A DNA stretch of 55,369 bases from Candidatus Nitrosocaldus tengchongensis (lineage in GTDB: Archaea; Thermoproteota; Nitrososphaeria; Nitrososphaerales; Nitrosocaldaceae): NCBI GenBank assembly GCA_013538675.1, contig JACAFJ010000006.1, forward strand, positions 1-55,369, read 5' to 3'. This document shows, in pieces, positions 1 to 55,369 of the stretch (position 1 is its first letter; every line of letters starts with the position of its first letter). The position numbers were made by a program, and so were the translations under genes. Under the pieces are notes generated by a model. The model was not told the DNA's origin. It did no database searches and worked only from the letters and a program-made list of their open reading frames with translations.

Positions 1-340
1 TTGTACCATTGTTGAAATCAACCCTAACTATCCATGTGCCTAACATATCTGGTATGAATGTATCATATACTTCTCCTCCAGATAATGCTACATTCTGCGT
101 CCTTGCTATGCTACTATCAGGTCTTATCCATGTGAATGTTATATTATCAACATCGGAACCAGCTACAAGTACTTTAGCAGTGATATCCTCTCCAAGGGTT
201 ATAACCCCATCTGATGGATTACTATCTTCCAGTAATAGTAATGCAGCAGCATCAATAGCATGTGCTGCCCTCAGTTGTATGCTACTAACAGTTGCTAGCA
301 ATAGTACTGCTACTAGCGTATATACAGCTATCTTCCTCAT
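1..340 (-). CDS. Secreted protein, N-terminal part (truncated at window edge)
   Basis: The minus strand reads open from an ATG at 340 to the window edge, giving 113 residues of a longer protein. The first 28 or so residues form a clear signal peptide: MRK, then a hydrophobic core (VYTLVAVLLLATV), then a small-residue stretch ending near AAHA. The mature part looks beta-rich, with GEDITAKVLVAG and a TFTWIRPDSS segment typical of Ig-like or cell-surface domains. No family can be named from this fragment. A TATA-like box lies about 20 nt upstream, so the mRNA is probably leaderless. The overlapping plus-strand frame is a shadow, because only the minus frame has the signal peptide and a placed promoter. 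Confidence 0.75.
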   Translation of the reverse strand, partial: MRKIAVYTLVAVLLLATVSSIQLRAAHAIDAAALLLLEDSNPSDGVITLGEDITAKVLVAGSDVDNITFTWIRPDSSIARTQNVALSGGEVYDTFIPDMLGTWIVRVDFNNGT

Positions 341-355
341 TGCTAATAGTATATC

Positions 356-367
356 ATATATATAAAT
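356..367 (-). promoter_or_regulatory. TATA box of the secreted-protein gene
   Basis: The minus strand reads TTTATATATATG, centred about 21 nt before the ATG at 340. No Shine-Dalgarno precedes that ATG, which fits a leaderless archaeal transcript. Confidence 0.5.
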
Positions 368-423
368 TTTTAGCTAAATTAAGAGAAAGTAACAAATCTT
401 CTATAATATGTGCTATATAACAG

Positions 424-451
424 ATATTCTATAACATCTGTTATAGAATAT
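424..451. repeat. Perfect 12-bp inverted repeat with 4-nt loop
   Basis: ATATTCTATAAC, then ATCT, then GTTATAGAATAT. All 12 positions of the arms pair. It lies between the end of pyrK and the start of the secreted-protein gene, both on the minus strand. It could act as a terminator or processing hairpin for the pyrDK message or as an operator for the downstream gene. No T-run follows directly on the minus strand, so a classic intrinsic terminator is not clear. Confidence 0.7.
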
Positions 452-532
452 GTATTAAATAAGATTGTTGCTACTCTTCACTATCATATTCTTATCTCAA
501 GAGTTGGTCTAATAATCTCAGCCTACCTATCT

Positions 533-1339
533 TCATATCTTTACAAGCATACCGCTCTTATCCCTTGTATATGCCCCAAACTCCTTGCATGCTAGAATAT
601 CTCTAGCATCCATAACAGGACCATCCTTGCATAGCAAGTATCTGCCCATACAGCATGAGGAGCATAAGCCTATTCCACACTTCATTATCCTCTCCAAACT
701 TGCTTGAGCATCTATAGCATGCTCTTCAGCCATCTTTAGAACCTTGAGCATCATTGCTTCAGGACCACAGGTATAGATCATATCAAACCTCTCTCCTTTG
801 CTTGAAGCATCCTCAAGCAGAGCCTTGAGCATATCGCTAGCATAACCCTTGAAGCCATAACTCCCATCATCAGTGCATACAATAACCTTGCCTCTACTTC
901 CTACAAGCCTTCTAGCAAGATCCTCAAAGATAACCTCATCCCTGCTCCTAGAGCCCATGATGAACGTTACCCTTGCTCCTGATAACATCTTGCATAGCCT
1001 CAGCAATGGTACTAGTCCAGTACCCCCTCCAACGATGACTGTGTTGCCATCTCTTGCACTGAATGCCCTTCCATATGGACCTCTTATACCTATCATACTA
1101 TCTTCATGCATGTTGTATAGAGCAGTGGAGGAGTGCCCATGCCTCCTAACCGTTAGTGCTGCATAACCTGCTCTATCATAAGGATCTAGCATAACGCTCA
1201 TTGGTATCTCATCGACCCTAGGTATCCATACCATTAGGAACTGCCCTGCCCTTGCCTCATATGCAAGATCATCCTTGAAGATAAGTGTGCGTACCGTTGG
1301 GCTCTCATCCCTCACCTCCTCTATCCTTACAAGCCTCAT
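533..1339 (-). CDS. pyrK: Dihydroorotate dehydrogenase electron-transfer subunit
   Basis: This is the FAD/[2Fe-2S] subunit of class 1B dihydroorotate dehydrogenase, passing electrons from PyrD to NAD+ in pyrimidine synthesis. An N-terminal ferredoxin-reductase-type flavin barrel has PMSV where the family has PISI. A nucleotide-binding domain carries GGGTG (about residues 104-108). The C-terminal cysteine cluster MKCGIGLCSSCC...C supplies ligands at about C221, C226, C229 and C237. I chose the ATG at 1339; a TTG at 1378 in frame would add 13 charged residues (DNDRDKDR) and overlap pyrD by 17 bp. It follows pyrD in the same direction and is surely co-transcribed. Confidence 0.9.
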   Translation of the reverse strand: MRLVRIEEVRDESPTVRTLIFKDDLAYEARAGQFLMVWIPRVDEIPMSVMLDPYDRAGYAALTVRRHGHSSTALYNMHEDSMIGIRGPYGRAFSARDGNTVIVGGGTGLVPLLRLCKMLSGARVTFIMGSRSRDEVIFEDLARRLVGSRGKVIVCTDDGSYGFKGYASDMLKALLEDASSKGERFDMIYTCGPEAMMLKVLKMAEEHAIDAQASLERIMKCGIGLCSSCCMGRYLLCKDGPVMDARDILACKEFGAYTRDKSGMLVKI

Positions 1340-1361
1340 CCTATCCTTATCCCTATCGTTA

Positions 1362-2318
1362 TCAGTACCTGTGAGCAATGCCTATCAACTCCCTTATGCT
1401 CTTCAAACCCTTCTTTGCTAGATACTCTCTTATGCCATCATTCACCTCTCTAAATACATCTAACCATCCATCTCCTATAGCACTTCCTATCTGTACAGCA
1501 TATGCACCAGCAAGCATGAACTCAACTGCATCTCGCCAGTCATATATGCCTCCACACCCTATAACTGGCACTCCTGCCCTATACATTTCGTATACACACC
1601 TTATGGCTATCGGCTTTATCGCTCTCCCAGATAAGCCTCCAACCTTATTGCTTAGAACAGGCATGCATGTCTCAACATCTATAACCATTGCTCTAACTGT
1701 GTTTATTGCTGTAACTGCATCTGCACCAGAGTCTATAGCAGCCTTTGCTACTTCAAGCATATCAACTGCTCCAAGCCCAAGCTTTGCTATTATTGGTTTG
1801 CTTGTAACTGCTCTTATGCCTTTGATTATCCTGCTCACAAGTTCAGGATCATCACCAACCTCTAACCCTACTCTCTCAACATGGGGGCATGATAGGTTTA
1901 GTTCATAACCTACAATGCTAAGATGGTCTAACCTCTTAACCATCGATACAAACTCATCAATGCTAGAACCTACAAGGTTCACTATTATAGGCATCCTATC
2001 ATCACTATTATTGCTCCTATTATCCTGTGTAGCATATGCATAACCTTTATCATAACCATACATACTCAACTCGTGCACAAAGTGATCTATTCCAGGGTTT
2101 GCTAAGCCTACTGCATTAACGTAGCCAGAGTCAACCTTCACTATTATTGGCCCTCTATACCCTTCTCTAGGCTCTACACTTATGCTCTTGCTTACCACTG
2201 CTCCAGCACCAGCATCATACACACGCTTCATAACCTCATATGATATGCCAAGTATGCCAGATGCTAGCATAGTAGGATTTCTAAGCCTTATACCAGCAAA
2301 CTCTACGCTAAGGTCCAC
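1362..2318 (-). CDS. pyrD: Dihydroorotate dehydrogenase, class 1B catalytic subunit
   Basis: A flavin-dependent enzyme oxidising dihydroorotate to orotate. It shows the N-terminal LRNPTMLASG motif, the NLSCPH active-site segment with the class 1 catalytic cysteine at C144, and the C-terminal IPVIGCGG-like phosphate-binding glycines (PVIGCGGIYD, then QIGSA). The Cys rather than Ser base together with an adjacent pyrK makes this class 1B. The only usable start is GTG at 2318. Residues about 88-108 contain an inserted Asn/Ser/Asp-rich loop (QDNRSNNSDD) not expected in the family. A short AT-rich region separates it from divergent nop5. Confidence 0.93.
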   Translation of the reverse strand: MDLSVEFAGIRLRNPTMLASGILGISYEVMKRVYDAGAGAVVSKSISVEPREGYRGPIIVKVDSGYVNAVGLANPGIDHFVHELSMYGYDKGYAYATQDNRSNNSDDRMPIIVNLVGSSIDEFVSMVKRLDHLSIVGYELNLSCPHVERVGLEVGDDPELVSRIIKGIRAVTSKPIIAKLGLGAVDMLEVAKAAIDSGADAVTAINTVRAMVIDVETCMPVLSNKVGGLSGRAIKPIAIRCVYEMYRAGVPVIGCGGIYDWRDAVEFMLAGAYAVQIGSAIGDGWLDVFREVNDGIREYLAKKGLKSIRELIGIAHRY

Positions 2319-2393
2319 AGAGCATGAACATTGATCGCATTATATAATGCTACATTTTTAATAGGCTTTATTCATCCAAGAATATGAGTGAGT

Positions 2394-3758
2394 ATGAGCA
2401 GGTGCAATCTACTCTTGCTGGAGAATGGGATAGTTGCTATAGATTATACTGATGGGTCCATCAAGGTTATAGATGTGTTGAGGTTCAACAGGGAGAACAT
2501 GGCTAGAGAGTACAGCATGATCAAGAGCGGGCTGGATGATAACAGGTTATCATCGCTACTCTCATCACTCAAGGCAAAGGGTTACACATCACTTGCATGC
2601 AATGATCCCATACTTGTAGATACTGCCATAAAGCATGGGTTCTCTGCTGTAGAGATGAGCGCTGAGGATAGGTTAAAGGTACAGCATAACAAGATGGTTA
2701 TAATGGTTGAAGCAGAGCTTGCTGAGGATGAGCACGATGCACTCCTTGCACTGCATGAGTTTGCACTAAGCCTATCATCACTCAAGGTTGCAGAGGCATC
2801 TGCAAGACCTGATCAGCATATAATCCAGTGCATAAATGCTATAGATGAGTTGGATAAGGTTGTGAACATCATGGGGGCAAGGCTCAGGGAGTGGTATGGT
2901 TTGCACTTCCCTGAGCTTGATGGTATTGTACAGAGCATCTCATCATACTGTGATATAGTGATAAGGCTGGGTAGGAGGGATGCAGTTACCGTAGATGCAT
3001 TAAGGAGCATAGGCTTGCAGGATGAGAAGAAGGCAGATGCTATAGCAAGGGCAGCACTAACAAGCAAGGGAGGCATGATAAGCGATGAGAACCTCATCCT
3101 TCTCCAGAGGCTTGCTGAGGAGACCAAGCACCTCTCCAGGCAGAGAGATACTTTAGCAGGGCATATGGAGGATGAGATGGCTAGGGTGGCACCAAACCTG
3201 AAGGATATACTTGGAGCAACCATAGGGGCAAGGATGATAGCAAAGGCTGGAGGGCTTGAGAAGCTAGCGTTGCTACCTGCTAGCACCATTCAAGTTCTAG
3301 GTGCAGAGAAGGCATTATTCAGAGCATTAAAGACAGGTACTAGACCACCAAAGCATGGCATAATATTCCAGCATCCATCTGTGCACTCAGCACCAAGATG
3401 GCAGAGGGGCAAGATCGCTAGGGCAATAGCAACAAAGGTTGCTGTTGCAGCAAGGATAGATGCATTCACAGGGGCAAGGGATGATGCACTTCTAGCAAGG
3501 TTGAATGAGAGGCTTGAGGAGATAAGGGAGAAGTATAGGGAGCCAAGACAGGAGGAGGAAGAAGAGGGAGGAGAGGAAGGAAGGAGAGAGGGAGTAAGGG
3601 TTGAGAGGGGAAGAAGAGATAGAGGGAGGAGAGGAAGGGAAAGGGAAGAGAGGAGATACATGTATGAGAGGGGAAGAATCAGGGATGAAGAGAGGCATAA
3701 AGATAGAGGTAGATATAGAGGGAAGAGAAGAGGAGTAGGAAGGAAGGAGAAAAAGTAG
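2394..3758 (+). CDS. nop5: Nop5 (Nop56/58-type) C/D-box sRNP core protein
   Basis: Scaffold of the archaeal box C/D ribonucleoprotein that guides 2'-O-methylation of rRNA and tRNA; it bridges L7Ae-bound sRNA and fibrillarin. The central coiled coil is followed by the NOP domain, recognised by GAEKALFRALKTG, HGIIFQHP and the RGKIARAIATKVA helix. After about residue 385 comes a roughly 70-residue tail of almost only E, R, G and K, much longer than needed for the fold. ATG 2394 is preferred; GTG 2388 would add two residues. Fibrillarin follows after 12 bp. Confidence 0.95.
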   Translation: MSRCNLLLLENGIVAIDYTDGSIKVIDVLRFNRENMAREYSMIKSGLDDNRLSSLLSSLKAKGYTSLACNDPILVDTAIKHGFSAVEMSAEDRLKVQHNKMVIMVEAELAEDEHDALLALHEFALSLSSLKVAEASARPDQHIIQCINAIDELDKVVNIMGARLREWYGLHFPELDGIVQSISSYCDIVIRLGRRDAVTVDALRSIGLQDEKKADAIARAALTSKGGMISDENLILLQRLAEETKHLSRQRDTLAGHMEDEMARVAPNLKDILGATIGARMIAKAGGLEKLALLPASTIQVLGAEKALFRALKTGTRPPKHGIIFQHPSVHSAPRWQRGKIARAIATKVAVAARIDAFTGARDDALLARLNERLEEIREKYREPRQEEEEEGGEEGRREGVRVERGRRDRGRRGREREERRYMYERGRIRDEERHKDRGRYRGKRRGVGRKEKK

Positions 3759-3770
3759 AGGTTGATATGC

Positions 3771-4454
3771 ATGCTTGAGGTAGAAGGGGCAGAGGAGAAG
3801 GGCATAAAGGTTGTAGAGGTTGGAGGGGAGGAGAGGCTATGTACAAGGAACCTTGCAAGAGGTATACAGGTTTATGGTGAGCAGTTGGTAAGCATAGATG
3901 GTGTAGAATATAGGCTATGGGATCCTTTCAGGAGCAAGCTTGCTGCTGCAATGATCAAAGGTCTCAAGCATCTACCCATAGATGGATCAAGCAGGGTACT
4001 CTACCTTGGTGCATCTACAGGCACAACTGTAAGCCATATCTCAGATATAGCATACAAGGGTATAGTTTATGCAGTTGAATCAGCGCCAAGGGTTGCAAGA
4101 GAGTTGATAGAGAGGGTTGCAAAGTATAGGAGGAACGTTATACCTATAGTTGAGGATGCTAGAAGGTATGAGCAATATCCTGCTATGGCAGGGAAGGTTG
4201 ATGTAATATACTGTGATATTGCACAACAGGATCAGACTGATATTGCAATAGCAAATGCACAAGCATACCTCAAGGATAAAGGTTACCTCATGCTTATAGT
4301 TAAGACCAGGAGCATAGATGTTACAAAGGAGCCAAGGAGCATAGTTGAGGAGGAGGTTGCAAAGTTGAGGAAGAATGGCTTCTCAATAGAGAAGGTCATA
4401 TACCTTGAGCCATTCGATAAGGACCATGCTATGGTTATAGCAAGGTATAAATGA
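3771..4454 (+). CDS. flpA: Fibrillarin-like rRNA/tRNA 2'-O-methyltransferase
   Basis: SAM-dependent catalytic subunit of the box C/D sRNP, partner of the upstream Nop5. It shows the YRLWDPFRSKLAAA entry, the SAM-binding VLYLGASTGTTVSH motif, acidic motif VYAVE, the VDVIYCDIAQ motif and the C-terminal LEPFDKDHAMV strand, all standard for archaeal fibrillarin. Length of 227 residues is normal. The ATG at 3771 has a GAGGT element about 8 nt upstream; a TTG at 3762 is in frame but lacks support. The pair nop5-flpA is an operon. Confidence 0.95.
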   Translation: MLEVEGAEEKGIKVVEVGGEERLCTRNLARGIQVYGEQLVSIDGVEYRLWDPFRSKLAAAMIKGLKHLPIDGSSRVLYLGASTGTTVSHISDIAYKGIVYAVESAPRVARELIERVAKYRRNVIPIVEDARRYEQYPAMAGKVDVIYCDIAQQDQTDIAIANAQAYLKDKGYLMLIVKTRSIDVTKEPRSIVEEEVAKLRKNGFSIEKVIYLEPFDKDHAMVIARYK

Positions 4455-4481
4455 TAATGGATGAAGGTTTTACACATTATT

Positions 4482-5276
4482 CTAGATACTTGCAAGCAAC
4501 GATCTTACAGGCTTCCATGAGTACCTTATGAAACTAAACCTATGGCTTGTATGATCCCTGCTATCATTATTGTTGCTACTACTACTGCTTTTAGTGTTGT
4601 TGAATTCATTTACATATTTGATATGGGATACATCGGTAATTGAGATGAGGTTATTATGTTCATCTATGCTGGAGTAAGATACATTAGCATCATCCCCTCC
4701 TACTATACCATTGGCAAATAGGTATCTTATGAACCTCCTAGTCCTGATATCTGAAGGATAGCCTGAGCCAAAATCGCCATACCTTCTCTTCACATCATCT
4801 ACCATGCTATCTCTAGTAACCTTTGCTATTATCGATGCTGCTGCAACAAGCACGTTATCTCTATCTGCCTTGTGTGCTGAACTTATCATCATCATTGATA
4901 CATCTTTATCAAGCATCCTTGCTATCATTGCACTGAACCTCTCTGGCTTTGTATCACAGGCATCAACATATGCTAGTAATGGTCTGAGTCTGGATAGTAC
5001 ATCTGCAAACATCCTTGCTTCTAAAAGGTTAAGAGCATGCTTACGCACATACCCATCTATAACCCTAGGCTCTGCTATGCATACAGCAGATGAACCCAAC
5101 TCAAGTATCCTGTTGTAGAGCATGATCCTACTCCTCCTATCAAGGAGTTTGGAGTCCTTCACTCCTAATTCAGTTAGTCTCTCTATGCTATCTGCCTCTA
5201 TGGATACAGCAGCAACAACAAGGGGACCTATAACTGCACCCCTACCTGCCTCATCTACCCCTGCTACCTTATTCAA
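4482..5276 (-). CDS. rnhB: Ribonuclease HII
   Basis: Removes RNA primers and misincorporated ribonucleotides from DNA. The N-terminus has the VDEAGRG signature (D8, E9); D105 in AYVDACD and D138 in AHKADRDN followed by AAASIIAKV complete the acidic catalytic set. The domain ends near residue 195. The remaining about 65 residues form an unusual tail rich in Asn and Ser (NTKSSSSSNNNDS), ending in a short basic-hydrophobic stretch. No ATG is available; TTG at 5276 lies three residues before the conserved VAGVDEAGRG, so it is the likely start. A plausible TATA lies about 25-35 bp upstream. Confidence 0.93.
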   Translation of the reverse strand: MNKVAGVDEAGRGAVIGPLVVAAVSIEADSIERLTELGVKDSKLLDRRSRIMLYNRILELGSSAVCIAEPRVIDGYVRKHALNLLEARMFADVLSRLRPLLAYVDACDTKPERFSAMIARMLDKDVSMMMISSAHKADRDNVLVAAASIIAKVTRDSMVDDVKRRYGDFGSGYPSDIRTRRFIRYLFANGIVGGDDANVSYSSIDEHNNLISITDVSHIKYVNEFNNTKSSSSSNNNDSRDHTSHRFSFIRYSWKPVRSLLASI

Positions 5277-5349
5277 TTCAATACCACTTCTTGTTTATAG
5301 AGGATTAATAAATCGTTTTTGCAAGTATGTATGTATGACATATATCACG

Positions 5350-6279
5350 TCATATTTTACTGTTATTATTAGCCCTCCTATCACTTACTATGGATAGGAT
5401 TATCGATGCCCCTATTATGCTTAGGGTTGATGTTACAGCAACCTCCTTAGGTATCTCTACATGGAAGCCTTCAAAGAGGAACTTCACCCCTAGCAATGCT
5501 AGTACTACTCCCAAGCCCTTGTTTAGGTACTTGAACCTGAATAGTATGTGATCAACAAGGAAGTAGAGCGATCTCAAGCCTAGGACTGCTGCTATATTTG
5601 CTGTATACACTATTGTAAAGTCTTTGGATATTGCTAGGGCAGCAGGTATAGAGTCTATGGCAAACATTAGATCACTAGCCTCTATCGCAAATAGCACGAG
5701 TATGAGGGGAGAGAGTAGCAGGGGGCTCTTTGTGAGAACGAACCTGTTACCATCATACTTATCTGCTATTGGTAGATAACGCTTGGCAAATCTAACTATA
5801 GGGTTCTTCTCAACATGGCTTAACTCCATAGTATTCCTCCATATCTTAACCCCACTATACACCAGTATTGCAGCGAATATGAAGACTATCCATGGTAATG
5901 CTTCAAGCGCTGCAATGCCAGCGTATATGAAGAGCGCTCTCATCACTATAGCACTTATAACCCCTACATACAGTACGATGGGTCTTGCAGTAACTGGGGT
6001 TGCAAAGTAACTGAATATGGCAGCGAATACAAAGAGGTTATCAACGCTCAGAGACTTCTCAAGCACGAATATGGTGAAGTAGTCTAGGACATCAGATGCT
6101 GGATACTCATAACTCAGGAACACTCCAAATGCGACTCCAAAACCTATCCATATAATGCTCCATATAGTAGACTCTTTTATGCTCATACCATGCTTCCTCT
6201 TCATCCCTATGAGGAGATCAACTGCTATGAGTACTGCTATTATTATATGGAACTCGAGTAGTGTTAACGTGCTTAACAA
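5350..6279 (-). CDS. terC: TerC-family integral membrane protein
   Basis: A multi-pass protein (about eight or nine hydrophobic segments) of the TerC family, members of which are linked to tellurite resistance and, in bacteria, to metal (Mn) export. It has the two hallmark acidic motifs, EKSLSVDNLFVFA and SDLMFAIDSIPAA. The substrate here is unknown. The start is TTG at 6279, with GGTGAT about 7 nt upstream on the minus strand as a plausible Shine-Dalgarno. Length of 309 residues is typical. Neighbouring RNase HII and THEP1 genes point the same way but give no functional hint. Confidence 0.88.
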   Translation of the reverse strand: MLSTLTLLEFHIIIAVLIAVDLLIGMKRKHGMSIKESTIWSIIWIGFGVAFGVFLSYEYPASDVLDYFTIFVLEKSLSVDNLFVFAAIFSYFATPVTARPIVLYVGVISAIVMRALFIYAGIAALEALPWIVFIFAAILVYSGVKIWRNTMELSHVEKNPIVRFAKRYLPIADKYDGNRFVLTKSPLLLSPLILVLFAIEASDLMFAIDSIPAALAISKDFTIVYTANIAAVLGLRSLYFLVDHILFRFKYLNKGLGVVLALLGVKFLFEGFHVEIPKEVAVTSTLSIIGASIILSIVSDRRANNNSKI

Positions 6280-6338
6280 TATACCATCACCAACTTACTT
6301 TCAACCATCGCTTTATACACCTACCCATCCTAACCATT

Positions 6339-6902
6339 TTATCTTTTATCCTTCTTCTTTATAGCATCAAGTAACATTTCAGGAAGAGAGCCTCTATTCT
6401 CCTCGTTAACCTCTATGATCATGGATACCCTCTCCTTATACTTGCTTATAATCCAATGCCTGAACCTCTTGTGTATAACTGCAAGAACTATGGTATCTTC
6501 CCTCCTCCTCCTACTGCTACCGCTATACACATCTAGCAGATACCGAAGAGACTCTACAATATCTGGAGAGAGTAACTCCATAGGCCCTATCTCATCGAAT
6601 ACTATAACCTTGTTACAATCCATACTCCTGAGAAGCATAGTAGCAGCAGCCTTGCATCCATCAAGATCGACACCATACCTTCCTATTCTAGGCCCATCTA
6701 TGCCTATCGATGCTAGCCTAGCCCTTGAACCATCTGTAACATCGATGAACTCGAAGCCTATCCTCCTCTTGCTAGCATCATCTCTAACCTCTTTGGCTAC
6801 AACACCACCAACACTCATACCTTCTTCCTTGAGAAGCTCTACTAGCCTAAGGAGTACGGTACTCTTCCCTATCCCAGGTTCACCAGTGAGCAGTATGAGC
6901 AT
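6339..6902 (-). CDS. THEP1-family nucleoside-triphosphatase
   Basis: A P-loop NTPase of the THEP1/NTPase_1 family (cancer-related NTPase in animals). It shows Walker A GEPGIGKST at about residues 7-15, a Walker B VIVFDEIGPMEL near residue 100 and the family's GRYGVDL segment. Members hydrolyse NTPs in vitro; the cellular role is not established. ATG at 6902 places the P-loop six residues in, as usual. Ends in a lysine-rich tail (IKKKDKR). Divergent from trm1 across 36 bp. Confidence 0.9.
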   Translation of the reverse strand: MLILLTGEPGIGKSTVLLRLVELLKEEGMSVGGVVAKEVRDDASKRRIGFEFIDVTDGSRARLASIGIDGPRIGRYGVDLDGCKAAATMLLRSMDCNKVIVFDEIGPMELLSPDIVESLRYLLDVYSGSSRRRREDTIVLAVIHKRFRHWIISKYKERVSMIIEVNEENRGSLPEMLLDAIKKKDKR

Positions 6903-6938
6903 ACATGTATTTATCCAATAGTTCTAATAAACCATTAA

Positions 6939-8138
6939 ATGATGGAATGGCTCAAGGAGATAGTTGAAGGTAGCACAAGGTTACTTGTACCAGAGGTATC
7001 ACTAACTAGCAGTGTACCTCCAAAGCAACCAGCATTCTACAACCCAGCAGCAAGGGTGAGTAGGGATATATCCATAGTAGCATACAATGCGTTCATTAGC
7101 AGGATGATGGAGCGGAGCTTTGCTGATGCACTTGCAGGGATAGGAGCAAGGGCGTTGAGGGTTGCAGTTGAGGTTAAGAGCATGGATGAGGTTTACATAA
7201 ACGATGTAAACCCCATTGCCATAGAGATAGCGAAGAAGGCATCTAGCCTTAACAAGGTTGAGAACATCTGCAGGTTCAGCATAGATACAGCATACAGGTT
7301 CCTTGTAGAGCACTCAGCAAGAGGCTTAAGGTTCGGTATAGTAGATATAGATCCATTTGGTACACCTGCACCTTATGTTGACTGTGCTTTAAGGGCTATT
7401 GTAGATGGGGGGATGCTTAGTATGACAGCAACAGATACGCCTATCCTCCATGGCATATATCCAAGGATAGCGTTGAGGAGGTACCATGGCAGATCGATGA
7501 GATGTGAGTATGCTAATGAGATAGGGCTTAGATTATTGCTAGGGATGCTCAGTATGGTAGCATCTAGGCTGGAGATGGGTATAGAGCCATTATTCGTGCA
7601 GAGTACTAGGCATTACATGCGTGTATATGCTAGGATCAATGTAGGCTCTAGCAGGGCAGATGAGATGCCATCAAGGCTAGGCTATGCATACCATTGCAAT
7701 TCATGTGCCAATAGGTTCATAGCATGTATGGATGAGTGTAGAGAAGTATGTGATGTATGTGATAGTGCTAGGCTCACCAAGGCTGGACCATTATGGATTG
7801 ATAGGATGATGGATGAAGGTTTTGTGGATTGGATGAACAGGATTATAGATGATGCTACTACAACAACATATGCTCTCAATCTGGATAGGCAGACAGTAAA
7901 TATAGTAAGGATAGCAAGGGAAGAGAGTATGCTAGGAGAAGAAGCACTATACTATACAGTCGATGAGGTTACAAGTATGCTCAAGGTTAGGCCCCCAAGT
8001 ACTGCAAGCATACTAGATGCATTAAGGAGCAATGGATTCAAGGCATCCAGAACATGCTTATCATTTAGAGGTTTCAGGACCGATGCCAACATAAAGGAGA
8101 TATGCTCTATCATAAGAGCACTAACGATTGATGGTTAA
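6939..8138 (+). CDS. trm1: tRNA (guanine26-N2)-dimethyltransferase Trm1
   Basis: Methylates G26 of tRNA using SAM. Diagnostic pieces are AFYNPAARVSRDISI near the N-terminus, the catalytic DIDPFGTPAPYVD motif, the MTATDTPILHG segment and the C-terminal domain with RHYMRVYARI and zinc-type cysteines (YHCNSC ... CDVCD). At 399 residues it is close to the archaeal enzymes. It starts with two ATGs at 6939 and 6942; the first is used here. Convergent with rlmE downstream. Confidence 0.95.
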   Translation: MMEWLKEIVEGSTRLLVPEVSLTSSVPPKQPAFYNPAARVSRDISIVAYNAFISRMMERSFADALAGIGARALRVAVEVKSMDEVYINDVNPIAIEIAKKASSLNKVENICRFSIDTAYRFLVEHSARGLRFGIVDIDPFGTPAPYVDCALRAIVDGGMLSMTATDTPILHGIYPRIALRRYHGRSMRCEYANEIGLRLLLGMLSMVASRLEMGIEPLFVQSTRHYMRVYARINVGSSRADEMPSRLGYAYHCNSCANRFIACMDECREVCDVCDSARLTKAGPLWIDRMMDEGFVDWMNRIIDDATTTTYALNLDRQTVNIVRIAREESMLGEEALYYTVDEVTSMLKVRPPSTASILDALRSNGFKASRTCLSFRGFRTDANIKEICSIIRALTIDG

Positions 8139-8173
8139 TCGACAACTGGCTCATCCATCTATCTATCCATCCA

Positions 8174-8827
8174 TCATAGTTTGTTCATCATAACTCTATC
8201 CATCCTCTCTTTAGATTTGAAGCCTTTGCATACTAGATATAGTTCGCTACTCTCCTTCCTACTTGCCTTTGGTTTGTGTATATAAACTCTCTTGAAGTGT
8301 ATCCTAACCTCATCTATAAAATCCTTGAGCATATCGCCTTCAAAGACCTTGAGCACTGCGCTCCCATCCTGCTTGAGCAGTGCTTTTGCTACATCAAGCA
8401 CTCTCCTACTCAGGTATATCTGCCTTGCATGGTCTAAACTCCATATTCCAGAGAGGTTTGGGGATACATCCGAGAGTACAACATCGACATCCTCATCCCT
8501 TAGAAGGTCCTTGACCATTACTGCTAGTGTATCATCCTCAACACTCATGCAGAGGAACCTTACATTCGCTCCAAATTCACCATCCTTTCCTCTACTACCC
8601 ATCTCTTTAACATCAACACCTATAACTAAACCATCAGAGCCAACAGCACGACTAGCAACCTGTAACCAGCCACCAGGATAGCATCCTATATCAAGAACCT
8701 TATCCCCCTTACTAAATATATGGAAGGATCTGTTTATCTCTAACAGTTTATATGCAGCCCTACTCCTATACCCTTCCTCCTTTGCAAGCCTCCTATAGTA
8801 ATCACGTTTAGCCTCCTCTAGTCTCAT
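8174..8827 (-). CDS. rlmE: 23S rRNA 2'-O-ribose methyltransferase RlmE (FtsJ)
   Basis: SAM-dependent ribose methyltransferase of the FtsJ family. It contains the RSRAAYKLLEI entry, the SAM motif VLDIGCYPGGWLQVA and the complete K-D-K-E catalytic tetrad (about K27, D120 in LSDVSPN, K160 in VLKVFEG and E195 in SSELYLVC). The C-terminus ends shortly after the fold, without an added TRAM domain. The target is inferred from the family to be the 23S A-loop uridine. It is followed on the same strand by nothing for 35 bp and converges with trm1. Confidence 0.93.
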   Translation of the reverse strand: MRLEEAKRDYYRRLAKEEGYRSRAAYKLLEINRSFHIFSKGDKVLDIGCYPGGWLQVASRAVGSDGLVIGVDVKEMGSRGKDGEFGANVRFLCMSVEDDTLAVMVKDLLRDEDVDVVLSDVSPNLSGIWSLDHARQIYLSRRVLDVAKALLKQDGSAVLKVFEGDMLKDFIDEVRIHFKRVYIHKPKASRKESSELYLVCKGFKSKERMDRVMMNKL

Positions 8828-8848
8828 CCCTTACCCATTCCTTCCTTC

Positions 8849-9340
8849 CTATACACTCTCTATTTGTATGTTAGTAGTAGCGGTAGTGGTATTAGCAGTA
8901 TTACTACCTTTCTTATCATTCATCCTCTTACTCATCTCTATTAGAACCCAGTTCTCTATCAACCTACATGTATTTGGGCTTACACTACCATCCTCAGTAC
9001 ACATACTCTCAAGGTTACATGTTACACATGGTGCACCCTCTATGCTTGTCGTATCCAATGGGAGCCTCAATGCTATTAGCCTGAATGTCCACCTCCCATT
9101 CTCCAGAACCCTCTGCCTTGTCACCAACCCTCTCTTCTCTAACCTCATGGCTATCCTTGAGCCATCCCTGCTTGTTAGGTTGAGTTCCTTCCATAGCCTG
9201 CTTTGTAGTATACCTTCTTTACCCTGCTCAACTATCAACTTGAATACCTTGGAGGTTAGATCCTCAATACTCTCCTCTCTACCCTCATTGTTATCTTGCT
9301 CTATCAATTTACCCACCTGCCGATATAATAATATGTACAA
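8849..9340 (-). CDS. TFE-beta / RPC34-like transcription factor subunit with Fe-S cysteines
   Basis: A winged-helix domain (about residues 25-95; ILQSRLWKELNL, RLEKRGLVTRQRV) is followed by a four-cysteine segment C105, C108, C114 and C125 embedded in GSVSPNTCRLIENW. This matches the 4Fe-4S element of the Pol III subunit RPC39/RPC34 and of archaeal TFE-beta, which helps open the promoter DNA in partnership with TFE-alpha. A low-complexity Asn/Thr tail closes the protein. ATG at 9340 is one start; a GTG at 9316 lies better relative to a TATA-like TTATTTAG at about 9348-9355. Family assignment is from motif recognition. Confidence 0.82.
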   Translation of the reverse strand: MYILLYRQVGKLIEQDNNEGREESIEDLTSKVFKLIVEQGKEGILQSRLWKELNLTSRDGSRIAMRLEKRGLVTRQRVLENGRWTFRLIALRLPLDTTSIEGAPCVTCNLESMCTEDGSVSPNTCRLIENWVLIEMSKRMNDKKGSNTANTTTATTNIQIESV

Positions 9341-9374
9341 ACTGCTAAATAATCGTTTGTAATTATCTTACGAA

Positions 9375-9884
9375 TTATGCAATGTACGACAGGTTAGAGG
9401 TATCGAACTCCCTGACAAGTTCATACTCCCTCCCAAATGCTAGCCTTGTTAGCCTCCTCAACTCAGGGAAGTATGAGATGGGATCACTCCTAGCCATCAT
9501 GGTTGCTGTATGCTCATCCCCAAGCAAGTCTCTACACAACTTATATGTCATGGTTCTAACCTTGTACTCATCAACTATGCCTAGGCTATGCAGATATTCA
9601 TGTGCAAGCACAACGAATATGTATGAGTTGTACTCCTCCTTACTCCTTGCTATACTCTTGACAGCATTGAGTAGATGCCTGTTAACTACTATAGAGTTGG
9701 AGCCTAATACATGGTATGCACCAACGAACGATGGCATATCTTGAAGCAAAAGGTTAAGACCTGCCCTCCTCATCCCAAATCTATACTCTACAGCATCCTT
9801 CACTATAGCAAATACATCCTTAAAGTCAACTGCATATCTTAACCTCTCCTTATACCTTCTATCATCTCTACTATCTATGCTCAT
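9375..9884 (-). CDS. Small HExxH zincin-like protein
   Basis: A 169-residue protein with one strong motif, VLAHEYLHSLGIVDEY, in which H95, E96 and H99 form an HExxH zinc-protease site; E106 or H125 could be the third ligand. There is no signal peptide or membrane segment, so it is probably cytoplasmic. The helix before the motif (YIFVVLAHEYLH) is typical of zincins. I do not recognise a named family or substrate. It sits 34 bp upstream of the TFE-beta gene on the same strand, so the two may be co-transcribed. Confidence 0.75.
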   Translation of the reverse strand: MSIDSRDDRRYKERLRYAVDFKDVFAIVKDAVEYRFGMRRAGLNLLLQDMPSFVGAYHVLGSNSIVVNRHLLNAVKSIARSKEEYNSYIFVVLAHEYLHSLGIVDEYKVRTMTYKLCRDLLGDEHTATMMARSDPISYFPELRRLTRLAFGREYELVREFDTSNLSYIA

Positions 9885-10018
9885 CTCTTAATCTATAATT
9901 GGCTAGCATTAGATATAAACGCTACATCGCCATGAAGTATGCTTAACATAGCAAATAGTAATGCATATGTTATAGGAACATGGTTTTATCTATCTGTACA
10001 TGATGAACATGTCGCTGA

Positions 10019-10093
10019 TGGGCGAGGAGGGAGTCGAACCCTCGACCTCGGCTGTGTGAGAGCCGCGTCCTAACCAGACTAGACCACCCGCCC
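10019..10093 (-). tRNA. tRNA-Val (CAC)
   Basis: The minus strand folds into a complete cloverleaf: acceptor GGGCGGG/CTCGCCC with one G-U pair, anticodon stem CGGCT/AGCCG with loop CTCACAC giving anticodon CAC, and T arm GAGGG-TTCGACT-CCCTC. The discriminator base is A. CCA is not encoded and no intron interrupts the anticodon loop. Confidence 0.95.
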
Positions 10094-10122
10094 TCTTAAC
10101 AGTATAACCATAAGGGGATCTT

Positions 10123-10130
10123 CTTATATC
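10123..10130 (-). promoter_or_regulatory. TATA box of tRNA-Val
   Basis: GATATAAG on the minus strand, centred about 33 nt before the mature tRNA 5' end, which leaves room for a short leader. Confidence 0.5.
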
Positions 10131-10198
10131 CTTTGCAGGATGTTAGTATCAATAACCCTTAATATTAGGTCTGAAATAATTGCCAACTCTTTTTACTA

Positions 10199-10366
10199 CT
10201 ACTTCTTTGCACCTAGGGTTCTATTCTTCAAGCGTAACTGATCTCCTCTACACTTCCTGCAGCGTTCAGCATCTATATGGTTCTTTGCACCACATTTGAA
10301 GCAGATCTTGAAGAATAGCCTCCTTCTCTGTGCTATCTGCTTCTTGAATGTATCTGTTATTGGCAT
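10199..10366 (-). CDS. rpl40e: Large ribosomal subunit protein eL40 (L40e)
   Basis: A 55-residue zinc-ribbon ribosomal protein. The translation begins MPITDTFKKQIAQRRR, then ICFKCGAKN and ERCRKCRGDQLR, giving the four cysteines (CxxC ... CxxC) of archaeal L40e, and ends in a basic tail. A near-perfect Shine-Dalgarno GAGGTGAT lies about 6 nt before the ATG, unusual in this largely leaderless genome and consistent with translation inside a transcript running from sucD. It is 58 bp downstream of nothing on its strand except the sucCD end, so it is probably the tail of that operon's region but upstream relative to tRNA-Val. Confidence 0.93.
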   Translation of the reverse strand: MPITDTFKKQIAQRRRLFFKICFKCGAKNHIDAERCRKCRGDQLRLKNRTLGAKK

Positions 10367-10424
10367 GCTACAATCACCTCATCTCAGTATTTATTTTTAC
10401 CTTATCACCCAGCATACCTGTTAT

Positions 10425-11366
10425 TTATCTCCTCATCTTCTTCTCCAGCAGTATAGGTACCTCAGCAGGTCTCTTTGCTACAGGTACATCTGCCTTTGCA
10501 AACATGCTAACCTTTGACTCTGCAGAACCATATGTGCCATATACTATTGCTCCAGCATGACCCATACGCTTCTCCTTTGGTGCACTCCTCCCTGCTATGT
10601 ATGCTACTACAGGCTTCCTGAAGTTTGTTGAGATTATATACTCAGCCAGTTGCTCCTCAGCACTACCCCCTATCTCCCCTACTACTACAACGGAATCAAC
10701 ATCATCCCTATCCCTTATGAGTTCAAAGCACTCTATCAGGGTTAGGCAGTTAACAGGATCCCCTCCTATCCCTAAGCATAGCCTCTGTCCAAACCCAGCA
10801 AGCGTAAGCCTATGGGATATCTCGTACATGAGCGTACCACTCCTCGATATAACAACTGTTCTGCCTTTGCTGAATGGTTGTGCAGGCATTATCCCTAGTT
10901 TGATGACCTCTGGCACTATCACACCTGGTGTGTTTGGCCCTACTACTACAGCATTATTCTCCCTAGCAAGCTTTATGCACTTGAGCGTATCCCTTACAGG
11001 GACATGTTCTGGTATTGCAACCATAAGCCTTATCCCATTGGTTAGAGCATCTATAGCAGCATTAAGGAAGTGCTGTGCTGGCACAAATACAACAGAGATC
11101 TCTGCTTTATGCTCCTTGACAGCATCCCTAACACTATCATACACAGGTATACCATCGAACTTCTGCCCTCCCTTGCCAGGGGTTACACCAGCAACTATAT
11201 TTGTGCCGTATTCACGCATGAGCCTTGTATGGAGGCTACCAAACTTGCCAGTTATACCTTGGACTATAACTGGCCTCTTGTTGTAATCCTCATCCTCAGC
11301 ACTACCTTGTAGTATCCTAAAGATATCTATTGTATGCTTCTTAACCTCCAACCCTACATTACTCAT
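10425..11366 (-). CDS. sucD: Succinate-CoA ligase (ADP-forming) alpha subunit
   Basis: Forms or cleaves succinyl-CoA with substrate-level phosphorylation. The alpha subunit is recognised by the CoA-binding Rossmann segment (VQGITGKFGSLHT, GVTPGKGGQ), the GPNTPGVI motif, GIGGDPVN and the phosphorylated active-site histidine H270 in MGHAGAIV. At 313 residues it is slightly longer than bacterial SucD because of an N-terminal 25-residue extension. It follows sucC on the minus strand with 5 bp between them, so the two are one operon. In ammonia-oxidising archaea related acyl-CoA ligases also serve carbon fixation, but the motif set here is the ordinary SucD one. Confidence 0.93.
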   Translation of the reverse strand: MSNVGLEVKKHTIDIFRILQGSAEDEDYNKRPVIVQGITGKFGSLHTRLMREYGTNIVAGVTPGKGGQKFDGIPVYDSVRDAVKEHKAEISVVFVPAQHFLNAAIDALTNGIRLMVAIPEHVPVRDTLKCIKLARENNAVVVGPNTPGVIVPEVIKLGIMPAQPFSKGRTVVISRSGTLMYEISHRLTLAGFGQRLCLGIGGDPVNCLTLIECFELIRDRDDVDSVVVVGEIGGSAEEQLAEYIISTNFRKPVVAYIAGRSAPKEKRMGHAGAIVYGTYGSAESKVSMFAKADVPVAKRPAEVPILLEKKMRR

Positions 11367-11371
11367 TCAAT

Positions 11372-12529
11372 TCACCTACTACTGCTACTACTATTGCCGT
11401 TATTATCATTCATACCCTTTACTGCTCTTACAGCATTCTCTATAGCCTCTTCAACAGACTCGAACATAACTGCTTTAGTACCTTTCAGCATATCCCTTGC
11501 TATATCAGCATTCCTCCCTGCTATCCTAGCAAATACTTGTACCTGTATGATGTTATCCTTGTAAGCATTCACTATAGCCTTTGCTACTATGCTGGTATCT
11601 ACTATCCCACCATATAGGTTGACTAGAATAGCCTTTACATTGTGCAACTTGCTTACTAGGGTTAACGCCTTGTATATATTATCAAGGGTTGCACCACCAC
11701 CAACATCTAGGAAGCATGCTGCCCTACCATTAGCATCACTAAGCATATCCATGGTTGACATTACAAGACCAGCACCATTACCAACAACTGCTATATTGCC
11801 ATCCAACTCAACTAGGGAGAATCCACTCCTCCTAGCCTCGACCTCAACACTCTCCTCCTCAAACGCTCTTAACTCCTCATGTCTGAATAGTGCGTTATCA
11901 TCAACTATTATCTTTGCATCTAGAGCAACTATACTTCCATCACTCCTAACTGCTAATGGATTTATCTCTGCTAGCTCTGCTTCCTTCTCATCAACGAGTC
12001 TTATCAACCTCATTGCTACATCAACGAAGTTACTACCATCCTCATTGAAGCCCATGTAAGATGCTATATCATGAAGTAATCTATTGCCATTATTATTGTT
12101 GTTAGCATCTATATCTAATGTATGAACCTTCTTGTTGCTAACACTTTCTATCTCAACACCACCCTCTGGCGATGCTATTATGGCATATGATCTCTTACTC
12201 CTATCAAGGAATATGGAGAGGTATAGCTCCCTATCATGTGGCATGAACTCCTCGAGGAGTATGCTCTTTACAACTTCTCCCTGAACATTCTTGCCCATCA
12301 TCTCCCTAAGCATATCCTCAAATGAGTTGGGATCTCTACATACCTTCACTATACCAGCCTTGCCTCTACCTCCAACCCTAACCTGTGCCTTGAGCACCAA
12401 GGGGAAGCCTAACTCTCTAGCATATCGCCTAGCCTCTTCCATATTGGTTGCTAGATAACCTCTAGGTACAGGGATACCATAATCCTTGAAGAGCATCTTT
12501 GCTTGATACTCGACTAAGCGCACGTACAC
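11372..12529 (-). CDS. sucC: Succinate-CoA ligase (ADP-forming) beta subunit
   Basis: ATP-grasp subunit partnering SucD. It shows LVEYQAKMLFKDYGIP, VLKAQVRVGGRGKAGIVK, EINPLAV and the C-terminal GGGATLDN and NLYGGIVDTSIVAKAI CoA-ligase segment. Near residue 140 a run DANNNNNGN is inserted in a loop of the ATP-grasp domain, and the C-terminus ends in NNGNSSSSSR; both look like trinucleotide expansions. Only GTG codons (12529 or 12523) are available as starts; a TATA box at 12548-12555 places transcription initiation close to them. Confidence 0.94.
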   Translation of the reverse strand: MYVRLVEYQAKMLFKDYGIPVPRGYLATNMEEARRYARELGFPLVLKAQVRVGGRGKAGIVKVCRDPNSFEDMLREMMGKNVQGEVVKSILLEEFMPHDRELYLSIFLDRSKRSYAIIASPEGGVEIESVSNKKVHTLDIDANNNNNGNRLLHDIASYMGFNEDGSNFVDVAMRLIRLVDEKEAELAEINPLAVRSDGSIVALDAKIIVDDNALFRHEELRAFEEESVEVEARRSGFSLVELDGNIAVVGNGAGLVMSTMDMLSDANGRAACFLDVGGGATLDNIYKALTLVSKLHNVKAILVNLYGGIVDTSIVAKAIVNAYKDNIIQVQVFARIAGRNADIARDMLKGTKAVMFESVEEAIENAVRAVKGMNDNNGNSSSSSR

Positions 12530-12547
12530 GAGTCAATCCATCTAGAA

Positions 12548-12555
12548 TATAAAAG
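12548..12555 (-). promoter_or_regulatory. TATA box of sucCD
   Basis: TTTTATAT on the minus strand, centred about 25 nt before the GTG start codons of sucC, indicating a leaderless or nearly leaderless sucCD transcript. Confidence 0.5.
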
Positions 12556-12731
12556 TTTCATTTCCACAAGGCGATTACATCTACATCTATGAGGGGATGT
12601 GGATATAACAGCCTTCCATCATGATATGTATCTAATACTATGTATAGAATGATATCTCTTAATCCTGATAAAGATACCAAAGACTTCTTCATAAGTTAGA
12701 AAATATTCTATTTTCACCTTCTTAGGAAAAC

Positions 12732-12738
12732 TTAATAA
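12732..12738 (+). promoter_or_regulatory. TATA-like box of the 53-aa membrane protein gene
   Basis: TTAATAA centred 26 nt before the ATG at 12761, the spacing expected for a leaderless archaeal gene. Confidence 0.45.
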
Positions 12739-12760
12739 GTTAGTATACTGCATACAACGC

Positions 12761-12922
12761 ATGCATACACCAAAGGATGAGGATGAGTACACCTACTGGA
12801 GCATGAGGGAAGAGTCTGAGAAACTTGCAAGAATGGAAGGCTTGATGAAGTTGCTCCTCCTACTACCATTTGCATCTACACTCCTAATACTTGTGATAGC
12901 ATTTGTACTTCTCACAAGATAA
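12761..12922 (+). CDS. Small single-pass membrane protein (53 aa)
   Basis: The translation starts MHTPKDEDEYTYWSMREES, a charged soluble N-terminus, and continues into one hydrophobic helix (LLLLLPFASTLLILVIAFVLL) ending in TR. There is no signal cleavage site, so it is probably a tail-type membrane protein with its N-terminus in the cytoplasm. A TATA-like box at the exact leaderless distance supports it as a real gene. It stands alone between divergent sucC and convergent purP. Function not recognised. Confidence 0.65.
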   Translation: MHTPKDEDEYTYWSMREESEKLARMEGLMKLLLLLPFASTLLILVIAFVLLTR

Positions 12923-12948
12923 AGGATGGTCAGTAAAGAAATGTAAGG

Positions 12949-14016
12949 CTACGTTACCACCTTATCCAGCTCATTGCTATCTATGGCAATCTTAACCTCC
13001 CTTGCTATCCTCCTACCCATACTCATAGGCTCATCGTAGAGCAGGTATGAATATGGTGAGCCATTAACATACAGGTTTGTGCCAGCAACTATCCTTGCAG
13101 AGAACTCGAATACTATGAACCTCCCATCCTGATCGTATACACCTTCTATGCAGAATGGACCTATCATCCCAGGCTTTACTAGATACTCAGCAGCAGATAC
13201 AAACCTCTCACCGATCTTGTACACCTCATCCAGAAGGGATTCTCTAAGCACCAATGGGCTGTTGCCTATGACATTATAAGATATTTCATGTATCCCTGAA
13301 TGCTCCTGCTGTAATGCTGGTATCCTTCCTATAGCATCAACATTGGACTCATACCTCCTATCTATGCCTAGTAACTCAACCTCCCTGCTCAACGGTGAGT
13401 AGAAGTACTGAAGGTACACTGGTACACCAAGCACATACTCCTGAATGTATAGATCATCCAAACTCTTCACAATACCCTTGCTTAGAAGCCTGTTGTACTG
13501 GGTCATGAAGCTCTCCTTATCCCATGCAAGGAAGTAGCCCTTGCCACCAGCAGCACCATGCAACTTTGCTATCACAAGCCTTGCTTTATTGCCAGTACTT
13601 CTGTTACTACCATCAAGTTCATCTATGCTGATGCTCTTAGGAACATTCAACCTTGCTTCAAGCATGAGCCTCTCCTTCAACGCTCTATCAGCCTCCCATC
13701 TGAGTATCCATCTGTTACCGAAGAACGGTATCCTTATACTCTCTATCTCTTCTATGCTCATGCTTGATATGTATGTGCCATGGGGTACAAGTATGCAGTT
13801 GTTATCATGCAGCTCATTCTGTATGTTCTCGCTGAATGAATGCTCAAATTTATAATCCTCAACCAGCAGAAGCCTGTCTATGAACCTGAACCTTTTGTAT
13901 AGACCTTCCCTCTTACTCTCACATACAAGTATGGTCTTGAAGCCCTCATCCTTTGCTCCCTTGAGTACCTGCAATGCACAGTGCGAGCCTAGAGTACCTA
14001 TAGCATTAGCATTCAT
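12949..14016 (-). CDS. purP: FAICAR synthetase (formate- and ATP-dependent) PurP
   Basis: Archaeal enzyme that formylates AICAR with formate and ATP to give FAICAR, the penultimate purine-synthesis step. It begins with the family's AIGTLGSHCALQVLKGA segment, followed by the ATP-grasp domain with VIAKLHGAAGGKGYFLA, YIQEYVLGVPVYLQYFYS, and the C-terminal GPFCIEGVYD...VFEFSARIVAGTN motif that holds the metal ligands. 355 residues is the normal length. ATG at 14016 lies directly at the conserved N-terminus. No purine genes neighbour it. Confidence 0.92.
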   Translation of the reverse strand: MNANAIGTLGSHCALQVLKGAKDEGFKTILVCESKREGLYKRFRFIDRLLLVEDYKFEHSFSENIQNELHDNNCILVPHGTYISSMSIEEIESIRIPFFGNRWILRWEADRALKERLMLEARLNVPKSISIDELDGSNRSTGNKARLVIAKLHGAAGGKGYFLAWDKESFMTQYNRLLSKGIVKSLDDLYIQEYVLGVPVYLQYFYSPLSREVELLGIDRRYESNVDAIGRIPALQQEHSGIHEISYNVIGNSPLVLRESLLDEVYKIGERFVSAAEYLVKPGMIGPFCIEGVYDQDGRFIVFEFSARIVAGTNLYVNGSPYSYLLYDEPMSMGRRIAREVKIAIDSNELDKVVT

Positions 14017-14096
14017 CTCCAGATGGGTTGGACGCTACCATTAATTAATATATAGATGGAGGGGGAAAGAAATTGGTTGATCTGCTAGTTGCATCA

Positions 14097-14234
14097 CTAC
14101 TCTACTACTGCTTTACTCTTGATTATCTCCTCTACAGCTTGGCTTAAGTTGAGCATGCCTTTAACCCTTGCATACTCTTCAAGTACCTTAACCTGCTCCC
14201 TTGTGAAGCATATAGGCATTGTACGCTCTGGCAT
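14097..14234 (-). CDS. 45-aa ribbon-helix-helix-like protein
   Basis: The minus strand encodes MPERTMPICFTREQVKVLEE and then a short helix ending SQAVEEIIKSK. The pattern of one short strand (TMPICF) followed by two amphipathic helices resembles CopG/Arc ribbon-helix-helix DNA-binding proteins, or an antitoxin-like regulator, though no toxin gene is adjacent. A TATA-like TTTTTATC lies about 25 nt upstream, so a leaderless transcript is likely. It lies 80 bp upstream of purP on the same strand and could be co-transcribed with it. Confidence 0.6.
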   Translation of the reverse strand: MPERTMPICFTREQVKVLEEYARVKGMLNLSQAVEEIIKSKAVVE

Positions 14235-14255
14235 AGTTAATGGTTAACATGCTAA

Positions 14256-14264
14256 GATAAAAAT
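14256..14264 (-). promoter_or_regulatory. TATA box of the 45-aa protein gene
   Basis: TTTTTATC on the minus strand, centred about 26 nt upstream of the ATG at 14234. Confidence 0.4.
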
Positions 14265-14388
14265 CTACCCCTTCCTTCATGATGCATGATGCAAGAAAGA
14301 GAAGAGAATATGTTAATTTAGTATTTACTACTACTATTGTTGCGTATCCATCCAATACAAATTAAAAAGCCCCTTATGCAACAGAGTT

Positions 14389-15333
14389 ATGGAAAAGCAT
14401 CATGATGCTAGAGCGCATACAGCAGAGCATCTATTTGCTAGGGCATTACAGAACATGCTAGGCTTTGATAGCATACAAGTGCTTAAAGTTGAGCATACAG
14501 ATGATGTAAACAGGGTTTACATAAGATGTAAAGAATTGAGCATGGATCAGATATACCAAGGAATGCTCACAGTTAACAATATTATAGATGAGGGTAGAGT
14601 GGTTAGGGAGTATACATTCACTTCTCTAGATGAGGCTAGGAAGAGATTCCCAGATACAAGGGCTTACGAGGCAAGGATCTCTGGTAGTGTTAGGGTAGTA
14701 GAGATAGATGGTTATGACCATTCTGCCTGCATCAGGGAGCATGTTAGTAATACTAGAGAGTGTCAGTTCTTCATAGTAAAGGGTATATCGAGGGAAAGGG
14801 ATCTCATCAGGGTTGAGTACCTTGTTGGGGATGATGCTAAGCATTATGCTATAAGATCTGTTGCAAGGCTAGCAGGTATAGCAGTTATACTCAAGGCAAA
14901 TACAAACACGTTAGAGGCTACCCTGAAGAATCTGCTAGAGGAGTTGGACCTTTTAAGAGCTAGGATGAGGAAGGTTACAGAGGATGCAATCAGTTCAGTA
15001 AGTGCAGTAAGTATTAAGGATATACATCTCTACCATGGCTCATTCAATATGCTTGATGATGATACTCTAATCAGAAACGCAGGTATGATGATAAGCAAAG
15101 GCAATGATAAGGGTTACATGCTAGTAGTATTCTTGAATCGTAGGGAGGATAGAGCAAATATAATAATAGCAAGTAATCATCCAAGGCTAGATTGCAATGC
15201 ATTGCTCAAGGAGATGCTTGCTAAGTATGGGGGCAAGGGCGGAGGTAAGGCAGATTTTGCTACTGGCTATATCCATGTTGTGGATGATAGGATCAAGCAA
15301 GAGGTTATAGCGTTTATAGAGCGATCAGTGTAG
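14389..15333 (+). CDS. alaX: AlaX-type alanyl-tRNA editing protein with DHHA1 domain
   Basis: Stand-alone editing protein related to the AlaRS editing module; it hydrolyses mischarged Ser- or Gly-tRNA(Ala). The zinc site is complete: H10 and H14 in HTAEHLF and C114 and H118 in SACIREHV. A central helical stretch (residues about 165-205) joins a C-terminal DHHA1 domain ending with the GGKGGGKADFATGY motif that binds the tRNA elbow in AlaRS. There is no aminoacylation domain. This AlaRS C-terminal-half architecture matches long-form AlaX. A TATA-like AATTAAAAAG lies about 25 nt before ATG 14389. Confidence 0.88.
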   Translation: MEKHHDARAHTAEHLFARALQNMLGFDSIQVLKVEHTDDVNRVYIRCKELSMDQIYQGMLTVNNIIDEGRVVREYTFTSLDEARKRFPDTRAYEARISGSVRVVEIDGYDHSACIREHVSNTRECQFFIVKGISRERDLIRVEYLVGDDAKHYAIRSVARLAGIAVILKANTNTLEATLKNLLEELDLLRARMRKVTEDAISSVSAVSIKDIHLYHGSFNMLDDDTLIRNAGMMISKGNDKGYMLVVFLNRREDRANIIIASNHPRLDCNALLKEMLAKYGGKGGGKADFATGYIHVVDDRIKQEVIAFIERSV

Positions 15334-15394
15334 TGTATTATTCTAGCGTTGTATGAATTAACTAAATGCAATTAGCAACCCACTCATTCATTAA

Positions 15395-15402
15395 ACTTAA
15401 AT
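15395..15402 (+). promoter_or_regulatory. TATA-like box of aspS
   Basis: ACTTAAAT, centred about 28 nt before ATG 15427. It supports this ATG over the in-frame TTG at 15403, which lies right next to the box. Confidence 0.45.
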
Positions 15403-15426
15403 TTGTATTGCCTGCTCTCTGCTAGC

Positions 15427-16767
15427 ATGAGCCTTGAGGATGATCTAGGGGATTGGAGGAGATCACACTACTCATCTGAACTACATGGTATGGATGGTAG
15501 AGAGGTTACTCTCATGGGCTATGTAGCAAGCATAAGGGACCATGGCAATATATTGTTTGTTATGCTAGCAGATAAGGATGGGGAGGTACAGATAGTCTTC
15601 AAAAGGAACGTTGGGGGTTCAGAGCCTGAAGGAACATCACAAGAACTCTTCTCAAAGGCAAGGATGCTTAAGGAGCACTCATCCATAGCAGTAAAGGGTA
15701 TAGTAAGGAGTATGAAGAATGCACCAAAGGGTATTGAGATAGTGCCAAAAGAGATGAAGATACTCTCTCTTGCAAGGAGTGCTCCTCCATTCTCAGTATA
15801 CAGCAAGAACATCCCATTAGATGTAAGATTGGATATAAGGGCTGTAGACCTTAGAAGGCACTATCTAAGGGCTGCATTCAGGATAAGGCATAACCTGCTC
15901 AAAGCCATAAGATCATTCCTTGATGAGAGAGGCTTCATAGAGGTTAGCACTCCAAAGATGATATCTACAGCATCAGAGGGAGGAGCAGCACTCTTCCCAA
16001 TCTTCTACTTCGATAGGGAAGCGTTCCTTGCTCAGAGCCCACAGCTCTACAAAGAGCAGTTAACCCTTGCATTTGAGAAGGTGTATGAGATTGCTCCAAT
16101 ATTCAGAGCAGAGCCATCAAGAACCAATAGGCATCTTGCAGAGGCTATATCCATTGATGTTGAGCATGCATTTGTTAACTATGAGGATATCATGGGTATA
16201 CTTGAGGAGGTGATCTTGCATGCAATAGGATATGTTAAGGATAAGTGCAAGGAGGAGTTCAGCATACTTGGCATCGATCCTGTCAAGCCTGAGGTACCAT
16301 TCCCAAGGTACAGATACTCACAACTGATAGATACGCTCAAAGGAAAAGGGGTAAGGATAGAGTGGGGGGATGACTTTGGTACAGAGCATCTCAAGGCACT
16401 TACCAATATGCTCAGAGGTTACTACTTCATAGTAGATTGGCCAGCAAGCATGAGGCCATTCTATACCAAGGTTAAGGATGATGGAAGCAATGCCTTGAGT
16501 GAGTCATTCGATCTCATGCATAACGATTTAGAGATATCATCTGGAAGTACAAGGATAAACAGGAAGGATGAACTTATAGCAAGGCTTAAGATGCAGGGCC
16601 TTAAGCCAGAGTCATTCACCCATCATCTTGCAGTATTCGATTATGGTATGCCTCCCCACGCAGGCTTTGGATTAGGGCTTGAGAGGTTCCTAATGACCAT
16701 AACTGGGTTAGAGAATATAAGGGATGCAACATTCTACCCTAGAGATATAGACAGGCTAGTGCCATGA
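15427..16767 (+). CDS. aspS: Aspartyl-tRNA synthetase, archaeal type
   Basis: Class II synthetase. An N-terminal OB anticodon-binding domain (VTLMGYVASIRDHGN) precedes the catalytic domain with motif 1 around FLDERGFIEVSTPK, the flipping-loop segment ASEGGAALF, motif 2 FRAEPSRTNRHLAE and motif 3 GFGLGLERFLM. Length of 446 residues is the short archaeal/eukaryal form without the bacterial insertion. At the site where discriminating archaeal enzymes carry a tryptophan (GWVWE), this one has GYVAS, compatible with a non-discriminating AspRS that also charges tRNA(Asn); gatCAB lies 1.3 kb downstream and could finish the job. That reading is inference. Confidence 0.95.
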   Translation: MSLEDDLGDWRRSHYSSELHGMDGREVTLMGYVASIRDHGNILFVMLADKDGEVQIVFKRNVGGSEPEGTSQELFSKARMLKEHSSIAVKGIVRSMKNAPKGIEIVPKEMKILSLARSAPPFSVYSKNIPLDVRLDIRAVDLRRHYLRAAFRIRHNLLKAIRSFLDERGFIEVSTPKMISTASEGGAALFPIFYFDREAFLAQSPQLYKEQLTLAFEKVYEIAPIFRAEPSRTNRHLAEAISIDVEHAFVNYEDIMGILEEVILHAIGYVKDKCKEEFSILGIDPVKPEVPFPRYRYSQLIDTLKGKGVRIEWGDDFGTEHLKALTNMLRGYYFIVDWPASMRPFYTKVKDDGSNALSESFDLMHNDLEISSGSTRINRKDELIARLKMQGLKPESFTHHLAVFDYGMPPHAGFGLGLERFLMTITGLENIRDATFYPRDIDRLVP

Positions 16768-16839
16768 CCATCTCATAGATAACATACAAATGACTTTCTT
16801 TGTATGATCATCCATATCTAATATTTTAAGCAAATGATC

Positions 16840-17463
16840 TTAACCTCTAACCATATACCCATATATGCACTCTATACCCAACTCCTTAGCCTTATCAAGA
16901 GCTTCCCTATCTATGTGGATAGAGACCGTTACTAATCTCCTAATGCTTCCATATCCATGCTCTATAAGTGGCTTTATGCTGTTCACCTTCTCGTAGAATG
17001 TTACAATATCCTCCTCTCCAACACGGTTCTTAACCTCTAGTATGTCAACATGGCTATTGCTAACTATGATATCGAACTCGTAACGCTTACCTTTGAGCCC
17101 ATACAACCCTTCCCTATCTATATACTCGAACCTCCTTGCCTTATCCCTGTCTATACCTAGTTGAGTCAACTGATCCCTGTATATGTTCAGGATGAGCCTC
17201 TCCATGTCCTTGCCCGTCCTTCTCCCTAGAGAGCCTATGCTGATACTCAACTCTTGGATCAGCCTATCATGCCTCCTAAAGCCTTCCTGCATATCCTTCC
17301 TCATAGCCTCTATACTCTTCCATACCCTAGCAAACTCCTCATCGTGCCTCCTAAAGCCTTCCTGCATATCCTTTCTAAGATCATTCATATCATTCCTTAG
17401 CTGTTTGATCTCCTCCTCAACCTTTGCTACCCTTTCTTCTAACTTGAGGAACCTTGAATCCAT
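16840..17463 (-). CDS. Coiled-coil PD-(D/E)XK nuclease-like protein (DUF3782 type), N-terminally shortened
   Basis: Residues 1-75 form a charged coiled coil with a repeated unit (KDMQEGFRRHDEEF / KDMQEGFRRHDRLI). Residues 85-200 form a restriction-endonuclease-like fold with YEFDIIVSN and ILEVKNR, which supply the D and ExK of the PD-(D/E)XK site. This architecture is common in thermophilic archaea (DUF3782 family); the biological role is unknown. The ATG at 17463 is the first start in this frame, but homologous-looking sequence continues upstream in two frames (see the entry at 17464-17589), so the protein has probably lost its N-terminus. Confidence 0.7.
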   Translation of the reverse strand: MDSRFLKLEERVAKVEEEIKQLRNDMNDLRKDMQEGFRRHDEEFARVWKSIEAMRKDMQEGFRRHDRLIQELSISIGSLGRRTGKDMERLILNIYRDQLTQLGIDRDKARRFEYIDREGLYGLKGKRYEFDIIVSNSHVDILEVKNRVGEEDIVTFYEKVNSIKPLIEHGYGSIRRLVTVSIHIDREALDKAKELGIECIYGYMVRG

Positions 17464-17589
17464 TCTTTCTTCAACCTTTGCTATCCTATCGAGTATCTCC
17501 TTGTAGCCTATTACTCCTGCTACAGCATGCCTGAACTCTGTATCCTCCAGCAGTATTAAGCAAGGTCTTCTTCAACTCTTCCTTCTGTA
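17464..17589 (-). pseudogene. Decayed 5' end of the coiled-coil nuclease gene (probable frameshift)
   Basis: Upstream of the ATG at 17463 the same frame stays open and reads ILLEDTEFRHAVAGVIGYKE and then ILDRIAKVEER, the usual N-terminal segment of these proteins, but it has no start codon. About 17551-17562 the matching sequence jumps to another frame that reads QKEELKKTLL. A one-base insertion or deletion there would restore a continuous N-terminus. A TATA-like TTATATAA sits just upstream (about 17612-17619). Seen directly: the two-frame continuation. Inferred: the mutation. Confidence 0.55.
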
Positions 17590-18002
17590 TAGTATAAGTG
17601 TGTTTGAGAATTATATAAGGCTAAGTGTACTGATGATGTCAACTCATTCTAGATGAATGTCTGTACTGATAGCATTATTTACATGCCCACCCATCATAGA
17701 ACTGCCTTCAATATGCTTAACATCTTTACAGTTCCATCATCTAACTACTATTGTTCATATTAATTCAGTCTCTGTATGTAACTTGCATCATCTACACTAT
17801 CAGCACAGATATGCCCTTATTAATGGCATCTTATGTCAATCTTTTCCTTGCTATCAGTATTAACCATATGGTTAATGCTCTTTACCATCCATGCTTGATT
17901 AAGTAAGAGACGATTAGTGCATATAAGAACTGTATTCACTTCATCATGGTGTATAGGCAAGATGTATAATGCTAATAAATATTCAATTCACAGCCTTGAT
18001 GG
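17590..18002. other. Intergenic region with an 18-bp palindrome; no gene seen
   Basis: About 410 bp between the nuclease remnant and the gatC promoter. No frame shows protein-like composition or a placed promoter. The only clear structure is the palindrome at 17859-17876. Confidence 0.5.
17859..17876. repeat. Perfect 18-bp palindrome, ATTAACCATATGGTTAAT
   Basis: The sequence equals its own reverse complement over 18 bp. It lies about 160 bp before gatC. The core TTAAC-N6-GTTAA recurs at 36023-36038 in another intergenic region, which suggests a binding site for a dimeric regulator. Confidence 0.7.
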
Positions 18003-18010
18003 TTTATATA
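18003..18010 (+). promoter_or_regulatory. TATA box of gatCAB
   Basis: TTTATATA, about 30 nt before ATG 18037. It favours that ATG over the TTG at 18019, which is only 9 nt past the box. Confidence 0.5.
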
Positions 18011-18036
18011 TGCAGTGATTGCAGAAAGCATCATAC

Positions 18037-18315
18037 ATGGTTGGTGTTGAGGAGGTTAGGCATCTAGCACATCTGGCAAGGATAGGCATGAAGGAGGAGG
18101 AGTTAAGGCTGTATACTGAGCAGATAAATGAGATACTGACGTACTTCAACATGCTTGATGAACTTGACATAGGCAATGATATAGAGCCATACAGGATGAG
18201 TAGGGAATACAAGGCGATGAGGGATGATATTCCAGTTGCATTCTCTGCTGGCAATGCTCTTAGCAATGCAAAGAACGTGAAGGGCAGGTTCATAAAGGCA
18301 CCAAAGATGGGTTAG
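18037..18315 (+). CDS. gatC: Asp-tRNA(Asn)/Glu-tRNA(Gln) amidotransferase subunit C
   Basis: Small belt-like subunit holding GatA and GatB together. It shows the family's VEEVRHLAHLARIGMKEEEL start, the EQINEILTYFNMLDELD helix, IEPYRMS and the late RDDIP segment. 92 residues from the ATG at 18037, normal for GatC. First gene of gatC-gatA-gatB. In archaea with GatDE for Gln-tRNA, GatCAB mainly makes Asn-tRNA(Asn). Confidence 0.92.
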   Translation: MVGVEEVRHLAHLARIGMKEEELRLYTEQINEILTYFNMLDELDIGNDIEPYRMSREYKAMRDDIPVAFSAGNALSNAKNVKGRFIKAPKMG

Positions 18316-18322
18316 TATGAAA

Positions 18323-18352
18323 GTAGGTAGGTAGGCAGGCAGGTAGGTAGGT
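18323..18352 (+). repeat. GTAG/GCAG tetranucleotide repeat before gatA
   Basis: About seven 4-bp units, mostly GTAG with two GCAG, between the gatC stop and the gatA ATG at 18357. It replaces a normal ribosome-binding site region; no clear Shine-Dalgarno is seen there. Confidence 0.75.
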
Positions 18353-18356
18353 ATCT

Positions 18357-19850
18357 ATGGTTAGCAGTAGCAAAATTGCATTAAGTGCATATGAACTTGT
18401 GGAAGAGGTTAAGGTTGGCTCTATAAGCGTAGAGGATTACATTGCAAGCATGATTGAGAGGATAGGGAGTATGGATGAGAGGATCAATGCATACATAACT
18501 CTTAACGACCATGCTTTGGAGGAGGCTAGGATGATCGATAAGATGGTTAAAGGATATAGCAATGATAATGGCAGTTATGCTACAAAATCTCTACTTGGTG
18601 TACCTCTTGCAGTTAAGGATAACATATCAACTCAAGGAATAAGGACGACATGTGCTTCTAGGATGCTTGAGGATTACGTGCCACTCTATGATGCTACGGT
18701 TGTGAAGAGGCTTAAGGGTGCTGGAGCAATAGTGATAGGCAAGACAAACATGGATGAGTTTGGTATGGGCTCAACCACAGAATTCAGTGCGTTCGGTGCA
18801 ACGCACAACCCATGGGTATATGAAAGGGTTGCTGGTGGCTCCTCTGGAGGGAGTGCTGCAGCATTAGCAGCATGCATGGCCAGTATAGCATTGGGCTCAG
18901 ATACTGGAGGGTCTGTGAGATGCCCAGCATCGTTCTGCTCCATATATGGATTGAAGCCAACGTATGGGCTCTTGAGTAGGTACGGGCTCATCTCATATGC
19001 CAATAGCCTAGAGTGTATAGGACTCATGGCAAGATCAGTGCTAGATCTAGCACTTATGTTAAAGGTTGCTGCTGGAAGTGATATGCAGAACGATCATACC
19101 AGCATAGATGCCAACTCTAGCATTAGCCTAGACCTTGAGTCCATGAACCACGATCTTAAAGGGATGAGGTTTGCTACCATAAGAGAGATAGTAGAGAGCG
19201 AGGGTACGGATGAGCCTGTAAGGGATAGCATGTTTGATGCTCTATCAAGTGTTGAGCGACTAGGTGCTGTAGTGGAAGAGGTATCCATACCATCGTTGAG
19301 ATACGCACTTGCCTCATACTACACAATAGCAATGGCAGAGGCAAGCAGTAACCTTGCAAGGTATGATGGTGTAAGGTATGGCTATACAGCACAGCCAGAT
19401 GGTGTAGCATGGAATGAGTTCTACTCAAAGATAAGGAGCAACTTTGGTAGCGAGGTTAAGAGGAGGATCATGCTTGGTACGTATGTGCTCTCTTCTGGCT
19501 ACTATGGAAGGTACTACATGAAGGCACAGAAGGCTAGAGCATTGATAAGGGATGAGATGCTCAAGGTACTCAATCACTATAATGCTATAATGTTGCCCAC
19601 CATGCCAATACTCCCCCCAAGGATAGGAGAGAGGATATCCGACCCCTTGAGGCTCTACATGGTAGATATCTGTACGGTAATAGCAAACCTTGCTGGGATA
19701 CCAGCACTCTCCATACCATACAGCATGTACAATGGACTGCCTATAGGTGTACAGTTCATGGCAAGGCATCTAGATGAGCCTCTACTATTGAGGATAGCTT
19801 ATGCTCTAGAGTCTGCTAGAGGTGATAAGGTTAGGAGGTGTATGATATGA
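18357..19850 (+). CDS. gatA: Asp-tRNA(Asn)/Glu-tRNA(Gln) amidotransferase subunit A
   Basis: Amidase-signature subunit that releases ammonia from glutamine. The Ser-cisSer-Lys triad is present: Lys in GVPLAVKDNIS, the GGSSGGSAAALAA loop and the nucleophile Ser in SDTGGSVRCPAS. The downstream GLKPTYGLLSRYG and SLECIGLMARS motifs are standard. 497 residues, with a short Asn/Ser-flavoured loop (GYSNDNGS). Its stop overlaps the gatB start (ATGA). Confidence 0.95.
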   Translation: MVSSSKIALSAYELVEEVKVGSISVEDYIASMIERIGSMDERINAYITLNDHALEEARMIDKMVKGYSNDNGSYATKSLLGVPLAVKDNISTQGIRTTCASRMLEDYVPLYDATVVKRLKGAGAIVIGKTNMDEFGMGSTTEFSAFGATHNPWVYERVAGGSSGGSAAALAACMASIALGSDTGGSVRCPASFCSIYGLKPTYGLLSRYGLISYANSLECIGLMARSVLDLALMLKVAAGSDMQNDHTSIDANSSISLDLESMNHDLKGMRFATIREIVESEGTDEPVRDSMFDALSSVERLGAVVEEVSIPSLRYALASYYTIAMAEASSNLARYDGVRYGYTAQPDGVAWNEFYSKIRSNFGSEVKRRIMLGTYVLSSGYYGRYYMKAQKARALIRDEMLKVLNHYNAIMLPTMPILPPRIGERISDPLRLYMVDICTVIANLAGIPALSIPYSMYNGLPIGVQFMARHLDEPLLLRIAYALESARGDKVRRCMI

Positions 19851-21352
19851 CTAGTATTGGTAACAGTGATGCTAGAGTAAGGATAGGACTGGAGATACAC
19901 TGCCAGTTAACAGCACTAAGGAGCAAACTCTTCTGCACATGTCCAGCGGATTATAGGGGTAAGGAGCCCAACACCAATGTATGTCCTGTATGCCTTGGTA
20001 TGCCTGGTACGCTCCCATTACTTAACAGGAGGGCTATTGAGTATGCTATGATGCTTGCACTTGTACTCAACTGCAAGATACCGAGTAGGATAACATTCTA
20101 CAGGAAGAACTACTTCTACCCTGATCTCCCAAAGAACTTCCAGATAACCCAGTACAATGCCTATGAGCAGGCAAGTGTTGGTGTTGATGGCGTTGTTGAG
20201 TTGGATGATCTTGATGGTTCTAGCAAGACTATAAGGATAAGGAGGTTACAGTTGGAAGAGGATCCTGGAAGGCTTGCCTACGATGGTAGCATAGACAGAT
20301 CGAATTACGCTCTAGTAGATTACAACAGGGCTGGTGTAGCACTTGTAGAGATAGTTAGTGAGCCAGACTTTAATGCGCCTAACGAGGTTAGGTTATTCCT
20401 CAACAGGCTAGCATCGATACTTGAGCATCTAGGCATATGTAATCCTGCTCTAGAGGGTGCTGTAAGGTGTGATGCAAATGTATCTATAGGAGAGCAGGCA
20501 AGGGTTGAGATAAAGAACATAAACTCATTCAAAGATGTTGAGAGAGCAGTAACGTTCGAGATAACTAGACAGAGGAGCCTTGCTGCTAGAGGCATAGAGA
20601 TAAGGGGTGAGACTAGGCACTGGGATGATGCTAGAAGGATCACTGTACAGGCTAGAGCGAAGGAGGAGGAAGAGGACTATAGGTACTTCCCAGAGCCAGA
20701 TATACCTAGCATAGTAATAAGCAGTAAGGATGTGGAGGCTATAAAGGCTAGCATGCCAGAGTTACCTCATGCAAGGGTTGAGAGATTTGTGAATGTGTAT
20801 TCTCTATCAAGGGATACTGCTAAGATACTGGTTGGTGAGAAGCATCTAGCAGATCTATTTGAGGCAAGTATAAAGTACTATGATAACGCTAGATCAGTAG
20901 CGAACTGGATAGTTACAGATCTTAAAGGTTATCTGGAGAGGTATGATGATGGTGGTGGTGATGGTAGCAGTAGTAGTAGTAACAGTGTAATACTAGCAAA
21001 GGTTACTCCAAAGCATATTGCAGAGCTTGCTATGCTTGTTGATTCTGGGAAGATAAACAGAGCCACAGCAAGGCAGATACTGCAGAGAGTAATTGCTACT
21101 GGTATGTTACCCTCTGCAATAGTTCAGAGTATTAATGTTGATATGCTTAGCAACAAGGATGAGCTGGCAAGCATAGTGGATAAGGTCATAGAGGAGGAGA
21201 GGAAGGCTTTCATGGATGCTCTAAGCAATGAGAAAGCACTAAACTATCTGCTGGGCAAGGTGATGAGGTACAGCAATGGAAGGGCAGATCCAAAGTTGGT
21301 ATTAAGTATGCTAAAGGAGAGGGTCATTGGTACAAGCAAGACTGGTCAATAG
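19847..21352 (+). CDS. gatB: Asp-tRNA(Asn)/Glu-tRNA(Gln) amidotransferase subunit B
   Basis: tRNA-binding and kinase subunit that activates the misacylated Asp or Glu. It contains GLEIHCQLTALRSKLFC, the zinc cysteines (CTCPAD ... CPVCLGMPG), LPKNFQITQYN, the LEEDPGRL motif, YNRAGVALVEIVSEPD, and YRYFPEPDIP, then the C-terminal YqeY-like helical domain. A loop before the YqeY part carries an added run (DDGGGDGSSSSSNS). ATG 19847 is chosen because AGGAGGTG ends 6 nt upstream and the start overlaps the gatA stop; a GTG at 19838 is also in frame. Confidence 0.95.
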   Translation: MTSIGNSDARVRIGLEIHCQLTALRSKLFCTCPADYRGKEPNTNVCPVCLGMPGTLPLLNRRAIEYAMMLALVLNCKIPSRITFYRKNYFYPDLPKNFQITQYNAYEQASVGVDGVVELDDLDGSSKTIRIRRLQLEEDPGRLAYDGSIDRSNYALVDYNRAGVALVEIVSEPDFNAPNEVRLFLNRLASILEHLGICNPALEGAVRCDANVSIGEQARVEIKNINSFKDVERAVTFEITRQRSLAARGIEIRGETRHWDDARRITVQARAKEEEEDYRYFPEPDIPSIVISSKDVEAIKASMPELPHARVERFVNVYSLSRDTAKILVGEKHLADLFEASIKYYDNARSVANWIVTDLKGYLERYDDGGGDGSSSSSNSVILAKVTPKHIAELAMLVDSGKINRATARQILQRVIATGMLPSAIVQSINVDMLSNKDELASIVDKVIEEERKAFMDALSNEKALNYLLGKVMRYSNGRADPKLVLSMLKERVIGTSKTGQ

Positions 21353-21416
21353 AGATGCTAATGAATATTAAAGTGTAAAGAAAAGGTAGATAACCTAGCA
21401 TAAATGTTGTTAGTCT

Positions 21417-22391
21417 ATGAGTACACTAGATGCATACGAGCAGGAGATCTCATACCAAGTAGAGGAACTGCCCAGACTCATGCATGAGATGAAGGGTATA
21501 TGGCTCAGCAGAGATGAGCAGAGTAGGGCACTGATAACTGGTAGCGGTGACTCCTTTGCTGCTGCCATGGTTGCTGAGAGGTTATCAGGGTTCAGGATTC
21601 AGTGTATTGATCCATTGGAACTTGCAAGCATGATAGGTTCACTTCATGATAAGCGTATGATCTACATAATCTCAGTATCTGGCTCCACAAGTGCAGCGTT
21701 GCATGCAATGAACAATGCACATGAGCATGGATTGAAGGTTGTTGCTGTAACAGCAAATGCTGAGAGTAGGTTAGCAAGGGGTGCAGACTCTACAATACTC
21801 CTAAGGTTCAAGCGTACAGGGATCCTTACGGCAGGAAGCATAGGGTTCACAGCAAGCCTCATAGCATGTGCATCACTTGCAACTAGCATGTGTGATCATC
21901 TCAGCATAGATGTAAAGGGTGTATTCTCAAAGGCTAGTGATGCTGCAAGGAGTATCATGCTTGCTGAACATAACTACATGGTTGGGGATGCACTAACATA
22001 CCCTATAGCATTGTATGGCTCAGCAAAGGTGTATGAGGTGCTTGGAGCAAGGGCATTCTACTGTAGATTAGAGCAGTTCTGCCACATGGAGGTATTCTCC
22101 CTTGCTGAGAAGGATAAAGTACTTGTACTCTCATCTGAAGAGAAGGCTAAAAGGCTGGTTGATGGGTTGAGGAGCAATGGTATAGATGCTGAACTGCTAG
22201 AGTATGCATGTATATGCAGTAGCAATGATGATAATGATAGTGGTATAAGGTATGAGACTCTAGGCGAGTTACTCTACTATACATTCCTGATGCAGTTGAC
22301 TGCATTAAACAACGCAAGGAGGCTAGGGCTTAAAGACTGTGTATTCATAGGGCATAGGCTACTTAGGCTTAGCAGCTCCCTCATATACTGA
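21417..22391 (+). CDS. SIS-domain protein (GlmS isomerase-like)
   Basis: Tandem sugar-isomerase (SIS) fold without an amidotransferase domain. The first SIS half shows ITGSGDSFAAAMVAE and the phosphosugar-binding IISVSGSTSAALHAM; the second contains YGSAKVYEVLGARAF and the FCHMEVFSL helix, as in phosphosugar isomerases and GlmS-like proteins. The substrate cannot be told. It has a small Asn/Asp insertion (SSNDDNDSG) near residue 265. ATG 21417 follows AT-rich sequence that could hold a promoter. It stands alone behind gatB. Confidence 0.8.
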   Translation: MSTLDAYEQEISYQVEELPRLMHEMKGIWLSRDEQSRALITGSGDSFAAAMVAERLSGFRIQCIDPLELASMIGSLHDKRMIYIISVSGSTSAALHAMNNAHEHGLKVVAVTANAESRLARGADSTILLRFKRTGILTAGSIGFTASLIACASLATSMCDHLSIDVKGVFSKASDAARSIMLAEHNYMVGDALTYPIALYGSAKVYEVLGARAFYCRLEQFCHMEVFSLAEKDKVLVLSSEEKAKRLVDGLRSNGIDAELLEYACICSSNDDNDSGIRYETLGELLYYTFLMQLTALNNARRLGLKDCVFIGHRLLRLSSSLIY

Positions 22392-22430
22392 TCATAGCAG
22401 ATATTTACCCTATTACAGGTAAAGGAAATG

Positions 22431-22718
22431 TTAAATCTTCATTCTGGAACTATCTCTACTACTACTATTCTGTATTGCTTTGCCATTTATCATATGCCTC
22501 AATTCCTTGTAGAGTACTAGGAACCTTGTACCCTTGTCCGTTATCCTTATGCTCACCTTCCCCTTTCTGTTCTCCAACTCTATGAACCCTGCGTCGTTGA
22601 GTGTATTAAGGTACTTGTTGAGTAACCTAGAGTCAAGATTTGCCCTATGAAGTAGGGTTATCTTACTTGCTTCCCCCTCATCTAGGAGTACTGAAAGTAT
22701 ATCGCTTATCAACCTCAA
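22431..22718 (-). CDS. Winged-helix regulator (HTH_45-like)
   Basis: A 95-residue single winged-helix protein: LISDILSVLLDEGEASKITLLHRANL, then LLNKYLNTLNDAGFIEL and ITDKGTRFLVLYKEL. This order and spacing fit the archaeal HTH_45 type, usually stand-alone DNA-binding regulators. The tail is polar (SSSRDSSR). The start is uncertain: TTG at 22718 is the first start codon in frame, and the frame runs upstream through an A-rich stretch (a T10 run on the plus strand at 22732-22741) to a stop without another start. Target genes unknown. Confidence 0.7.
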   Translation of the reverse strand: MRLISDILSVLLDEGEASKITLLHRANLDSRLLNKYLNTLNDAGFIELENRKGKVSIRITDKGTRFLVLYKELRHMINGKAIQNSSSRDSSRMKI

Positions 22719-22741
22719 CTCATCCCTTTTGTTTTTTTTTT

Positions 22742-23004
22742 GAGGCTATCATATCAATATTTAACATTCTATAATTTATAATATTATTGCGTTTATATCA
22801 CATGTATAAACCACATATATTTATATTTTATAACCATATTGCAATCAAACTCTAACTTTCTGTTTATCTCTTATTAAAGGACCTACCAGTAACCACAATA
22901 AGCGAAAATATACACCATTATTACATGCTACTCCTCAGCAGATCTTGTAATACTCAGGTTACTGTAAAACTATACTTGCATGCTATTCTCAATGTTATAG
23001 CACA
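22742..23004. other. AT-rich intergenic region; no gene seen
   Basis: About 260 bp, strongly AT-rich, between the HTH gene and the following minus-strand gene. No protein-like frame or RNA fold was recognised. Confidence 0.4.
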
Positions 23005-23211
23005 TCACTTGTACCTTATGCTCATATCATCACTCTTGCTCTGCTTGAATGCCTTCTTCCACTGCTTGTAGTGCTCCTCGCATAGGTAAACCCTCTTCCC
23101 TTCACCAATATCAAGCCCTGAGCCTCTAACCTTGCCAGCATCAAGCGATCTTACAGCGTTGTTGTTGCACTCTACAACACCACACCTTACACCCTTGCCT
23201 ACCTTACCCAT
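23005..23211 (-). CDS. Small zinc-finger-like protein of unknown function
   Basis: 68 residues from ATG 23211. The sequence has VRCGVVECNNNAVRSL and, later, RVYLCEEHYKQWKKAFK, so two cysteines early and a C..H pair late may bind zinc. The C-terminal half is a basic amphipathic helix. No family name is known to me. A GTG at 23229 is in frame, but the TATA element at 23233-23245 is too close to it and fits 23211 better. Divergent from the CDP-alcohol transferase, sharing that AT element. Confidence 0.65.
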   Translation of the reverse strand: MGKVGKGVRCGVVECNNNAVRSLDAGKVRGSGLDIGEGKRVYLCEEHYKQWKKAFKQSKSDDMSIRYK

Positions 23212-23232
23212 GCGATTAGATACGAGCACTAG

Positions 23233-23245
23233 CCTATAAATATAC
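23233..23245. promoter_or_regulatory. Shared TATA element for two divergent genes
   Basis: CCTATAAATATAC can be read as TATAAATA on plus, 24 nt before ATG 23262, and as TATATTTATAGG on minus, about 27 nt before ATG 23211. One AT core seems to serve both directions. Confidence 0.5.
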
Positions 23246-23261
23246 TCTATTCATAGCATAG

Positions 23262-23885
23262 ATGTTGCTGAACAGGATAAGGAAGGATATAGAGCCTATG
23301 ATGAATAGAATAGGAGTAGGGTTTGCAGCAACTGGACTCTCACCCAATACCCTGACAGTTATAGGCTTTGCACTTGCAGTACTTGCTGGCTTCTTTTACG
23401 CACTCCAGTTCATGCTAGAGTATGCTTACCTCTATGCTGGGATAACTCTCCTAGTATCTGGCTTCTTCGATATGGTTGATGGTAGCGTTGCTAGGGTTAC
23501 AGGCAGGGTCTCTAGAGCAGGTGCATTCCTAGACTCAACGCTTGATAGGGTTGCTGAGGTTGCAATATATACAGGGATAGTGTTGAGCAGCAAGGTTAAC
23601 CCAGTGCTTGCTATACTTGCATTAGCACTCTCATTGCTGGTAAGTTATGCAAGGGCAAGGGCAGAAGGGGTAGGTGTTGAGTTGAAGGGTATAGGAATAG
23701 GGGAGAGGGCTGAGAGGTTACTGCTTCTAGCATTATTCAGCATAGCAAGCGTCTTCATATCATTGGAACTTATTCAGTATGGGCTCATCATAATAATCGT
23801 ACTTGCTGCCATAACCTTCATCCATAGAGTATTAGCAGTGCTCAGCGCAATGGCTCAGGGCTCTTCCTCTCATCCTCAGCCCTGA
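23262..23885 (+). CDS. CDP-alcohol phosphatidyltransferase (archaetidylinositol-phosphate synthase-like)
   Basis: Membrane enzyme that transfers a lipid-phosphate from CDP-archaeol to an alcohol headgroup. The full CDP-alcohol motif DMVDGSVAR-x8-G-x3-D-x3-D is present (D70, D73, G74, A77, R78, G87, D91, D95). Around it are about six hydrophobic segments. The N-terminal LNRIRKDIEP..., and SPNTLTVIGF are typical of archaeal archaetidylinositol-phosphate synthases; the exact alcohol is inferred. ATG at 23262 lies at leaderless distance from the shared TATA. Its 3' end overlaps convergent rps26e by 44 bp. Confidence 0.85.
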   Translation: MLLNRIRKDIEPMMNRIGVGFAATGLSPNTLTVIGFALAVLAGFFYALQFMLEYAYLYAGITLLVSGFFDMVDGSVARVTGRVSRAGAFLDSTLDRVAEVAIYTGIVLSSKVNPVLAILALALSLLVSYARARAEGVGVELKGIGIGERAERLLLLALFSIASVFISLELIQYGLIIIIVLAAITFIHRVLAVLSAMAQGSSSHPQP

Positions 23886-24129
23886 CCTTAACAACACCAT
23901 AGTATACAGCACATGAGACGCAGTAGTACTTTATAACAGTAGGGCTTGCTATGTATGCCCCGCTTGCCCTCAACTCCTTTGCAAGTGATGGATCAACTAG
24001 GCTCAACCTTGATGTTACCTTCTTCACCTTGTCTCTGGGCACCCATCTTCCACAGTTTGTGCACTGCACAAGGCTAGAGTGCCCCTTACCTCCCTTAGAT
24101 CTTCCTCTATTGCTCCTCTTCTTTGTCAT
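23842..24129 (-). CDS. rps26e: Small ribosomal subunit protein eS26 (S26e)
   Basis: A 95-residue protein opening with KKRSNRGRSKGGKGH, then the zinc-binding VQCTNCGRWVPRDK and YYCVSCAVYYGVVKVR. This CxxC...CxxC arrangement and the basic start are diagnostic of eS26, found in TACK archaea and eukaryotes and largely absent from Euryarchaeota, which helps place the organism. The stop lies inside the end of the convergent CDP-alcohol transferase gene. Confidence 0.93.
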   Translation of the reverse strand: MTKKRSNRGRSKGGKGHSSLVQCTNCGRWVPRDKVKKVTSRLSLVDPSLAKELRASGAYIASPTVIKYYCVSCAVYYGVVKVRAEDERKSPEPLR

Positions 24130-24241
24130 AAGGCTTGATATACATCATATCATGCTTTAAGTGTTATGTTTACTCGATAACCGAACCTCTCTTCCTGCCT
24201 AGTTAGTTGGTTTAAATCCCTCCATAGCATACTCTAATGGT

Positions 24242-25252
24242 ATGCATGTAGCACTTGTAGCATTTGAGCAGAAAGGTGAAAGCGATAGTATGCTACAGAA
24301 TATACTTAATATACTGAGTAACATGAATGTGAAGGTTGATGTATTGAGCAGTGCTATTGAGCAGCAAGGTTCCATAGACTCTGATCTAGTACTTGTAACT
24401 GGAGGGGATAAGGGTATACTCCAATACTTCCATAAACTTACAGTTGACTCTCCACCAGTACTAGGTGTGTATGAAGAAGATTCCACAGGCTTCCTTGCAC
24501 AAGTTGATGTTAGAGACCTTGCTAGAATTATGGGCATGATACTATCCAACAGGTACAGGGTTGAAGAGGTTACAAGGTTGGCAGTAAGGGTTGATGGAAG
24601 AGAGATAGAACCTGTGCTCAACGATGTTGCACTCTTCCCATCAAAGAGTGCTACGCTCATGGAGTATAGGCTAAGGATAAATGGAGATGATGTATGGCAT
24701 GACAAGAGCGATGGTGTGATAATCTCAACACCTATAGGCTCAACAGCATACAGCATGTCAGCAGGAGGACCTATAGTGCTTAGGAGTGCTAGGGTATTTG
24801 TAGTTGTACCTGTAAACTCAATGGATGTGACTAGAAGACCCCTTGTGGTTAATGATGATGTTGAGATAGAGGTTAGCGATATAATAAGTAGATACAGGTG
24901 TGAGGTTATACTTGATGGGGGAAGGAGGGTTACAGTAAGGAAGATACTTAACTGCTACAGGTATCCTTACCCAGCAAGGTTTGTTAGACTTGAGGGCTAC
25001 TCCCCAGCATCCCTTCTTGCAAAAAAGGTAAAGTTGGCTGAGGATATGCTTGGCATGCCACCAAGTGCAAAACTTGTTCTCAAGACGCTAGAGTATGAAG
25101 GACCTATGAGCCAGAGGGAGCTTATAGCAAGGACCATGCTCCCAGCAAGGACGCTTAGATTAGCACTAAACCATCTCATCCAGAAGGGTTATGTTAAGAG
25201 AAGATCATCGCTTAGAGATGCTAGACAGAAGATATATGAGTTGAGGATCTGA
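24242..25252 (+). CDS. nadK: NAD kinase with C-terminal winged helix
   Basis: Phosphorylates NAD to NADP. The N-terminal domain carries VLVTGGDKG where the family has GGDGT: G54, G55 and catalytic D56 are kept but the fourth position is K57. The second domain has LNDVALF and the conserved STPIGSTAYSMSAGGPIV and later VNDDVEIEV and VILDGG strands. Residues about 270-336 form a separate winged-helix domain (AKLVLKTLEYEGPMSQRELIARTMLPARTLRLALNHL in two adjacent helices), followed by IYELRI. This kinase-HTH fusion suggests NAD(P)-linked gene control or is a structural add-on; which is unknown. Confidence 0.85.
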   Translation: MHVALVAFEQKGESDSMLQNILNILSNMNVKVDVLSSAIEQQGSIDSDLVLVTGGDKGILQYFHKLTVDSPPVLGVYEEDSTGFLAQVDVRDLARIMGMILSNRYRVEEVTRLAVRVDGREIEPVLNDVALFPSKSATLMEYRLRINGDDVWHDKSDGVIISTPIGSTAYSMSAGGPIVLRSARVFVVVPVNSMDVTRRPLVVNDDVEIEVSDIISRYRCEVILDGGRRVTVRKILNCYRYPYPARFVRLEGYSPASLLAKKVKLAEDMLGMPPSAKLVLKTLEYEGPMSQRELIARTMLPARTLRLALNHLIQKGYVKRRSSLRDARQKIYELRI

Positions 25253-25289
25253 ACAAGAAGAATAAATCTGTATGACCTTACTAATACTA

Positions 25290-27077
25290 CTACTGCCTTC
25301 TAGATCTTGTTTTAGATCTTGATTTCTGTATACGAGGGGGTTGCGATCTTGCTGATTCTGTTCCTGCTCCTTCTTCTCTCTTTAGCATAGAGTACTCTAG
25401 TGCTGCCTTTACAAATGCTAGGAATGCCTCCTCTGGCCTTCCTGGTCTGTTCGTGAACTCTGCATGGTACTGCACAGCAAAGTAGAACCTCTTATCTGGC
25501 AACTCTAGTATCTCCATCCTCCTTGAATCATCACTCCAGCCAGAGAAGACCATGCCATGCTTCTCAAGCATATCCTTGTACTCAAGGTTTAGTTCGTATC
25601 TGTGCCTGTGCCTCTTGTATATCTTGCTGCTATTGTATATCCTGTATGCTAGTGTACCACCCTTAACCTCTATCTCATGCAAGCCTAGCCTCATGGTACC
25701 TCCAAGGTTAGCAACACCCCTCTGCTCTGGAAGAAGATGGACCACTGGATGCCTTGCATACTCATCCAACTCTGTAGAGTTTGCACCATCAAGCATGCAT
25801 ACACTTCTAGCAAATGCAACTATAGCAAGTTGGAATCCAAAGCATATACCCAGATAAGGCATATCCTTCAGCCTAGCATAATCTGCAGCCTTTATTATCC
25901 CCTCGCTTCCCCTCTTCCCAAACCCTCCAGGAACCAATATGCCAGAGTAATCATCCAGGATGCCAAGATTGCTGGTATCCTGCTCAAAGATCTCAGCATC
26001 TATATGATCTATCTTTACTCTATAGCCTAGCATTGCACCAGCATTACTCAACGCTTGGTTAACACTGACATAACTATCAGCCAACTTCACGTATTTACCA
26101 ACCATCGCTATCCTTATCATCCCATCCTTCATGTTCCTGTACGAGTTCATAACATGCCTCCATGAGCCCCAACTGAACTCATGAGCATTTATGTTGAGCC
26201 TTAGCCTATCCTTGATCCTCTCAACCATGCCCTGCTGATGGAGTACTTCAGGCACCTCGTATATAGAGTCAACATCATGGCAGGATACAACATCATGCAT
26301 GCTAACATTTGCAAATAAGGCTATCTTGCTCTTTATACTTGAATCTAACATAACCTTGCTCCTCACTGCTACTATATCTGGCTGTATCCCTATCCTCCTC
26401 AACTCCTGCACGCTATGCTGTGTTGGCTTGGTCTTGATCTCTCCAACAACATCAAGCATTGGTGCAAGTGTTACATGCACAAAGAGCACGTTATCAGAGC
26501 CTTCCTCAAGCCTCATCTGCCTCATAGCCTCAAGGAATGGAAGACCCTCTATATCCCCTACAGTACCTCCACACTCTACTACAAGCACATCAAGATCGTG
26601 CTTTGCTGCTAAACCCCTTATCCTAGCCTTTATCTCATCAGTTACATGTGGTATTATCTGTACACACTGCCCAAGGTACTCTCCCCTCCTCTCCCTCTCT
26701 ATGACTGAGGAGTATACCTTGCCTGTTGTTACGTTATGCTCCCTACTTAGGTTCGTGTCTAGGAAGCGCTCATATGCCCCAATATCCATGTCGCACTCTC
26801 CCCCATCATCTGTTACAAATACTTCTCCATGTATCATTGGGTTCATGGTACCAGCATCAACGTTTAGGTAAGGGTCTATCTTCATGCATGATACCTTAAG
26901 GTTACAGAGCTGGAGGAGTTTTGCTATTGATGCTGTAACTACACCCTTGCCTAGGCCAGACATCACACCTCCTGTAACAAAGATGTACTTGCTCTTCTTG
27001 CTATCGCTTGTAGTGTCTATAGTAGTAACATTAGTATCGTTATTATGTGCATCTTTTGCATATACTCTATCCAGCAT
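25290..27077 (-). CDS. pyrG: CTP synthase
   Basis: Aminates UTP to CTP with glutamine and ATP. The synthetase half shows KYIFVTGGVMSGLGKGVV, KIDPYLNVDAGTMNP, GGECDMDIGAYERF and VECGGTVGDIEGLPF. The glutaminase half has the oxyanion strand GILVPGGFG, nucleophile Cys in YLGICFGFQLA and the His-Glu pair in FAVQYHAEFTNRPGRPEE. At 595 residues it is about 50 longer than E. coli PyrG: a 28-residue N-terminal Asn/Asp/Thr-rich extension and a basic C-terminal tail (SRSKTRSRRQ). ATG 27077 is the only good start. Confidence 0.96.
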   Translation of the reverse strand: MLDRVYAKDAHNNDTNVTTIDTTSDSKKSKYIFVTGGVMSGLGKGVVTASIAKLLQLCNLKVSCMKIDPYLNVDAGTMNPMIHGEVFVTDDGGECDMDIGAYERFLDTNLSREHNVTTGKVYSSVIERERRGEYLGQCVQIIPHVTDEIKARIRGLAAKHDLDVLVVECGGTVGDIEGLPFLEAMRQMRLEEGSDNVLFVHVTLAPMLDVVGEIKTKPTQHSVQELRRIGIQPDIVAVRSKVMLDSSIKSKIALFANVSMHDVVSCHDVDSIYEVPEVLHQQGMVERIKDRLRLNINAHEFSWGSWRHVMNSYRNMKDGMIRIAMVGKYVKLADSYVSVNQALSNAGAMLGYRVKIDHIDAEIFEQDTSNLGILDDYSGILVPGGFGKRGSEGIIKAADYARLKDMPYLGICFGFQLAIVAFARSVCMLDGANSTELDEYARHPVVHLLPEQRGVANLGGTMRLGLHEIEVKGGTLAYRIYNSSKIYKRHRHRYELNLEYKDMLEKHGMVFSGWSDDSRRMEILELPDKRFYFAVQYHAEFTNRPGRPEEAFLAFVKAALEYSMLKREEGAGTESARSQPPRIQKSRSKTRSRRQ

Positions 27078-27233
27078 AAGGTTACAATTCTGAAACCATT
27101 TTTAACCGTTTTTGTTAAGCATCTTTACCATAAGCAGTAGTAGTTATCTATTAATAGATCCAGCCAGAATTGTATAGTAATGATATAGATACCCATTGAC
27201 ATCTAGTATTATTATATTATATAACTATGATAG

Positions 27234-27246
27234 GTAATTATATTAC
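27234..27246. repeat. Inverted repeat GTAAT-TAT-ATTAC upstream of the MNIO operon
   Basis: A 5-bp dyad with 3-bp centre, about 35 bp before the TATA box at 27281. Position fits an operator or activator site for the two-gene operon, but short AT-rich dyads arise easily by chance. Confidence 0.35.
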
Positions 27247-27280
27247 AAAGTTTAATCGTAACACCAGTATATAGAAAGAT

Positions 27281-27290
27281 TTTTATATAT
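27281..27290 (+). promoter_or_regulatory. TATA box of the MNIO operon
   Basis: TTTTATATAT, centred about 25 nt before ATG 27310. No Shine-Dalgarno is present, so the first gene is probably leaderless. Confidence 0.6.
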
Positions 27291-27309
27291 TAACCCCACA
27301 AATACAATA

Positions 27310-27594
27310 ATGGTTAGCAAAGTAGCTGCAAGAAGAATAAGGGCAGATGTAACATTCGATCATATAGTAGTGCTACCAAAAGAGGCTTCATACAACATAC
27401 AGGCTATATCAGAATCCATCAAGAATATACTTGACATATATGGATGCCCGAACTGCCATTCTGGAAGGGATATACTCTTCAAGAATGAGGAGAGCATGAT
27501 AAGGGATATACGAAGCATATTCATGAATGATTTTGTTATAACCAAGGATCTCAGAGCAAGACCTCTAGGCGAGGCTTTCAACATAACGCTATGA
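27310..27594 (+). CDS. 94-aa protein with CPNCH motif, coupled to the MNIO enzyme
   Basis: A soluble 94-residue protein with exactly two cysteines, in YGCPNCHSGRD (C46, C49, H50). The N-terminal part is basic and then beta-strand/helix (DVTFDHIVVLPKEASYNIQA); the C-terminal part ends RARPLGEAFNITL. There is no signal peptide. Its ATGA stop overlaps the start of the MNIO gene by 4 bp, so both are made together. MNIO (DUF692) enzymes are known to act on cysteines or asparagines of small partner peptides, so this may be the substrate or a metal-handling partner. No family was recognised; the substrate idea is inference. Confidence 0.75.
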   Translation: MVSKVAARRIRADVTFDHIVVLPKEASYNIQAISESIKNILDIYGCPNCHSGRDILFKNEESMIRDIRSIFMNDFVITKDLRARPLGEAFNITL

Positions 27595-29234
27595 ATATAC
27601 CAGATAGAGGTATAGGTATAACATATTTTTTGTCTTTAGAACCATTCATAGAGTCAAACATGGATGTTATAGATGTTGTAGAGGTAGAGCCTCAGAACTT
27701 CTGGCTCCATACACTATCCAATAGATTCAGGATGGATGATGATATAAGCAAGAGGATAATGGCTCTCCCCTGCAAGAAGATAGTCCATAGTGTTAGCATC
27801 CCAGTAGGAGGATCTGTAACGCCTGATCCCCAGCAGGTATCACTTCTTGCTCATATCGTAGATGAGTTGGATGCTGCATGGGCAAGTGAGCATCTGGCAT
27901 TCAATAGGGCAAGGGTCGGTGCAGAGATATTCAATACTGGCTTCCTCCTACCCCCTAGCCAGACAGAAGAAGGTGTAGAGTATGCAATAAGATCGATAAG
28001 AGCAATAATGGGTGCACTCTCAGTCCCCTTTGCTGTAGAGACTGGTGTAAACTATCTGAAGCCCAACGAACATGAATTTAGTGATGGTGAGTTCATCGCA
28101 AGGATAGTCAAGAAGGCAGGTTGTGGCATCCTTCTAGATCTACATAACATATGGACCAATGAGATGAATGGCAGGCAGAGGGTTGATGAGTTCATCGAGG
28201 ATATACCATTAGATATGGTATGGGAGGTTCATCTAGCAGGAGGGGTTGAGGAGGATGGATATTGGCTTGATGCACATGCAGGAGCAATTCCAGAGGATCT
28301 ACTGAGGGTAGCGGAGAGGATAATCCCAAGACTGAAAAACCTCCATGCAATAATATTTGAACTGTATCCATCATACTACAAATCTGAGGTTACCCCTGAA
28401 CTTGTCAGGGAGCAGTTGGAGATACTTCATGATCTATGGGATATAAACAAAAGGAGGTTTGGCTATACCAATAATAGTAGTGTTGATCATATTCAACGTG
28501 ATGATAGCTATGATGATGACGATGTTTGTTATGACAACGTTGGTAATAGTTGCAGTATCAATACTATGACTGAGGATACATCATCCTCTTCTATAAACAG
28601 TAATTCATATGTTCATGATTACAATGGTCCATACGAGGTTGAAGAATGGGAATACACCCTTGGTAGATTAGTGATAGGTTATGAAGTAAACACAGAGTTG
28701 GGGAGAAGGTTATCTGCAGATAAGGCAATCCCAGTATATAGGAGACTGATATCATCATTCCGCTCATCAATGCTGATTAGGGCATTGCCATTCACCTCAA
28801 GATTGTTGATGCTCTCATCCATTGATTATGAAGAACTGTTATCATCATTCTGGAGTAATAATGCACCAGCGTTATTTACAACTGATGAGGCTCTATCCTT
28901 CCTGAATTATATAGAAGGATTAGATCTGGATATACCATACATTAAAGATGTGGTTGCATTGGAAAGGGCTATACTTGTATGCAGGGTAGAGGATGATTAT
29001 GATGGCGGTAAAAGTGAAGAGGTATCATTCGATTATGATCCAACTATACTACTTGGTGCATTGATCCAAAGAAGGATACCAACAGAAATTAACAGGGGGA
29101 GGTTCAGGATAGTGGTCTCATCCGCTGGGCTACGCTGTATAAAGGTATCAGACGATGTAACGAGTGAGATTGGTAGAGGTATGGATATGCAGAAGAGTGG
29201 GGAAGAGAGGGAGATGAGATCATGGAACCATTGA
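27591..29234 (+). CDS. DUF692/MNIO multinuclear iron enzyme fused to a partner-like C-terminal domain
   Basis: Residues 1-290 form a TIM-barrel DUF692 protein (MbnB/TglH/BufB type). The expected metal ligands are in place: H66 (VHSVS), H101 (SEHLAF), E150 (AVETG), D183 and H185 (LLDLHN), H214 (EVHLAGG), D227 and H229 (DAHAG), and E257 (IFELYP). Residues about 291-347 are an acidic Asn/Asp/Ser linker. Residues about 348-520 form another domain: VYRRLISSFRSSMLIRALPF, then helices, then IPYIKDVVALERAIL, resembling the helical partner proteins (DUF2063/HvfC or MbnC/TglI-like) normally encoded beside MNIO genes. The tail is charged. Enzyme family is secure, domain fusion is my reading. Confidence 0.85.
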   Translation: MNIPDRGIGITYFLSLEPFIESNMDVIDVVEVEPQNFWLHTLSNRFRMDDDISKRIMALPCKKIVHSVSIPVGGSVTPDPQQVSLLAHIVDELDAAWASEHLAFNRARVGAEIFNTGFLLPPSQTEEGVEYAIRSIRAIMGALSVPFAVETGVNYLKPNEHEFSDGEFIARIVKKAGCGILLDLHNIWTNEMNGRQRVDEFIEDIPLDMVWEVHLAGGVEEDGYWLDAHAGAIPEDLLRVAERIIPRLKNLHAIIFELYPSYYKSEVTPELVREQLEILHDLWDINKRRFGYTNNSSVDHIQRDDSYDDDDVCYDNVGNSCSINTMTEDTSSSSINSNSYVHDYNGPYEVEEWEYTLGRLVIGYEVNTELGRRLSADKAIPVYRRLISSFRSSMLIRALPFTSRLLMLSSIDYEELLSSFWSNNAPALFTTDEALSFLNYIEGLDLDIPYIKDVVALERAILVCRVEDDYDGGKSEEVSFDYDPTILLGALIQRRIPTEINRGRFRIVVSSAGLRCIKVSDDVTSEIGRGMDMQKSGEEREMRSWNH

Positions 29235-29283
29235 TTGATACTTACTTTGTCTAGCCTAAGATGCTAGTTGATGATTGTAATGA

Positions 29284-30114
29284 TCATGCGAACCTTCTTG
29301 TTGCCTGCTTCAGTTCATATGCAAGTTGTCTAATACCTATAAGCATACTCTCCTTACCATCCTTACTCTTCTCTATTATGTTTATGAAAGCACTCCCAAC
29401 CACTATCGCATCTGCACCAGCATCCATCATAACCCTTGCATGTTCCTTTCTGCTTATCCCAAAGCCCACTGCTAAAGGTACTCTACCCATTATCAGCCCT
29501 TTAACCCTTCTTATCGCATCAAGTGTGTAATCATAGAATTTATCCCTCTCACCAGTTGTGCCATAGACAGATACCAGATAGAGGAAGCCCTTGCTAACAT
29601 TCGCTACTCTATTAAGCCTCTCATCACTCGTGTTTGGTGCAACAAGGAATATGAGATCCATATCATGTATGTGCGAAGCCCTTATCGCATCATCTGCCTC
29701 ATCATATGTTAGATCTGGGACTATGAGGCCATCTATACCATGATCCTTTGCCATTGAGACGAACCTCTCTATCCCTGCTCTATACACTATGTTGTAGTAT
29801 GTCATGGTAACTAGAGGCACATCTGAAGTTCCTCTTATGCTCCTTGCTATCTCTAGTGCTTTGTTTGGAGTAATACCTTTACTTAACGCCGTATAAGATG
29901 CTCTCTGTATAGTAGGTCCATCTGCTATTGGATCTGAGAATGGTATGCCTATCTCAAGTATATCCACCCCTCCATCTATCATCGCCTGAGCGACATCTAC
30001 ACTTACATGCTCATCTGGATAACCTGCTACAATATAGCCTATCAGTGCATGCTCTTCCCTTGCCATCAACTCCCTAAACCTTCTATCTATTGGGTTCTCC
30101 TTCTTCCTGCTCAT
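29284..30114 (-). CDS. trpA: Tryptophan synthase alpha subunit
   Basis: Splits indole-glycerol phosphate to indole for TrpB. It shows [15 protein letters not shown], the catalytic Glu in [22 protein letters not shown], catalytic Asp in [14 protein letters not shown], and the phosphate-binding [27 protein letters not shown]. 276 residues, last gene of the trp operon; its ATG overlaps the trpB stop by 4 bp. Confidence 0.96.
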
Positions 30115-31313
30115 TGTGTAGATGACCTCTCTGCCAGATAACGTTGAACTACATCAACATCCTTATCCCCTCTACCAGATACTGTAACAACTATGCTTGC
30201 ATCCTTGCCATACTCCCTTGCTATCTTCATCGTATATGCTAGTGCATGTGCTGGCTCCAGTGCAGGTATTATCCCCTCGTGTTTAGCAAGGCTCATGAAT
30301 GCATCGATTGCCTCATCATCTGTAGCACTGACATACTTTACCCTATCTATGCTCTTAAGGTATGCATGCTCTGGTCCCACACCTGGATAGTCTAGCCCTG
30401 CTGCTATGCTATGCGTATCCATTATCTGCCCATACTCATCTTGGAGAAGATATGTTAGCATGCCGTGTAGTACACCTTCAGAACCAGCACAGAGTGTTGC
30501 AGAATGCTCATTGCTTGCTAAACCATGGCCACCAGCCTCAACACCATATAGATCAACCTTGCTATCAAGGAACTCATAGAACGTGCCCATTGCATTGCTA
30601 CCTCCTCCAACACATGCAACTATGGCATCTGGCATGTTTCCAAGGATGTTCATGCACTGCTTCCTTATCTCCTTGCCTATAATGCTCTGGAAGTCCCTAA
30701 CCATCATTGGATAGGGATGAGGACCAACAACAGAGCCTAGAAGGTAGTATGTATTCTGCACATTGGTTATCCAGTCCCTCAACGCCTCATTTATCGCATC
30801 CTTGAGGGTTTGGGAGCCAGAATCAACCCTGTTCACCTTTGCACCTAGAAGCTCCATCCTGAAGACGTTGAGCCTCTGCCTCTCAGCATCCTTTGCACCC
30901 ATGTATATCTCGCATCTCAAACCTAGAGCAGCACAAGCCATTGCAGTTGCAACACCATGCTGCCCTGCCCCAGTCTCAGCAATAACCCTCTCCTTGCCCA
31001 TACGTTTTGCTAGTAGTGCTTGACCTATGGTATTGTTTATCTTGTGTGCTCCACCATGCAGTAGATCCTCCCTCTTCAGGTAGATGCTTGCCCCTCCCAT
31101 AGCGTTACTCAGGTTCTTTGCATGGTAGAGTTGTGTTGGTCTACCAGCGTAGTGTTTGAGATAGTAATCCAACTCCCTCCTGAAGTCCTTATCCTCCCTA
31201 GCATCCATGTATGCCTTCTCAAGCTCCTCAAGTGCAGGTATTAGAGTCTCTGGCACGTATCTACCCCCAAACCTGCCAAACTTGCCATCTATAGGGTAGT
31301 GCTTGAGCCTCAT
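30111..31313 (-). CDS. trpB: Tryptophan synthase beta subunit
   Basis: PLP enzyme joining indole and serine. The TrpB1-type N-terminus ([15 protein letters not shown]) is present, with [18 protein letters not shown] carrying the PLP lysine, [13 protein letters not shown] with the catalytic Glu, and the phosphate-binding VGGGSNAMG loop. 400 residues, the type that pairs with TrpA. It overlaps both trpC (4 bp) and trpA (4 bp), so translation is likely coupled. Confidence 0.97.
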
Positions 31314-32155
31314 GCCATAACAAGTTCCTTTACCTTGTTTTTAATGTTATCACTTGCCATTATGGATGTGCCTATCAGGAATGCATCAACACTATACTGC
31401 TTTAAGTACCTTATATGCTCTACACTGCTTATACCGCTCTCGCTTATTATGGGCTTTGTTGTTGTATTAGTGCTATTGCCCTTTGCTAGCATCTTTGCTG
31501 TAGTGCTTATATCAACATGCATACTCTTCAGATTTCTGTTGTTTATGCCTATCATATCTGTACTGCTCTTCAACGCATCTTTGAACTCATCCTCATCATG
31601 TACCTCAAGTATAACCTCTAACCCATGATCATGAGCCCTATCTATCATATACTCTAGCGTATGATCTGCAAGCCCCTCTCTATATATAGATGAGATGAGC
31701 AATATGCAGTCTGCCCCTGCTCTATACGCTGCATCTACCTGCTCCTTGCTTATGATCACATCCTTCATGAGTAATGGTACATCAACAGCAACCCTAACGT
31801 TCATGAGGTACTCTATCGAGCCACTGAAGTAGTTAGGTTGTGTTAATACAGATAGTGCTAGTGCACCAGCATCAACCATCTCTCTAGCAATAACTTGAGG
31901 GCTAGTGTAGTCTCTTATCCTACCCATGCTTGGCGATGAGAACTTCACCTCTGCTATTATCGCATTCCTATCCTTGCATGAGAGTATAGCATTACGTAGG
32001 CTTATAATCCCATGGTGTATTGTAAAATCGAACCTGTAGTGCCCTGCTCTTACAGATTCTCTTGCTGCATATACAAGTCTCTCAAGGTAACCTTGCAGAT
32101 TATCGTACTTGCCTTTGTCCATAACCTTGCCATCCATGCCTCCTCTAGTTGACAT
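31310..32155 (-). CDS. trpC: Indole-3-glycerol-phosphate synthase
   Basis: TIM-barrel enzyme forming the indole ring. It has [65 protein letters not shown] and [11 protein letters not shown], which together hold the catalytic Lys and Glu residues of TrpC. Near residue 250 there is a Thr/Asn run (NSTNTTTKP). Start is uncertain: GTG 32203 would add a hydrophobic 16-residue stretch unlikely here, so ATG 32155 is used; ATGs at 32137 and 32122 are also possible. It is a single-domain TrpC; no TrpF is fused. Confidence 0.93.
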
Positions 32156-32208
32156 TATTAATATGAACCATGCTAATATAATACCCATACTACTAACTAC
32201 CACTGCTG

Positions 32209-33276
32209 CTACTGCTTTAGCCTCTTTACCATATTACTCTCTACCTCCTCAAGCCTCTCTATGCTACCACATCTTGCCATCAGTTCCCTCAACCTCTTGT
32301 ATGCTCTTCCATCCATAACACTTGCTCTAGCAACCTCTATACCCTCCTTGAACGATGATGCCTTCTTTCCAACCATCAATGCTGCTGCAGTATTAAGGAG
32401 TACAGCATCGATAACCTCCCTTCTAGCACTACCATTCAAGATGCTAAGAAAGATCTCTGCTGCCTCTACCCTATTCTTCACCACAAGGTCTTCCTTCTTA
32501 GCAGTACTCAAGCCCAATCCCTTGGGGTCTACCTCTAGGCTAACATCACCTGCATCATCCCTGTACCATAGCACTCTGTTGATGCATGTGTTGGATAACT
32601 CATCCATTCCATCGAGAGCATGAACAACCATGAACGCCTCCCTTCCGGCATGTTTGAGCATACCAGCAACCTTATCCATAACTGCTAAGGAGTATACACC
32701 AACAACTTGAGCATTGGGCATTGCAGGGTTGCATACAGGACCTACAATGTTGAATGCAGTCCTTATACCCATCTCCCTCCTTACCTGTGCTACCCTGCTC
32801 ATAGCTGGATGGAACCGTGGAGCGAATATGAACCCAATACCTATATGCTCTATACACTCCTCAACTATATCTTTATCAGCATCAAGGTTATAGCCCAGAT
32901 ACTCCAGTACATCAGCACTCCCACTCATACTCGATACTGCTCTATTCCCATGCTTGGCAACCTTAACTCCAGATGAAGATGCTATGAACGCTGCTGCAGT
33001 ACTTATGTTGAATGTTCCAGAGTTATCCCCTCCAGTACCAGATGTATCTATAACATAGCCGTTGACCCTAACCTTGACAGCATGCTTGAGCATAACATCC
33101 AGCATAGCGTTCAACTCATCTACGCTCTCTCCCTTCATCCTTAGTGCTGTGAGCAGTGCTGCTACCAGTACATCACCTGCTACTCCAGCAAGTATGGACT
33201 CCATACACGAACTCATCTCCTCATATGCAAGATCGTGCATATCAACTACCTTCTTGAGCATATCCTTAAGATGCAC
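32209..33276 (-). CDS. trpD: Anthranilate phosphoribosyltransferase
   Basis: Transfers phosphoribose from PRPP to anthranilate. It contains the VIDTSGTGGDNSGTFNIST PRPP loop, VAKHGNRAVSSMSGSADVLE, FIFAPRFHPAM and GPVCNPAMP, with VVHALDGMDELS near the metal site. 355 residues. The start is GTG 33276, with GAGGTGA at good spacing upstream, overlapping the trpG stop. Nine bases separate it from trpG. Confidence 0.96.
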   Translation of the reverse strand: MHLKDMLKKVVDMHDLAYEEMSSCMESILAGVAGDVLVAALLTALRMKGESVDELNAMLDVMLKHAVKVRVNGYVIDTSGTGGDNSGTFNISTAAAFIASSSGVKVAKHGNRAVSSMSGSADVLEYLGYNLDADKDIVEECIEHIGIGFIFAPRFHPAMSRVAQVRREMGIRTAFNIVGPVCNPAMPNAQVVGVYSLAVMDKVAGMLKHAGREAFMVVHALDGMDELSNTCINRVLWYRDDAGDVSLEVDPKGLGLSTAKKEDLVVKNRVEAAEIFLSILNGSARREVIDAVLLNTAAALMVGKKASSFKEGIEVARASVMDGRAYKRLRELMARCGSIERLEEVESNMVKRLKQ

Positions 33277-33285
33277 TATGATGGT

Positions 33286-33891
33286 TCACCTCTTCACCAT
33301 GGAGAGAAAGTTCACCATCAGCCTGTTACCATCCTCTGTAAGTACCGACTCTGGATGGAATTGCACACCGAAGAGTAGATGCTTCTTATGCCTTACACCC
33401 ATTATCTCTCCATCATCTGTAGAGTACGCTGTAACCTCAAGGCTAGATGGTACAGTGCTTGGATCTGCTACTAGAGAGTGGTACCTTGTTGCCTTGAAAG
33501 GGTTGCTCATATCCTGAAATACACCATTTCCATCATGCCTTATCATGCTTGTCTTGCCATGTTTAGGGGTCTTTGCCCTAACCACTCTGCCTCCAAATAG
33601 ATGAACTATACCCTGATGCCCTAGGCATACTCCAAGTATGGGTAGTTTATCGTACAGGTTGAGTATGACATCTGCAGATACCCCAAAGTCCCTCTTGTTT
33701 GCTGGATGCCCTGGTCCTGGGGATATAACTATAGCATCTGGATCAAGCATGATCATCTCTGCTAGAGTTACCTTATCATTTCTGAAGACTAGAGGTTCTA
33801 TCCCAGCATGCATTATGCTACTCATACTCCCTATCTGCTGTGCAAGGTTGTACGTGAATGAGTCGTAGTTATCTACTATTATTATCCTCAT
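33286..33891 (-). CDS. trpG: Anthranilate synthase glutamine amidotransferase subunit
   Basis: Class I glutaminase supplying ammonia to TrpE. It shows IVDNYDSFTYNLAQ, AIVISPGPGHP, nucleophile Cys in LGVCLGHQGIVH and the His-Glu dyad in GVQFHPESVLTEDG. 201 residues. Its ATG overlaps the trpE stop by 4 bp (ATGA). Confidence 0.96.
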   Translation of the reverse strand: MRIIIVDNYDSFTYNLAQQIGSMSSIMHAGIEPLVFRNDKVTLAEMIMLDPDAIVISPGPGHPANKRDFGVSADVILNLYDKLPILGVCLGHQGIVHLFGGRVVRAKTPKHGKTSMIRHDGNGVFQDMSNPFKATRYHSLVADPSTVPSSLEVTAYSTDDGEIMGVRHKKHLLFGVQFHPESVLTEDGNRLMVNFLSMVKR

Positions 33892-35327
33892 CTTGCATTA
33901 ACCCTCCTCAACGCTTCAAGCAATGCATTTGCCTTATGCTCAGTCTCAGCCCACTCATTCTCTGCCTTAGAGTCAGCAACTATCCCTGCTCCAGACTGCA
34001 CATACGCATGTTCACCATTCATGAACATCGATCTTATCGCTATTGCAAAGTCACAGTTGTTATTGGATGAGAAGTAGCCTACTGCCCCAGCATAGGGTCC
34101 CCTTGCTATAGGCTCTAATTCATCTATTATCTCCATCGCCCTAACCTTTGGTGCACCAGATACAGTACCAGCAGGGAATACTGCTCTGAACGCCTCATAT
34201 GCATCGCAATCATCCCTTAGGATGCCTGTAACATGGCTAACCATATGCTGTACATGACTGAACCTCTTCACAACCATCAGCTCATCAACCTTAACTGTGC
34301 CCCATCTACACACCTTACCAAGATCATTCCTGGCTAGATCAACAAGCATGGTATGCTCTGCAACCTCCTTCTCATCCCTTAACATCTCATCCTTGAGCCT
34401 TGCATTCTCATCCTCGTCCCCTTCCACTATCCTCCTTGTACCTGCTATAGGGAATGTCTCTGCTATATTATCAGTTACCCTTACAAGCATCTCTGGACTT
34501 GAGCCTACTATGCACCTCTTACCCATCTTGAGATAGTACATGTATGGCGATGGGTTTATGTTTCTCAGTATGGAGTAGAATGGGATGGGATAACCCTTAA
34601 CATCGAACTCGAACCTCTTTGAGAGCACAACCTGATATATGTCTCCAGCATATATGTACTCTTTCGCCCTCTCAACCATGCTTATGAACCTCTCCTTACT
34701 TATGTTCCTGATAGGCTCAGTGCTAGCAAACTCGTATACGGTTCTCTTACCATCATCATTAGTGTTACAGTTATCAGCAAGAGTAGAGAAGCCTCTACCA
34801 TGTTCTAAACCAAGCAAGTGATCATCATATCCCTCTCCTCCTCCACCATTCCCATCTATGCTGAAGTAGTAAACACTCTTGTTGATATGATCAAAGACTA
34901 TACCATCATTATATATGCAGAACTCCATGTATGGATAATCTTGAAGCGTTCTAGCATCTAGCCTCTCCCAGTACCGTATTGCATCGTAGCATACATAACC
35001 AACAGCGCCACCAGCGTACCTAAACCTTCTATCCTTAACCTTTGGTATGATACTCCTTATGTATGCTAGTGCATCAACCTCTTCAAGTCTGTATGACTCC
35101 TTGCTACCATTGAGATGATCTATATATAGTCTATCAGTATCAGAGTATATCCTTGCATATGGTTCAAAACCTATTATAGATACTTCAGCCATCTCTCTTG
35201 GTCCTGTGAGAGACTCCAGCAGGAATGCATACTCATAGTAACCATGTATGAGCCTGAAGATATCGAATGGGAGTAGGCATGTATCAACCCTCCTAAAACT
35301 TATGCTAGTTACTCCAAAGGTATCCAC
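33888..35327 (-). CDS. trpE: Anthranilate synthase component I
   Basis: Chorismate-using subunit and first enzyme of tryptophan synthesis. Signatures are AGDIYQVVLSKRFEFD, YMYYLKMGKRCIVGSSPEMLVRV in two adjacent strands, PIAGTRRIVEGDEDENARL, ARNDLGKVCRWGTV, SHVTGILRDDCDAYEAFRAVFPAGTVSGAPKVRAMEIID in sequence, and GAGIVADSKAENEW. The start is placed at GTG 35327 (or 35336), because a TATA box at 35351-35360 would start the transcript there; an upstream TTG-type extension to 35408 reads like untranslated AT-rich sequence. A short acidic Asn/Gly loop (NGGGGEGYDD) is inserted near residue 150. First gene of trpEGDCBA. Confidence 0.94.
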   Translation of the reverse strand: MDTFGVTSISFRRVDTCLLPFDIFRLIHGYYEYAFLLESLTGPREMAEVSIIGFEPYARIYSDTDRLYIDHLNGSKESYRLEEVDALAYIRSIIPKVKDRRFRYAGGAVGYVCYDAIRYWERLDARTLQDYPYMEFCIYNDGIVFDHINKSVYYFSIDGNGGGGEGYDDHLLGLEHGRGFSTLADNCNTNDDGKRTVYEFASTEPIRNISKERFISMVERAKEYIYAGDIYQVVLSKRFEFDVKGYPIPFYSILRNINPSPYMYYLKMGKRCIVGSSPEMLVRVTDNIAETFPIAGTRRIVEGDEDENARLKDEMLRDEKEVAEHTMLVDLARNDLGKVCRWGTVKVDELMVVKRFSHVQHMVSHVTGILRDDCDAYEAFRAVFPAGTVSGAPKVRAMEIIDELEPIARGPYAGAVGYFSSNNNCDFAIAIRSMFMNGEHAYVQSGAGIVADSKAENEWAETEHKANALLEALRRVNAR

Positions 35328-35350
35328 CCATAGCACTACTCTCCCTTGAG

Positions 35351-35360
35351 TATATAAAAA
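35351..35360 (-). promoter_or_regulatory. TATA box of the trp operon
   Basis: TTTTTATATA on the minus strand, about 28 nt before GTG 35327. It indicates that trpEGDCBA has its own promoter separate from the hemerythrin-like gene upstream. Confidence 0.55.
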
Positions 35361-35404
35361 CTTTATGGTAAAATTATACTTGATAAGTGTATATATCTTC
35401 TTTT

Positions 35405-35965
35405 TCACTTCTTTATTGCATTGATCCTCTCTGCTATACTCTCTGCTACATGCTCATAATGGCTATGCTTATCATGCATAACCTCATGCTCAATCCTCCC
35501 ATATCCTTTACTAAGTTCACTGCTCTTGCTTCTAAGCATCATATCTGCTATGTTGAATAGTATGTTATTCTCCTTGAAGATGTGGTGTTGCATGAGTATT
35601 ATGTACTCCTCTATACCTGCTATGACCTCATCGATGCTAGATGAGCCATGGTTATACCTTGCCAGTGCATCCTCTATCCTTGCTAATATCTCTCTACCCT
35701 GCTTATGCTCCCTGAGCATGACTGCTATTGGACCCTCATCCTTTGGCATCCCTGCAGCGTTGAGTGCTGGGAAGAGAACATCCTCTTCCTTGCCATGATG
35801 GCATCTATCCGTGAAGTTCTTGGCAAAGTCTATGGTATCATTGATAACCTCCAATGGTAGATCTTTATTACCTTGTCTTAGCATAACCCTCAAGAGGTCC
35901 ATGGCATTAAGAACCTTCATTATAACTTCATGGTCCCTTCTTAACTCGCTAGTAGCACTCATCAT
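35405..35965 (-). CDS. Hemerythrin-like HHE-domain protein
   Basis: A four-helix-bundle protein likely binding a di-iron centre. The ligand pattern is complete: His in RRDHEVIM, HHGKEEDVLFP, LREHKQGRE, MQHHIFKENNILF. A fifth segment (EHEVMHDKHSHYEHV) is His-rich at the C-terminus. Members bind O2 or handle iron, NO or oxidative stress; the role here is unknown. ATG 35965 is preferred over TTG 35971, with GAGGTTGGAT just upstream. The palindrome at 36023-36038 lies 58 bp upstream and may control it. Confidence 0.85.
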   Translation of the reverse strand: MMSATSELRRDHEVIMKVLNAMDLLRVMLRQGNKDLPLEVINDTIDFAKNFTDRCHHGKEEDVLFPALNAAGMPKDEGPIAVMLREHKQGREILARIEDALARYNHGSSSIDEVIAGIEEYIILMQHHIFKENNILFNIADMMLRSKSSELSKGYGRIEHEVMHDKHSHYEHVAESIAERINAIKK

Positions 35966-36022
35966 ATCCAACCTCTGCTTGATATCTTAATATTCATTAC
36001 TCGCTATGATACACCCCTTTGT

Positions 36023-36038
36023 TTAACATATATGTTAA
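36023..36038. repeat. Perfect 16-bp palindrome TTAACATATATGTTAA
   Basis: Self-complementary over 16 bp, in the 168-bp space between the divergent hemerythrin-like gene and tfb. It shares the TTAAC-N6-GTTAA form with the palindrome at 17859-17876, and its centre is about 65 bp from one start and 104 bp from the other. Confidence 0.7.
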
Positions 36039-36107
36039 CTATAGCATGGATAAACCTTATAATCAAGTAGTCCAAGTGAGGCCGTAAGATAAAAGTTTAT
36101 AGTAAGA

Positions 36108-36118
36108 TTTAAATATAA
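36108..36118 (+). promoter_or_regulatory. TATA box of tfb
   Basis: TTTAAATATAA, centred about 21 nt before ATG 36134 and 39 nt before the in-frame ATG 36152. Confidence 0.45.
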
Positions 36119-36133
36119 CTATCTCATATAGTT

Positions 36134-37078
36134 ATGTTGAATATAAGATTTATGGTGAGAGATATGGTAGTAGATAGAACACTGTTATCAGATAAGTGCC
36201 CAAGGTGTGGAAAAGGCCCACTTGTAACAGATAATGCAACAGGCGAGATGTTCTGTGGGAACTGTGGATACGTTGTATCTGAGCGTATAGAGGAGTTGGG
36301 CCCCGAGTGGAGGGCATTCAGCAAGGAGGAGCATGAGGATAGGAGTAGAACAGGTATCCCTACAAGCCTAGCAATGCATGACATGGGTCTAGCAACGGTC
36401 ATAGGACCAATAGACAAGGATGCCTCTGGCAAGCCATTATCAACTGCAATAAGGAGCACTATAGAGAGGCTAAGGACATGGGATAGCAGGAGCCAAGTTC
36501 ATGAGCCATTAGATAGGAACTTCAGGCAGGCATTCTCCGAACTCGATAGGCTGAAGGATAAGCTTGCTGTTGGAGAGAGTGTGATAGAGAAGGCAGCATA
36601 TATCTACAGGAAGGCATTGGAGAAAGGGCTGGTTAGAGGAAGGAGTATATCAGCGCTTGTAGCAGCAGCACTCTACGCTGCATGCAGGGATACTGAGACC
36701 CCTAGAACACTGAAGGATATAGCAAATGCTAGCAACATAAAGAAGAAGGATATAGCAAGATGCTATAGGCTTCTCATAAGAGAACTCGATCTGCAGATGC
36801 CTGTAGTAGATCCTATCAAGTGTGTTAGCAGGATAGCAAGCAAGGCAGGGCTTACTGAGAAGACAAAGCGAACAGCAATAGAGATACTGAAGAGGGCTGA
36901 AGAAGCAAAGATATCAGCAGGCAAAGATCCTATGGGCCTTGCGGCAGCAGCACTCTATGTAGCATGTGTCATGCATGGGGAGAACAAGACACAGAAGGAC
37001 GTTGCAGAGGCAGCAGGGGTAACAGAAGTAACGATAAGGAACAGGTACAAGGGCTTAAAACTAGCTCTGAAGCTCTAA
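36134..37078 (+). CDS. tfb: Transcription initiation factor B (TFB)
   Basis: Archaeal TFIIB, which binds TBP-DNA and recruits RNA polymerase. The N-terminal zinc ribbon has CPRCGKGPLV...FCGNCGYVV; the B-reader follows (ELGPEWRAFSKEEHEDRSRTGIPTS split over the next segment). Two cyclin-like repeats follow, with RSISALVAAALYAACRDTETPRTLKDIA and GLAAAALYVACVMHGENKTQKDVAEAAGVTEVTIRNRYKGL, including the BRE-reading helix. 314 residues, standard. ATG 36134 is used; ATG 36152 would shorten it by six. The 3' end overlaps a convergent gene by 18 bp. Confidence 0.96.
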   Translation: MLNIRFMVRDMVVDRTLLSDKCPRCGKGPLVTDNATGEMFCGNCGYVVSERIEELGPEWRAFSKEEHEDRSRTGIPTSLAMHDMGLATVIGPIDKDASGKPLSTAIRSTIERLRTWDSRSQVHEPLDRNFRQAFSELDRLKDKLAVGESVIEKAAYIYRKALEKGLVRGRSISALVAAALYAACRDTETPRTLKDIANASNIKKKDIARCYRLLIRELDLQMPVVDPIKCVSRIASKAGLTEKTKRTAIEILKRAEEAKISAGKDPMGLAAAALYVACVMHGENKTQKDVAEAAGVTEVTIRNRYKGLKLALKL

Positions 37079-37591
37079 TTTTTTAAGGAGCTCATACCTT
37101 TCTTTTATATTAAGTTCAAGCTCACCAGTTAGGAAATATAATTCTTTAATTTCATCATTATTTATACACGCATCCTTTACACTAGCGATGTAGTTATTAA
37201 GCAACTTTAGGTTAGAGGTCATCTCATTATCTATATTTATAAGTGCCATGAGCATTGCCCTATCTACACTCCCATTCTCTTCTACCATACACTCATATGC
37301 CTTTGGTATACACTTCACATCCTGTAGTATACGATGTAGAGCATGTTGAATCTCCCTCAACATCTCATCGTCATTATTATTATTGCCGTTATTCATAATC
37401 TGCCCTAAACCTTTTATACAATCCTCCAGATTCATCCTAACATAATGCATTATATACTTGCTCACTTCCTTCATCTCAACACTACTACTCTTCCCATTAT
37501 TAAGAGATTTTTGTAATATAGTAGCAATCTTTATGATATTATTTGAGTTATAAGCGAATTTTTTGTAGTTAGTATCTACCCCTTTGCCCAT
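37061..37591 (-). CDS. Helical protein of unknown function
   Basis: 176 residues predicted to be almost all alpha-helix, without membrane segments or signal peptide. It carries a polar insertion NNGNNNNDDE near residue 92, of the type seen in other genes here, and ends in a charged helix (NIKERYELLKKLELQS). No recognisable motif. It could be a PhoU-like or four-helix bundle protein by composition only. It is convergent with tfb, with an 18-bp overlap, and lies 66 bp downstream of the dCTP deaminase-like gene on the same strand. Confidence 0.6.
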   Translation of the reverse strand: MGKGVDTNYKKFAYNSNNIIKIATILQKSLNNGKSSSVEMKEVSKYIMHYVRMNLEDCIKGLGQIMNNGNNNNDDEMLREIQHALHRILQDVKCIPKAYECMVEENGSVDRAMLMALINIDNEMTSNLKLLNNYIASVKDACINNDEIKELYFLTGELELNIKERYELLKKLELQS

Positions 37592-37657
37592 CTACACTAT
37601 AGAAGATCGTTGCCTCTTAAATACATTATTCATGCTCTAATAGTGAAATACACCTGC

Positions 37658-38191
37658 TTAATCACTTACCTGCATGACCCTTCTAGATGCTATCCTCTCC
37701 AGCATCTCCATGTTGAATACAGAGTCGAACTCCCTCAACACGAATGATATGTACATGTTTACCTCATCATCGCTCATGTACTGGAACTGATACTCTCCTT
37801 CGTATGGGCTGGGTCTGCCTATGCGTTCTATGAACTCTATATGCATGAAGGGATCGCCATGCCTTATCGTTATAGGCTTCCTCTCATTGTTGAGGTTGAC
37901 AACCTCGAGCACTATCCTTCCTACAAAGCCACTGTGAACCTTTGCAGCATTGAGGAATGATAAGCCAAGCCTACCGTATCTGCTCTTTGCTGTTAGATGC
38001 GCTACATAGCTTGGAGGAGTGAATACTACTTCATGAGAGATCACATTCTTATGCTCCAGATAGTTTAGTGTTACATCATCCTTCACTGTCAGTATGTAGC
38101 CATCCCCATCAAGTAGCATGGGGTTGAATGGATGTATGCACTTGTATCGCTCTATCAACCTTGTAAGTTCATCCTTGCCTATAACTGCCAT
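37658..38191 (-). CDS. dcd: dCTP deaminase/dUTPase-superfamily protein
   Basis: A trimeric nucleotide-hydrolase fold. The active-site region is recognisable: AKSRYGRLGLSFLNAAKVHSGF followed by GRIVLEVVNLN, in which the Glu corresponds to the catalytic residue of Dcd. The C-terminal arm contains PSPYEGEYQFQ, the tail that closes over the nucleotide. It probably deaminates dCTP or hydrolyses dUTP; the sequence alone does not settle which. 177 residues, normal for the family. Confidence 0.82.
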   Translation of the reverse strand: MAVIGKDELTRLIERYKCIHPFNPMLLDGDGYILTVKDDVTLNYLEHKNVISHEVVFTPPSYVAHLTAKSRYGRLGLSFLNAAKVHSGFVGRIVLEVVNLNNERKPITIRHGDPFMHIEFIERIGRPSPYEGEYQFQYMSDDEVNMYISFVLREFDSVFNMEMLERIASRRVMQVSD

Positions 38192-38265
38192 ACCTAGACC
38201 TCCTCCCTCCTATCCTTCCTTCTATACACATTACCAGATAGATCAAGTATTTTACACAACATACT

Positions 38266-39246
38266 CTAGAGTGATTTGTCATCTGTAATATACTTTAGGT
38301 AAGGCTTCAGTCTTAACGCAATAGCAACCATACCATTGGATACAAGTAGTAACTCTAGTATGTTCAGAATCGTATTAGAGCCTAGAACATCAGCTGCAAA
38401 TAGGTAGGTTAGAGGCAGATAGTTTGCTGCCCAATGTGCTATTATAGCAGTATGTAACCCATACCTGTAGTACAACCAACCAAGGATCAGGCCTCCAAGC
38501 ATGGCCTGTGTGACCTTGCCATAACTCCAGCCAGTACTGAAGATTATATGTGCAAACCCGAAGAGTACAGCACTTGCAACTATCAGCATATATATGCTCT
38601 TATCACGCCTAACATGCTCGTATGGCATCCATAACACATTCAGGAGGGTAGAGCCCTGCTTTGCTAGGAAGAGATATGCTGGTATTCCTATGAGTATCAG
38701 CCTGAAACCCAACTCCTCCCTAAGCGGAGCAGTTGTTGCATCTATGAAGTGCCTAAGCCTGTCATCGTATTCAAGGGAACCCATCTCTATGCCAAGCATA
38801 CTCTGCACTAGATCTATAGCAGTTGATGATGCAACGAGTATGGAGAACCATGCTATAGTTATCATGAGACCATTACCTCTAGCAGCAGTACTATTTCTAG
38901 TAAGCCTTACAATTGCACTGAAGATATTCTTTGGCGAGAGGAGGAGTATGGTGAAGAGTAACAGATAGGTGCACCAGAGGAGTATAAATAGATCCCCAAC
39001 ACTTATGTTAATCTGAACCCGAACTGGCAATGGTATGAGCATGTAGAACTCATCTATTGGCTCTCTATACCCTGAGCCCATGCTGGTATGGAATACTAGA
39101 TACGCACCAAGGGGATACGATATAAACATCATGGCAGTTATCAATGCTGTTAGAGCAGCATGGATGAGCAGCAATATCCTTGATGCTATAGATATACTCT
39201 CCCTACCACTACCGTTACTACTACTACTCCTATCCCCTTCTTGCAT
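38266..39246 (-). CDS. CPBP-family intramembrane metalloprotease (CAAX/Abi type)
   Basis: Eight or so transmembrane segments. All three motifs of the family are present: EExxxR as REELGFRLILIG (E177, E178, R182), FxxxH as FGFAHIIFS (H233), and HxxxN as IAHWAANYL (H271, N275). Such proteases trim C-terminal CAAX-type or bacteriocin-linked substrates; the substrate here is unknown. The N-terminal 20 residues are Ser/Gly/Asn-rich and low complexity. ATG 39246 precedes them. Confidence 0.88.
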   Translation of the reverse strand: MQEGDRSSSSNGSGRESISIASRILLLIHAALTALITAMMFISYPLGAYLVFHTSMGSGYREPIDEFYMLIPLPVRVQINISVGDLFILLWCTYLLLFTILLLSPKNIFSAIVRLTRNSTAARGNGLMITIAWFSILVASSTAIDLVQSMLGIEMGSLEYDDRLRHFIDATTAPLREELGFRLILIGIPAYLFLAKQGSTLLNVLWMPYEHVRRDKSIYMLIVASAVLFGFAHIIFSTGWSYGKVTQAMLGGLILGWLYYRYGLHTAIIAHWAANYLPLTYLFAADVLGSNTILNILELLLVSNGMVAIALRLKPYLKYITDDKSL

Positions 39247-39250
39247 GATT

Positions 39251-39556
39251 CTACCTTACTTCTATGGATGACTCGTTGAACCCTAGTTCGATTAGGTACT
39301 TTTTAACCTGCTCCCTATGATCTCCTTGGAGCATGACATACCCATCCTTTGCTGTACCACCACATGCTAGCCTGCTCTTCAGATGCTTGACTATCTTATC
39401 TATATCGCCTAAATTGCCTATCCCCTCTATCATGGTTATATCCTTGTTGAACCTCCTCTTCTCCAACCTTACCACTATCTTACTCTCCTCCTTCTCCAAC
39501 TCTCCACAGGCACATAGATCTTGTGGGAGTCCACATCTCTTACATATAACAGACAT
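39251..39556 (-). CDS. Translation initiation factor aIF1 (SUI1)
   Basis: A 101-residue SUI1-domain factor that checks start codons on the small ribosomal subunit. The fold is recognised by RRFNKDITMIEGIG, DIDKIVKHLKSRLACGGTAKDG and VMLQGDHREQVKKYLIELGF. The N-terminus carries cysteines (CKRCGLPQDLCACGE) as in many archaeal aIF1s. Ends 5 bp before the protease gene start, so the two probably share a transcript. Confidence 0.95.
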   Translation of the reverse strand: MSVICKRCGLPQDLCACGELEKEESKIVVRLEKRRFNKDITMIEGIGNLGDIDKIVKHLKSRLACGGTAKDGYVMLQGDHREQVKKYLIELGFNESSIEVR

Positions 39557-39666
39557 CTGATGTAGGAATTTAATAAGTACTCATTATTAAGCCTTGCTAG
39601 AGTAGAGTCGGTTATGTTATGGTTAATTGATCATGGCTTTTATTTGGGTATAGTAGAGTATATCTG

Positions 39667-40080
39667 TTGAGCAGGGATAGCATGAAGACTGCTGCAGAGA
39701 TGCTCAGGAAGGGTGGCACCCTAGTCAAGGAAGCATGTAGCAAGTGCAAGGGTGTGCAGGTGAAGTACTCTGGTAGGTTGATATGCATAAACTGTGGTAA
39801 CCAGACAGTACTTGTTGAGGAGGCTAGGGATGAGTCATTACATGATCTGAAGAGTGTGATAATAGCAAAGGTTAACAGCATAGCAAAGATCTTGGAGCGG
39901 GAGAGTGATGTAGCGAAGCAGATGGAGATGGCAAGGTTACTCCTCTACTACCTTGAGATACTTGCCAAGGTAGGAGAAGATAGGGGTAGAGGAGAGAAGG
40001 AGAGAGGGGAGAAGGAACAGAAAGGAGGAGGAGGGATGGTTAGAGCAAAGGTCAAGGAAGATAGTAAGGATGATGATTGA
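39667..40080 (+). CDS. Autoantigen p27 / UPF0148-type zinc-ribbon protein
   Basis: N-terminal zinc ribbon with CSKCKGVQVKYSG and CINCGN (two CxxC pairs), preceded by AAEMLRKGGTLVKEAC, which is the signature of the Sjogren's/scleroderma autoantigen p27 family of archaea. A helical segment follows, and the last 35 residues are a charged low-complexity tail (GRGEKERGEKEQKGGGG). Function unknown. Start is TTG 39667 with TATA-like TTTTAT about 26 nt upstream; ATG 39682 is an alternative. Confidence 0.82.
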   Translation: MSRDSMKTAAEMLRKGGTLVKEACSKCKGVQVKYSGRLICINCGNQTVLVEEARDESLHDLKSVIIAKVNSIAKILERESDVAKQMEMARLLLYYLEILAKVGEDRGRGEKERGEKEQKGGGGMVRAKVKEDSKDDD

Positions 40081-40159
40081 TGGTACGCTATTATCTCATC
40101 TGAATGTTAGAAAAAGAATGAATGATAGATTGGTAGATTGATTACAGATAATCTAGTAA

Positions 40160-40168
40160 GGTATTTAT
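40160..40168 (+). promoter_or_regulatory. TATA box of the Sec61-beta gene
   Basis: GGTATTTAT, about 28 nt before ATG 40192. It rules out the longer frame beginning at 40138. Confidence 0.5.
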
Positions 40169-40191
40169 TCTTGCATGAAGGTAAAGTTGCT

Positions 40192-40365
40192 ATGAGTGTT
40201 AGGAAGAGTAAGAAGGGTGCACCACTACCAGCATCCAGCGCTGGGCTCTTGAGGTTCTTCGAGGATGAGACTAAAGGAATAAAGGTTAGACCAGAGATAG
40301 TATTTGCTGTAGCCACAGGGCTTATAGGTATATCTATACTCATAAAGATTCTATTCCCTGTATGA
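40192..40365 (+). CDS. Preprotein translocase subunit Sec61-beta
   Basis: 57 residues: a basic, polar N-terminus MSVRKSKKGAPLPASSAGLL followed by FFEDETKG, then IKVRPEIVFAVATG and one C-terminal transmembrane helix ending IKILFPV. This order is diagnostic of archaeal Sec61-beta/SecG, the small tail-anchored subunit of the SecYEG-type channel. A leaderless start fits the TATA box upstream. It stands alone before DUF2070. Confidence 0.92.
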   Translation: MSVRKSKKGAPLPASSAGLLRFFEDETKGIKVRPEIVFAVATGLIGISILIKILFPV

Positions 40366-40384
40366 TTGATGCGATGATGTATAG

Positions 40385-42163
40385 ATGGATTCTGTAAGCA
40401 GGATACATAGAAGGTTCTCCCTCACACTAATCAACCCTTCCTCACCTAGAACCTCCCTCATCATCTCTCTAGCATGTATAGGTGCAATAGCGTACATTGT
40501 TAATGCTGATCTCTTACTCATACCTGTTACATTGGGAGTAGCATTACTCTTATTCAGAATAGATTACCTGTTCCTTAAAGACCATCCAGTAGCAAAGTTG
40601 AGCAAAGTTTATCATACCAATGCATTTGCATTGATGCTCTGGATTGCAGTACTTGTAGTGAGCATACTACTAGCAATGCTTGGTAGCAATGATACTCTTC
40701 TAATAGAGGGTATGGTATTCGCAGTAGCACTTAGACTATGCATATTCACATCTGTATTTGGTTCATCACTGAAGAGATCATTGATGATAGCACCTATAGT
40801 ACCTATTGCGATACTACTCATCCTTCTACCTTATTATACTATGGTTCAGATGCTGGATATACCAACTCTAGCAACTAGCATCACTGTTATGGGTATAGCA
40901 ATTGCATGGTGTAGAATGGCAGATAGGAGTGGTAGACCAGGGGTTGAGAGCACGTTCAGGTTACTTCAGGCTTACCTCCTTGCATGGACTGAGAGAGATG
41001 CAAGGCTCATGGAGAGGATTATGGAGAGTAAGGCAGAGCAGTCAACAGTGATTACAAAGATATTTGCGTTCAAGAGAGGTTCTTCCTTTGATGGATCCAA
41101 TACAAATACATCAGATGACATGTATGATATGCTTATGCTACCAGATGTTCATCCTGGACCATTCTATCCAGTTGGAGGCAGTAACCTACCCTATGATATA
41201 TATGCTAGGCATAGTGCAACGGTAGCAGTGATGCATGGTATCTCTGATCACTCATCAAACCTACCATCTAGGGAAGAGGTTGAGAGATTCCTTGACTCAC
41301 TTGCAGAGTATAGTGTAGTTGAGCAAGGTTATACATGCACCAAACCTGTGACAATTCAGGTTAATAGTGCAAGGGTTACAGGTATAGCATTGGGTAGGGT
41401 TGCACTCTTACTACTCTCATCAACTAGAGGTATGGATGATCTACCTAGAAGTGTTAGGGATGCTGTAGAACAGTACACATTGGGACAGGGGTTTAAGGAT
41501 CTGCTCATAGTTGATACACACAACTGCATGGGCGATGATCTAAGTGATGAGGAGATCAATGATATGATAGATGCATGTAAGAGAACTTTAAGGGCATTAA
41601 CTGATATGGAACAGTATGGGTTCAGGGTTGGTGTAGCAAAGACCAAGTATGAGGGTGATGATATCGGCCCTGTTGGGATGAGTGTTATAGCATTGCTGCT
41701 TGATGGTGTTGGTAATAGTAGTGTTGATAATGGTGATGGATTGCTGATACTATGGGTAGATGCAAATAACGCTGTTGAAGGATTGAGCATGTATATAGAG
41801 CAGGAGATAAAGGCATTGGTATCAGAGTTAGGCTTGAGTATAAGGGATATTGTGTTATGCACATCAGATACCCATTACACATCTGGCAGGGCAAGGAATA
41901 GGATGGGTTACTTCCCCCTTGGTAGTGTAACTAGCAGGGATGAACTCAGATCTATATTCACGGAATTAAGCAGAAGTGCAATCAACTCAGCATCCAATAC
42001 AATGTACGAGTTGAGGGTATCAAAGGCAGATGTAAAGATCATGGGGGATGAGCAGTTTAGACACTACTCATATGCACTTGATAAGGCAATGAGCCTAACA
42101 AAGAGGTCCATAATGGCAAGTATGATGGTATTCATCGTGATGATGCTCTCAACCTTCCTCTAA
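40385..42163 (+). CDS. DUF2070-family membrane protein
   Basis: An archaeal protein of unknown role. The first 200 residues contain about six transmembrane helices; then a soluble domain has the conserved LPDVHPGPFYPVGGSNLP and LLIVDTHNCMGDDLSDE segments, with several His/Asp residues that look like a metal site, and CTSDTHYTSG. A last transmembrane helix (MASMMVFIVMMLSTFL) closes the protein. Family membership (DUF2070) is from those motifs. One low-complexity run (GNSSVDNGDG) is inserted. The end overlaps the convergent nuclease-like gene by 15 bp. Confidence 0.85.
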   Translation: MDSVSRIHRRFSLTLINPSSPRTSLIISLACIGAIAYIVNADLLLIPVTLGVALLLFRIDYLFLKDHPVAKLSKVYHTNAFALMLWIAVLVVSILLAMLGSNDTLLIEGMVFAVALRLCIFTSVFGSSLKRSLMIAPIVPIAILLILLPYYTMVQMLDIPTLATSITVMGIAIAWCRMADRSGRPGVESTFRLLQAYLLAWTERDARLMERIMESKAEQSTVITKIFAFKRGSSFDGSNTNTSDDMYDMLMLPDVHPGPFYPVGGSNLPYDIYARHSATVAVMHGISDHSSNLPSREEVERFLDSLAEYSVVEQGYTCTKPVTIQVNSARVTGIALGRVALLLLSSTRGMDDLPRSVRDAVEQYTLGQGFKDLLIVDTHNCMGDDLSDEEINDMIDACKRTLRALTDMEQYGFRVGVAKTKYEGDDIGPVGMSVIALLLDGVGNSSVDNGDGLLILWVDANNAVEGLSMYIEQEIKALVSELGLSIRDIVLCTSDTHYTSGRARNRMGYFPLGSVTSRDELRSIFTELSRSAINSASNTMYELRVSKADVKIMGDEQFRHYSYALDKAMSLTKRSIMASMMVFIVMMLSTFL

Positions 42164-42865
42164 CCTCCTCACTATATGTAGGTTATCGATGGAGTAGATA
42201 TCGTTAAGGAACTCTCTCAGCCTAGTTATTGGTACTATTGGCACACCATCGATGATCGATGGAATATCATTCAACACGATCACTGATGGTATAGCATGGT
42301 CAACATCATGCCTTCCATTGATGAATGCTACTGCTCTAGCAACCTGTTTCTCGCATATCCTTACAAGTTCAGATGGGCTCATGTATTGCCAATGCTTGCA
42401 ATCTAGCAGGATCGCTCTATTCTCTCCATTAACGCATTTTATACCAACAACATCTATCTCCATCATCATCATCGCAGATCTTTGTCTAGATCTAGATCTA
42501 GAGCCTCTTCCTACCCCTGCACCCCTTTCAACCCTTAGCCTAACATTCCTTACTGTAGTGTAGCCATTCTCCTCAAGCATCTCCGCTGTAAGCATCTCAA
42601 AGTCTCGCCAGTGCAGTACCCTTGCTATCTCATCCATGCCAGTGTTAAGCCTCATAGCAAGTATTACAGCATTGATCTTATCCATAGTAGTGAACCTAAC
42701 ATGCTCTTCATCCTCAATACTGCCTACACCATTGCTGACCAGATCATCGATCATAGTATTGCATAGAGCATTGCTTATACCTGTAAGTGATGAGAGTTCC
42801 TTTATGCTTATCATTCCATCCATGTATGGTATCATCTTAAGTAAGAGTAACTTACTTATACCCAA
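42149..42865 (-). CDS. Winged-helix plus restriction-endonuclease-like protein
   Basis: An N-terminal winged helix (KLLLLKMIPYMDGMISIKEL, LTGISNALCNTMIDDLVSNG) precedes a PD-(D/E)XK-type nuclease domain: RDFEMLTAEMLEENGYTTVRNVRL, MEIDVVGIK and AILLDCKHWQY, giving the D, the D/E and the K. Between them sits a basic run (RGSRSRSRQRS) followed by four Met. This resembles Mrr-like or archaeal nucleases involved in DNA repair or restriction; no methylase is nearby. Start TTG 42865 keeps the first helix; ATG 42835 is an alternative. Confidence 0.72.
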   Translation of the reverse strand: MGISKLLLLKMIPYMDGMISIKELSSLTGISNALCNTMIDDLVSNGVGSIEDEEHVRFTTMDKINAVILAMRLNTGMDEIARVLHWRDFEMLTAEMLEENGYTTVRNVRLRVERGAGVGRGSRSRSRQRSAMMMMEIDVVGIKCVNGENRAILLDCKHWQYMSPSELVRICEKQVARAVAFINGRHDVDHAIPSVIVLNDIPSIIDGVPIVPITRLREFLNDIYSIDNLHIVRRLEEG

Positions 42866-42871
42866 GGCAAC

Positions 42872-42881
42872 AATATTTATT
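42872..42881 (+). promoter_or_regulatory. TATA box of the solute-binding protein gene
   Basis: AATATTTATT, about 30 nt before ATG 42907. The divergent nuclease-like gene probably uses a separate CTTTATAG on the minus strand near 42888-42898. Confidence 0.45.
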
Positions 42882-42906
42882 GATCTTGCTCTATAAAGAT
42901 AACTTG

Positions 42907-45771
42907 ATGGTAGGGTATAAGGGCAAAGGTATGGGGAGAGGTAAGGCTAAAACTATAACTGTTGTATCACTCCTTATAACATTGCTGCTATTATCACTAC
43001 CATTGCAGGTATATGCACAGCAGAATCAGAAAGGCCCTTATCTCGATGAAGTACAGTTCATACACTATCTGGATGAGAATGTTGCTACAAATGAGGTTAG
43101 AGCAAGGAATCTAGATACATACTTCTGGAGGCTTCCCTTGGATCTTGTACAGAGCCTTAAGGATGATCCAAGCATAAGAATATATGATGCTCCTGGAGGA
43201 TCTTTAAGCCTGCTCTTAAACCCAGCACCAGCATCCGATGATAAACTCAATCCATTCTCGATAAGGGAGGTTAGGTATGCTATGAACTACCTCATTGATA
43301 GAGATCTCATAGTTAATGAAGTACTCAAGGGATTTGGTGCACCTATGTACTCTGCATTTGGCCAGTTCGATCCTGACTATATAGTGCTCATAGATGTTAT
43401 AGAGTCATTTGGTTTCAAGTATAATCCAACACTAGCGAATGAGATGATCAGCAAGGCATTGATTGATGCTGGAGCAGTTAAGAGAGTAGATGGCAAGTGG
43501 TACTACAAGGATAAGCCTATAGATGTAAAGTTCTTCATAAGGGGCGATGATCCTAGGAGGAAGACTATGGGGGAGATATTGGCATCAGATCTAGAGCGGT
43601 TAGGCTTCACAGTTGAGAGGATCTATGGTGATCTTAACAAAGCATTCAATGAGGTATACGGTTCTGATCCTAAAGAGTTGAGATGGCATCTATACACTGA
43701 AGGCTGGGGGAGATCAGCATTCACTAGATATGATACATCTCTAGCAGCACAGATGTATGCTCCATGGTTCGCAAATATGCCTGGTTTCCAGAATACTGCA
43801 TTTTGGAATTACGAGAATAAGGAGTTGGATGATCTTACAGAGAGGATATTCATTGGCAAGTACACCTCAAAGGATGAGAGGGATTCCTTGCTAAGGAGGA
43901 GTGTAGAGTTGGGTGTTAAAGAGTCAGTAAGGATATTCATAGCAAGTACAATAGACCCATACATAGTGAATAGGAGCGTTGATGGTATGGTTCAGGACTT
44001 TGGTGCAGGGATAACTGGAAGGTTCAGCCTAATCAATGCAAAGACAGATACAGGTATTATGAAGGTTGGGATGAAGCAGATCTACCAAGGCTCATGGAAC
44101 CCTGTAGCAGGGCTTAGAGACTGGTACTCTACGAGGATATCTACTGCAGTCATAGATCCAGCAACATTCTTCAATCCTCACACTGGTGATGTTATACCTG
44201 TTAGGGCAACATGGAGTGTTGATACCAGAGGTCCAGATGGTAGGCTTGATGTGCCAAGGGATGCCATGGTATGGGATGCATACACTGAGCAGTGGAAGCA
44301 GGTTGGTGATGGTGTCAAGGCAATGAGTAGGGTAACATATGATCTGAAGTATAGCAAGTGGCACCATGGCATCATAATGGATAAGAACGATATACTTTAT
44401 GCTATATACTTCCTCTTCGAATGGGGTAGTAAGGAGGGCGATGATGACCCAACCTATGATCCAGAGTACACAGCAACAGCAGAGAAGTTTGTAAGCACAT
44501 TAAAAGGAATAAGGTTCATAGATGATGATAGAGTTGAGGTGTATGTAGATTACTGGCATTTCGATCCAAACTATATAGCAGATTATGCAGGTGTATGGGC
44601 TAGCATGCCTTGGGAGATATACGCTGCTATGGAGAAGGTTGTTATGGATGGTAAAGCAGCATTCTCAAGATCTCAGGCGAATGCAAAGAACATACCATGG
44701 CTCTCTCTCATAATTGCTGATGATGCCAACCTTGTGAAGGATGCTCTAACACAACTCAGATCATCAAATCCCATCCCTATTGCATTGAAAGATAGGGTAA
44801 GCATGAATGATGCTAATGTTAGATACAATGCATCCATGAACTGGATAGATGCTAAGAGGCATGCGATGATAAGCAATGGGCCATTCTACCTTGAGAGTTA
44901 TAACCCTGAAGCAAGAACGATAGTTATAAAGGCGTTCAGGGATTCTACATATCCATTCGAACAGGGTCACTGGCGCATCTTTGAGCAACCGATGCTTGCA
45001 AAGATCAGCAATGTTGATGTGCCATTAACCATAGAGCGAGGTAAGGATGTTGTGATAAATGGCAGCGTTAGGGTGGAGGATGGTAATGTAGATCTCAGCA
45101 AGGATATCAACATATACTACTTCATGAAGGATATGAATGGTAATGTTGTGCTAGATGGACATATCAAGCCAGCAAGGGATGGCAGGTTTGAGATAAGGCT
45201 TGAAGGTAATGATACAGGTAGGTTATCTAGAGGCACGAACGAGTTGAAGGTATTTGCTGTAAGTGATCTAGCATTGAGGCCAGATGTGTATGCAACAAGC
45301 ATAATAGGTACTGGGGAGTTCACTGCTAGCATAAAGTTAACTGCAGCAAGTACAACTGGCAAGTATAGAGTCATGGTAGACTGGTATCCATCAGATATAG
45401 GCAAGGAGTCAAGGTTCGATGTATCCATAATGGATGAGAAGGGTAACATCATCAACGATGCTAGGTATGATGTTATGCTGAAGAAAGATGGAGATATGTT
45501 GAGTGATACAATAAGGAAGAATGTTACAGGGACTCAGAGTTATATGCTGAATGCTCAAGGCAGTTATACTCTGATAATAGATAACATAAATGGAGAGGGC
45601 GAGAGGGCTGAGGTTACATTCACCTACGTTCCAGAGTTCTCTCTTGCTTATATAACACTGTTCATAGCAGTGATTGTTATGCTTGCACTATTATCGTCAA
45701 AGCGATTATCATTAAAGCGCTTGTACGTTGCTGGTAATGGCAATGGTAATGGCGCTGTTACCCTAATGTGA
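42907..45771 (+). CDS. Peptide/nickel-type (family 5) extracellular solute-binding protein, PEF-like C-terminus
   Basis: A 954-residue secreted protein. The signal peptide (TITVVSLLITLLLLSLPLQVYA) is followed by an SBP_bac_5 domain (GGSLSLLLNPAP, FSIREVRYAMNYLIDRDLIVNEVLKGFG in two adjacent motifs, RWHLYTEGWGRSAFTRYD), then a long second part also related to oligopeptide-binding proteins (WYSTRISTAVIDPATFFN). The C-terminus has beta-rich segments and then VPEFSLAYITLFIAVIVML followed by SSKRLSLKR, matching the layout of PEFG-CTERM sorting signals, with Ser instead of Gly. No permease genes follow here. ATG 42907 is supported by the TATA box; TTG 42880 is upstream of the likely transcription start. 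Confidence 0.88.
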   Translation: MVGYKGKGMGRGKAKTITVVSLLITLLLLSLPLQVYAQQNQKGPYLDEVQFIHYLDENVATNEVRARNLDTYFWRLPLDLVQSLKDDPSIRIYDAPGGSLSLLLNPAPASDDKLNPFSIREVRYAMNYLIDRDLIVNEVLKGFGAPMYSAFGQFDPDYIVLIDVIESFGFKYNPTLANEMISKALIDAGAVKRVDGKWYYKDKPIDVKFFIRGDDPRRKTMGEILASDLERLGFTVERIYGDLNKAFNEVYGSDPKELRWHLYTEGWGRSAFTRYDTSLAAQMYAPWFANMPGFQNTAFWNYENKELDDLTERIFIGKYTSKDERDSLLRRSVELGVKESVRIFIASTIDPYIVNRSVDGMVQDFGAGITGRFSLINAKTDTGIMKVGMKQIYQGSWNPVAGLRDWYSTRISTAVIDPATFFNPHTGDVIPVRATWSVDTRGPDGRLDVPRDAMVWDAYTEQWKQVGDGVKAMSRVTYDLKYSKWHHGIIMDKNDILYAIYFLFEWGSKEGDDDPTYDPEYTATAEKFVSTLKGIRFIDDDRVEVYVDYWHFDPNYIADYAGVWASMPWEIYAAMEKVVMDGKAAFSRSQANAKNIPWLSLIIADDANLVKDALTQLRSSNPIPIALKDRVSMNDANVRYNASMNWIDAKRHAMISNGPFYLESYNPEARTIVIKAFRDSTYPFEQGHWRIFEQPMLAKISNVDVPLTIERGKDVVINGSVRVEDGNVDLSKDINIYYFMKDMNGNVVLDGHIKPARDGRFEIRLEGNDTGRLSRGTNELKVFAVSDLALRPDVYATSIIGTGEFTASIKLTAASTTGKYRVMVDWYPSDIGKESRFDVSIMDEKGNIINDARYDVMLKKDGDMLSDTIRKNVTGTQSYMLNAQGSYTLIIDNINGEGERAEVTFTYVPEFSLAYITLFIAVIVMLALLSSKRLSLKRLYVAGNGNGNGAVTLM

Positions 45772-45775
45772 TTGA

Positions 45776-46144
45776 TCAGATACCATCAAAACTACTTATT
45801 ATTTTCAGCGTGTTATCATCCAGTTTAACAACATACACCAATGCATCTTGAGTATTCATTGCTGATAACGCTTCAAGAAGCACTACCTTATCCTTGCTAC
45901 GCTCATAGCCCCCAGTATCCTTTACGCACAGAGGGAACCTGTTCATCCTAACGTTATTCTTCATAAGGTGGTTTATGAATACCCTATACCCTTTAACATC
46001 GTTCCACTCCCTACCCTTCTCATTGCATAATGCTATCCATACATCAACTGTATTCTGGAATATAGCCTTCTTCCTTAACTCTTCAAGCATATGATGATTT
46101 GCTATATGCAAGATTTTAATGTTTATCGTCATCATTATACTCAA
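45776..46144 (-). CDS. 122-aa protein of unknown function
   Basis: A soluble protein starting MTINIKILHIANHHMLEELR, with NTVDVWIALCNEKGREWNDVKGYRVFI, a basic middle and LVYVVKLDDNTLKIIS near the end. No motif or family recognised. It overlaps the preceding minus-strand gene (46141-46653) by 4 bp at TTGA, so the two are probably translated from one mRNA. Start is TTG 46144, or ATG 46135/46132. It lies 4 bp from the end of the solute-binding protein gene on the other strand. Confidence 0.6.
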   Translation of the reverse strand: MSIMMTINIKILHIANHHMLEELRKKAIFQNTVDVWIALCNEKGREWNDVKGYRVFINHLMKNNVRMNRFPLCVKDTGGYERSKDKVVLLEALSAMNTQDALVYVVKLDDNTLKIISSFDGI

Positions 46145-46653
46145 GGCAGGAATAGCCCATTACCTCTGTAGAGGTTCAATGCCTTCATCTCATACTCGAA
46201 TGAGAGCTGTAACAACTCCTGCGACCTCTTCAACTCATCCTCATCCTTGCTCTCTAGATACCTCTTGAAGTGCTCATTACTCTCATACTCATACTCTAGA
46301 GACTTTACATTGTGCTCATGTGCCTCCTTGTATATATCAGGTACGTTAAGGTTCTTCATCGTATTTATTATCCTCTGTTGGTTCATCATTACACTATCCA
46401 CTATCTCTATCATGTTGGCATCATCTATCAAGCCCTTCTCCCATAGAGCATACTCATTGTTGTAGTGCTCCGTTATCTGTTTTGCTTCAGCATTGAGCCT
46501 CTGTATGGCTATAGCATAGTTCTCTTGTTTGCTCCTCTCAGTGTAGATCATGAGACTTACTGCAACTATCGCTGCTACAACACCAACAAGTATTATCAAT
46601 GCTGCCATCCTAGGACTTATACCCTTACCAGTTCTGCTCCTTACCTTACTCAT
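46141..46653 (-). CDS. Membrane-anchored helical protein of unknown function
   Basis: 170 residues with one transmembrane helix near the N-terminus (MAALIILVGVVAAIVAVSLMIY) after a basic start (SKVRSRTGKGISPR), so the long helical rest probably faces outside. That rest shows Met/Glu/Tyr-rich helices (HEHNVKSLEYEYESNEHFKRY) and looks like a coiled coil or bundle. No family recognised. It is the first gene of a two-gene unit with the 122-aa protein. Confidence 0.65.
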   Translation of the reverse strand: MSKVRSRTGKGISPRMAALIILVGVVAAIVAVSLMIYTERSKQENYAIAIQRLNAEAKQITEHYNNEYALWEKGLIDDANMIEIVDSVMMNQQRIINTMKNLNVPDIYKEAHEHNVKSLEYEYESNEHFKRYLESKDEDELKRSQELLQLSFEYEMKALNLYRGNGLFLP

Positions 46654-46766
46654 AGCAATTATTGCTAGAGGGTTAAATATTTGCCTTTGTAGATGGAGAT
46701 ACTACTATTATATAAGACTTTCATACTACTATGCCATTCCTAACTGGTAGCAAACTCATCTAATCC

Positions 46767-46778
46767 ATGGCATGCCAT
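46767..46778. repeat. 12-bp palindrome ATGGCATGCCAT
   Basis: Self-complementary 12-bp site in the 167-bp gap between two minus-strand units. It may be an operator for the membrane-anchored protein gene, or chance. Confidence 0.35.
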
Positions 46779-46820
46779 CTCCCAACCATCACAACCTGTT
46801 GTTGTAGTAAATAACTTGTA

Positions 46821-47609
46821 TTATATTACTGATCCCTTGCTTGCTGCTAGTTTAAGGAATATATCCCTGCTCTCCTCTCTTATAAGTTCGTTGATCGAGG
46901 CATCTTCAACATCCTCATACTCTAACCCTCTAACTATTGCTACTGGTATGCCTCTGCTCTTACCCATGACAAGTTCTGCTGCAGATGCTACCTCATCTGC
47001 TACTGCTATGCTTGTTACCCTCAACTCCTTGCCATACATATCCCTCAAACCCCTATAATCTATGATGGGCTTCATACCTGCAATACCTACAGCAACATTC
47101 ACCTGCCCCTCCCTAAACGGCCTTCCAAATGTATCTGAGATTATAACTGCTACCCTCTTGCCAGTAGCCTTCATCAACCCATCCCTTATCCTCCTTGCTG
47201 ATGCATCTGGGTCTATTGGTAGTAGGGTAACACAATTATCCTCAACGTTGGAACCATCTATAGCCGAATTGGCACATACAAACCCATGTCTAGTCTCCGT
47301 TATTATCACTCCATTCTGCATGGCAACTATCCTCTTTGCATCTCTAAGCATCAACTCAACCACTCTAGGGTCCTTCTCTTGCTCCTTTGCTATCTTTACT
47401 GCATCATCTGAAGGCGTAACATCTGCTAGATCTACAACCCTGCCTTCTGCCTTGGAGACCACCTTCTGTGTAACAACTACAACATCCTTATCCATGAGTT
47501 CCAACCCATTAGCCTTGATGGAGTAGAGTATGAGTGATGCAAGGTCATAGCCTTTGGAGATCTTGATATCCTTCGCTATGGAGACTGGTATTACTTCTAC
47601 CCTGCTCAT
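46821..47609 (-). CDS. cofE: Coenzyme F420-0:L-glutamate ligase
   Basis: Adds glutamate residues to coenzyme F420 with GTP. It shows EVIPVSIAKDIKISKGYDLA, DVVVVTQKVVSKAEGRVV, ITETRHGFVCANSAIDGSNV, LLPIDPDASARRI, VIISDTFGRPFREGQVNVAVGIAG and DYRGLRDMYG, all hallmarks of CofE. 262 residues, standard. It is one sign of F420 use, common in Nitrososphaerota. Ends 168 bp before the neighbouring unit. Confidence 0.95.
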   Translation of the reverse strand: MSRVEVIPVSIAKDIKISKGYDLASLILYSIKANGLELMDKDVVVVTQKVVSKAEGRVVDLADVTPSDDAVKIAKEQEKDPRVVELMLRDAKRIVAMQNGVIITETRHGFVCANSAIDGSNVEDNCVTLLPIDPDASARRIRDGLMKATGKRVAVIISDTFGRPFREGQVNVAVGIAGMKPIIDYRGLRDMYGKELRVTSIAVADEVASAAELVMGKSRGIPVAIVRGLEYEDVEDASINELIREESRDIFLKLAASKGSVI

Positions 47610-47680
47610 CTTATTGTATCTACCAACAGTACGTAATAATAATAAATAGCCTCTCCCTCCTCCTCCTACTCATAGCAGTA

Positions 47681-48319
47681 TCATCGCTTTATCATGGTAC
47701 TGTAATGCCGTTCTATAACCTCTATAAGAAGGGTAAGATCCTTCTCATCTATAACAACATCAGCCCTCTCCTTCACTATGCTCTGTGCATTGAATGCAAC
47801 CTTTAGCCCTGCTATATCGAAGAGAGTTAGATCATTAGCACCATCAACAACAGCAGTTATATGCTCCTTCTTCACATTCCAATCCCTTAAGACCTTCGCT
47901 ATGGCATTTGCCTTCCTAGAGTCAACCTGTATATCTATCCCTGCAAGTCTCCCATCTCTGAATATGAGTTCGTTGGCAGCAACGTAATCCAACTTGAGTT
48001 CATCCTTGAGCCTATCGGTTATTATGGTGAAGCCTCCAGAGACAGCAACTATCTTGAAGCCCATACGCTTGAGGTAAGAGCATACCTCCTTTGCACCCTT
48101 CATTATGGGCATGCTGTCTGCTACCTCTAATGCCTTATCATACTCTATACCCCTTATCGTATCTATCCTCCTCAGCAGTCCTTCCTCCCATGGTATCTCG
48201 CCCTTTATGCCCTTGATTGTTATCTCCATAACCTCCTTCTCTTTGCCTACAAGCCTAGCTAGCATTGGTAGATACTCTGCATCGTAGAGCACACCTTCCA
48301 CATCGAAGACTACAAGCAT
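47681..48319 (-). CDS. serB: HAD-family phosphoserine phosphatase (ThrH/SerB-like)
   Basis: A HAD hydrolase that likely dephosphorylates phosphoserine in serine synthesis. Motif I is DVEGVLYD, with Glu instead of the second Asp, as in ThrH-type phosphatases; motif II is in VAVSGGFTII; motif III/IV is AVVDGANDLTLFDIAGLKVAFNAQ. The cap region holds EVMEITIKGIKGEIPWEE, with a substrate-selecting Glu/Arg pattern. The true start is ATG 48319, supported by a TATA box 25-30 nt upstream; an upstream frame to 48370 is a leader. 212 residues. Confidence 0.88.
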   Translation of the reverse strand: MLVVFDVEGVLYDAEYLPMLARLVGKEKEVMEITIKGIKGEIPWEEGLLRRIDTIRGIEYDKALEVADSMPIMKGAKEVCSYLKRMGFKIVAVSGGFTIITDRLKDELKLDYVAANELIFRDGRLAGIDIQVDSRKANAIAKVLRDWNVKKEHITAVVDGANDLTLFDIAGLKVAFNAQSIVKERADVVIDEKDLTLLIEVIERHYSTMIKR

Positions 48320-48344
48320 GCTTGCTATGAGCAGCAATAATAGA

Positions 48345-48353
48345 CTATATAAG
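48345..48353 (-). promoter_or_regulatory. TATA box of serB
   Basis: CTTATATAG on the minus strand, about 30 nt before ATG 48319. Confidence 0.5.
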
Positions 48354-48417
48354 TGTAAGCATGATATCAAATCTTACTACAGTTATCTCACATATAGATC
48401 ATCAATGCTTATATTCC

Positions 48418-48747
48418 ATGTATGTATGTAGTAGGGTATTGAGCGAGGGAGAGATACAGCATAAGTACATTGTGCAGGTGAAGGAGGGTAAGAGCATAAG
48501 GATATCAGATACAGGTAAGAGAGAGTTGAGGGAGTTAGGGATGATGGATGATAAGGGCAAGTTGAAGATAAAGGGTCTTAGTGCAAAGATGCTCTCAAGG
48601 ATGAAGAAGGAGTATGTAGAGTGTCCCGTGTTGAGCAGGGATGTTAACTTCATAGAGTGCTATGTATGCTCAAACTTCATAAGTAGGATGAGGGGGCAGG
48701 TGTACTGCAAGGGGGAGCCTCTTGCTACTAATTCAAGTACTGGTTAA
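48418..48747 (+). CDS. Small basic protein with C-terminal cysteine motif, unknown function
   Basis: 109 residues starting at ATG 48418 (supported by a TATA-like CATATAG about 25 nt upstream). The first half is a basic beta/helix segment (QHKYIVQVKEGKSIRISDTGKREL); the second contains EYVECPVLSRDVNFIECYVCSNF and GQVYCKGEPL, so four cysteines that could bind zinc or a cluster. The same type occurs next to proS in this window, but I do not know the family. A longer frame from 48361 is not used. Confidence 0.65.
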   Translation: MYVCSRVLSEGEIQHKYIVQVKEGKSIRISDTGKRELRELGMMDDKGKLKIKGLSAKMLSRMKKEYVECPVLSRDVNFIECYVCSNFISRMRGQVYCKGEPLATNSSTG

Positions 48748-48811
48748 GAAAGGTCATCATCAAGGCATATTATATAAGGGTATATTGTGGTGATTAATGA
48801 AGTGAGAGGAT

Positions 48812-50293
48812 GTGAATGATCTAGGGATTACAGTAAAGAAGGATGAGGATTTTGCAGAGTGGTACATACAGGTTGTATTGAAGAGCAACCTACTTGATTA
48901 CGCCCCAATGAAGGGTTTCATTGTACTGAAGCCTTATGGCTATGCCATATGGGAGGGGATAAGGGGGGTAGCAGATAAGCGCTTCAAGGAGACTGGGCAT
49001 CATAACGCATTCCTCCCAACACTGATACCAGAGAGTCTGTTGAGCAAGGAGGCTGAGCACTTTGAAGGCTTCAAGCCAGAGGTATTCTGGGTTACACATG
49101 CTGGTAATGATGAACTTGGTGAGAGGCTAGCGCTGAGACCAACATCAGAGACCCTAGCCTATGAGATATTCTCAAGGTGGATAAGGAGTTATAGGGATCT
49201 TCCATTGAAGATCAACTTCTGGAATACAGCGCTTAGAGCAGAGATCAAGTCTACAAAACCATTGATAAGGACATCAGAGTTCCTATGGCAGGAGGGGCAT
49301 ACAGTACATGCAAGCAAGGAAGAGGCAGAGCAGGAGGCAATGCTCATGCTCTCAATATACAGGGAGATAATGGAAGAGTATCTAGCAATACCAGTTATAG
49401 CAGGATACAAGAGCGAGAGGGAGAAGTTCGTTGGTGCAGATTACACATTAACGCTAGAAGCGTTGATGCCAGATGGTAAGGCATTACAGATGGGTACATC
49501 GCATAACCTTGGCCAGAACTTCTCAAAGCCATTCAGCATAAAGTTTCTAGACAAGGATGGTAAAGAGCAGTATGCATGGCAGACCTCATGGGGCATATCA
49601 TGGCGCTTGATAGGTGCAATGGTCATGGTGCATGGAGATGATAAGGGTTTGGTACTCCCTCCAAGGATAGCCCCAATACAGATAGTTATAGTACCAATAT
49701 TCTATGGTGATGAGACCAAGGATTCAGTTATAGAGAAGTGTAAGAATCTGTATGCTATGCTTAGGGATAGGTTCAGAGTGCATCTAGATGATAGGGAGGA
49801 GTATACTCCAGGCTACAAGTTCAATGACTGGGAGTTGAAGGGTATCCCTCTAAGGGTAGAGATAGGCCCTAGAGATGTGAAGCAGGGCAAGGTTGTACTT
49901 GCTAGGAGGGATGATGGTAAGAAGGTTAGCGTAGGGGATGAGGAGTTGCTTGATGCAGTAACTAATATGTTAGAGGATATACAGCGTAGCCTATATACAA
50001 GGGCATCTGAGTTCCTTAAGAGTCATACCTTCTCTGCCTTCAGTTATGATGAGTTCAAGGAGCGTGTAGAGCATGGTTTCGTAAGAGCATACTGGTGTGG
50101 TTCGCAGGAGTGTGAGTTAAGGATAAAGGAGGAGACTGGTGCAGATATAAGAGTTATACCATTTAATGTCAATGATACAGATATGGGAGGAGAGGGGATG
50201 GAGGAGCAGGGTATAGATAGGGATGGGGATATGATATGTATATATTGTAGCAGAAATGCAGAGAAGATTGCATACTTTGCAAGAGCATACTGA
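48812..50293 (+). CDS. proS: Prolyl-tRNA synthetase, archaeal/eukaryal type
   Basis: Class II synthetase: DFAEWYIQVVLKSNLLDYAPMKGFIVLKPYGYAIW in successive N-terminal strands, motif 1 region GHHNAFLPTLIPES, LALRPTSETLAYEIF, motif 2 around NTALRAEIKSTKPLIRTSEFLWQEGHT, and motif 3 TSWGISWRLIGAMVM. After the anticodon domain, a zinc-binding C-terminal part has CGSQECE and CIYCSRN. This is the ProRS-2 (archaeal) form, without the bacterial editing insertion. GTG 48812 is the start, with GAGAGGAT just before it. Confidence 0.95.
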   Translation: MNDLGITVKKDEDFAEWYIQVVLKSNLLDYAPMKGFIVLKPYGYAIWEGIRGVADKRFKETGHHNAFLPTLIPESLLSKEAEHFEGFKPEVFWVTHAGNDELGERLALRPTSETLAYEIFSRWIRSYRDLPLKINFWNTALRAEIKSTKPLIRTSEFLWQEGHTVHASKEEAEQEAMLMLSIYREIMEEYLAIPVIAGYKSEREKFVGADYTLTLEALMPDGKALQMGTSHNLGQNFSKPFSIKFLDKDGKEQYAWQTSWGISWRLIGAMVMVHGDDKGLVLPPRIAPIQIVIVPIFYGDETKDSVIEKCKNLYAMLRDRFRVHLDDREEYTPGYKFNDWELKGIPLRVEIGPRDVKQGKVVLARRDDGKKVSVGDEELLDAVTNMLEDIQRSLYTRASEFLKSHTFSAFSYDEFKERVEHGFVRAYWCGSQECELRIKEETGADIRVIPFNVNDTDMGGEGMEEQGIDRDGDMICIYCSRNAEKIAYFARAY

Positions 50294-50307
50294 AATATAG
50301 ATAAGGT

Positions 50308-51021
50308 ATGGGGCTATCAGATATAATAAATACGCTTCTAGCATTTGCAGATAGCCTAGGCTACATTGGTCTTTTTGCAATAAGTTTCATTGCAAGTATA
50401 ATAATATTTGTACCCATACCATTCTTCCCTATACTTGCAATAATGAGCATAGATCCAAAGTTCGATCCTCATCTACTAGCATTCTCAAGCGCAATGGGCG
50501 CAAGCATAGCCAAGGTGATAATCTTCTATAGTAGTTACTATGGGAGGAGGTTCATAAGCAGGGAGAGCAGGGTTAGGATGAAACCATTGCAGAGGCTGCT
50601 CAAGAGGTATGGATGGTATGCTTCATTCATAGCAGCAGCAACGCCAATACCAGATGATCTAGTATACATACCATTAGGATTAGCAAAGTACAATCCTTTC
50701 ATGTTCTTCACCTCACTCTTAGCAGGAAAGATGCTCATCTCTGAGGCAGTTGTATGGGGTACAAGGGCTGGGTTCAACCTACTTGAGTATGTTGAGGGTA
50801 GCGAGGATACACCGTTCTTCTATGTATCGCTGATCGCTACTGTAGTGCTAATCGGTGTATCCATCTACTTCATGATAAAGGTTGACTGGAGTAAAGTCAT
50901 AGGCAAGTTATTCCCCTGGACGTTGAACTCAGAGGGTTCTGATAGCAGTAGTAGTAATGGCGATGATGATAAGGACGATGAGTTGAGAGGTGATGATGAT
51001 GATAATAGTAGAGGCAAGTAA
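50308..51021 (+). CDS. DedA/VTT-domain membrane protein
   Basis: A VTT (SNARE-associated/DedA) protein with about five membrane segments. Key pieces are IIIFVPIPFFPILAI, GASIAKVIIFYSSYYGRR and the conserved TPIPDDLVYIPLGLAKYNP loop, which carries the family's proline/aspartate signature. DedA proteins act as lipid flippases or scramblases in other organisms; here this is inferred from the family. A 45-residue tail is acidic and Ser/Asp/Asn-rich (DSSSSNGDDDKDDELRG). It starts 14 bp after proS and may be co-transcribed with it. Confidence 0.85.
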   Translation: MGLSDIINTLLAFADSLGYIGLFAISFIASIIIFVPIPFFPILAIMSIDPKFDPHLLAFSSAMGASIAKVIIFYSSYYGRRFISRESRVRMKPLQRLLKRYGWYASFIAAATPIPDDLVYIPLGLAKYNPFMFFTSLLAGKMLISEAVVWGTRAGFNLLEYVEGSEDTPFFYVSLIATVVLIGVSIYFMIKVDWSKVIGKLFPWTLNSEGSDSSSSNGDDDKDDELRGDDDDNSRGK

Positions 51022-51157
51022 TAGTCATAACAACTGTGTTATTATATAGTTGTAAATACTAGTGGGTAACTGTTTATAAAGCTCTCCTTATATACTTTTA
51101 TGTTGTATACCATCTGCAATAGCAATATTTGTATTTAGCATTATAGAATATAATGGT

Positions 51158-51502
51158 ATGTACTATGAAACGATGAGAATAGGGAGCAAGTACTCCATAA
51201 GCAAAGGGGAGGATTCAGTAACCATAGTGAGGATGATGAGTGATTACTTTGAGAAGGTTTACATAAACAAGGATGGTTATGTTAACATAACCATGAATAG
51301 GTTCAGCGTTAGATTCTCCTACCCTAGGCATCTGATCATGATGAGTATAGGGGAGATATCTGAGATACTAGAGTATGAGGGGAAGAGGTACATGAGGGAT
51401 TCCATGCTGATAGAGAGGATAAACAGGATGATGTATGATCTAATCAAGTACTATCATACTAACAATCCAAACTATGATGTTCTGAACTATATTACACCAT
51501 AA
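51158..51502 (+). CDS. 114-aa protein of unknown function
   Basis: A small soluble protein with beta-strand-like start (RIGSKYSISKGEDSVTIVRMM, in two pieces), KVYINKDGYVNITMNRFSVRFSYPRHLI and a C-terminal helix (SMLIERINRMMYDLIKYY). It is rich in Tyr and Met. No motif recognised. ATG 51158 follows an AT-rich region; it ends 16 bp inside the end of the convergent glycosylase gene. Confidence 0.55.
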   Translation: MYYETMRIGSKYSISKGEDSVTIVRMMSDYFEKVYINKDGYVNITMNRFSVRFSYPRHLIMMSIGEISEILEYEGKRYMRDSMLIERINRMMYDLIKYYHTNNPNYDVLNYITP

Positions 51503-52092
51503 CCCTCCTTCCTTGATACGAACCGGTTACCCTTGATTACGAACCTCCAGGGTCTATCCATACCTTCAGATATACCTATCCTCCTTGTTGCTATTATATC
51601 TATATCACTCATGCTATAACCCTCTGCTATGTATAGTTCCCCATCAACTGTAAGGTCAAACCCGTTATACCTAGAATCTATGTTTAATGCCTTGGTTAAC
51701 TTACCTGGTCCATTTGTGAGCATCTCTACCTTGATGCTTCTAGTAGCAGATCTATTACTCATCATAACCTCTACACCCTGTCTGGGTTCTACAGCCCTTA
51801 TGAGCACTGCACCAGCCTCCATATCCCTGCTCTTTGCTACCACGTTGAGGCAGTAATGATTACCATAGATGAAGTATACATACGCATGCCCAACCTCTCC
51901 AAACATAACACTGTTCCTTGCTGTCATACCTCTATATGCATGGCTTGCAGGATCATCCCTTGTGTATGCTTCAGTCTCAACTATGATGCCAGAGAGTATA
52001 TTGCAATCCATCACCCTTACAAGCATCTTTCCAAGTAGGCTCTTTGCAACCTCTACAGTATCCCTTGCATAAAACTCCCTTGCCAGTATCAT
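51487..52092 (-). CDS. 3-methyladenine (alkyladenine) DNA glycosylase, AAG/MPG family
   Basis: Removes alkylated or deaminated purines from DNA. The catalytic Glu lies in GIIVETEAYTRDDPASHAYRG, followed by ARNSVMFGEVGHAYVYFIYGNHYCLNVV (the minor-groove-reading strands) and GPGKLTKALNI, then the C-terminal DIDIIATRRIGI. 201 residues, the size of the archaeal/bacterial AAG. ATG 52092 sits at the conserved start. Convergent with the 114-aa gene. Confidence 0.93.
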   Translation of the reverse strand: MILAREFYARDTVEVAKSLLGKMLVRVMDCNILSGIIVETEAYTRDDPASHAYRGMTARNSVMFGEVGHAYVYFIYGNHYCLNVVAKSRDMEAGAVLIRAVEPRQGVEVMMSNRSATRSIKVEMLTNGPGKLTKALNIDSRYNGFDLTVDGELYIAEGYSMSDIDIIATRRIGISEGMDRPWRFVIKGNRFVSRKEGYGVI

Positions 52093-52151
52093 ATCAGTTA
52101 GCAGAATGCTGGAACGATTAAGTATATCTTTCCTCTACTACCAACAAGGTT

Positions 52152-52535
52152 ATGCAGAGATTCTTGGATGCACTCTCAAAAGGTGTATTTGCAGTTGCTA
52201 GATGCAGGTACTGCTCCTCTAGTGTATGGCCTCCAAGCCCTGTGTGTAGGAGATGTCTTAATAGCGATATGGAGTGGGTATACATTGATCCCAGTAAGGA
52301 TGAGATCAAAGGTAGGATAATGGTCGTCTCAGAGTCGTATATAAGGGGTGTAAGGTTTGCATTCATAGAGTTGGAGAATGGGGTAAGGCTATTTGGGAGG
52401 GTTCTAGAGGATGATAACCCAGAGACTGAGCCAAGTATAGGTTCTCTAGTAATGATGGTTAGATGTGGTATAGATGATGACAACGAGCCCTACTATCTAT
52501 TCAAGTCATTACAGGCTAGTACATCAAAGACTTAA
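52152..52535 (+). CDS. Stand-alone DUF35 OB-fold / zinc-ribbon protein
   Basis: N-terminal zinc ribbon CRYCSSSVWPPSPVCRRC (CxxC and CxxC) followed by an OB-fold (GRIMVVSES, RFAFIELENGVRLFGRV, GSLVMMVRCG). This is the DUF35 acyl-CoA-associated architecture; usually the gene sits beside a thiolase or HMG-CoA synthase gene and the protein positions the substrate. No such partner is in this window. ATG 52152 is used. Confidence in the domains is good; the partner is unknown. Confidence 0.82.
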   Translation: MQRFLDALSKGVFAVARCRYCSSSVWPPSPVCRRCLNSDMEWVYIDPSKDEIKGRIMVVSESYIRGVRFAFIELENGVRLFGRVLEDDNPETEPSIGSLVMMVRCGIDDDNEPYYLFKSLQASTSKT

Positions 52536-52569
52536 AATACTTAACTTACTTTGCTGCACATAAGGTAGG

Positions 52570-53220
52570 ATGGATAGTGTAAAGACAAACAGGACTAGGA
52601 GGCAGAGGGGCTACAGCTTTGAGCATGAACTGGTTAGAAGGATAAACTCATGCAATGGATGGAAGGCAATAAGGCTTGGAAGCCCAAGCGTTTCGCTACC
52701 AGATGTCATAGCAGTGAACAATGCTAAAGGTATCATGCTTGCCATAGAGGCAAAGAGCACAAGCACTGATACAATAAAGGTGCCTATAGAGCAGGTAGCA
52801 AGGTGCATAAACTGGCTCAACCTCTTCACCAGATACAGGCATAGATATGTAATATTGGCCTTGAAGTTCATGAGCAAGAAGTGGAAGAAGGCATACACAT
52901 ATGAGCATAGGGAATTGCAGGAGTACTATTGGCTATGGGATGATGCTACTACCACTACTACCACTCTTCCAGATACAAACATCATAGCAAAGGTACTGGA
53001 AGAGAGCAAGAATAATAATAATAAGAAGAAGAGTAACAGGTCCAAGATATACATAGCATGTAGGTACGATGGGAGTCTTTACATATACATGAACTATGCT
53101 ACTACTCCTCTTCTCATCAATCCCAATGATACCAATAACGGTTCTAGTGGTAATGGGGATGAAAGAAGGATAAGGCTAACTCTAACTCTATTCGAGATGC
53201 CTTGGCAGGGTAGAGAGTAG
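52570..53220 (+). CDS. hjc: Holliday junction resolvase Hjc-like
   Basis: Archaeal resolvase with a PD-(D/E)XK site: GYSFEHELVRRINSCNGWKAIRLG, SVSLPDVIAVNNAKGIMLAIEAKSTSTD (D, then E-x-K), and a basic stretch. The catalytic core fills the first 115 residues. Beyond that come unusual low-complexity runs (DDATTTTTTLP and SKNNNNKKKSNRS) splitting a C-terminal part that would normally be short; 216 residues is long for Hjc. ATG 52570. Confidence 0.85.
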   Translation: MDSVKTNRTRRQRGYSFEHELVRRINSCNGWKAIRLGSPSVSLPDVIAVNNAKGIMLAIEAKSTSTDTIKVPIEQVARCINWLNLFTRYRHRYVILALKFMSKKWKKAYTYEHRELQEYYWLWDDATTTTTTLPDTNIIAKVLEESKNNNNKKKSNRSKIYIACRYDGSLYIYMNYATTPLLINPNDTNNGSSGNGDERRIRLTLTLFEMPWQGRE

Positions 53221-53297
53221 TAGTGGTGGTATTAGTATTAGAATCACGCATCTAACATCTAATAAAACTTTTAACCACCTTCCTAGACTTATATCTT

Positions 53298-53654
53298 ATG
53301 AGCTATTATACTGATGAAAGGCTGATAACAAGCAGGGATGCACTGAACAGATGGGAGTTCAAGTTGAAACTACTCGAGGTTGTGGAGAATGCTAGAGATC
53401 CAGCAGCATTCAAGTTCGGGCATAGAGTGCTTGTTAAGAAGGTGCTTGTTATAATAAGGAACCTTAGAACCAATGAGGTTACAGAGAAGGAACTCGACCT
53501 TGAGGAGATAGAGAATGAGATAAGGAGTAAGAGGTACTTCAGCTCAGCCAATAGATGGGTTGCACCATCAGAGATAAAGAATGGCTACATAGTTGGTTAT
53601 AGACACAATGACCTCCTTGCAAGTGCAATAGCATTAGACTATATAGTTATATAG
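53298..53654 (+). CDS. 118-aa protein of unknown function
   Basis: A small soluble, charged protein: DERLITSRDALNRWEFKLKLLEVVENARDP in two helices, GHRVLVKKVLVIIRNLRTNEVTEKELDLEEIENEI, and a C-terminal GYIVGYRHNDLLASAIALDYIVI. No motif for a known family is visible. TATA-like CTTTTAA about 28 nt before ATG 53298 supports it as a gene. The strong beta-strand pattern suggests an OB or barrel fold, but that is speculative. Confidence 0.6.
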   Translation: MSYYTDERLITSRDALNRWEFKLKLLEVVENARDPAAFKFGHRVLVKKVLVIIRNLRTNEVTEKELDLEEIENEIRSKRYFSSANRWVAPSEIKNGYIVGYRHNDLLASAIALDYIVI

Positions 53655-53686
53655 AGAATTGTAGTGTAAGGGAATATCTTACTATA

Positions 53687-53697
53687 GATTTAAATCT
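53687..53697 (+). promoter_or_regulatory. TATA box of the 44-aa cysteine-rich protein gene
   Basis: GATTTAAATCT, centred about 27 nt before ATG 53719, the leaderless distance. Confidence 0.5.
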
Positions 53698-53718
53698 ATG
53701 CTATGATTATAATGTATT

Positions 53719-53853
53719 ATGGCACACTGTGAATGTGGTATATGTAATCATACATCGGATAAGGAATGCTTTGAGAAGGAGTGTAAATGTTGTATAAACT
53801 TCCACCTTCGATCTGGACCCAAGAGGTTAACCATCCAGTATCATAAGATATAA
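53719..53853 (+). CDS. 44-aa cysteine-rich protein
   Basis: The translation opens MAHCECGICNHTSDKECFEK and continues ECKCCINFHL, then a basic tail. Seven cysteines and several His in the first 30 residues (CxCxxC ... C ... CxCC) point to a zinc- or cluster-binding mini-protein. No signal peptide. A TATA box at leaderless spacing and a normal stop support it as real. It lies between the 118-aa gene and thrC. No family recognised. Confidence 0.7.
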   Translation: MAHCECGICNHTSDKECFEKECKCCINFHLRSGPKRLTIQYHKI

Positions 53854-53871
53854 TATAAGTGGAGATCCTAG

Positions 53872-53880
53872 CTTTATAAG
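53872..53880 (+). promoter_or_regulatory. TATA box of thrC
   Basis: CTTTATAAG, about 30 nt before ATG 53906. Confidence 0.5.
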
Positions 53881-53905
53881 TAGGTATAAACCCCTTACTA
53901 GGGTC

Positions 53906-55255
53906 ATGAGGATGGAGGCTTACCAGGAGTGCATAGACCCAGCATGTAGGCTAAGGTATCCTATAAATGAGTTCAGGATAACGTGTGAGAGAGGTCATGC
54001 TCTTGATGTGAAGTATGCTTATGCACCAGACAAGAGCCTGAAGGATGTATTCTATGCTAGAAGGAACCATGGCAACAATATATACAATGAGAGTGGGGTA
54101 TGGCGCTTCAGGGATCTCATAAACTTTGTACAGATAGATACTGAGGAGTATGAGGAGTGCAAGAAGTATCTAGTATCTCTCGATGGTGCTGAAGGCAGAC
54201 TACCAAAGCCATTCAAGATGAGCAAGGTTGCAGAATACGCTGGCATGGATAAGGATTGCCTATTCCTCCAACCTGAAGGTTACAATCCTAGTGGTTCATT
54301 CAAGGATAATGGTATGGCAAGTGCACTAACACATGCAAAGATGCTTGCTGTTAGGAAGATAATGTGTGCTTCAACTGGGAATACATCAGCCTCAGCAGCT
54401 ATGTACGCTTCAAATGAAGGTATGCTATGCGAGGTGTATGTGCCTAGAGGTGAGATAGCCATAGGGAAGTTAGGGCAGGCATTGCAGTTTGGTGCACAGG
54501 TTGTAGAGGTTGATGGTAACTTCGATGATGCATTACAGATAATGCTTAGAGAGGCTAAGCGTAACAATGCTTACGTTGTCAACTCTGTAAACCCCTTCAG
54601 GCTTGAGGGGCAGAAGACTATAGTGTATAGAGCGTTAGAGTACCTTGACTGGAACCCTCCAGACTGGATAGTCTATCCTGGAGGAGCATTAGGCAACACC
54701 TCTAGCGCTGGGAAATGCTTAATGGAACTTTATGAGTGGGGATGGATAAAGAAGATACCTAAACTTGCTATAATAAATGCTGAAGGTGCAAATACGCTCT
54801 ACACACTCTACAATGGAAAGTTCAATGGGAGAGCGTTGAGATGGAACAAGGGCAAGGTTGACCTTGAACTTATAGAGGAGTACTATGCATACATGGATAA
54901 GCAGAACATAAAGCCTAGAACAGATGCAACTGCAATACAGATAGGCAAACCTTCGAACCTGCTGAAGGGTTTAAGAGCATTAGAGTTCACAGATGGTGTT
55001 GTTGAGCAGGTTAGCGATGCTGATATGTACGATGGTATGGCAGTTGTTGGGCTTAATGGATTTGATTGTGAACTTGCATCTGGTGCAGTTCCAGCAGGGA
55101 TAAAGAGGTTGAGGGAGATGGAGATAATAAAGAGGGATGATGTTGTTGTTGGTATACTCACACGTAGGCAGAAGGATCCTAACCTAGTGATAAGGTACCA
55201 TATGGATGCTAGCAAGAGGTTTGCTGTAGTACCAAGGCAGTATAGTAGTAATTAA
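53906..55255 (+). CDS. thrC: Threonine synthase
   Basis: PLP enzyme converting O-phosphohomoserine to threonine. An N-terminal zinc-finger-like segment (CIDPACRLRYP, ITCERGHA) precedes the PLP fold with YNPSGSFKDNGMASA (Schiff-base Lys), ASTGNTSASAAMYAS, the phosphate loop around YPGGALGNTSSAGK, and IQIGKPSNLLKG with VEQVSDADMYDGM near the C-terminus. 449 residues. ATG 53906 follows the TATA box; ATG 53912 is an alternative. After it, 114 bp to the window end hold no gene. Confidence 0.94.
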   Translation: MRMEAYQECIDPACRLRYPINEFRITCERGHALDVKYAYAPDKSLKDVFYARRNHGNNIYNESGVWRFRDLINFVQIDTEEYEECKKYLVSLDGAEGRLPKPFKMSKVAEYAGMDKDCLFLQPEGYNPSGSFKDNGMASALTHAKMLAVRKIMCASTGNTSASAAMYASNEGMLCEVYVPRGEIAIGKLGQALQFGAQVVEVDGNFDDALQIMLREAKRNNAYVVNSVNPFRLEGQKTIVYRALEYLDWNPPDWIVYPGGALGNTSSAGKCLMELYEWGWIKKIPKLAIINAEGANTLYTLYNGKFNGRALRWNKGKVDLELIEEYYAYMDKQNIKPRTDATAIQIGKPSNLLKGLRALEFTDGVVEQVSDADMYDGMAVVGLNGFDCELASGAVPAGIKRLREMEIIKRDDVVVGILTRRQKDPNLVIRYHMDASKRFAVVPRQYSSN

Positions 55256-55369
55256 TAGATGGTAAATGATAACTTTAGCAGTGCATTTACGTGAGATTCA
55301 TAATAATATTATCCACATCTTAGTATTCGCATCTGACACCTTATCTCCGATATATATATATCACTCATT

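Follow-up and report, generated by a model that had tools for sequence, protein, structure and literature searches.

A two-gene MNIO locus in the archaeon Candidatus Nitrosocaldus tengchongensis, encoding a small CPNCH protein and an enzyme with a probable fused partner domain

Candidatus Nitrosocaldus tengchongensis, a hot-spring ammonia-oxidising archaeon whose energy metabolism depends on copper, carries a pair of overlapping genes, the second of which encodes an enzyme of the MNIO (DUF692) family with a complete set of iron ligands; the pair is conserved in another genus, and where relatives have lost it, both genes are gone together. On balance, we favour the reading that the two genes form a minimal modification unit, in which gene 1 would be a cytosolic precursor protein and gene 2 an MNIO–partner fusion acting on it to give a metal-binding product; here, the substrate status of gene 1, the modification chemistry, and the metal function are what we infer. 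More tentatively, the locus may represent the first archaeal MNIO system, in which a single-chain MNIO–partner fusion would modify CPNCH, located internally in an intracellular metal-handling protein that is folded and not secreted. MNIOs have been described as a bacterial enzyme family that mostly modifies secreted peptides, and, in keeping with the original prediction, no archaeal system is described in the main texts of the open-access literature searched, nor is an MNIO fused to its partner. If the reading is correct, MNIO chemistry would extend to another domain of life, with a non-secreted protein as the likely substrate, and the locus would offer a thermostable system of only two genes, with a single-chain enzyme, that lends itself readily to expression. 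Close relatives in which the site is empty or the copy decayed also allow a clean comparison.

Both genes lie on the forward strand of the window, by which we mean the whole 55,369-nucleotide stretch analysed (contig JACAFJ010000006.1 of assembly GCA_013538675.1). Gene 1 (27310–27594) encodes 94 amino acids and gene 2 (27591–29234) 547 amino acids, with an ATGA start-stop overlap at 27591–27594; the two reading frames, their overlap, and the two cysteines of the 94-residue product in YGCPNCHSGRD were found exactly where the original prediction had placed them. An orthologous pair in the same order and with the same ATGA overlap is present in Candidatus Nitrosothermus koennekii QQ.bins.88, and is 59% (gene 1) and 58% (gene 2) identical in protein sequence, with all ligands kept in both copies. 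Identity to these orthologues at codon positions 1, 2, and 3 is 69, 78, and 54% for gene 1, and 65, 80, and 46% for gene 2, a pattern as expected under protein-level selection. Because of this pattern and of the matching pair in another genus, we regard both frames as real coding sequence. The region 5' of gene 1 (27270–27309, forward strand) appears TATA-like by eye, with the AT-rich stretch TTTTATATATTAA about 25 nucleotides from the ATG, and similar AT-rich stretches are seen, again by eye, 5' of the Nitrosothermus copy and of a decayed copy in a congener. This position would fit a leaderless archaeal transcript, and the predicted promoter-driven operon is plausible. The pair sits between an archaeal pyrG and trpA in a neighbourhood that by eye comprises NAD kinase, pyrG, and trp genes; the NAD kinase-like protein (24242–25252) seems to carry a C-terminal winged-helix-like domain. 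Contamination was considered and rejected on account of the archaeal flanks, the normal G+C content (41% for the pair vs 43%), and the remnants at the same place in the congener. Among the neighbours, inspected by eye, no metal-homeostasis gene adjoins the pair, and no protease or transporter/exporter gene adjoins gene 1.

The N-terminal part of gene 2 (residues 1–286, 27591–28448) is a true MNIO barrel, as had been proposed: residues 10–254 match PF05114, the family of MbnB, TglH, and ChrH, with an E-value of 1.1e-40 and 140 bits against a cut-off of 25, and phmmer matches include the MNIO structures 3bww and 8hci (TglH). The iron ligands of TglH are His71, His107, Glu151, Asp184, Asn187, His216, Asp229, His231, and Glu258 (PMC10880893). 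All nine have counterparts in gene 2, namely His66 (mapped through the 3bww alignment), His101, Glu150, Asp183, Asn186, His214, Asp227, His229, and Glu257. The residues named as ligands in the original prediction are all present, but His185 has to be replaced in that list, since the Fe3 ligand following Asp183 is Asn186. The NCBIfam models BufB, ApyH, HvfB, and ChrH match gene 2 far below their cut-offs; BufB is the best of them (E-value 4.8e-33, 114.6 bits vs a cut-off of 310), and ChrH reaches 54 bits vs a cut-off of 600.

Gene 2 is about 200–250 residues longer at its C terminus than a plain MNIO. The barrel is followed by a low-complexity Asp/Ser/Asn-rich linker (28449–28625), which is much shorter in the orthologue and expanded in this species, then by a C-terminal domain (28626–29168, approximately residues 345–525) conserved at 53% with the orthologue, and by an unconserved tail (29169–29231) that is absent in the orthologue. 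Known MNIOs need partner proteins, mostly DUF2063 proteins with an RRE or relatives missed by Pfam (PME-type 2; PMC12452194). The usual partner, unseen in the original prediction, is apparently not missing here but fused to the enzyme, and the C-terminal domain probably is such a DUF2063-like/PME-type 2 protein. A profile made from 11 bacterial partner proteins adjoining MNIO genes in plasmid records ranks the domain first of about 850 sequences, with 11.8 bits against 6.9 for the best unrelated or shuffled sequence. Profile–profile comparison limited to the helical part (score 21.4, P 0.005, matched by one of 300 column shuffles) gives a colinear, nearly gap-free alignment of 91 columns. In the domain, VYRRLISSFRSSMLIRALPFTSRLL aligns to the partner pattern VYxxxxRxxLxxxLxxxxPxxxxxLG, and IPYIKDVVALERAI to PxxxELAxxExA. 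A low-confidence AF2 model (pLDDT 51) has helices followed by strand-helix-strand-strand; the DUF2063-like helical part would span approximately 28626–28985, with a truncated RRE-like strand-helix-strand part after it. Comparison of the domain with partner proteins over the full length gave no signal, and the homology, which rests on marginal statistics, is backed by moderate evidence. An unrelated domain is rather unlikely at this position; the pair would then still be substrate and enzyme, or work with an unlinked partner. The C-terminal region is without a Pfam match, Foldseek against the PDB with the poor model returned nothing significant, and the Nitrosothermus domain, when taken alone, scores no more than 1.9 bits against the profile of partner proteins, all of which would suit an unrelated domain, but the colinear 91-column match argues against it, as does the result that no other DUF2063 (PF09836) protein was found in the genome (91% complete).

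The two cysteines of gene 1, Cys46 and Cys49, are its only ones, and both lie in the CPNCHSG motif (residues 46–52, 27445–27465), the likely modification site. The protein belongs to no assigned family (no Pfam or NCBIfam match above threshold), and no secretion signal is apparent by eye, in agreement with the original prediction; a membrane anchor is not seen either. The best conserved stretches are GCPNCHSG-(K/R)-DILFK, which is fully conserved between both orthologues, TxDHIVVLPK, and FMNDFVITK. Gene 1 is longer than the usual precursor, and its motif is internal, mid-protein, and not C-terminal; an AF2 model was unusable (pLDDT 38). Precursor, MNIO, and partner are the usual gene order in known clusters (PMC12452194), and this order would be kept here with the last two fused. 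With the partner probably a part of gene 2, gene 1 takes the position of the precursor, whose gene comes before that of the MNIO in known clusters, and the apparent fusion makes it the more likely substrate. A small gene adjoining the enzyme and conserved with it, as looked for in RiPP precursors, is found in two genera. In bacteria, signal-less precursors go with partners missed by the Pfam DUF2063 model, PME-type 2 (PMC12452194), and the same combination of a signal-less protein and a partner-like domain missed by Pfam is present here. The spacing C-P-x-C-x-x-G in CPNCHSG equals that of CPACGMG, the core of ChrA and substrate motif of ChrH (PMC10214503), a likeness to be read as a lead and not as a test of homology. 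Among the characterised MNIO substrates found in the literature searched, ChrA alone has a CPxC motif, and the CPNCHSG motif had no mention in the open-access part. We conclude that gene 1 is probably the MNIO substrate. As an unlikely alternative, gene 1 might be an accessory subunit or an iron or copper chaperone of the MNIO, with CPNCH as a metal-transfer site and the substrate encoded elsewhere. Metal transfer commonly involves a CxxC motif, genes that overlap often code for subunits, partner proteins are a requirement of MNIOs, and gene 1 has the look of a folded, charged protein rather than of a leader plus core; the partner, however, seems already to be fused to gene 2, known precursors precede the MNIO gene as gene 1 does, and no other co-conserved gene adjoins the pair in either genome.

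Conserved synteny in the Nitrososphaerota, suggested as a check in the original prediction, was borne out in part: the pair is kept together in two genera, but with two genomes only it does not characterise the phylum. Among 61 close genomes, gene 1 occurs only in its own genome and in one same-family genome, that of Nitrosothermus, where the pair occupies another site, between a glutamine synthetase-like gene and a tRNA-Glu gene; a small ORF lies on the other strand beside the glutamine synthetase-like gene. Each gene 1 homologue that was found has an MNIO neighbour. A gene 1 profile run over 398 genomes matched its own locus and, apart from that, other sequences only by chance; the weak matches in other Thermoproteota (best E-value 2.5e-4) are without CPNCHSG, and consist of 94-codon frames in genomes of family f35 and other chance matches. 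The 94-codon frame (...CKDCHIVNFILIKDIYRFFK...) is itself conserved in three congeneric genomes of that family (2.7–2.8 Mb), and its motif is unrelated to gene 1. Scanning species genomes of bacteria and archaea, about 85,000 in all, for FMNDFVI and [VI]T[FY]DHIVV, patterns that would miss distant relatives, retrieved only Nitrosothermus. Viral contigs and phages gave nothing, and plasmids nothing or chance matches such as an acyl-CoA dehydrogenase-like frame. As for the enzyme, no other MNIO was found with PF05114 in 250 evenly drawn Thermoproteota genomes; two weak matches were rejected, one being another TIM-barrel-like protein (29 bits) and the other a sequence interrupted by four in-frame stops (25 bits).

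The pyrG–trpA site preserves part of the history of the pair. In four other congeneric species, the gap between these genes is 170–360 bases, with no trace of the pair. The fifth congener, a single-contig genome, has a gap of about 2 kb with a decayed copy of both genes, at about 460–790 of the stretch G001:C1:660300-662800; the 370 aligned bases (65% identity, E-value 4e-22) extend from the beginning of gene 1 to the first part of gene 2. The start ATG has become ATC, the CPNCH codons are partly deleted, the frames are broken, and short remnants of the peptides, ITFYHMVLPKE and LGITYFLSL among them, can still be read. A plastocyanin-like gene, identified by eye, now lies beside the decayed copy on the opposite strand. 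Since the decayed copy occupies the same site, the pair was present there prior to the split between at least these two species. The pair is old in the genus and has been lost repeatedly, in five of six members, always as both genes together. DNA identity between the two genera is 70% for the pair, 70% for pyrG, and 67% for trpA–trpB, which fits descent from a family ancestor; transfer of the pair between the genera is possible. Other MNIOs have been reported from bacteria (PMC12452194). Since the site is empty in close relatives or the copy there has decayed, the pair is an optional trait, and optional for ammonia oxidation. The losses, the visible decay of one copy, and the rarity in the phylum would also be expected of a relict that arrived by horizontal transfer, does little, and is en route to loss in the family, but this is very unlikely considering that neither of the two remaining copies is damaged or has lost a ligand, and that codon-position conservation is typical of selection at 58–59% protein identity.

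It is scarcely credible that gene 1 is a small cytochrome with CPNCH as its haem site: the motif literally fits CxxCH, but the attachment of c-type haem takes place outside the membrane, neither a signal peptide nor a membrane anchor is seen, and the MNIO would be left unexplained. In the favoured substrate–enzyme reading, gene 1 would be the cytosolic precursor protein of a RiPP-like unit, and gene 2 a multinuclear non-haem iron oxidative enzyme with a precursor-binding partner at its C terminus. The fused domain would hold gene 1 by its conserved flanks and offer Cys46 and/or Cys49 in CPNCHSG to the tri-iron site at Fe1, where an O2-dependent oxidation would convert the cysteine(s), a heterocycle being one possible outcome. 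The modified product would stay in the cell and most likely bind a soft metal. Copper is favoured because of the bufferins and the reliance of ammonia oxidisers on this metal; the neighbouring genes give no support for a copper link.

By its sequence, gene 2 is a member of the MNIO superfamily, and the locus as a whole belongs to neither the bufferin nor the chryseobasin systems. As in bufferin clusters (BufA-BufB-BufC, an MNIO plus a DUF2063-RRE partner), the precursor gene would precede the MNIO gene and the partner would be of DUF2063 type, and BufB is the closest NCBIfam model. Unlike bufferins, gene 1 has no Sec signal (by eye), only one CxxC and two cysteines in all, and is not of the DUF2282/Buf2 type; the partner is apparently fused, with no stand-alone DUF2063 partner in the genome at 91% completeness, and no DoxX, sigma factor, or DUF2282 gene adjoins the pair. 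With chryseobasin (ChrA/ChrH/ChrI), the locus has the C-P-x-C-x-x-G of CPACGMG in common, but the motif is C-terminal in ChrA and internal in gene 1, ChrI is a membrane protein (a DUF1772 partner) with no such neighbour here, and the enzyme similarity is weak. The TglHI system for 3-thiaglutamate resembles the pair in that all iron ligands are conserved, and its helical partner with an RRE part, needed for TglHI activity, would have a counterpart in the C-terminal domain of gene 2; its partner is separate, however, the modified cysteine is at the C terminus of TglA-Cys, and identity is low. The putative adjamnio-7 precursors are, like gene 1, signal-less MNIO-adjacent proteins with CxxC (PMC12452194), although these are bacterial (Novilysobacter). 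The PME-type 2 partners (PMC12452194) are stand-alone proteins, whereas the domain described here would be fused to the enzyme, but they would match it in the DUF2063-like helical domain, the short RRE part, the lack of recognition by Pfam, and the association with signal-less precursors.
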